A program made the translations under genes and the position numbers. From assembly GCF_964204645.1 (NCBI RefSeq), contig NC_134025.1, forward strand, positions 22,970,001 to 23,034,000: a DNA stretch of 64,000 nucleotides, read 5' to 3'. Shown here piece after piece: positions 1 to 64,000 of this stretch (positions within the stretch are counted from its first letter, which is position 1; each line of letters starts with the position of its first letter). Below the pieces are notes generated by a model. The model had not been told where the DNA came from. It worked only from the letters and a program-made list of their open reading frames with translations, and searched no databases. Source of the stretch: Tubulanus polymorphus (lineage: Eukaryota > Nemertea > Palaeonemertea > Tubulaniformes > Tubulanidae).

Positions 1-181
1 ATGAAGCTACTATGCACTAGTACCAAAAACTCGTGTTGTCAAACAAACTAGTTAACCTATTAAGTACGATCCGTCTCGTTGTATTTATTCTACACTATGT
101 TAATACGGCCCCTCCACGAATCTTTATTAGTTCCATGGGTTAAGTGAATGTATATATATATCTCATTAAGTCATTTTGTAG

Positions 182-1704
182 GGCTAGGATTTGGTATGGC
201 TCATGTGCCGACGATAGCAGTGATGGCTCAAAGTTTCAACAGAATGCGAACAGTTATGATGGCAATATGCATGTCCGCTACGAGTCTAGGAATGTTCATT
301 TTGCCGATATTTGTCAACTTTACCGTAAACGTATATGGCTGGAGGGGTTCGATCCTGATATTAGGCGGCTTTGCGTTGCATTTATCTATCTCGGGTTTAT
401 TGATCGATCCTTCAATCGCGAGTTCCGCATTGTCGCAAAACGCCACCAAACGACCACACATCGACCAGGTCGAAGAAATTATCGGATCGATAACGAGCTT
501 GAATCTGAAACCGGTCAAACCAAGAAACAAAATCATTCGGCTCGGAATGTTTAAACACAGAACCTTTGTCCTTCTTATGTTCCATGCATTTTTTGTGTCC
601 TGCGGATACTTAATTGCCTACATACACTTGTCAGCGGCCGCGATTGATATTTACCAATTGGACAACGAAAAAGCGCGTTACATCATTTCAGCGATCGGCG
701 TATCGAATCTCTTGGGCCGGGTTGTCCAAGGCGCGATAACGCATCACCCGAAAGTAGAAACGTTAGAATTGTATATGGTAGTTACATTTCTAGCCGGGGT
801 CTTTCTCGTCATATTCCCCTTCATGGGCAACTATACGGGACTTATGGCGGCAACCTGTGGAATCGGATTTAGTTTTGCGGCTTATGGTTGTTATCTGCCT
901 TGTGTAATCGCTGAATTGTTGGAAACGGAATATATAGCCGCTGCTTGTGGATACATTATGTTCTCGTGTGGAATCGGATTCCTTATCGGGCCACCTGTCG
1001 CCGGTATGACAAATATATTGTTAAACTAAATCTAAACGCATTGCTTATCAAAGAGGGGTGCAGCGGGGATTTCTGTTTCTGTTTGAAAATGTGCATTCCG
1101 AAATCGTTTTGGAAAAATCCTTAAATCAATGGCAAGGGGCGGATCCAGGAGGACTTGTTTGCAAGTCAATCGAGTGCTCTATTTCATTTCGTCAATAAAG
1201 ATAATCGGTGCATTTCAGTGTGGGAGTGCGCCTAATATTGCCTTTCTCGACATCAAAATGTTTGGAATGTGTCAAGTCCTTCAAAATTTGCCTCTGGATC
1301 CTCCCCCGAATAAAAACTATTTTGCTCATCGCGACTGCTCATCGTGCAGTTCTCCTTTCTTTTCAGGCATGCTCTACGACTATACTGGAAGTTATGCCAA
1401 TTCGTTATATTTGGGCGCGGGGTTCGTTTTTCTGGGTATCGTTGTTACATTACCTCATTGGCTCGTGATCTGGTCGGACGCCTGCTGTGCAAAACGTGAC
1501 GTCACGACGACGCCGGCGAAATCGAACTATGTTTCAACAGACGATGACGACGTCGAGCAATGCAACGAAACTGACTCCTGTCTCGACAGAAGCGAAAATA
1601 AGGAGGCTGCCAATGGATATGATCGTCAGCCGACAGAGGATGAATCACCTCTTCCCCAATTAGAACTACGAGTTGTACGTTGTCATATGCTCGTCCACAA
1701 TTAA
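182..1704 (+). CDS. Monocarboxylate transporter (SLC16/MCT family), 3' two exons
   Basis: Partial gene, with its 5' part lying before the window. Exon A (182-1003) follows an acceptor ending TTTTGTAG. Exon B (1367-1704) follows TTCTTTTCAG. The donor at 1004 (GTATGA) joins A to B inside a Gly codon, giving GPPVAGMLYDYTGSY, which is the conserved GPP-AG-LYD-TGSY segment between the last two helices of monocarboxylate transporters. Exon A opens with GLGFGMAHVP, then FNRMRTVMMAICMSA and YGWRGSILILGG, the usual MCT helix 4-6 signature, followed by a loop and more helices. Exon B gives the last helix and an acidic cytoplasmic tail (DDDDVEQ). The family are plasma-membrane major-facilitator proteins that move lactate, pyruvate or related small acids, often with protons. 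The exact substrate cannot be read here. The open frame running past 1003 into the intron is read-through, not protein. Confidence 0.9.
1136..1309. repeat. Inverted-repeat element of the GGGGCGGATCCAG type in the MCT intron
   Basis: The left end reads GGGGCGGATCCAGGAGGA. The right end reads CCTCTGGATCCTCCCCCG, roughly its reverse complement. The element is about 175 bp and lies wholly within the last MCT intron. Related ends occur at 45380, 50776-50990, 59771 and 62685-63146, so this is a dispersed MITE-like family. There is no coding capacity. Confidence 0.45.
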
Positions 1705-4700
1705 GCCCCAAATAGCCTTGAAATCGTTATAGTCATAATCCTAGTACATACATACTTCTGCCCTTTAAATATATAATTATCTAGATAAGTATCAATCTTT
1801 CAATTGCACTCTTATCAAGGAAAATTATCGTTTTTGGTCTAGCCACCATTTTTTATTGCGTTGAAATATATTTTCAGAACAAATGAATCATTTGCAGCGA
1901 CACGGAATGAGTAAGATGTTGATAAATCTCTACGAACTAATCTTCAAGTAAAAGAAGATAATGTAATTCACGCGTGAACTCAAATGCAAAGCGTCTTTGC
2001 ATCGATGGTTGTGCCAATAACTCTGTCTCCTGCGATCCGGCGAAGAAACATAGACGATGTCTTTCAAGCGACGTGATGAGAACCAAACTTCAAGTTTTCA
2101 TCTATGAAAAGTATTATATGTGTTTTAACATAAAAAACGGGTCAGAAATATATTGAAATAATGCATATTGCATCGAACATTATTATAGAAACTTAAATGT
2201 TTATGTTCCGCTGAGTCATTTATATTATATATGGCCAGAAATATATATACATATATAGTCACTTTAAAATAAATCATTGGTTTTTTTCATTATTTTTCGT
2301 GTGTATGTTCCCAAGAAGGGCAGCCAGTATTATTATGTAAAGGTAACGTCAAAAAGCGAAAAATATTCTTTCAGCCACCGACGATGTTTCTAACTTCTTG
2401 CAATCATTTAACCATCGACGATCCTAACATTTTATACCGATCAAAGTTGTGAAAAATGCGAAAGTTTTGTAGAAAATAATCCGGATTTATTTCACTAACG
2501 TCTCCTGATGAAGAAATGCCCATTTCGTACATGTGTTTATAATTCATCAGGTCTTGATTAAGTTATATATATATATATATACAATTGACGTTTGTTTGTT
2601 CAATATGTTTGAGTTTTAATTGTGAAAAGACAAAGAAAATTCAACACTGAAATCTGTACACAACAAATATAACGTATACTTTGGGTGTTCTTGGAAGTAA
2701 CACATTAAAGTCTTAGATGTAATCGCCTTTGCTAATGTAGACCACATAACGGTGATCGCCTGATGGCCTATTACTCAATAAAAGCCTAGCGCCGCCTAGA
2801 TTCAAACCGAAAATCGAAATATGTGACCATATTCACGTACACATGTAGGTCGAAGGTATATATTAGCCAACGTTAGAGAACAGACTTATAATTTCACGGA
2901 CATATTTATAGGTCCAATGTTATATTGATAAATGGAGATAATGTCGACACAAAGTGATATACTCGTGCTCCAGATTTCACGACATCAAGTCTTAACACTA
3001 GCAAATCGATGTCACAACCACGATAAGTGTATGCGTAATGCTGTCCAGTCTTAAGAGGCCGTGACCAATTCATATTATACCACAAACATTTCCGTATTAA
3101 GGAGACCATGGTTTGATAAGATAGTAGCTTTCATAAATTCCTTCAGTCTTCATCGTTCATAGGGCTGTCTGAAAAGGAAAAGAGAAGATCATACGTCACA
3201 ACCAGTAATAACAAGACACGACTATCAGACATCGCAACAACGACCAATCCATTTAAGTTGAACTTTTTTACGATGATATCGATGATTGGCGCGGGACATA
3301 ATGTCTAGTTTTAGCTTTTATCAACCTGTCAAATTAACGGCAATCAATACAGATATCATGTTTGAACGATTTCAAAGGACGACAGTCTATTCAAGTGTAC
3401 ATGTATGTAGTCATGGGATTCGGCCACCTGGCAATGTTATTGAAAATGCATTTTGCGACGGCATCGATCACGTCATATACCGTATATTTTCATGTTTTTA
3501 CATGTATCTAAATTACACGAGATAGACCGTTACCATGGCGTCGTCTGCATATACGTTGTAATAATGGAATTTGCAGTTTTTTTTTCAACAAAATCAAATA
3601 AATGCAAAATCAAACGTGAACTCATAATTGCGCTCAAAACAGCAAACAGAAACGTTAGTATTATTATTATCATAAAGTTGACGGCGAAAAAAAGCAAAAA
3701 AAAGTATTGAATATTTGAGGTAAACCAGTTCCAAATGTCAAGAAGCTACGTATACGAAATGTTTGATAAGAGCTAGAAAATTATCAACCACAAAGAAAGA
3801 TTAAAGTCTTGAAAAAACCAATCATTGACCTTTTGGAGGCATGTCAGTAGAGATTAGAGTTTCCCGTTTTAATGAGCTCCAATTTTGAGAGTGTACTACA
3901 CATTAGAACCGAAATAGAGGATAGAAAAACAGAATATTCCCTCGATGATGGCTTTTACGTCTGGACTAAGCCAGCGTCCAGTCAGCTGATGCGGAAACAA
4001 AAAGCTGCAGCGACGGCAATTCGATATCCAGTTTGAATGCAAAACAGCTAATCGTGTCTCAAACGCTGTGTGTTATTTGTTAAACTGGAAATACAGGCCC
4101 CTTTTTTATGAAGCGGTGATGAAGAGAATGTCATTTAACGCCTTAACAGTGTTTCTGTGCGCAGATTCGAAGTTGAGAAAAGTAATGATCGATTTTGAAA
4201 GTTTCCGATGCCCGTCTAAATCACATTAAACATTAATGCCTTTCTCAAATAGAACAGGTTATCATCATAAAATTGGTTCATAATGTTAAATCACTTCAAG
4301 CCAAACGAACAAATTTGATTTAATTGACATGCACGGACGTCAACCAATTAATTAGATGCACAGTTGATGTCGATAACAGTCCAGTATTTAACAGTCTGAA
4401 TGTATTTGAATTCGACCGACCATTTCAGCGCGTAGTGAATGTATTGATTATGCATATTATGAGATTTAGTTCAAATTGCAGGATATTCCAAGTTACCCCG
4501 CCGAACCACTTGTCGGTACGCAGTTGCGAAAAGCGTTAAAACGTTTAGCCATTTCCGACAAAAAACCAAAATGTATAGCACCCTACAGAGCTAGTTTTGC
4601 GAATGCTGTTATTAAGAATATTTGAAAAACCACACCCGCAGAGATAGAAACTGCAATGTTTCAGCTACTCGCAGGCTATATTCGTACAATATTTCGATGG

Positions 4701-5011
4701 AGTCATTCAGGGCATATATGCATTCATCACAAAAACACCCACGTAAGACTGGTCTTATTTGTTTATCTTATTTACACGACTGTACGACCGGCACCTAAAG
4801 CAATAAAGCAATGCGTACAGTTCTTACATATCAGACTAATACTTGGTTGTTGTAGCAGTCGTTTGTGAAAACTCGGAAACTGCAAGAACACACATCTCCA
4901 TCTTTTAATCAACTTAGTTAACATAAGATAAGATAAATGCACCCAATTATATTCATAAATTAAGTAGAATATGTATATACAACATTCTTTGAGAAATTGT
5001 GCCTGAGTAAC
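1705..5011. other. 3' flank of the MCT gene and gene-poor DNA
   Basis: The first few hundred bases are probably MCT 3' UTR. Possible AATAAA signals occur near 2266. An AT dinucleotide run lies at about 2565-2580. A CTGATGAAG motif sits near 2510. No open frame here shows codon bias, splice sites or a recognisable domain, and I see no gene in the remainder. Confidence 0.4.
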
Positions 5012-5293
5012 TCACCATGGAGGCGAATTCGAGTTACGTCGTTCGGCTTTATGTCCGTTTGAGTGCATTCCAGATGAGGCCATAGCTCTGGCGTACTGTT
5101 GGTGATCCTGGGCGTACATTAGCGACCCTCTTCTCATAGGAGGCGGCCCGTGAGGTGCGTATTTGCGACCGTCCTTGTTTTGTTTGTCAGTTCTGAACAT
5201 CTTGTTGCGTTCTTTTTGCTTGGAGATCTGCTTGGCGGTCATGTGAGATCCGTGCGCTCGCGGTTTGAAACAAACGCTCAGTAAAGCCCCCAT
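5012..5293 (-). CDS. Small basic protein with N-terminal acylation signal (paralogue A)
   Basis: A 93-residue frame starting MGALLSVCFK. Gly2 with Ser6 fits the N-myristoylation consensus. Cys8 is a likely palmitoylation site, and residues 11-44 are rich in Lys, Arg and His (SKQKERNKMFR). That combination usually anchors a protein on the inner face of a membrane. The tail is rich in Pro, Ser, Gln and Asn, looks disordered, and has no domain I recognise. About 25 of its first 43 residues match the gene at 13833-14105. In both genes an acceptor (TTACAG) lies 9-10 bases before the ATG, so each has an upstream non-coding exon. The start codon context (AACCATGG) is strong. The frame ends in TGA, but that stop overlaps a good splice donor (ATG|GTGAGT), so a spliced isoform with a different C-terminus is possible. 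Family and function are unknown to me. The conserved pairing argues the gene is real. Confidence 0.6.
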   Translation of the reverse strand: MGALLSVCFKPRAHGSHMTAKQISKQKERNKMFRTDKQNKDGRKYAPHGPPPMRRGSLMYAQDHQQYARAMASSGMHSNGHKAERRNSNSPPW

Positions 5294-5296
5294 GGT

Positions 5297-5302
5297 TCAC
5301 AT
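5297..5302 (-). promoter_or_regulatory. AUG-UGA start-stop element upstream of paralogue A
   Basis: If the acceptor TTACAG at 5303-5308 is used, the coding exon begins ATGTGAACCATGG. The first six bases are a start codon followed at once by a stop, nine bases before the main start. Such start-stop elements are known in other genes to stall ribosomes and lower translation of the downstream frame. The paralogue has ATTCGAGACG at this place and lacks the element. The role is inferred only. Confidence 0.3.
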
Positions 5303-8300
5303 CTGTAATTAAGGTAGCGATATTAATTTCAGAAGTCAGCCTGTCGCCCACTGAATTTTATGGCTTCGACTTAATCTGAATATCGAAGCCGTTCCAACCT
5401 TCCGAAACGTTAATTAATTGCATCCGTTCTGGCGATGCATTATTGGTTTTCAAGAGGCACGACATGTGTATTCGTCCACACGATGTCGTTGCATCTCAGT
5501 CATCACGCGTATAGACGCTAATTTTACCCAATGCGCCGTAAATGACCCAGAACATCGATTAGAATTTTATTCTCACGAAGCTTATAAGTCGAAAGGGTCA
5601 CTTCAACACCGTTGCAGTCATAATTAAACTAAATGCGACGAATAAAACGACCCGATTATTGTCCGTAGTTTTAAGAGATAAGTCGTTTTGAAATTAACGT
5701 TTTAGGATTAACGACGTGAAAAGCTATCGGACCGGACAACAGGTGCATTTCCGCACACCGTAGTCATGGTTACTGCAGTAGAAAGCATCAGCAGGTAGCA
5801 ACTTCGGCAGGGTTTCGCTGGTATAACTATTGAAATGTAAATTATTTTACGCTCGGTCGCATCCTCGTAAGTTGACACGATGCTTGTCGGAATGCATTTT
5901 TGACTTTCCGTTCCAAGAAAATCAAGTCAAAAGGTTATGAACTGCATAGTTGCACCGCAACTGTGCGTTAGTCATTACAAGTAGAATTTATTGGCAGGTC
6001 GTTGCTCGAAATGAAGAGGCCTCTGGGAACAAGAGAAGTTGGATTTCGACGTCGTTAAAGTATATCATGATATCACAATCTTTTAGCATAGGGTACACAT
6101 CTTAATGGCCACAGCAACCACTGATGAATTGCTGATACACACATCACCGGGAGATCGGCTTTCAAAAGCAATTACGGGGACGCCGGAAGAATTATGAATC
6201 TAATGGCAGACGCGTTTGAAATGCCATTCTTTTCAGTCGAATCTTGAAAAAATGTTGAATATCAACAAAATGAAATAACGAAAGTACCATAACCGCAAAA
6301 TTACCAAGGCAACCGACAGACAGGTTTAGCTAGTTTATCCAAATCAGCGAAATATGGTTGAATAGCAAGGATAATTTTACATTCACCTTTCCGTACGCGT
6401 TATGTAGAATGTCTTTTCTCGTTTTTCCGATCGTGAATCAGTGAAACAGGATGAAAAAAGAGGATTTATAATCATGGATACAATCCATTTGGATGGCAAG
6501 CGCGCATCCGTGATCGAGGAGCGCTGGGCAGCGAGAAACTGAGTACACACAACAACGGTGCTTTTATTATGATTTAGCCTGAGGATGTTTTTCCTCGAAA
6601 CGCGACATTTCATTAACTGCGCGAAAAGCAGATGATTGGAACTGATGCAGTCAAACCAAATATCTTACGACAAAGTCAAGCATATTGGTAAAAGGCATAG
6701 ATTAATGAGAAGAGCTTTCGTGGATTATTCCATTTATTGAATCAAATCATTTTGTATATCGTAGGATACTTTAAAGAATAACCCCTGTTTCGCTCCCGGC
6801 TGGTGCGGCGGGTTCGCAAGGGACACCAAAAAAAACCAAATCAAACGAAACCTACCGATTAGATAAATAACACGGGCAATCTCTATTTTAAGGTAAAACA
6901 AAAAAAACTTACCACTTCTTTATTGCCCGCGTACAAATATTCTTTGACAAGTTAGCGAAAATTCAATATGAGATTTGCTCCGAAATTCCCAATATTTCCC
7001 AGCTGAATTTCGGTTCCGTATGACTATTGTATTTATGTCGCATATCGCATACGTACTTCCACACATCGTCTCATTAATGATTTTGGCCTCTTCAAATATC
7101 AATATGTGCTAATTGTATAACGCTTAAAGCCAGAGGGATTGCAGTGGCCGTCGTACCTTATAATTCATGAATTCCTCGTTGAACTAGTCTGTGTTCAACT
7201 GCGTCTAACGCTCGAGAGAGGATAACAAACCTACCTTACGATCGTTGAAAATTCGAAAGAACAAGATAAAACTGAATCCGTATAAACAAACAAGAGGCAG
7301 CTGGCGAAATGCAGCAGGCAATTTCCTTTCTCGTGCTAAGATCCGGGTGGAATACGGCTCCGAAAAAAGAGAACATCATCAAAATTACCATTTAGGACCC
7401 ACTGCTCATTAGAGTTCGTTTATATTCAAGGGAAAGACCTAGCCGTCTTCCGTACGTACGGCAATAACTACTAGCAAGGTTGCCACATTATGTCCTAATT
7501 GATTTGCCCTTGTTAGAATTCTAACCTGCTTTACAATAAAAATTATCTACCCTGCAATTTTGCTAAATTATCTTGAAGAACGCGGCGGCGTCTTGGGGTC
7601 CATTATATACGATCTAAAAGATTTGAGAAAAAATCCCACTTTTGTTCGGTGATAACTATTTTGGTATTCCTTTCACGCTCCATTTTATATTCATTCAAAG
7701 GAAACGATTTTCCGTTTTGTATGAAAATCGAAATCTGCATATAACGAAAATCTTATCAAAATCTAAAACTTCGAGGTAATTTCAAGGTGATTTTTTTGTC
7801 AAATATGAAACATCAAGGAAATTAGTTCAGTTGTTACATCCTAATTTGAGTAACCCTGATGAGGCGTCATCATTCAAAATACAGGTTAAGATATTGAGGT
7901 TCACGGCAGGCGGCGGTGTACAAATCAAGCCCTCAGACGATGTGACGTGTTTTTCTAATTAAATTGACATCAGGTAATTGCGATATACGCGTCGAATCGA
8001 CGATGATTCAATTGTCGAACGCAATTTACTCAGTCGGGAAATGATATATATCGAATTACTTTGTCCGTGTAAAAAGCGGCAATCGATTCGACAATGTGCG
8101 AGAGTAAACCCCTGTTAGAGATCTTAATGCGTAGAAATTTATCGCAACCAGCGCTTTAAAATGGCGGTTGTAAACGTGCTATTCGTCGTCACATTTACGA
8201 TTTCCTTTTTAGTAATCGTTAACGGTGATCGATCGCCTCTAAAGATGAACTTCTCCAAAAAATAAGCTAACAGGCAATCTCATGGGATCTACTAACAACT

Positions 8301-10068
8301 GTACTGGTGGCTGCCAAAATTCGAACTCTCTTCTCTCTACTCGTTTTCCAACTTAACTACTCTCTCCCTCTACCAAGTTTCAACCACGTAATCTCTCCCT
8401 ACCAAATTTAGTATGGTTTCTACAGAATCTGCAACCTCCATCAACCACTCTCCGACTAGAAATATATTTCCAACCACCAACACTACATACCAAGTTTCTG
8501 AATCATGTTTTCTGAATTATTCCCTTAGACTAAGCTATCAACATTAAATTTTTTTTTTCTTCGTTTAAACCAACTGTTCACATTAAATCATTATTTTTAT
8601 TTGTTATTTGTTTCCCCAGACGTTATTAATATTTATATCATTATTTGATTAACCCTAGTCAACTATCAACGGCTAAAACAGTTAGCGAGAATTCAGCGAA
8701 CAGGGACGGCGTACGATACGCTTCTTGTGATTGAATAGACAGGTTACAGCCGCGACCGACCGAAGCTCAACCAAGTCGAAAGCATCTCGGCTTCAGTGAT
8801 CCAAGAAAAATATTCGACCAAATGGCCATCGGGGCGAATATAGCGTCAATATGTTTCAGATAACCTGCCTGTTCATCGGAATGGTTCATATTTCCCCTCA
8901 TTCGTGGCAGCATCGGGGAATAAGGTTATTCCATTAAGCTAGCAAGTAAGAGGAATGGCTATCATCCATTTTGAAAGCATCGCCAAAATCGTGACTCGGA
9001 AAAGAAAGAATGTCCGAATGATAGCTCGCACACCGCAGTAAATTCGAATCACTCCAAATACGTCTCAATTAATTTCAATTCTGTTACAATCGGATTATAG
9101 CCTTTTTAATTCATCGTTTGAACGGCAGTCTGTGCAATCGATAACCGGATTCGTTTTTCAATCGAATGAAAGCTTATACCCGTTTGCTGGCGACAACAAA
9201 TAAAAGCGCGCTTGTTGCTTTGCAGTAAGATTATTTCCGAGCGATTCCCCAGCGATATTCGCACCGAATCACTTGAAAAGATTCGAGAGCGATGAGAAGA
9301 ATTGGATTATCGAATATATTCCATAGAGATACAATACTTTATTGGCTGGGTCCCCCAATGACCTAACCTTAAAAAGCGCCATATGAGAGTCGATTCTACT
9401 GGTAGGCCTACTCGTCGTATTGGCACGTGAGAAAATGAAATCATTTTGGAATAACCTTGGCGCTGACGAACATGACGACGAACGGTGATATGATTTTGCC
9501 TGACAGGCATCTAACAGCACACGAGATTCGGTAATCAGGAAAATGTGAACAACCCATAACAGTTCTAGAACGCCAAAAACCGGATTGTAGAAAACGAATG
9601 CCACCGATGAAAATGACAGCAGGAAAAAATGCCACCAATGATTTTCTTCAACAGTCTAGAATGATGATAATAAAAATGCTACAAAATGTTATTTTCAGAC
9701 TTCTTCGATCCAGCTTCTATACACATTAGCTAAATTTCCCTTGAAATAGGAAATTGGAAATGGACATATCGTTTTTTTTTTTACTTCTTTAAGCTAGAAA
9801 TAGGCATTCTTTTGGTTATTTTGCAATTTTTCCGTAAGCAGTAATAGCCCATAGACATGCTTTTGAATCTTAATTTCACAATGAGTGTTAATGCAAGTTC
9901 TAATGCGGTCGAGTTAATTGCATGAAAACTAGATCGCAGCAAACTATGATTGTAGATTGAAGTTATTGATGATTGAAATATAAAATCTTAATATGGCTGC
10001 AAAGCAGCGATAACGGTTTTCTGTACCTTTTGCATTAGACTTGAAGTATAGAAATTGATAAGATCATT

Positions 10069-10093
10069 GCCGGGGATTCGAACCTGATATCAC
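10069..10093 (-). repeat. SINE-like fragment with tRNA B-box resemblance
   Basis: GCCGGGGATTCGAACCTGAT reads on the minus strand as AGGTTCGAATCC, the tRNA T-loop or B-box sequence. The same core with matching flanks occurs twice at 28956-29056 and once at 33950-33993. No acceptor stem or A box is visible, so this is a tRNA-derived repeat relic and not a tRNA gene. Confidence 0.35.
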
Positions 10094-11244
10094 AATCGGA
10101 GGAAATCGAGAATATTATTGAAATGGATGCCACTCTGATTCGGATATTCTCGGAGCCATCATCTTTCTTCGGCACATTAACCACGTCACAGATAAACGAT
10201 ATGTACGCAAGGTCCTACGGCTATTACTTACCCGCAACAGTACTATATTTCTGAACGGTATTTCTTTTAGTGTACTGGTCCAGAGAGACTTTATTCTATC
10301 TCTCGTCAGAATCAAAAATTACGTTTATGAGTTGTGTAGTCTGCGTACAGGTTAACAATTGAATAGAAAGATTAAGGATAATTAATCATTTTCCTACTGT
10401 GCAAAAAGTGGCATTTTTCCTGTGTCGTAAGATTTTTGGCATTTCTTTCTGGTCGCGTTGTTTTCGTTTACCATGAAAACCTGGTATGCAAGTTCTGGCA
10501 ATACATTTCCTCGAAAATCTGGTATGCGATGTCCAGTGCGAATTTGTGAATGAATAATGTAAACGTACAGAAGTATAATAAGGTTTTTAAGCTGCGCAAA
10601 AACAGTCTGATTTTTGTAGATACGTATGCATTATTAATTTGGAATCGGAAAATACATATGGGAGACCCAGTGCAATGTGTTGCACACTGAATATCCTAGA
10701 TTTTCTCAAATTACCCTTCAATAATCATTATGAGAACCGTTGCATCTGTGTATAAGTGTCGCAAATTACGAAATTTCCGTTACCAATTTCATTTCGCCTG
10801 ACGACTTCCTTGCGAAATTAACTTATTTCGATATCATATCACTGCCTATGCGTGCATGTGTTTGCGTGCGTATATTTAAAACACCTGAAATAGGGTTTAG
10901 TTGATTACCGTTATAACAGTTGATTTTTGCATGGGGAAATGAATGATGCATATGGGAAAATGTGACTTAATTTCATTTACACCTAATATACGCTCAGAGG
11001 GACGCACCAGATCCCGCAACATATAATAATCACGGCCCTTCGCTTCGGAGCAAGATGCATATTTATGGCAGTCACAGTGGACATTGTGTTTGTTTCAAGG
11101 TTTTTACCGCACAACAATAGATTGTGAAGTCATCCATCAGCGTTCGTGTACATGACTCGAACATCAAAGTATATGACGCGAATATTGACACGGATTGCCC
11201 GTGTTTTAAAATCTGAGATGTCAAAGTATCTAGCGAAAGTACAG

Positions 11245-11650
11245 TTACGAACAGAACGACTTTTAAGCCTAGCGCACATCGACACTGCGATTGGAGACAC
11301 AACTAGTTGCTACGTACCGAACGATTACCCCGCGCACATCGAAATCTAGTTACAACCGGTCAGTTGCAGCAACTGCATGGCGCGTGTCGATCGTCGAGAT
11401 CCAGAGCGCGCACATCGACGGATATGACTGCGATTGAGTACAACCAGTCGCTCAAAAGTAGAACATGGGCAACTGGCTGGAACTGGAGATAGATCGACGC
11501 TTACCAATCGTAAGCTCGCTCACATCGACACATTTAAGCAACTGATCGCATCCAGCCAGTTCCTCACATGCGCCGAAAACTGCCTTGCAACTAGTTGTCT
11601 CAAATCGCAGTTTCGATGTGCGCTAGGCTTTAAACGTTGCATTCGAACGG
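11245..11650. repeat. Foldback element with nested GCGCACATCGA repeats
   Basis: The left arm (about 11255-11315) and right arm (about 11586-11640) are near-perfect reverse complements. Both contain GCCTAGCGCACATCGA and CAACTAGTTG. Inside, GCGCACATCGA recurs at 11333 and 11407, and GCTCACATCGA at 11518, with AACTGGCTGG and CCAGCCAGTT facing each other. The structure suggests a non-autonomous foldback transposon. There is no coding potential beyond chance frames. Confidence 0.55.
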
Positions 11651-13832
11651 TGCGCGGTAATAATGCTAGAGGTAGAAATGTCTGAAGGAAATACTGGATA
11701 GTTATGTACAGAATATGCTAGAGATATAGTAGGAAAAAATGGCTTCACTTTAATCTAATTGATGACAGCAAGCTGGTGAAAAAAAACTTTTCTTATTCTT
11801 TTGTCATCCCGTGCCATATATGCCAAAACTAGGTGTCAAAAATAAAGGTGACAGAGATATGAACGAAACAAAAATATTGCATTGGAAAAATTAGAGAGGA
11901 AAAAGTCATAAACGCGCACCTGGTTGGAACTCAAAAACTGTAGACGGTAAAAAACTGGACATACGAGTAAAAAACTAGCTTATCATTTTGGCAAAATGTC
12001 TCGGAAATACGAGTGTTGGCAAGGAACGAGTTCCTGTAAAGGGAAACTGAGTTTCAAGAAAATCAACCAATACGAAACCATGATAGAAGTTGTAAGATAA
12101 CTTCTCCTTTTCAGCATCAAACTACTTTTCAACTTATTAGAAACTAATACAGTAAAATATGATATATTATCATATCTTAGAAGGCTTTTCCATTTCATCA
12201 AATTAATCATGATCGTATATCATGCTGTATTTAAGTAATAAATGGGCATCTCCGTAGATTATTACGAATTTGATATACTTCGAACCGTTATTCATTAACT
12301 ATTTAATCATAGCAGCCGACTAATTGAATCGCTTCGTCATCCAATCAAATAGATGAGAGGGAAAATCCCTATTTCAAGTTTGAGAAGAAAAAAGGAAACG
12401 TGGGACGATTGTCGGTTGGTAGCTGATGGATCTCTATGACTTTTGTCTGAAGTCATATAGAATACGATGCTAATCCCTCTAACCCATTTCTTCACATCAA
12501 AAGTATCCGAACGGCTTCGATTAATTCAATGCGACAGAAACGCGCGAATTAATCGATCACGCGGCTGTCAGAAAAATACTGATCAACAACTACCTCCGTC
12601 GTTGTTGCCAATTAGCAAAGATTACATTTGCTGAGCAATAATCGACGGTGCCTCGTAGTTTTGTTGAGTAGTTTTGTTGAATTGTTGAGTAGTTTTAACT
12701 CGTCTTTCGCGGTGTAGTTATGCGGCAATTTCGATTTTGGCACCGTCACCTCGTCAACACCTCACGTATCATGGTTTACAGCATCGCTATTGTCAACGAT
12801 TCATGAAGACTTTATGATTTTTTTCTATTTTGTATAAGCCTAAGTTTAACCATTAACCATAAGCCTCATTCATCTACCAACTTTCGAAGTGGATATGGAA
12901 TAATTGTAATCATCGCCGTTATGTATAAACCTAAGTTTAGAATAAGCCTCGTTCATCTAATTTTCCGACGTGCTGGAAACACCGTCGCGCCGGAAGACGC
13001 ATCAAACCGTCAAAATTAATTGCAGGTTCGTGCAATCTTGTAATTTATGATATCGCCGTTAAATTTCACGAACTAAAAGAAAGATGAAGCCTATAAGAGT
13101 TGTGGCAGCCGATGTCTCTTTTTTCTTTATAGCCGAGTTCAAATGAACGTTTGCACTTGACGGTGATGCATTTGCCGCTGGCTTAAAGCGTTGAACAGTT
13201 CCTTCCTCGCGCACAGTTGATTTCTGCTTGTAACGAGTCTTTAATTGGTATAGGGAAGAAAGTCTAACGTCAGGAGCTCTCGAGGGTAAGTTCAGGTCCA
13301 TGAAAAGAAATTAAGTTACCACTTCCCCTGAGGGTTACAGCCACAGACATACATGTTTGAGCGGCTGCGAGGCGCGAATGCCGGGCACGAATGTTGTCAA
13401 CGCGTCTGACAGAAGGAAAAATGACCCCAGAAATTCACAAGGACACTTCGCCAATGAACGGCAATGATATAGATGTCATCAAATCAAATTTTTACTAAAT
13501 CAACATATGAATTCAATATATTCAAAATTATTTTTAGTCAAATTCATATTCATAGATAAATGAATAGAGTTTTTGAATTTTTTCACAAATTGTCACTTTC
13601 TCTAAATATTTCGCTCAGATAGATTCTTTACGTATGGGTACACATACTCACCCGAGAATATAGCAGCGAATCCATTTTCATGCCTTTGACAATTGTACGA
13701 TATTGCATAAAATACAAAAGTATATGTATATACAATACACACTGGAATCATCAGTTCTCTAATATTATGTAGGGGTAGAACTGAAATATTTACAAAAACG
13801 AATGTCGTGAGTTTGTTTTCGGCGACGACATT

Positions 13833-14105
13833 TTAGCTGGCGGTGCCATACGAGCCTCGCGATGGCCGACGATCGCCGTCAACACCGTTTGACCTTGAAC
13901 TGTTTTTGCCGCCGTCGTCGTTGGGCGTGAGGAGCGATGGTCGACGCGGATTCACCGGCGGTGGGGTCGAGTGTCGTCTGCCGTCGACGTTCGGATTGTC
14001 CGACTTGAACAGTTTCGATCGTTTACGTTGTTTCGACACTTGACTGGCGGATAAATGCGAGCCGTGGTGTTTGGATTTAAAACAAATGCTCAACAACGAT
14101 CCCAT
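13833..14105 (-). CDS. Small basic protein with N-terminal acylation signal (paralogue B)
   Basis: A 90-residue frame starting MGSLLSICFK and ending in a plain TAA, so the coding sequence is complete in one exon. Gly2 and Ser6 fit N-myristoylation, Cys8 is a candidate palmitoylation site, and residues 10-35 are strongly basic (KSKHHGSH, SKQRKRSKLFK). The C-terminal half is Pro, Ser, Arg and Asp rich (PPPVNPRRPS, GDRRPSRGS) and predicted to be disordered, with RRPS-type sites that basophilic kinases could use. It is paralogous to 5012-5293: same strand, same acceptor-then-ATG layout (TTTACAG then ten bases), and about 25 of 43 N-terminal residues identical. It probably arose by tandem duplication. 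Less likely, the two are alternative coding exons of one gene. I do not recognise the family. Confidence 0.6.
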   Translation of the reverse strand: MGSLLSICFKSKHHGSHLSASQVSKQRKRSKLFKSDNPNVDGRRHSTPPPVNPRRPSLLTPNDDGGKNSSRSNGVDGDRRPSRGSYGTAS

Positions 14106-14239
14106 CGTCTCGAATCTGTAAATAGAAGAGATGTTTTTTTTTCATAAATCTTACGTTTCGAAGCAGGGCATGTGATGCCATGTCAATAATGAAATATGTT
14201 CAATGAAATAATGGATGTATGGACAACTTTCATTGTTTT

Positions 14240-14305
14240 GTTCTTACGTTTCGGGCAGAATCCTTCCAATAAAAGATGGGAAGGATTCTGCCCAAAACGT
14301 AAGAA
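14240..14305. repeat. Near-perfect hairpin (short palindromic MITE)
   Basis: Two arms of about 27 bases (GGGCAGAATCCTTCC and GGAAGGATTCTGCCC at their core) surround an 11-base loop. The outer ends read TTCTTACGTTT and AAAACGTAAGAA. The end sequence (G/A)AAACGT(A/C)AGAAC is shared with the larger hairpin at 49508-49659, so both belong to one family. Confidence 0.6.
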
Positions 14306-14480
14306 AAAAAAACTTTATGTGAGTTCTCTCAATGCTATTCATCAACACCGTATGTAGTCTCAACTATTTACAATGTTATTTTATAGTGTTGAAGAAAATT
14401 AAAACCCAAATCGTAAGAACCATTATCAAAAGACAATTTTGAATATATACAGTCATTCGTTTCTCTAATTTTCCCATAAG

Positions 14481-14559
14481 AATGTACTTCATTTGTGTGA
14501 CCCCTTCAGGAAAATTTGCCAACAATATGTACTTCATTAGTGTGACCACTTCAGGAAAT
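14481..14559. repeat. Tandem duplication of about 45 bases
   Basis: ATGTACTTCATT, GTGTGACC and CTTCAGGAAA recur in the same order at 14482-14512 and 14527-14557. Two copies only, in non-coding DNA. Confidence 0.6.
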
Positions 14560-17500
14560 GTATAGCACTACCATCAGAGTGTAGAAGTTCTCATAATGTA
14601 ATCGCGCTTATCGTCACAAGGTCTCCTTCATTTTAGAAGTCTGATATTGAATCATACTCTAACTGTATTGACGACGATGATACGCGGTTATGCCCGGAAG
14701 AACAATATCTGCACTCGGATAGATAGCGTTTACCCAATAATTTAACAGGTACAATTACTGCTTCCATCGCAATTATTGGTGTCTTGTTGAGAGGATACCC
14801 CAACTATCAGTCGTCGTCTGCGATGGACGGTCGATGATTGGAATAATAACGGTAATTTTGTACATCCAGGCCGTAATCGACGGGATGGCGCTGAGCTTTG
14901 CCTCCGCGTGCTCTTGTGTATCACCACGGGATTCCGATGGTAATTTCATTGACTACAGATACACTTATTCAAATATTGCATCTTACATATTCTCACAATA
15001 GTAATGAAGATTCGTACTGGAAGTCGGCTTCGGTAACCCAATTAAGATAGTAGAACTAATTGTAAATTGTGTCAATATGATCCAGTCAATATGATATCTA
15101 TCTTTACTGAAAACAAAACGAAACGACGTTAACTGGAGATAATTGCTATAGTTTATTACAAAAATACCGATAGTTGAAAAAAGCCAACGAATGAACATAC
15201 GCATTTTTATGTGGGTGTTAATCGCTCGTAGCCTTAGCTCCGTTATTGGAAAAATCATACAACGTAAAGTGTCGTGGTATTATATACACATAATTCACAA
15301 TGGTTTCATGTTACTTTAGCTTTGTGTCAGCGTTTATTAGAAATGTTAATAATTCATAAAGCCATCACAGAATAAAAACAACTCAAGCCAAACGGGCGTA
15401 TCAATTTGGAGCCTGTAAGCATGCGGTAATGTGTAACTTATGTGTCAAAACGTATAGCATTATCTCGGATCTCATTTTAAGGCCTCCACGCAATCTTCCA
15501 TCCTTCAATGATTTCTGTTTTATTGATATCGTTAGTGGCCACGATTTTTATTCTCAAAAGCACATGTCGGTCTTGACCTTCACGTCACAAAGCCATTAAG
15601 CAGGGATGATTGAGTGTGCCTATCATAATGATAGTAATAATGGTATGCAGTCGAAAATCACTTTTTCGATTTAAGTCACGCAACAATATATTCACACGAT
15701 TTATAAAGAAACAAATTCCGAATAATTCATGAAGCTATTTTGCTATATATATATTCAAAATTTTAAAAGAATCCGATCAATTCATGAAAGTAAAAAGTTC
15801 GTGCTTTTGAAGTTCATACCACAAAAAAAAACTTTAACCGATGATGACAAATGAATTAGACTAGAATTCAGAATAGATGTTGTTTGCAGGACACGAATTT
15901 CAAAAGAAAATGTTATATTTCTTTACAGAGAAAATAATTCAGACGCTTCTGCTGCGGGGTCAAGGACACTAACGATTATGAATATTCCACGTACCCGAGA
16001 CAGCCGAAGCGGCTGTTAATATGATTATGGAAAACAAAACGCAAACACAAGAAATACGTGAGGGAAATGTGACGAATAACGATAAACCGTAGCAATAGAA
16101 ATTGTCGATAGCGAGACAAAGGGACAGAGATCGGAAACGCGAAATGAAAGCACAACGATTTGTACAAATCATGGTTCCAGATTAATGATGTAACTAATAC
16201 ATATGCTAACTTGAATAGATAAACGCGTTGTATATATATGCATAAGTACGACATAAGTGTGTTTTCAAATCGACAACTCGGACGAGCTACAAATTCAGTG
16301 CTGTCTGTGTATTACCATTAATAATTCATATCCGATAAGCATTGATCTTCCCCTTGTATCATGGCGCGCGTGGAATTTAGTCGTACGCACAATGATGCAT
16401 TATACCGGCGGCTGTTTTTTAGTATATTCATCAAGATGGATATCGAGAAAAAAACTCCATCGCCATGATTGCTCGATGATACGGTACGACAGCGGATATT
16501 ACATATACATGCTAATTCTCGTGTAGTCCTCAATCCGCTATATTGACCGCCGCATTAACTTTTTCTCGACCGCCTTTCATTCATTATATAATATCAATTT
16601 GTCGGCTACATCCAGCCATCGAATAAAAATAAAGCTAGCCGGATGCCTCGATTTCATGGCGTTCGTAGCCCATTCTACCGTATTCTTCGGGGGATTTGCG
16701 AGAGCGACATGCGTGTCTTTTCGAATATTTTCGAGTTCAACCCGTTCCGACAACAATTTATGAATTATAAATGGATCGTGTAAAACAAAATAAGCCAGGA
16801 AAGTCTTAAAATACGATATTTACTACTCCGGCTTAAGTATAGTTCGTCTTTCCGACATAAAACTAATATTCAGTTTCGCATTAAAAACACATTATGATAC
16901 GTAGAATATTTAATGATTGTTTTGTAACGATGGCCATCTACACACGTATAAGCATATTGAATAAAGAAGTTATACGCAGAGAACACGTTTTCTCCCAAAA
17001 CACCTGCAAATTTAGAAATCTCGAAATAACCCGAAGTTGATGATTAAAATCACCAAAAGAAAAGAAAATTCGGTGAGGAATTCATTTCTATCAAACACCA
17101 AACGTTAACATTTCACGACTCTTACAATAATCAATATTCAAATCTTCATACCCACCGTTTTTGAAAAAGAAATATTCCGTTTTTGTTCAATTGGTGAATA
17201 TGATGGATGTACTATCCCGATCCATCAAGCTTTTATGTTTCTACAGCGATGGACGAAGCGCGCGTAATTAAATCGTACCGTCTGGTAACATGTCCACTAA
17301 GTAAACTAATCTGAAATCGGTTTCTGGTGGAACTGTACTTTGATCGTTGATTCCACCTCGGGATTTGACAAATATCTGATCAGGCGCCGCTTTTCTTCTT
17401 CCAGGAGACAATTATCGTTGGTCGCGCGCGCGCCAGACTCTATCGTCACTAGTTTATCACGACGAAAAGGGGAGAGAACGATTTTTCATACCTGTAAATT

Positions 17501-19543
17501 GAAAATTCGTTCCTCACACGCGCGCGCACAGAAATTTGACCAATTCGGAAAATTCTCAACGGATAAGTGATGGATATAGGGATCTTGCACGCACGCACGA
17601 CAACGGAGTATGATGCTTATGGTGGTGATAATGACGATAAACATTCCGTTGTATCGATTCTTGCCACCGTCACCAACTAAAGATAACAATGCTACAAAAC
17701 CGGCTGTCAAATTGACGATAAATTAATCTAAAACTCATTCCGCTTCATTTGCCGAAGGTTTTCAAGAAACACTTTTACATCTTCGGATCATATATACCCA
17801 CAGCTCACACATTTGGTTTTGAATACAAATTGTCGTTATCTTATAGAAGGTGCAACTACTGTTATACAAATCAAATATACAATACCTAGATATGTCTGCA
17901 AAATCAGTGAGAGCAAAAAGTCTGAAACGCTATTTTTGCTTTCTTTGTAATGAGGGCACGACGCTAGGACGCCAGAAAAATGAATGTCGACTAATAGTGC
18001 AGAGAATACTTCAAAAACTAAATTTGAAGTCTAACATACGCTTTCCAGATATCTGGAAAAACGTCCCATTTTATCAATTCATGTGTTAAGATCTTGAATG
18101 GAATGTATTTCCAGATTGAAATGGTTCGAGTCAGTGGTAAATGTAAAAAGAGATATTTGTTGGATTTGATACCGAGTGTACTTGTTGATAACTGCATAAC
18201 AATCTCAAAAGATGGCACAGAATTCAGCGATGATACGCCATTAATTGAGATACATTTTCTGATTTTTGAAGTGGAACTTTAATTGCGTTCGTTATTACTT
18301 ACGCGACGTAACTGACACGTCATCGCGCGTTATATATGGAGTCGCAAATTCACATGCTTCCACATTGGCAGACAAAATGAAGGCATCCTCGCACTCGACC
18401 GCAGGTGATACAACTTTTCATGTACGATGATTTTATGTCTACTGCAAAGATCATTTCACTCTTGGGAACTTCACATTATTATTAGGGAACAGACATGAGA
18501 AATGAAAATGAACCTGTCTATATATACCCGTACCTTAAGGATTAATAACATCTTTCTATATTTTCAATAATCAGCTGTATTGAGAAAAACATATTATCAT
18601 CTCATCTCTAATATACATTTTGTCATTTGCAATTGAGACTTTCTACTTATTCATCGATGCCGTAGCATTTTGAGATATTTCTATGAATGAAATAGTACGA
18701 AACAGGAATTGCGGTAGTAATCGATTGGTGAATTAAGTTTGGTTATGAAGAAATTCGATTCAAATCCTTGATCATAAATCTTTAATAATGAAAGATAGAT
18801 TCACCAAGATTTCAATAGATTTGTGAACTTCGTCGAGGCGACATTTTTAAGAAACCTCTCAAGTAACCAATCATGATGTGTTGCGTCTTCCCTTAGGGCA
18901 TATAAATCACAAATTGTCTGATCTTTAATGGCATTCCATTTCGACGTGTAACGTCATAATTTTGAATTCGAAATTGACATAAAACGAAATGCGTTCCATC
19001 AACTCTTCGAAGTATAGCTTCAAAATATTCCCCCAAGTTTCATTAGATATGTATGCTTGTCTCCGTAGTGTCGGGGTCGGAACTTCCATTGATGAAAATG
19101 AAATCAGATGTCATAACAATGTGCATGTGACGGTGCGATGAATTCTAAAAGCTTTTATTGAGTCTATCGGAAAATAATCGTACCCGGTCACGAAATATTC
19201 GCTCCGCTTGTGCCATTCACTGAGGAGAACTTGGGGATAGGCAAGAGGTCCGAATACCCGACATTGTTGGTCCCGAGAGAACAACGGCTAGACTATACTC
19301 AACTATAGGCTACCGCATTATTGTCCAGGAATGGGTGAATAGTGCAATTAAGGCATCGCAGACCAACCACAATGTGGGTTACATCGATCCCAGATGGAGC
19401 TTTCCTTTTCGAAGTCCGTAAAGCGATCGACAAATTCGCATTCAATCAACCGACTGCGCCATCTATGATATATTTTGACAGTTCTCTAGTCCAAGCAAAA
19501 CAACACAATCTCTCCTGAGCACGAATAAGGACTGTACCTGGAA

Positions 19544-20538
19544 ATGTGGTATATTATGTCCAGAACACAAGAAAATCATAACTTATCCGAACGGCTCATT
19601 AGATCTATCAGTAATTGGGAGACATTTACTGGAGGCAATGACGATGTGGAGTATCTATTGGAGCTTGGTGCTGATGTAAACTGTACCCACGGGATGCTGA
19701 TGCCACTGCATTGTGCGTGCATGGTCTGTGAAATTGAAACTGCTAAATTGCTCATTGCCAGAGGAGCGAATGTAAGATCATAATTTGTATTTCAATGCAT
19801 ATACAATTTATCAACTAATAATGGCCACAAACGCATTTATTTTTGGTTTTACTTTTTCCTAGGTCCATGTATTTAATAACTGCATATAATTTTACATAGG
19901 TTAATGCTGTAGATGGATATGGACGAGCTGCCATCCATTATGCAGCCGAAAAGGACACTCAATGCATCGATATACTAGCCGAAAATGCAGCTAATCTGGA
20001 CATTCCCGATGGCAACCAAGCTCGAGCCTTGCACTGGGCGTCATTTAAAAACAACGTCGAATGCGTTAAGCGTCTTCTGTCCTACGGCGCCGATGTCAAC
20101 TCTCAGGATTTCAATCGCGACTCGCCACTTAGTTGGGCAGCGCACAAAACTAACCTGGAAACGATTCGAATTTTATTGGATTACAACGCCGACGTGTCGT
20201 TAACGAATTTCAACGGACAAACGGCGCTTCTTCGCTGCGCACTGATGCAAGCGACCGGTTTGAATTCGCCCAATAGAGACGAAGCGTGCATCGACCTGTT
20301 AGTTCGAGCCAGCGGAAATCTTAATCTACGAGATGCGAAAGGTCAACTTCCGGCGATTATATATTCCGATAACCGGCTTAGGGAAATTTTGTTACCGCAA
20401 TGTATGGAACCGCGAGCACTACAGGATATTTGTAGATGTGCTGTACGGAAACTTCTAGGACCGAATTATTTACCTCATACGGTCTACCGGTTACCGATAC
20501 CGACGCGGTTAAAGGATTTTCTCCTTCTAAGAATCTAA
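19544..20538 (+). CDS. ASB8: Ankyrin repeat and SOCS box protein 8 (ASB8)
   Basis: Two exons, 19544-19771 and 19900-20538, join in phase across a GT-AG intron (AAT|GTAAGA ... ACATAG|GTT) to give 288 residues, the same length as human ASB8. The N-terminus MWYIM, then LSERLIRSI, is the ASB8 signature. Four ankyrin repeats follow (GADVNCTHGMLMPLHCAC, GYGRAAIHYAAEKD, ALHWASFKNNVECVKRLL, SPLSWAAHKTNLETIRILL), and the last 40 residues form a SOCS box (LQDICRCAVRKLLG, LPIPTRLKDFLLL). SOCS-box proteins bind elongin B/C and Cullin-5 and bring ankyrin-bound substrates to a ubiquitin ligase in the cytoplasm. The start is the first ATG in frame. The gene is convergent with the GON7-like gene, whose stop lies 576 bases downstream. 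Confidence 0.94.
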
Positions 20539-21113
20539 TGTAGATCGCTGCATTATATTTTATTGAATTGACGGTGGTGAGGAAATGTCTTTCAAACTAC
20601 TGCTCTTATGCCATGGCACCTACAGCTGTCAGCTTTTGGCATGGGAACACATTTTTCAGTGGTCAGAGAAATAGGATTTTGTACATCAGCTATGTTACTC
20701 CATTTCCACCCATGCTGTTGGCTAGCCTAAAATGATATGTTATTTGTAAAATTCATTTACTCAGTCGAATTCACTCGTCATCATAGTCGGGAACACCATT
20801 ATGCTGACATTTTATCCGAATAACAACTTGTCAAACATATTGGTAATAAAAAATAGATAAATCTTCATATTCTGATGACTTGTTTGATCAAAACATTAGC
20901 GAGTTTGACTGGATAAAATTTTATGCGAAGATTAGGAATAATTCAAAAATTACAATACATGTACGAAAATTTGATGAAAAGTGGATATAACTAACTCCCA
21001 ATTAAAACTGGGTTCAGCATAATATTTTTTATTCGTGGCAGGGGTTTGAAAGGTATATTCCTTATGTATGGCCCGAAAAGAGTTCATATTGTTTACTCCA
21101 GAAAATAAAAAGT
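20539..21113. other. Convergent intergenic region, ASB8 and GON7-like 3' UTRs
   Basis: 575 bases between two stop codons on opposite strands. AATAAAAAATAG near 20843 could serve ASB8. No gene or repeat is seen. Confidence 0.4.
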
Positions 21114-21654
21114 TCACATTAGTTTCAGTTTCTTGTTTGTGCTTTCATTTTCTTCATCGATGCTGCCCTCTGATAATTCATCCACGTCATCCATATCATT
21201 TTCTTTGGCATCTGAAAAAAAGACTACATTTGAAGATGGCATTTTATTCTAATTCCCATAATCTAATGGGACTTTTCAGTTCTCCCTTAGTCTCCCTTCT
21301 CTCTTAAGTTTAAATTCCCCTTAATCACTGATTCGGGAATGACAGCTAATTGTATATGTAGACACATTATAAGCCACTCATGTATAAAGACAACCGATGT
21401 ATTTATACCCGTCAGTGAAATTGGAACTCGCCTGTTGTTGTTGAACAATCGCCAGCACCTGCTTTTGAGTTTTCTACTGCCACTGAAAGATGACGGTTAA
21501 TATCAATCTGTATCTTTTTCGTGTTTTTAATTACGTCATGCCAGTAATTAGCTTTACTGCAGTCATAAGACAATTCTGTGGCGGTATTTGAGTTGGATAA
21601 TTCGATTTTTGCCACGATTTGTAATAATTCCGAGTTTTCCATGGGCGCCGCCAT
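21114..21654 (-). CDS. GON7: GON7-like subunit of the EKC/KEOPS complex
   Basis: Exon 1 (21654-21459) starts MAAPMENSELLQIVAKIEL and continues through SYDCSKANYWHDVIKN to NSKA. The donor GCAG|GTGCTG joins in phase to exon 2 (21211-21114, acceptor TTTTTTCAG), which adds an acidic tail (DAKENDMDDVDELSEGS) and ends KKLKLM, for 97 residues. Human GON7 is 100 residues with the same plan: an N-terminal strand and helix region, then a long acidic disordered tail ending in a short Lys-rich stretch. Only this layout and weak local likeness support the name, because GON7 evolves fast. In known systems GON7 binds LAGE3/OSGEP in KEOPS, which makes t6A37 on ANN-decoding tRNAs. The second exon is too short to be found as an open frame alone, and the frame at 21458-21412 is intron read-through. 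Another small acidic protein is possible. Confidence 0.6.
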
Positions 21655-22655
21655 CTTTCCTTAGAGGTACGCGCAAAATTCAGAGGATATTCAAATAGGT
21701 TGGCTCCGAAAATATTCGCAGCTGCTTGTGTGTCCGGCGTAGTTGGTTATTATGACTAGTCAAGATTTAAGTCTTAGAAAATCCCACACTCAGATAGAAA
21801 AAAGAGTGCGAAAAGGCACAGGGGCCTGACACAAACAGTTTTCGTGATTTGACCTATGTACTAGGTATCATATATAGCAAATATCTAAGGTACCTAAGTT
21901 GAATTGATAACTCTGTGGACAAGTGCGACCTTTTTGCGTTTTGCCTCACAGACCTCTGTGCGAAAAGGTTTCCTAATTAATGATTCATGACCGATGCTTT
22001 GACTGTACCCTATCCCTGAAGATGACTATTAGTCTACGATGATAAATTATCTAAAGGAAACCTCTTTTGCCGGGCTACGCGATGTATGGAGGTTGGCACG
22101 TTGATTGTCTGAGAAAATTATTTCAGTGTAATGGAAATTCCGCTAAAATTCAACAGCACATTATGGTGTATATTTGCAGCAAGTGATCGTCATATCTAAG
22201 CGCACCTTTATATCGAGATCGTCATCCGCATAAAGCGCGCTTGGGTGGGAAAAACGGAGCGTATATAAATCAGCAACAGCGTATATGGAATTGAAAGAAA
22301 ATGTTAACTCCGATCTATTTTGCCAAACGCATGTGAATATATTTAAGGACATAGAAATTTCTAACAGTTTTTTTCCGGGTTTTTTTCTTACAGCAGATCA
22401 TATAAACACTTTCAGTAAATAATTGTTTATCTTATTAAGGACAAAGAATAGTTTTCCGCATTCGCGTCACGGCATTTAAATAAATGAACGAAGAAGAATG
22501 AGAAGAATATGTTACACGCATATCGAGGGATGATTCTAGATTACGTATATTCTCAAATCATTGTAGGTAATTCAACAAATTCACTGGTGGCAATTCGCCA
22601 AATTTGTTGGACAAAAGATATCTAACTACTTCACAGAAAGTACAAAGCTTATGAG
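21655..22655. other. Intergenic DNA upstream of GON7-like and the GPCR remnant
   Basis: The 5' part flanks the GON7-like start. No coding exon is seen. A consensus TATA box lies at 22261. Confidence 0.35.
22261..22270 (+). promoter_or_regulatory. Possible TATA box upstream of the GPCR remnant
   Basis: GTATATAAAT preceded by a GC-richer stretch (AACGGAGC) matches a core TATA box on the plus strand. It is about 385 bases before the first GPCR-like codons. With the gene broken, this is at most a relic promoter. Confidence 0.2.
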
Positions 22656-23577
22656 ATGCACGATAACGTTTCTAGCGTCGCATTGACAGCATCGCAAATC
22701 AGCCGGTGTCAGAAATATAAAACTCATCCCGTTCTCTGGATTAACAAATTCAGGGTTGCTACGTACTTGGGCTGGTATTTGCCCGCGTCCGTACCGGGTA
22801 TCATCTTCAACGCGTTCACGGTCGTAGTGCTAAAACGATTTTCTTATCAGAATCCTCGCTTTATATGATCTTTTGTTTATGATATCCTCGTTCATACTTT
22901 ATCCGCTGAGAGCGGCTTACGTTTACACTGTTTTGGGCGATTTCGCAAAGACAACTGGAATTTCGGTATGTTATTCATCTCAGTCGCCTTGCCGTTTTTT
23001 ATATGTTTCAGATGATTCGAAACTGGTGCACTGTACTGCACTGTACTGCTCAGTCTAGAGCGATTAATCGTCGTATTGTTTCCAATAAAATCTCGTAGAT
23101 TTCCGAGGAAGTTATTATTACTATGGTTAACAACGTTTTTCTCACTGTTAAGTTTCTGTGGCCATTTAGTTCACTTTCTTCCTCCACGTCATCTTGTATT
23201 TATGAACTGTCCCGCCCATTGGCCCTATATTACGATCCGTTCTAAAATTTTTGGCACGATTGGTTTAGATATCGTAAATGGCGGTTCATAATTTCAGAGC
23301 GATATCTATTTATATACCAATTTGCATTTTAGTTGTAATCAATGTGATTCTTATTTCGGTCACATTTTTTCGTAGGTTTGATCGAAATTCTAAGCTCGGT
23401 CTAACTGGTGAATCGTCAAAAAAGGAAATACGGATTTTAAAGATGGTTTTATCGATAGTGTTTTTATTCATTATTTGTGAAGGTTTTGGATTTATCGACC
23501 GTTTGAGTGGTAAATATATCCCTAGGTTTAAGGGTTTAAGGCTAATAGCCTTTGGCTTTTCTATCGTCGATTCTTAA
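22656..23577 (+). pseudogene. Decayed rhodopsin-class G protein-coupled receptor
   Basis: Pieces of a seven-helix receptor lie in the right order but in changing frames. Helix 1 is FRVATYLGWYLPASVPGI at about 22760-22850. Helix 2 is FMISSFILYPLRAAYVY (22873-22930, shifted). The helix 3 core NFGMLFISVALPFFICF is in a third frame (about 22958-23010). It is followed by RNWCTVLLSLERLIVVLFP once a 10-base duplication (CTGTACTGCA then CTGTACTGCT, 23031-23050) is disregarded, then helix 4 and an extracellular loop to about 23275. Another shift precedes helix 5 (ISIYIPICILVVINVILIS) and helix 6 (MVLSIVFLFIICEGFGF). No helix 7 or NPxxY is found before a stop at 23577. At least four shifts and a truncated end mark it as a pseudogene. 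The style resembles invertebrate peptide receptors (FMRFamide-like), but the subfamily is uncertain. Confidence 0.75.
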
Positions 23578-24322
23578 GCAGATAACGGTGTAGCGATTCA
23601 TCGAGGGATGGACCGGAACCCTCCATAACACGCCCCCCCCCCCCCCTAGAGCGAACGGTGCGCAGACTGCAACGATTCGACACGAAAAGCCAAAATAGAC
23701 TCGCTCTTCATTGTATACACGTTTTATTGTGAGGGTTAATATCAGTCCTAATTTGCATTCAGTGGTAAGGTCGCCGAAGTGAAACCAGCTTCCTCGCTTG
23801 CCGGGTTTGATTGCCTCGTGAAGAGCTTGGCAGTCAAACTCTGGCGAGTGAGGATACATCACTTCGGCATTGCCGCGACTCGAAAAAGCTCGGAGCCACC
23901 CGTTTACAATTCAATTTCAATTTATTCTTTGTGTTATATGGGGTTCGCTGTCACTTCAATTTTGATAGATAAAAGATATGTGATACACGGCATACGATTT
24001 GAAGGAGTGTAGATCTTTATCCCAGTCCCATAGTTAGGCCTTTATAAGGCCTAGATTCAATATAATTGTCTCTGGGAAAATGGGCCACGTTCACCACGGC
24101 GGTATAGCGCGTTGATTTAAATATTCGACACGGCGGCATAGCACACTGATTTGAATATTATACACGGCAGCATAGCGCACTTCGTTTTCATATTCACTAC
24201 AGCACCGTGGGACATATATTTGCATATTCATCAAGCAGTAGCCTATTCAAGTTTGAGATTGTAACACGTGGACTGATATTATAAGAAAAAGTGACTATCT
24301 AATAAGTGCTCTGAACTCTCCC
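23578..24322. other. Intergenic DNA with poly(C) run and 34-bp tandem repeats
   Basis: A run of about 17 C lies at 23630-23646. The TTTCAATTTATT motif at 23918 resembles the ends of dispersed repeats (see 57161). The 34-bp repeat array at 24095-24230 stands 93 bases before the THUMPD2 start, so it falls in the promoter or 5' UTR of that gene. Confidence 0.5.
24095..24230. repeat. Four-copy 34-bp tandem repeat
   Basis: Units begin at 24095, 24129, 24163 and 24197, exactly 34 bases apart. The first three open CACGGC(G/A)G and continue (C/T)ATAGC(G/A)C, ending in ATATT. The fourth has diverged (CTACAGCACCGTGG). This is a minisatellite directly upstream of THUMPD2. Confidence 0.8.
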
Positions 24323-26925
24323 ATGGATTTTGCCGGGACCACAAGAAACTATTTCATCACGGCTGGACGTGGTACTGAAATATTTGCATCATCAGAGATA
24401 GAACGAAATGGAATAACGGGATCTGAGGTTAGTCAAACCTTTTGGCCTACAGAGGCTCCCTGGGCCAGCCTGCTAATTTTCTCAAAACAATCACAGATGT
24501 TGAGGGTGAAAAATCGACAAGGGGTGCTCCATGCATTTCGATTGATTCTATCTTAGACCTGCCGATAAGCTTAATTATATATCTTTCTTTTCTAGTTCAT
24601 TGAAGTAATCGATGGAAAAGTTTTCTTTGAGTCAACTTTAAACACTGAGATTTTGAAATTGACCATTACCGAAAGATTGTTCATTGAGATTACCAGACTC
24701 AAGAATTTAAGCCTTCCGCGAAATAAAGGTATCCAAATCAGCAATTTTTCAAGTTGTTATGTGAATGGTTTTTTAAATCGAACAGAATAATGTAGTTATA
24801 AATATGAACATTTACATTTATTATCTTTCAAAGGAAAGTCTTACAAAATATTGAACGATTCACTGGCTGATAAACAAACATGGTTATCCGCTTATTCTGA
24901 TTGGCGTTACTATCAATCCACCAGTGAATTAAATGATGATGACGTTGCAGGTAATCAGTTAATTTCATGCTATGGGCCAAATGTTTCTGCACTATGTGAA
25001 TGAATTGCTATCAACACTTTAATTTCAGCAAAATCTGGTGAAATTTCAAAACATGCTCTGTTCAGTGGAGAACAACAAAAATGCCCATCAAAAACTTTGA
25101 AGAGAAACGTGGAAGAATGTCATCTTCAGTCAGAATGTTTGACTGATAGAAAAAGAGATTTACCAACATTCAGGGTATCGTGTAAAATTGCAGGGAAACA
25201 TGGCAAAATGTTTAGTAATCATGTAAGTCAGCTATGATTTCAACCAAAAATTCATGAATTTTTGTTTGAACTGATTACAAGTGCATAGTACAAATTAATA
25301 TACTTAAGTCCCCTATTACATTCTATATTCTTTCGTAGGAGTTGTCAAAAATGTTTGGAAAAATAATCTCAGAGAAATCTGGTTGGAAAGTGGACCTTAA
25401 ATCTCCTAAGTTAGAGGTAATTGATCGAATTCTTCAAATAGGCCTAGTCTGAACATGGTCGTTTTGATTGCTATGCTTACTGGTAATTTCAGATTTTCTG
25501 TCAGTTAAATGATGACCACTTGTTAATCGGTATACCTTTAACGAAACAGCCCCTTTCTAAGAGATCTTATATTAAGAAAGTGGGTTTGCGATCTACAATT
25601 GCAGCAATAATGGTGCATGAAGCTAACATACAGGTAAGAACTACTGGTACTAGTAGGGAACATTCAAAAAGTACGTGCACAGGTAAAAAGTACGTGCACA
25701 TGACTGGTACTGGAGGGTACGTGGGTACTAGGACTTGACGATGGCATATGATCTACATAAAAAAGTTTTTCATTGTTGTAATCTGTCCACTGGCGTAGGC
25801 GTAACGCTCAACTAGCATACATAATTTGTAGATCAATAAACTAAGCTGATACTGAAACTAAGGTCATAAGCATTATAGTATGATGTTTGTACACAAGATT
25901 GGACCTTGAAAAATGCTCTATTTTTTGCGTACATACTTTATGAGCGGTCCTACTTACGTAATCAAATACGTTCCCAATGCACTAACATTCATGCAATGGT
26001 ATTTCAAAACTGTTAAATATCTATAAAAATGTACATTATCTATCCACAGGATGGATATACAGTGGTGGACCCAATGTGTGGCAAAGTTACTATTTTAATT
26101 GAAGCCGCTAAAAAACATAAGGTCAGCACCTATAAAACTTTTTGATATTTGGCAAAATAGGTAGAAATTTATCAATGTTGCCCTATATCAAGTTTTCGTG
26201 TACATTACAGTTTATACCTGGTAATACATGGCAGTATTTTTGCGTTACAGAATGCGCAATTCATTGGCTGTGACTTGTCCTGTTCACAAATACATGATGC
26301 AGCAGAAAATGTCTTGTATTCTAAGACAAACCACAACATTGAACTCATTCAAGCAGATGTCAAATGTATGAAATCGGCTTTTAATTAATTCCCAATAGAT
26401 TGACTCTCTAAAGTATGGCTAAATCTACAAGGTATTTCTTCCAGGTTTGTCTTTAAAGAGTTCCAGCGTTGACAGTATAGTCTGTGATGTCCCATTTGGA
26501 ATGAAACATGGAGATTCGAACTCTGTTATACGCTTGTACCCAGAAATGGTCAAAGAAATGGATAGGTATGTACGTGTATACTCCAACTGCTATTTCTACA
26601 GAAGCACTGTTAATAATTTGTACATTTAAAATCTGCTATTTTCAGAGTTAGTGTTCCTGGTGGGCGTATCGTGATCCTGACCAGTATGAATTTGCGGTCA
26701 CTTCTTCTCAGTTCAGTAACAAAAACTGAACAATCAGAACAACATTCTAGTGCCACGACTACCGGTATGGGCAATATTACCTCGCCGCCATTGGACAATG
26801 GAGATTCTGAGACTTGCTCGAACTTCAGGGCGAACTGGACAATACTTTCACTCCATTATCTTAAGCTCGGGGAAACTCACGCTTGCCTTTGTGTTTTCGA
26901 GAAAAGATGTTCGGACAAAAGCTAG
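24323..26925 (+). CDS. THUMPD2: THUMP domain-containing protein 2, RNA guanosine N2-methyltransferase
   Basis: Ten exons: 24323-24427, 24596-24728, 24834-24950, 25029-25222, 25339-25416, 25493-25633, 26050-26121, 26251-26365, 26445-26565, 26646-26925. All sites are GT-AG, all phases close, and the product is 451 residues (human 503). The N-terminus has NYFITAGRGTEIF, as in human THUMPD2. A THUMP domain covers about 165-238 (SCKIAGKHGKMF to LIGIPL), then SKRSYIKKVGLRSTIA and a Rossmann methyltransferase domain with motif I VVDPMCGKVTILIEAA (261-276) and catalytic DVPFG (333-337). Human THUMPD2 with TRMT112 makes m2G in U6 snRNA, and relatives act on tRNA. One oddity is residue 269: motif I normally reads G-x-G-T but here reads G-K-V-T. 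The frame ending at 26965 is a shadow, because the spliced frame stops at 26925 after CVFEKRCSDKS. Confidence 0.93.
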
Positions 26926-27809
26926 CAGTAATTGCCGAGAACAGTATTACACTTTCCTTGCCTAACTCCGAACAATTTGTATCCACATATTTTGTCAGAG
27001 TCCATAGATATCTTAAGAGATACATGTAGTTTTAAGCATTTGAGTTACTCAGAGATTCATTCGAAAAGGTTAGAATCCATACCAACAACAGAAGTTTGAA
27101 AGAAGACTGCTTTTTAACGAAATATGTAAAAACCTAGGATTTATTTCATTCATTAGATGGTATGATGATAATACAATATTGACAGCTTTTAACCAGTTCT
27201 AAAATGACGAGGTCTTCATATGTTTAAATCGTATTTCAATTCAAAAACTTCAACCAGTGTCATCAACTGCAAGCACAAATTTTCCATCTCTGAAAGAATG
27301 ATTTGGGCTGCATTCATTATTATTATGGAGAACTAAGTTGTAAATGAATATTCAAGTATTAGTGATGTCTTTTTAGCTCACTTGGGGCTATTGCGTTCAC
27401 TTTTCGTATGTCTGTATGAAGTTATGTTGGCAGTTTTGAAGATGCTTCAATGGATTGTCTCGATATTTGGTTGAATATTGAAAATGTCAGATTGGCAAGC
27501 ATTTCACCAAACAGCATGGCCACTTTCCACCCATTTACAAATTTCCCCAATTTTTCCATGCGATTACACAAAGAGTGAATCGGAGAAATTTTTAGGTTTA
27601 AATTGTTACAATTCATTCATTTATCATTGATTCACATACCGATGAAGAAACGTGTGATCAATAGCATTATCCAAATTCCAGATTTTTTGTAAAATTTGTT
27701 GAATTCCCTGATTTTTCTGATTCCCTGAGTTTTCCAAGCCAATGGCCACCTGCCAAGTGGGCATGTTATCCCTCGACCCCTAGTAGATGATTTATTAAGA
27801 TTGTTATAC
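26926..27809. other. Convergent intergenic region, THUMPD2 and ZC3H14 3' UTRs
   Basis: 884 bases between the two stop codons. It holds a dispersed-repeat fragment (27372-27475) and, at 27655-27760, a fragment rich in TTCCCTGA that resembles the inside of the MITE at 33050-33295. No gene is seen. Confidence 0.45.
27372..27475 (+). repeat. Dispersed repeat shared with 47214-47345
   Basis: Both copies start TTTAGCxCACTxGGGGC and share AGTTTTGAAG, GCTTCAATGGATxGTCT and GATATTTGGTT in the same order, about 100 bases apart from end to end. Two copies in one window suggest an interspersed family. Confidence 0.5.
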
Positions 27810-30800
27810 CTACTCGCTCGTGGCCGATGAGGCTGTCCATTTTAGTTTGTCTCCAACTGGCACAGGTGGGTGGTAAAACATACATGACTCTTTACTGTTA
27901 CATGAAATTCCAAACCTACAGGGCTGAAAGTATATAAATATATACAGATTACTAAGTTTATGATATAAAACATGCTCGTGGTGACTAATGGGGAATTTAT
28001 CATACCTTTGGATGAACGAAAGAACAACTCATATTTGTGCATTTTGGGAAAAATTTACAAATATTGCTGTTCCTATGGTTGGCAGACTGTGGAGGTGGTC
28101 TTGGTGGTGGTGGAGCTGAAAAACGAGGATTCACCATTTGAAATGCTGGAAATATAAGCCACATTAACACCATAAATGTTCAATCATAAACCAAAGATTT
28201 TGATCGAAACGAAAAATTCAATATTTTATAGCGGCTAAATATTATGAACTATCAGTTGTAAATAACATATTTCCTGGAGTTTGTTCTTACGAGGTACCAC
28301 TAGTGGTTTGACCTCACTCAGATATCAAAATTTCGCTTAATTTCTGAACAATTAAATGATTGCATCCTTAAGTGACAGTTTCCTGAAAATTGATTGAGGC
28401 AAATCATTCCATAAAAGTGTACATTGATAATTACCAGTTGCTGCAGCAATAGCTATCGGATTACGTTTACACGCATGTGTATACGGACATTTCACGTTCG
28501 TACAAAACGCATCGAATTTGCAATTCGGATGAATATATAAACATTTATCACCAAATTTACAAAACGGGAATGCTCTGCAAAGAAATGGTGTATACATGTA
28601 ATAATTACTGTACTCGCCACATTCAACACAGTGGGTTCATTTTCTTTGATTTATGGTATTCAAGTTGAGAATTCGTGCAATAGTGGCTCTAGGCTAAGGT
28701 TTCAACAAATTCAAAACGTCGTTCTATTTAGAAAGACAAGTCTGTACACTTTTCTCATTAAAATCTCAATTACCGGTACACACAAATCTGGACCTGAAAC
28801 ATCTTTCACAGTAAATTCTACCTTAATCAGTAGCAATCGAATACTGAATTGGGTTGATGAAATTGACAAAGTCATAAGTAGATCTTAGCAAAATTCGCAT
28901 TTTTAGTTGACTATGACTACTTCCACAGGCCCGGCTCATATCCGAGCACACCCAAATAACCCATCCTCCCCCGGCAGGGATTCGAACCTTGTGCCATGTC
29001 TGAGTGAAGTGATACCATCAGGTTTGAATCCCTGCTGCGGGAGGATGAAATAACCCAGCTCCATCCAATTTCGCAGATAGTCTTAAGAATAAGTTCATAG
29101 CATTGAATAGTTCATAGCAATTGAATCAATTCAAGCCGAGTTAACTCATACTTACTTGCAGTGTATGGATGGATGAACGTATTGACAAGTTTCGCTGTTC
29201 TTACACGCCGGCCAAAATCGACACCTTTCGTTTATTGTCTCTTGCACATCCATCGGTTCATCTTCATCTGCTAACACATCTATAGAACCTGGCGAATAGC
29301 GAGTGTACAAAAATCGGATCAAGTTTCACTTGTGGAAACTCGCTGAAAATAACGATTAGACACCTTAAAGAGACTCACCGAATTCAGACTCGGACTGGTC
29401 GTGTTTAGCATAGTTCGAATCTTTGAGTCGGTTAGGGTACGCGGCGGACAACGGAGTTGATGATATAAGCGGCATCGGAAGATAATCGCTACCGGAATCG
29501 TTATCCTCATCCATACTTTCGCCGACTTCGATGCGGGATGCATCAACACCGTCAAGCGTTACTATGAATTTAGGACTAGGTAAATGTGGATCCATTACTT
29601 GTGACGTGGACCTCGGTCTAGAACGTAAGAATAACAGACAATATAAAATTTATAATAATTTCCAGTCTAACATTATTTTAGAATTCAAATACGTTCCCCT
29701 GACTCCCTTGGAACAAATTTCATGAAGCACCATTAACTACATAATATTTCAGACCCATTTTTTATGAAATGTTGAGAACTCGTCTCGGAAGGTTTTGTTT
29801 TATGTACACATCCTGATTCACACCTTTCTTTTCTGCGCGGTGATATTTTCGGTATATCCGGCTGGTACGAATACTGATCTGAATGAATGTCCGTATCAAT
29901 TTGTTCAGGTGCGTAAATGTTCTTGCGTTCATACAAATGCTTTTGTTCACAGTTAACGACCACATTTTCCGAATGCAGTAAATGTTCATTCTGGCTAGTA
30001 GTTGTCTCCGATTCCAGTCGTTCGATCACATTTTTTCTTGGTTTCACGGTGGCCACGCGTTCCGTTTTCGGATGCTGAACGATCAGTTCTTGTGAACTAT
30101 CTTGACGTTTTACCGTTTCGCTCGATTGATGATTCTCGTCCTCTTCATAGAAAAGCACGCAGCGATTGTCATCGGGGCTCCAAGCTTTCACTACCAAAAG
30201 ATAAACCAAAAACTATATATCAAATACAGGTACTACAAGAAGCATTTTTGGTCCCAAGTGGCTTTCCTTAGCTCTATTTCTATAACTCTTTTTAGATGGG
30301 GGCTAACTATCTGGTTCAGGCTGGTGGCTATACTTTCCAAGAATCATCACAGGCTTCTTCCTCTGCCTTTGGAATGATTGCAACTTAGACTCTTGTTCCG
30401 TTATTGATGAACATCACATTCAGTTTGAGGTCTTCCGAGTTTCCCATACAACGTAGTGTGGTGGTAAATGGCGAGAATTGCTGACCGTTTTAATTGTAAC
30501 CAGTACAAACCTTTCATTGGTGGTTCATCTTCACCTTTAGCAACTTCGATGATTGTCGGGTCTGCTTTGAACTTCAGATCTTCATCCTGCAAGATTCTGC
30601 TCATCAAAGGCGGCTTTGCGAATGAGGATGCCTTCGCAGGAGTTCGACGCCGACGCAAGTTATTATCTTGTTTGCTTATGTCGGGAACGATGTCTTCATC
30701 TTTCTCTAACAATCAAAAGTAATCAATCCAATTTAAGATATGCTATTCCATTTTCATAACCAGTCTTATTGACAAATGAAACTTAAAATTCAGTAGAAGA

Positions 30801-33800
30801 ACAATGCCGAGTACAAAATAGACATTGAAAAATCAGTTGAAATTGACAGTTGAAAAAAAATTGAAAATGATTACGTACTGACAACTTTACTTTTGACTAC
30901 CGACTGGTTTGCTTCTGTCACTGCCTTCATCAGCAAGGATTTACTCGCCTGTCGACTTCGCGGTATCGTTGACCTGTGTCAAAACAAAACAATAATGATG
31001 ACATCAAAAACAGCAGATAAAATCATCAACTTTTCATGGAATCCGAGTACAAAAATCTTAGAAATTTGCACTGATAATAATATTTTTGAAGTACAGTATT
31101 TTACATATTACCCTAGCATACGTATTATATTTTACTGTTCACTGGGAGAAGTAAAATCCTAGCTACTCAAGTATTGAGCACACAGGCCAATTACTCCTGG
31201 GCGGAGAGAGGCATAAGTATATCTTTCTTGGCTTAGGACACTGAACAAGGTTTGAATATATGAGGCACATAGCTTCACTATTAGGCTTTGCTTCTTTATC
31301 AGAAGGTACTCACTTTCTTTCTGTGACTTTGATGATACTAGCAACATTTCCTACAGACGGATTTAAAGGATCGTACTCTTCATCTTCTTCTTCAACATCT
31401 ACATAACTTTGCGTTCCTCGCACCGAGCTCTGTAGTTTACGCTTCCTCGTAACGGGGACTTCTCTCGGCTCATCCACCTGGGGCAAAAAAAATATTTAGG
31501 TTCCCAAAGGCTGTATTAAGTTTACAGCCGATAACCGACTACCGGTAAGCGACAATTAAAATGCATTGTTGCTATGCTATCCATCTGGGGCCAGTTGTTC
31601 AAAAGTTGGTTTAAGTGGATAGTTGACATAGTGACAATTAAAAAGTTCATTGATACTATGGTATTCATCTGCCGGTATCTTTAACCAACTTTTGAGCAAC
31701 TAACCCAGATAGTTAAATTTACCCAATTTTTGAGCAACTTGCCCTGACGAAAAACAACTGAATCTTAAGGGCAGCGAAATGATTAAACTCTGATGAATAA
31801 TTACTGTATTTTACGTACATGCTTGCTGTGGGATTTAGAAGGTTTAGCTCGAGTTGGCGATACTTTGACAGTCGCTGCCGTTTGAGATTGGGGAGCAGTT
31901 TCCGGATGCTTCTGAACGGTTCTAGTGTCTGGTTCATCTGTAACAACGCTGGTCGCCTCTTCAGCAAACTCATCTAGCAAATAAACAATGCCAAACATAT
32001 CCCAATAATATCAAATATAAATTTCAATGCTGATGGCTTTTTAAAAATGATACTACTCATCCCAAAACGTTCAATTGTTGAACGAATAGTACAATTTTGA
32101 ATGAGATAATGTTATGAATACCAAGGTAATATCAAATCAAAACTATCTATCAATCCATGTATCCTTAGCTAATGCCTTGTAGCCTTTATGTACAAGTTCA
32201 GTTCATTATGAACACAAATCGCACTGCATTAGAAGCAGTTTCATTTACAAATAAGGCTAAAAAAATTTGATACCCTATTCCTCATTTCTGCTGAGCTTAA
32301 AAGTTGACCCGGCTTATATACCCTGTACATTAATTTTTTTTTCAAATCATGATCAAGCTAACCATAACAGACCCGGAAGTAATAGAAATGAACTGATAAT
32401 AAATTCTATTGCAGTTGACAAAATTACCGGGCCAAGTAGGAGAAACATGGTATCATTTTATTCTAGCCTAATGAATGTAGTGTTTCTTTATTTACTTACC
32501 AGCATCAGGTTTGAGCACTAACAGCGGTGAACCTTCTCGCTTTGCAGGATTTTTTTCCGTCGATTCTTCTCGATTGCCATCGCTTAATTTCACGCCATTA
32601 TCTTCATGCTTACTCGTCGTCTCATTCGTTGTACTGATATGTCCGTTATCATCGACACGCTGCGCTTTTGTGTCATGATCTTTGTTGTCGTGGGCGTGCG
32701 TTTTTGTCTTCTCCTTTTCGGAACTTTTATCCGTCCTCCGTGATCGTTTTTCTCTCGTAGAAGATTTCTTAACTTTCGCGGAAGATTTTTTGGTCGCTCT
32801 CGCATTGTCTTTATCTTTCTGGGAAGTCGCCGCTGGTTTTTCCGTGCTGGAAGTTGGTTCAGGATCATCTGGAAGATAGAAACGTAAAAAAAATAGGTGT
32901 TGTTTTACTTACAGTTCAGCTGAACCAACAATACCAAGGGATTCATAAGAATAGACTTGCAGCTCAACAGATTCTGTTTAATACTCTAGAATCAAAATTA
33001 GTTCATTTTCAATTAGGCCTACTTGACTTTTAATACATACATACATAATCAGGGTGGCCACTTTTTTTACACTTACTATTCCCTGACATTTTTTTCCATG
33101 ACTTGATCTGATAACAACCCAATCAATTAACACAGTCAAATACGCGAGACATAGACAGAACCTATTTGATTTTCGGTTCGATCTAGCAATCGAAACAAAT
33201 TCCCTGGCTTTTCATATTTTTTTCACAAAATTCCTTGACTTTTTAAAAGAAATTTCCCTGATTTTTCCCAGGTTTCCAGGTAAGCGGCCACCCTGATAGT
33301 GTTGATTTCGTAACAAAGATCCCGGATTCTCCCGCAGAAAAATGAGTACACAGGTTAACAGAAGATTACTTACCACCTGTAATAGACTGCAACTTATCAA
33401 GGACGCTTGTTAACCTATAAATTTGAAGATAAATTAAATCAAGCATTAATAAACAAGAATAACGTACTGGTAGATTTCTGTGAGCATGATTTTTTGCGAA
33501 TTGTACCATGTTGTAAATTTCTCAGTATTTTTGCCAAGAAACAGTTGTAGATCATTTGTCATTTGCTCCTTGGTTTTCTTGTTGGCGACCATAACCATGA
33601 TATAATCCGGAAGTTCATCATCTGAAAATTAACGCAAATACAAAGGAGTTGCTATGGCTATCCCACATAAAGATTTCAAGAATTTCAAATCAAGGCTAGG
33701 CAAATTTAGACCATAAGTTTTAAGGCATGTGAAATAGGAGTGGACCTAGGGGTCACTTCCCACCACAGAACCAGAAATTTTCCAACAAAATTGGGCACCA

Positions 33801-34465
33801 TAAGTAAAATACTGGCACGCCTTTTTTGTTTTAGACGCCCAATTTTGCTCGGATGGGCTTTAGTGAAAATATCTGATCGTGAAACTAAACTTTGAAAAGC
33901 AGAGATAGGTTACTGAATGCAGGTCATACTGACCGCGACATTTGTGCCGTGCATCCTCCCTTGGCAGGGATTCAAACCTGATGCCATCGCTAGAATCAGC
34001 CACAGCTGAGATAAATTTAATGGATAATAACTATACATGGACAACTATAAATCAAATGGTCAGTCGGTGAGGTGTAGCCGTAAGGCCAGAATCATTTATA
34101 TACCTACCAACATAAGCTCCAAGGTCAACTAATTTGGCTTTTATGGCAGACTAAAAAGAAAAGAAATGCATTCTCCTGTAGATGTTGTTTCAAAAAATGC
34201 TCACTAAATGGCCCTAGCGACAGCGTGTGTCACTGTCAGGTTGATGGAAATGGAATCGGAGATATATGGAGAAGGAAAGTTTTCAACAGTTTGGAGGTCG
34301 ATATTAGATCCCTGAATACATTTTTCAATGTGTTGACCATAACGAATCGCTGCACAGTTTTAACCTAAAATGTATTTTGAAAACACAACAGTGATTAGGA
34401 CCATCTCATTAAAGATAATTAAGATTTACCCGAATTTTCCGACTTATTTCTGGACCAACTTCCAT
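27810..34465 (-). CDS. ZC3H14: Zinc finger CCCH protein 14 (Nab2-type poly(A)-binding protein)
   Basis: Fifteen coding exons, listed 5' to 3' on the minus strand: 34465-34430, 34150-34108, 33621-33507, 33414-33374, 32868-32500, 31973-31819, 31477-31314, 30973-30879, 30705-30511, 30190-29824, 29617-29379, 29288-29156, 28574-28435, 28145-28006, 27923-27810. Phases close to 781 residues (human 736). The N-terminus MEVGPEISRKIR, then AYVDDELPDYIMVMVANKK, is the PWI-like Nab2 domain. The middle is charged and disordered, with Lys/Arg-rich stretches that could act as a nuclear signal. SPKFIVTLDGV is a vertebrate-conserved block. Five CCCH fingers close the protein (CRFWPACKNSETCQYVH, CKAFPFCKFGDKCLYIH, CKFDAFCTNVKCPYTH, CKFFPKCTNMSCSFVH, CRFGISCNSKESCMFYH), ending KWTASSATSE. 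The family binds poly(A) in nuclear speckles and limits tail length. Introns carry MITEs at 31577 and 33050. Confidence 0.96.
28956..29056. repeat. Inverted pair of SINE-like B-box fragments in a ZC3H14 intron
   Basis: CATCCTCCCCCGGCAGGGAT TCGAACC on the left faces GGTTTGAATCCCTGCTGC and GGGAGGATG on the right, about 30 bases apart. Each arm carries the tRNA T-loop-like GGTTxGAATCC. The pair can fold into a hairpin with arms of about 35 bases. The same sequence recurs singly at 33950-33993 and partly at 10069. Confidence 0.55.
31577..31712. mobile_element. MITE with GGCCAGTTGTTCAAAAGTTGG ends
   Basis: The left end CTGGGGCCAGTTGTTC, then AAAAGTTGGTTTAA, is matched in inverse orientation by TTAACCAACTTTTGAGC, then AACTAACCCAGATAG. 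The element is about 135 bp with no coding frame, in the ZC3H14 intron between exons 6 and 7. A further right-end copy (TTTGAGCAACTTGCC) lies at 31729-31744. It is non-autonomous, and I cannot assign a transposase superfamily. Confidence 0.6.
33050..33295. mobile_element. MITE with CAGGGTGGCC terminal inverted repeats
   Basis: It starts CAGGGTGGCCACTT and ends AGCGGCCACCCTG, giving 246 bp within the ZC3H14 intron between exons 4 and 5. The inside repeats TTCCCTGAC and TTCCCTGA near both ends, as in subterminal repeats. No target duplication longer than AT is clear. A partial relative lies at 27655-27760. The CAGGGTGGCC end is seen in many animal non-autonomous DNA elements. Confidence 0.65.
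33950..33993 (-). repeat. SINE-like fragment with tRNA B-box resemblance
   Basis: On the minus strand it reads GATGGCATCAGGTTTGAATC, then CCTGCC and GGGAGGATGC, the same order as the right arm at 29010-29048. It sits in the ZC3H14 intron between exons 2 and 3. Confidence 0.4.
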
Positions 34466-35079
34466 CTTGGAAATTTGGACTGGTTTAATTCAATTCAATA
34501 CAAATACATGTATTAAGTGGGAATTCTGCTCTGCGGGCCACGGATGCTTGTACTCTAAAGGCGCTTACGAAACAAAATCCTTGTAAATCGAACTGTCGCA
34601 CCATCGAACTTTTTTGGGGGGCAGTTCTATCTCAAGATGAGAGACACTTTTTCACCGTGGGGCGAGTGTCCGAAAAACCGCAGAACGGAAAATTCAGTTA
34701 GCACGATCCCCTACCCCGATGTTTTGAAATAGTCCCTCGATTTTACGTCACCATAAAGGGCTATCCCGAAAATACGTCATCAAAATAAGCCAACATACTA
34801 TTTTCGAAAATGATTAAAAAATTCATCTGCACACATATGAAATTGGTATTCCTGATTGTGTTCAATATTTGATACTATCTGCATGATTAGTGTTTGTCAA
34901 AATTTATTAACAACCGAGTTTATTGAGTGGTATATCACTGCGCGCCGCGTAGTACAACACAAAGGTGAGTGAGAAGGCATGTGGAGCTGTCATCGTGATG
35001 AAGAAGTTTCAGTTGCTGCTGTAAAATTGGCCTTTTACTGTTGTTCGATTTACGTAGGGCTAATTCGATAGTGGTGACA
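34466..35079. promoter_or_regulatory. Shared upstream region of the divergent ZC3H14 and QPCT genes
   Basis: 614 bases separate the two start codons, which point away from each other. The stretch is richer in CpG than its surroundings at 34600-34720 and 34935-34960. AAAG|GTGAGT at 34963 and TTTACGTAG at 35057 could bound a small 5' UTR intron of QPCT. No TATA box is evident on either side, as is common for housekeeping bidirectional promoters. Confidence 0.4.
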
Positions 35080-54115
<19,036 letters not shown>

Positions 54116-57100
54116 GATGAGTCCCATCTTGCACGAAATATGGATTGTCTTCTAACTCGACCTTCTCTGTATATGTACTCGAGTTTCATGTACATCATTT
54201 TCATTCGATTAGTGTTTTCGTGATCTATCGCTTTATTTGTTCGTGATACACATATCTTTATTTGAGTGGGTTGAAAATTGTTTTTGACAGTTATTTATTT
54301 TGAATGTTTTGTTTTTTGCTGTACATTATTGGCACGGCTAGTTTGCATTAGTCACACTCGAGTTAAAGAATTAAACCTAGAAATTTTAGAATATTGAAAG
54401 CAAAGTACTCTTGATAAGGGAGATTAGATGAAATTAAGTAAATTTCATTTTTTATCATATATGATATATCAAAAAGCCATGACGCGAAATCAAAAAGCAG
54501 ACTTGTTTGTGCATTTAAGCAAACATGTTTTTTTAGTTGTTTATTTTATCAAGTGAACTCAGCTGCCTGATTCTGAGCTATTCAAGAGTCGGAATGAATA
54601 TTCCTGGATATAGTGGATATATTGAAAAGTTTCTTATTTCCCTAGTAGCTAATAGTTTAGGGTTTCTCAGTCATGCATTATATTATCAAATCAGGATAAT
54701 GGTTAGATTTGTGAATATGTGCCGAGGGCTGCTGATTTTCTGACATATCTTTTTGTACTTATTTTGTGCAAGGTGGGTGCGGTGATTTTACATTGACTTA
54801 CGGCAAAAATGAATTTGTCTTTAATCGCATTGAAATTGTAGCTTCACATAGAGTGTTTTGATCATGAGTTTCTTCATATTTGTACAGTACTTCAGCTCTT
54901 CAGTAAATGACTTGACTTCTACTGCTAACTAAAGACCATTGTTATAGATGATAATGGAGCAAGAACTATTTGACAAAGATCGTTGTGGTTTTTGGAGCCT
55001 CTCACCAATTAACATCACGATCCAGTTCGAATGCTTGAATTAACTAATCAAGTATTTGATTGAGAATTGAATTCAGAGTTTCTAAAGTTTTGTGAAACCT
55101 TGGCAATCAAGCATAATCTTGCAACTGAAATAACAGTTGATGGAAAATACCTTCATTACGTTGATTATCTGCTTACCAAACACATGTCTTTAGATATTCA
55201 ATAGCTTTCTGTCTGTCTTAAGAAAGTCCATTGTCTTCATCAACTGTTTTAAGAATCAGGGGCTTTGATTGTGGTAACAGATATATATATTTGTATAATA
55301 TAAGCAGTGTATATAATATGTACTTGTATCATGTTAGGTACATGGAAAAAAATAAAAGAATATTGCAATTATTTTAAACTACGCTTGATTTTTCTTTAGT
55401 TTTCTCTTGCTCAAGTGGATGGATGTTGACATGGTACCTCAAGGAAATTAATTTGAATTAACTATAATTATGGTATCTCATTATTCCATTGTCCTTTCCT
55501 CGTGTGTGAGCAGCTATTTATCAGGGGGTGGTCCTGACCCTTGCTTTCCCATATATGTGGCCCTTTTCGTCATGACAGAGATCATTAAAACCTGTAGATT
55601 TGACACTCGTCCTCTCGGAAATTGCAACCTTTAGGATGGATTTCTTCAAAAATATCTAAAACCAAGAGCAGGACCCCAATAGAAGCCTCTGCCACTGCTT
55701 TATCCGAGAAATGCCTTTTATTCTGGACTCTGGTTAACAGATTATGATGATAAATCCAAGATGGGAATTCTGGAATCAAAACCTGCCTGACAGTATCCAG
55801 ACGAGGTAGAGATCTTCCTAGATCGAAACAAAAAGATTTGCAATGAACTCAATTAGACGAACAACATATTTGTTAAAAAATTAACTTATATTATTCAATT
55901 ATCTACCATTGAACTGTACAAAATGCATTCATCAAACAGTAAAAATATTAAAATGGCAACTAAAAATGATGTACGGGTACATGTATTTCATGGCAAGTCT
56001 TTAAATCTATTTAGCATGCATGAACCATACAGCCCTTCTACCGATAGACTGAAACCATAAATTGCATGTGCTAAAGTATGGAGAAATAATGCTTGATAAC
56101 TATTAGGCGTAGTCATACCAAATTTATCAAAATTCTTCAAAAAGATCTTCATTTATGGTACAAAGATGAATGCGCAGAAGCATGTTATCATCATCTTTTC
56201 TGATCTGAATAGGCCTTTGCCATATTCATATTACAGTCACCTCGCAAATACTGGCTAAGTATCAAGCTATGTGTTCTTACATTTTTGCAAACATAAATTG
56301 ATAACTAAAAAGTCATGATATATATTTATATATATATATATATATATGTACAGATTACATTGTTTTGGCTCTGCAAGTATAGCACCATTTTAAGTTATAT
56401 AAAAAAATCTACATTATCATATTCTAAAGCTTGGAATATTCCAAAAAACAAGCTACGTACAAGTTGCGAATACTAAATTCATGCACTAACATAAACCGAG
56501 CATGCAATCTAGTACTGTACCAATAGACTCAGTCCAGTAATTAACTCAGCCCAGAAATATCTAATTATTCAAAGGATATCTAACTGAAACATATCATGCT
56601 AAGTTTTCGTGTAGAATTATTATTGCCAAGTTTTGGACGTATCGTCTACTATATAGACTGCGGTATTAAATTCCGTGATAACATTACGAGAAAATAGTTT
56701 TGAGCCGTAAACGCCTGTTAAACCGCAGAGACGCAGGTAAAATATGTCTACAAAATGCTAATGCTTTACAGCTAACGTTTCATCTTGGGTCTTCCATTTA
56801 CAGTGTACACCACAAAATTTCCTCGTATTTCTAACCCCCATATAGAAGTTTCATCTATTCAAGATTGAAATGTGCATGCATAATAAATGAATAGCCCGTT
56901 ACAGTGACACACCCTTAGTGTTTTAATGATGAAATTGTTCTATATAGCTGAACACTGCACGCAATAAAGATCATAGTAAACAGCGACACAATCTTGTCTA
57001 ACGTGGAATTAACAGGCTTTGAGGCAAACGTATCAATTTACAATATTTATAAATGTTGTATGATTATAGAAATAATAATAATATACATGACTTTCATATG

Positions 57101-57497
57101 CCTTACCCATTGAGAAATGAAGTCAGATCTATACATTAACAATATCGTATGAAATTTCAATTTCAATTTATTGCAACATATAACAAACAATGTTTACAGA
57201 GATAAAAGGCACATCCAAGTGCAACATACGCTCAATACAGCAAACTTCTCCAATTCAAGCAAATAATTTGCAAGTGCGACATTTATCGTTTTTCGCCAGC
57301 AAGAAAGTCTTAACCATTTCAAGTCGCAACAACGGCACAAATGCGAATTTTTCAGTCATGGTATCTGCTAATACGTTAAATTATTAGCTAAGTACAACAA
57401 TCGCAATAAATTAGGATTAATCGAAGCCCTGCATTATCATTCGCTAATGGCTTACAGTCCGACCCATTACTTATTCTATAACTACCAGTCATTAATG
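54116..57497. other. Convergent intergenic region, QPCT and SRF 3' UTRs
   Basis: AATAAA at 55351 is a good candidate polyadenylation signal for QPCT, giving a 3' UTR of about 1.25 kb. For SRF on the minus strand, TTTATT at 57167 reads AATAAA, within a TTTCAATTTATT repeat-like stretch. An AT dinucleotide run lies at about 56321-56347. No coding exon is seen. Confidence 0.4.
55351..55356 (+). terminator. Candidate polyadenylation signal of QPCT
   Basis: AATAAA within GGAAAAAAATAAAAGAATAT, about 1.2 kb after the QPCT stop. No stronger signal was noticed nearer the stop, but the 3' UTR was not searched exhaustively. Confidence 0.35.
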
Positions 57498-60400
57498 CTA
57501 TTTACGTTTCTGCGACGTATCCGATAAATTTATAGCCATTTCATTTCCATTACCGCCGCTATTTTGTTGTTGCTGTTGTTGTTGGGCAAGTTGTAACATC
57601 TGAAAAATGAAATAAATATCGGTCAGGTAAACGTCAAATGTCTGGGTTGTAATGTATATATATATATACTTGGAAGCTACAGCGTCATCTCATGATTGCT
57701 TTTTACAGCAACAATGAAAAGCCAAACTGCCATCTATATCTTTTTTCAAACACTTACCGGTGCAGGTAATGGGAATGTCAAAAATTGCTGTGTTCCTGAA
57801 AACAAAGAAGAATATGTTGATTTCCGAAAGCCTGAACGGATAATCAATTTCGAAACCTGTATTTGATCAAATTACATACCTCCTTGTCCATCTTGACCAG
57901 GTATTGCTATAGCTGTAGGTGTCTGTTGTAAGTTGAGGATATACCCCTCCGGTAAACTACTGGATAAAGCACCGGATGAAGAAGCCGCGTATACAATTCC
58001 TTGCGGAGTTTGATACATCATCGTTGGTGCCTGCGACGTTGAAGTTCCAGAACTGCCACCTTTCAAAAAGAAAACATAATTTCAGTCGTTTTATCCCACC
58101 GACCTAGCACATTGGCTGAGTTATGAGTCCATTGGCTAGGTTTTTTTCTACTTCCCAAACTAGCTATGAATAAAGGCATTATAAGTGACTTGACTTCAAT
58201 GTTTATTTTTCCCAAAGCAGGGAGAGACCATTGGCTCAAAGATGCTTTCTTATTCCTCAACTCGTTTAGCACTATATTGAATGAAAGCATTATTATTTAT
58301 TTCATGGTCAATTTTTCCTAACACATGAGAAGAGGCGATAGAAGAAACTGCTGCTGTAGCCAAGACTCACCTGTCACATACACTGGTGTTATTGTGTTAG
58401 TCGTTGAATTCGATGACTCCGTCTGATTGGTGGCTGAAGATGCACCTGGAAAAAATAGAAAAACAAAATCATATCTTCATTTAAGAAAACCACCTTTTTT
58501 CTACTCTGAACAATGGTTGTTTTTTGTAAAATTGATTGCTTACCCGATACAAGAGTCGGTATTCTCAATAATGCTGCCTGCTGTTGTTGCTGTTGATTCT
58601 GTAAAGTACTAATGAGCTGTGACGTGATTTGAGCACCTGCTGGAAGCGATGCTACAAACAATATCAAAATTACGTGATTAAAACTAAATTGCAACGTAAT
58701 GAAAAAGTTCAGGCATGGATGCACCTATCAATTTGCTTGTCCTTAATATTTTATCGCTGAACCCAGATTCCTAGTTCTATACAGAATTTCATTTGAAAAA
58801 TAGACTTTTTCATTTTGTTCTCATGTGATCCCTGAACAGAGTTGTATATCATTACTAATCATTCCAGAAATTTGTTCGCTGAACATGATTTGGATATTTC
58901 AATGCAAAATGAATTAGATACACTATAATTGAAAATAAGTTCCAGATTTATACGGACTACATGGGCCCATTGTATATCAATAGCTTCAGTTCTCTGTTGT
59001 CACATAAACGATTACCAGTATATACATATCAATAATGAATAGATCGAATCCGATCGTTTAATCATAAATAATCAATCCGTTCAATTCAAACGATTCACAA
59101 TCGCATAACGTACTTACTTCCTGGTGATAATATAGCGGCCACGCCGGGCGGTAACTGAACTGGTAAACTTGACGATTGTTTCCCGTTGAATGAAGATATC
59201 GAAGCCTGCGTTTGATTCGACGCGCGAACGTTCACACTATTATTGCTGGTATTATTATTACTACTAGAATTGCCGCTGTTACTGCTGTTGTTCACGCCGA
59301 TCAAATTCGTACTATTCGACAGATAGGACTGCATCACGTGCAGCTGAGGATTGGCGGACACGGTCGTATGAGCGGGAGGGGCGGGCGAACTTCGCGACGT
59401 CGCGTTATTCGACATTATCGTGGTCATCGTCGGCACATCATTGATGAGATCGGGACTGTGAGATTGGGGCGAAATATTCGGCAGGCTGTACAGAGTCTGT
59501 TTTATGGCCAGATCCATCTGAAAATAGATACAGATTAAATATACATATATCGGTTTCGAACGGATTAAATCTACAAAATGCCAACTGAGAAGAAATATTA
59601 TCAAGAGATCTTAAATTAGTTCTATAAAATCGTATAACATATAACTTTATGTCAACTTTGAAACTGTAAATGTATGTATAAAAAGTTATCTTAAAAAATT
59701 GGCCCAGAAAAAGAGGGCACTCGGAACATTTTAGGGGGGGGGGTTGTACACCGCCCTCTGGATCTGCCCCTGAAATCATCTTTTAAACATGGCAGAGCAA
59801 AGAGCAACCTTTGGTTTTTTATCTATAAGTGCCACTTTGCAAGAAAGATGGCACTACTGTAGAAGTGATACCAGTTGGCTGTAGGCCTGTATGATAGCAG
59901 AAATATTCTACAGCCTATTTTCTTATATCATTTAAATTGGAAAATCCTGTAATCATGCATTCATAAGTCATGAACGCATCTGAAGACATTACTCTTTGAT
60001 AAGACTGTCTCATAATCAATATGATAAGCCTTATATACTATAATGTCTCAAAACATGCAATAAGATTTTCTGTCCACTATGCATGTCATGAGGCTGATAA
60101 TATGATAATACAGTTACATGTGTTGCCAATAATTGTGTGTAAGGCAAAAATGTGGAAAATAAACATATAAATCAACTGCACAGCCCTAAAGTTGAAGTAT
60201 AATAAGGCTTTGGTTTTTTCAAGATGACCACTATATACTCTGTTTCTCTTGGTTGTCAAACCAGCTTTATTTGGAGATTTATTCATATTTTTACTCATTT
60301 TGTAGACGTTCACTAGACCGGATTTTTCCAGTTCAAACCTTTAATAAATATTTCATTTTACTCAAGAAGAGGAAAAGTATGTATTCTTATACTTAATCTG

Positions 60401-63400
60401 TACAAAATTTTTGGTCAATTTCCTCCATTCATATAGAAACCAACCTGGTTTATTCCTACTTTTGCGGTGGGGAATGTAACTTTTAGTTTCGTTTTCTTCA
60501 GGGTGACCATTCTCATTTTACCCATGCCCCTAATCCCATGATACCCAGCAAAAAAGGAGACGTTCTCTGCTTAGTGCCTTCATAGGCCTATTTGGCCAAT
60601 ATCCAATGTACATGATTTATATTCAACAACTAAGTGTTTTGTATATTAAGTCATCCCAGGTCCCGAAACATACAAATTAAGTGTCGTAGTTAACAGTATT
60701 TGTATACACAAATTGATTGATGATATCGACTTGAACAGTGGCCAATAATTTGAATAAGTAGGCAGCACAGATGGCTGCGCCTTCCATAGATGGAAATACC
60801 TTATTATGATATTTTCCACAGATGGTAGGGTTGCGTGGCCATATTTCCTTTTACGTATAATAGAAACTGTCATTTACATACCCATGCCTTACAAGGCAGA
60901 GCATATAGTAGGCCTACTTGATGTATGATAGATCACATGTGTTACTGAAAAATATTATCATCTTCAGAAACATGTACAGCACTACACCAATAGAATCCAT
61001 AGAACCATAGTAAATTAACTAATAGGCTTATGTGAACTTGTAATAGGTAATCGCTACGACAATCAATTATCGAAGAGTATTAGCATAAATCAAGCTTATG
61101 ACGAATATGATGAAGAAAATGCCCAGATATAAGTTAGGCCCACTGTCTAAAAATTCTTGTGAAAAGTTTATGTTTGGCTATTATCAAAAGATATATTTCA
61201 CAAAAAAAGTTTTTATTTTCCTTTTTAATTGATTATCTTTAATTACGGGGCATTTCTACAAGGGATGGCATAAATTAAAGATCTAAAATCTCGATCGATC
61301 ACCCATAATAACTCAATCTAGATTGAGTTATGTTGTTGACTGACTAATAAATCTGTAGCAGTTTAACATATAGAGAATAGGCTACAGGTAAATAGTCGAG
61401 AGAGGAGTTCCTGTATAAAGTAGTAGCTATGTTTATACAAGATGTATGCCGAGAGAAAGATGCTATTTTAGATAGCTATTCCATACTTGACTGAAGCTAT
61501 TTATACACCGTTCCCCAAGTTCCTTTCTTTTCAAACTATGTAGCAAAAGCGCAGTATCACCTTTGGATAAATAGTATCAGATGTCAGCCAGCTGGCATTT
61601 ATGGAGGATAAGCCTACAGAATATGGAATCCTTATCCAGCTTTAGCGCCTGCATCCAGGGGTGCTTTTAGTCAGAGGTAGACATAAAAGTCAGCATACCA
61701 TAATAATAGGCAACCATATGTAATAGGCCTATTACCAGGTGCTTGACTTCCACAGACATCTTAGAACTGAAATGTGTTGCTAATTTTAACTCGAATTATC
61801 AATGAATGTTATTTTGTAAGACCACATTCCCTGCAGGTTCTTTGTGTGTAGATCCATCAGTACAAGGCATGTACACACAGCGCTTGCTACTAATGGAACC
61901 GGCTAAAACAAGGAAAGCATCTCCAATTATATCAAGAATTGCGCACTATTAAAGCAACGCCTTAGTAAAATACAGTAATGTTTTAAAAATGGCTGTTTTT
62001 AGAAAGAACCGAACTTACGAATGGACTTAAACAGTACATTTCACCGAAAATATACATGAAACTTTCATTTTTTAGAGATGATGATAATACAATTACCGAT
62101 TCCACATTTCAAAAATTAATTTCAAACTTTTCAATACACAAACTGTGTGACAAATAGATTTAAAAAAACATTTAATGATTTTCTTAATGATAATCAAGAG
62201 ACTATAGATGGGCATAAAGATCCTCCGGGTAAATCAATATTAGGGCCTGTTTGGACATAATTTCATTGAAATCCACACTAGATTGCCCATGTTTTCATAT
62301 AGAACATCACCTTTACCTTTGCATTGTTTTCTTCTTCGGTGACGGCGTACGTCAAATCAGTTTCTTCGAAGCCAGTCGGGTTCATTCTCTGATCGATATC
62401 GTGTTGCTGGCCCGGCTCGACGGGAGCCTCGTCCGGAGAATTAAGGCACGTCTGAATGAGGGCTTTTCCACTTTCACTCGTAATCATAGGCTGTAATTTG
62501 CGCGTTGCGAACGTATAGACATGCCCAGTTTCACTGGCGACTAACAACATAACTTGAGTTCCAGTCAATGTCGAAAGTTCGTAAGCCTAAAAATACAATC
62601 GATTATAAATTATATGGACATTAAACGGAATTCAGATCTTTAAAAAATCATTTCTTTTTAGATGGAATAAAATTGTTCACTATTCAGGCACGGGTCCAGG
62701 GCCATTCAGTGACTACAGCACAGTGAAAAAAGGGCACCAACTTTGAAAAGGGCCAGCAGTATTAATGCCCAGCGAGCGAGTTTGAGTGCCATTTATTGGT
62801 ATCATGCCACTAAATTAGCCTTCACATTCAATTTGCTTCGGCCTTTTTTAGATTTTGGGGCGAAATTTGCCTTTTGATTAGATTTATTGAGCAACAATAT
62901 TGTCTCTTTTAGAATAGTGCCCTTTTGAGTAAAGGAAAATGCCTTAGATTGCCTTTTTTGATTTTGGGCAATTCATTTTCATTCACATTTTGCTTTAGTC
63001 CTAGTACAGAAAGGCAGTTATCTTTCATGGCGCACAAATTGTGTGCCCTTTTATCTACTTTTTTCCCAAAACAAAATTTTTCAAGGGCATTTGAAAACTG
63101 CAACTACCGCACGTGCTGCATGTTCGATAGTCTGGATCCGCGCCTGCTATCAGGTCCTCCCCCAGAAAATTAAGGAACTTCGTGCAATTTCAGCACTTAT
63201 TACTGCTCTAAGCAATACTGTGGACTTTCGTGGACTTTCGAGAAAGGGGTTTGAACCCTCCGAACCCGCTAAGACTTTATTAGCAATAAGTTAGATATTG
63301 AATAATATTTAGTAGGCCTAATTGTAGAACATTAAACGGCTTCCCAAATCAATTAAGAACTTCATTAAAAACGATTGCAAATGGACAAAACAAAGTCTCA

Positions 63401-63782
63401 CTTTTTTCATTATTCCAGTTTTTCTTTTACTGAATGTGGTGTATCTTCTTAACTTGTTTTCGATGAACTCCATTTTGATTTTGACGCGACCTTTCGTCTT
63501 TTTTCCTGGCTTAGGGCCATCGGTCATCTTTGGCGGCTGTTGAATGTAATTCAAACGATTGTACTCGTCCTCTGATTCCGAATCCATATCACTAGCGTGA
63601 CGTTTGACAACTGTCACTTGATGTTGCGAAGTTCCAACTCCTGATGATGACAAGTTATTGAAATCATTACTGTTGAAGCCATGAGTTTGGGGGCTCCTCT
63701 GGCCGTTGACATTTAACGAGGCCTGAAGCGACGAATACTGTAATGTCCCGTAATCGTCTTGGCGACCTTCGATCGACTGCAT
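57498..63782 (-). CDS. SRF: Serum response factor (MADS-box transcription factor)
   Basis: Eight coding exons on the minus strand: 63782-63402, 62586-62317, 59517-59118, 58651-58544, 58445-58371, 58059-57880, 57795-57758, 57599-57498. Phases close to 517 residues (human SRF 508). The MADS domain is split between exons 1 and 2 exactly after KRKTGIMKK. It reads GRVKIKMEFIENKLRRYTTF, then AYELSTLTGTQVMLLVASET, then GHVYTFATRKLQPMI, nearly identical to the vertebrate protein, followed by the SAM extension (ALIQTCLNSPD, TGFEETDLTY). The acidic Ser-rich stretch SDMDSESEDEYNRL before the MADS box matches the position of the phosphorylated region. The C-terminal part is Gln, Ser, Thr and Asn rich (NQQQQQQAALLRIPT, LAQQQQQQQNSGG), an activation domain. 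SRF binds CArG boxes as a dimer in the nucleus with MRTF or TCF partners. An acceptor (TTTCACAG) 11 bases before the ATG implies a 5' non-coding exon. Confidence 0.97.
59718..59771. repeat. Single GGATCTGCCCCTG end with poly(G) tract in SRF intron 2
   Basis: TTTTAGGGGGGGGGGTTGTA precedes CACCGCCCTCTGGATCTGCCCCTG, the right end of the GGGGCGGATCCAG family. No facing left end was found within a few hundred bases, so it is a truncated copy or its boundary has decayed. Confidence 0.35.
62685..63146. mobile_element. 462-bp inverted-repeat element in SRF intron 1
   Basis: It starts CAGGCACGGGTCCAGG and ends CTGGATCCGCGCCTG, whose reverse complement is CAGGCGCGGATCCAG. The inside has short repeated blocks (GCCCTTTT, GCCTTTTTT, GATTTTGGG). 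It belongs with the GGATCCAG-end family. No transposase frame is present. Confidence 0.55.
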
Positions 63783-64000
63783 TGTTTTCAATTCTGTGAA
63801 ATATCAATTAAACTCCGAGAGACTCGCGATACTCACGAACTGCAGCAGAAAATTACTCAGCCATAACCTAACAACACCCTTTGCTAGCTTAGTGCTCGCG
63901 CGCACTTGATTAAGTTCACATGGAAAAAAGCTCTTTGAACGCGGCAAAAGATGAATATTTTTCATTCATATCCTATATATATAGATTTACTTAATTTGAA
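63783..64000. promoter_or_regulatory. SRF upstream flank at the window edge
   Basis: The coding exon acceptor lies at about 63794 (minus strand), so most of this is the first SRF intron or the promoter. CCTATATATATAG at about 63970 only loosely resembles a CArG box and is not counted as one. Confidence 0.2.

Follow-up and report, generated by a model that had tools for sequence, protein, structure and literature searches.

The window, a stretch of 64,000 nucleotides from Tubulanus polymorphus, contains two small open reading frames on one strand whose products both start MG(A/S)LLS(V/I)CFK. The question that they raise is whether the two are related genes, and if so what their products might do. 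The coding exons, located from the open reading frames and by genome search, are listed here with the acceptor region preceding each.

5012..5293, minus strand: gene 1 coding exon, 93 aa, MGALLSVCFK...RRGSL...RRNSNSPPW
5294..5333, minus strand: gene 1 acceptor region, ttaattacag/atgtgaaccATG, AG 9 nt ahead of the ATG
13833..14105, minus strand: gene 2 coding exon, 90 aa, MGSLLSICFK...RRPSL...RRPSRGSYGTAS
14106..14145, minus strand: gene 2 acceptor region, tatttacag/attcgagacgATG, AG 10 nt ahead of the ATG

The two genes lie 8.5 kb apart and encode about 90 residues each, as an earlier sequence-only reading of this DNA had described. Its estimate that about 25 of the first 43 residues match is reproduced on recounting (25/43, made up of 8/10 in residues 1–10 and 17/33 in residues 11–43), and over their full length the products are 43% identical. 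In a search of the organism's own 267.8-Mb assembly each protein retrieves the other, at E values of 4e-15 and 7e-15. This is beyond chance, and gene 1 and gene 2 are the paralogous pair that had been proposed, with a common origin. No third copy was found in the ~268-Mb genome when it was searched with each protein, and the only matches there to the degenerate pattern MGxLLSxCFK with zero mismatches are gene 1 and gene 2 themselves. The sole match with one mismatch, on contig C2, reaches a stop after 18 residues and is therefore not a third copy.

The coding exons begin 9 nt (gene 1) and 10 nt (gene 2) past an acceptor, which are the distances reported earlier. The 40 nt upstream of the two ATGs align with each other better than Markov shuffles do (P 0.005), and the common acceptor is therefore probably older than the duplication.

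The first 43 residues, here called the head, and the remaining tail have evolved differently. Identity in the head is 0.63, 0.81 and 0.40 at codon positions 1, 2 and 3 respectively, and substitutions avoid positions 1 and 2 (P 0.00055, site shuffling). The NG86 method gives a head dN of 0.34 against a dS that is saturated, so that no exact dN/dS ratio can be quoted; with positions 1 and 2 kept, the ratio is nevertheless not near 1, the value that would have spoken against the earlier reading. The most conserved stretch is residues 1–10, with a dN of 0.09, and residues 11–43 show the codon-position constraint on their own (P 0.00145, site shuffling) and have the features HGSH, AxQxSKQ and DxxNxDGR in common. 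Residues 1–43 are under purifying selection and the pair is old. Conservation reaches residue 43, which is beyond any lipid signal's needs. The tail has a dN of about 1.06 and a dS of about 1.2, and is thus overall without measurable constraint. The suggestion that the head is selected is therefore upheld, but not the suggestion that a membrane-targeting head alone is selected, given the constraint on residues 11–43 and the motifs kept in the tails.

These motifs also contradict the description of the tails as differing freely. Residues 54–58 read RRGSL in gene 1 and RRPSL in gene 2, a PKA-type site at the same position in both products (RRxS followed by a hydrophobic residue). A second RRxS, likewise PKA-type, is found close to each C-terminus, and the sequence SNG is also common to both tails. 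Composition shuffles give P values of 0.0005 and 0.0075 for the presence of at least two RRxS in the respective tails, which serve as guides only, because the motif tests were chosen after the sequence was read. Any claim of a conserved motif rests here on two sequences, which is a thin basis.

At the other end of the protein, MGALLS and MGSLLS both agree with the pattern for an N-myristoylation start (MGxxxS/T, with a small uncharged residue at position 3). A cysteine near Gly2, as expected for dual myristoylation and palmitoylation, is present in both as Cys8, the commoner Cys3 being absent, and the net charge of the head is +7/+8 in the two. An N-myristoylation-type start with a nearby cysteine and a basic cluster is therefore plausible. 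It had been called a textbook myristoyl-palmitoyl-polybasic anchor; the start, Cys8 and the charge are in keeping with such an anchor, but the word textbook is too strong, since the cysteine is at position 8 rather than 3 and position 7 is Val or Ile rather than basic, which is not the commonest dual-acylation layout.

AlphaFold, run on the weak input of a two-sequence alignment, gave a mostly unstructured model of low confidence (mean pLDDT 61, pTM 0.22), and the proteins are best regarded as largely disordered. The lone predicted element is a short helix at residues 20–33, with a pLDDT of about 75. It is not amphipathic: the hydrophobic moment over residues 19–35 is 0.15–0.16, a value reached by about 65% of shuffles.

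Downstream of both genes there are elements that match the Pumilio consensus TGTANATA, as follows.

4974..4981, minus strand: TGTATATA, Pumilio-type element in the gene 1 3' flank, within a 38-nt block common to both flanks
4769..4776, minus strand: TGTAAATA, Pumilio-type element in the gene 1 3' flank
13787..13794, minus strand: TGTAAATA, Pumilio-type element in the gene 2 3' flank
13727..13734, minus strand: TGTATATA, Pumilio-type element in the gene 2 3' flank, within the common block

Each 300-nt 3' flank thus holds one TGTATATA and one TGTAAATA, and the form UGUANAUA, looked for in the putative 3' UTRs as the mark of a Pumilio target, has two matches per flank. At least two elements occur in 11 of 2548 segments, each 300 nt long, and the joint chance of the two-element pattern in both flanks is about 5e-5 by Markov shuffles. 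The 38-nt block, which holds TGTATATA, is common to the two flanks at P 0.009 in a strict-gap alignment. The elements suggest that both mRNAs may be under translational control.

The earlier reading could not place the family, and neither could the searches made here. Pfam gave sub-threshold matches only for both proteins; NCBIfam, and the PDB searched by sequence and by profile, gave no relative; viral contigs gave pattern matches only and no relative; and a literature search on the N-terminal strings gave nothing relevant. A weak match to Herpesvir_UL11 (PF10813) covers the first 8–11 residues only, at 12.0 bits against a cut-off of 21.2 and E 0.18–0.19. Being under the cut-off and with no relative among the viral contigs, it was rejected as homology, and mirrors the common acylation-type start. 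A likeness of residues 20–43 to the N-terminal helix of G-alpha was also rejected, as there is no Pfam match and no GTPase domain follows.

Known systems offer likenesses of design. MARCKS and MARCKSL1 are myristoyl-electrostatic switch proteins with a Lys/Phe effector domain. The present proteins resemble them in predicted N-myristoylation, disorder, a basic segment and phosphorylatable serines, but carry their charge in the N-terminal head, without a Lys/Phe effector domain, and their sites are RRxS; Pfam gives no match to the MARCKS family at E up to 10. smAKAP (C2orf88) uses an amphipathic helix to bind the regulatory subunits of PKA. It is similar in its length of about 90 residues, a predicted myristoyl/palmitoyl anchor and a link to PKA, but the short helix modelled in the present proteins lacks the amphipathic character expected of one that binds RI or RII. 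In a designed system, a farnesylated peptide with Kemptide repeats suffices for a PKA-driven membrane translocation switch (PMC8361095). What is alike is a short, basic peptide that carries both a lipid anchor and sites of the RRxSL type; that switch is synthetic and farnesylated, and demonstrates only that the logic can work.

We hypothesise that gene 1 and gene 2 are an old tandem duplicate of a single gene, and encode small, mostly disordered, basic, acylated membrane proteins that would be regulated by PKA or another basophilic kinase. To this explanation as a whole we assign a probability of about 0.45. Here acylation, membrane location, phosphorylation and Pumilio control are what we infer. 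The explanation is supported by the paralogy, the two genome copies, purifying selection on the head, the MGxLLSxC start and the head charge; by the tail RRxS pairs, the RRxSL at the same position and the low-confidence unstructured model; and by the Pumilio-type elements in both flanks and the designed precedent. The uncommon layout of Cys8 with Val/Ile7 and the lack of amphipathicity in the helix count against it. In the proposed mechanism, Met1 would be removed and Gly2 then N-myristoylated, with Cys8 possibly palmitoylated. The +7/+8 head, with the short basic helix at about 20–33, would keep the molecule attached to a membrane at its inner surface. Phosphorylation of the tail RRxSL and RRxS by PKA or another basophilic kinase would weaken membrane binding or make a docking site, and the Pumilio-type elements in the mRNAs would provide translational control.

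Two other functions have to be weighed. The anchor may be real, while the block 11–43 recognises one particular protein; the kinase sites would then be incidental, and the proteins would be membrane adaptors rather than electrostatic switches. HGSH, AxQxSKQ and DxxNxDGR are kept beyond what charge alone would need, in residues that are constrained by themselves, but the best-kept part of the otherwise diverged tail is RRxSL, and we regard an adaptor as somewhat unlikely. It is very unlikely that they are basic peptides that bind no membrane, being nuclear or binding nucleic acid, with the MGxLLS start a coincidence: a high K/R content and a mostly unstructured model would suit this, but residues 1–10 are the most conserved, consistent with an N-myristoylation start.

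The layout of the transcripts raises further alternatives, which depend in part on two donor sites.

5010..5018, minus strand: very strong donor ATG/GTGAGT, overlapping the gene 1 stop, intron starting at about 5015, rank 14 of 6849
13646..13654, minus strand: strong donor CGG/GTGAGT, about 181 nt past the gene 2 stop, rank 17 of 6849

The ranks are among the 6849 GT sites in the window, scored with a generic donor matrix written for this analysis. Because the gene 1 stop codon overlaps such a donor, the C-terminus of gene 1 is uncertain, and if the donor is used the 93-aa frame, or both frames, would be one coding exon of a protein that is longer or has another C-terminus. We consider this quite unlikely: gene 2 has a plain stop at almost the same aligned position, tblastx did not find a downstream exon common to gene 1 and gene 2, and the 38-nt block just 3' of the gene 1 donor is as a retained 3' UTR would predict, and so favours an unspliced one. 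The two frames could also be alternative terminal exons of one unit with a common upstream non-coding exon, or could receive a trans-spliced leader, rather than having separate cis 5' exons. They have a common strand and a common acceptor position, no duplicated 5' exon is recognisable upstream of them, and the SRF gene in the same window (62278–63791, minus strand, PF00319) also has an AG acceptor, 11 nt ahead of its ATG. However, nothing positive indicates exon sharing, and the Ciona spliced leader was not found, a result relevant to Ciona-like tunicates only; we think this arrangement unlikely. Cellulose synthase was likewise looked for and not found; each of the two absences speaks against a Ciona-like tunicate, though neither proves the point, and conserved 18S strings and COX1 had no match either. 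The shared-exon or trans-spliced arrangement concerns transcripts, and can be compatible with acylated, kinase-regulated proteins.

If that main explanation is true, a tiny protein would unite lipid anchoring, a patch of charge and sites for a kinase, which is close to the least that a membrane switch under signalling control requires, and the pair would offer a compact natural test case for such a switch. The lipid-anchored basic design is ordinary among cell-signalling proteins. It is doubtful whether one may go further and see here a so far unnamed animal family of small acylated proteins that work as natural Kemptide-type membrane switches, its two genes retained in tandem and their mRNAs controlled by Pumilio. 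Should the main explanation fail, this is another undescribed small-gene pair, of a kind often missed by annotation.

It is worth adding some observations on the surrounding DNA, whose other genes put the source among the animals. Inside the putative intron directly 5' of gene 2, at 14236–14310, there is a hairpin with a near-perfect 27-bp stem and an 11-nt loop (MFE −47.1 kcal/mol, z −12.8). It occurs at a single genomic place, and is either microRNA-like or a recent inverted duplication. Also upstream of gene 2, a 45-nt tandem repeat is present in two copies that are 82% alike (14467–14556). Between the two genes lies a MITE-like inverted repeat (11261–11634), with 39-nt arms that are 92% complementary and 296 nt apart. 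The other neighbours in the window include a gene with ankyrin repeats and a SOCS box (19544–20538), which we take to resemble vertebrate ASB8, an MFS transporter and an M28 peptidase.
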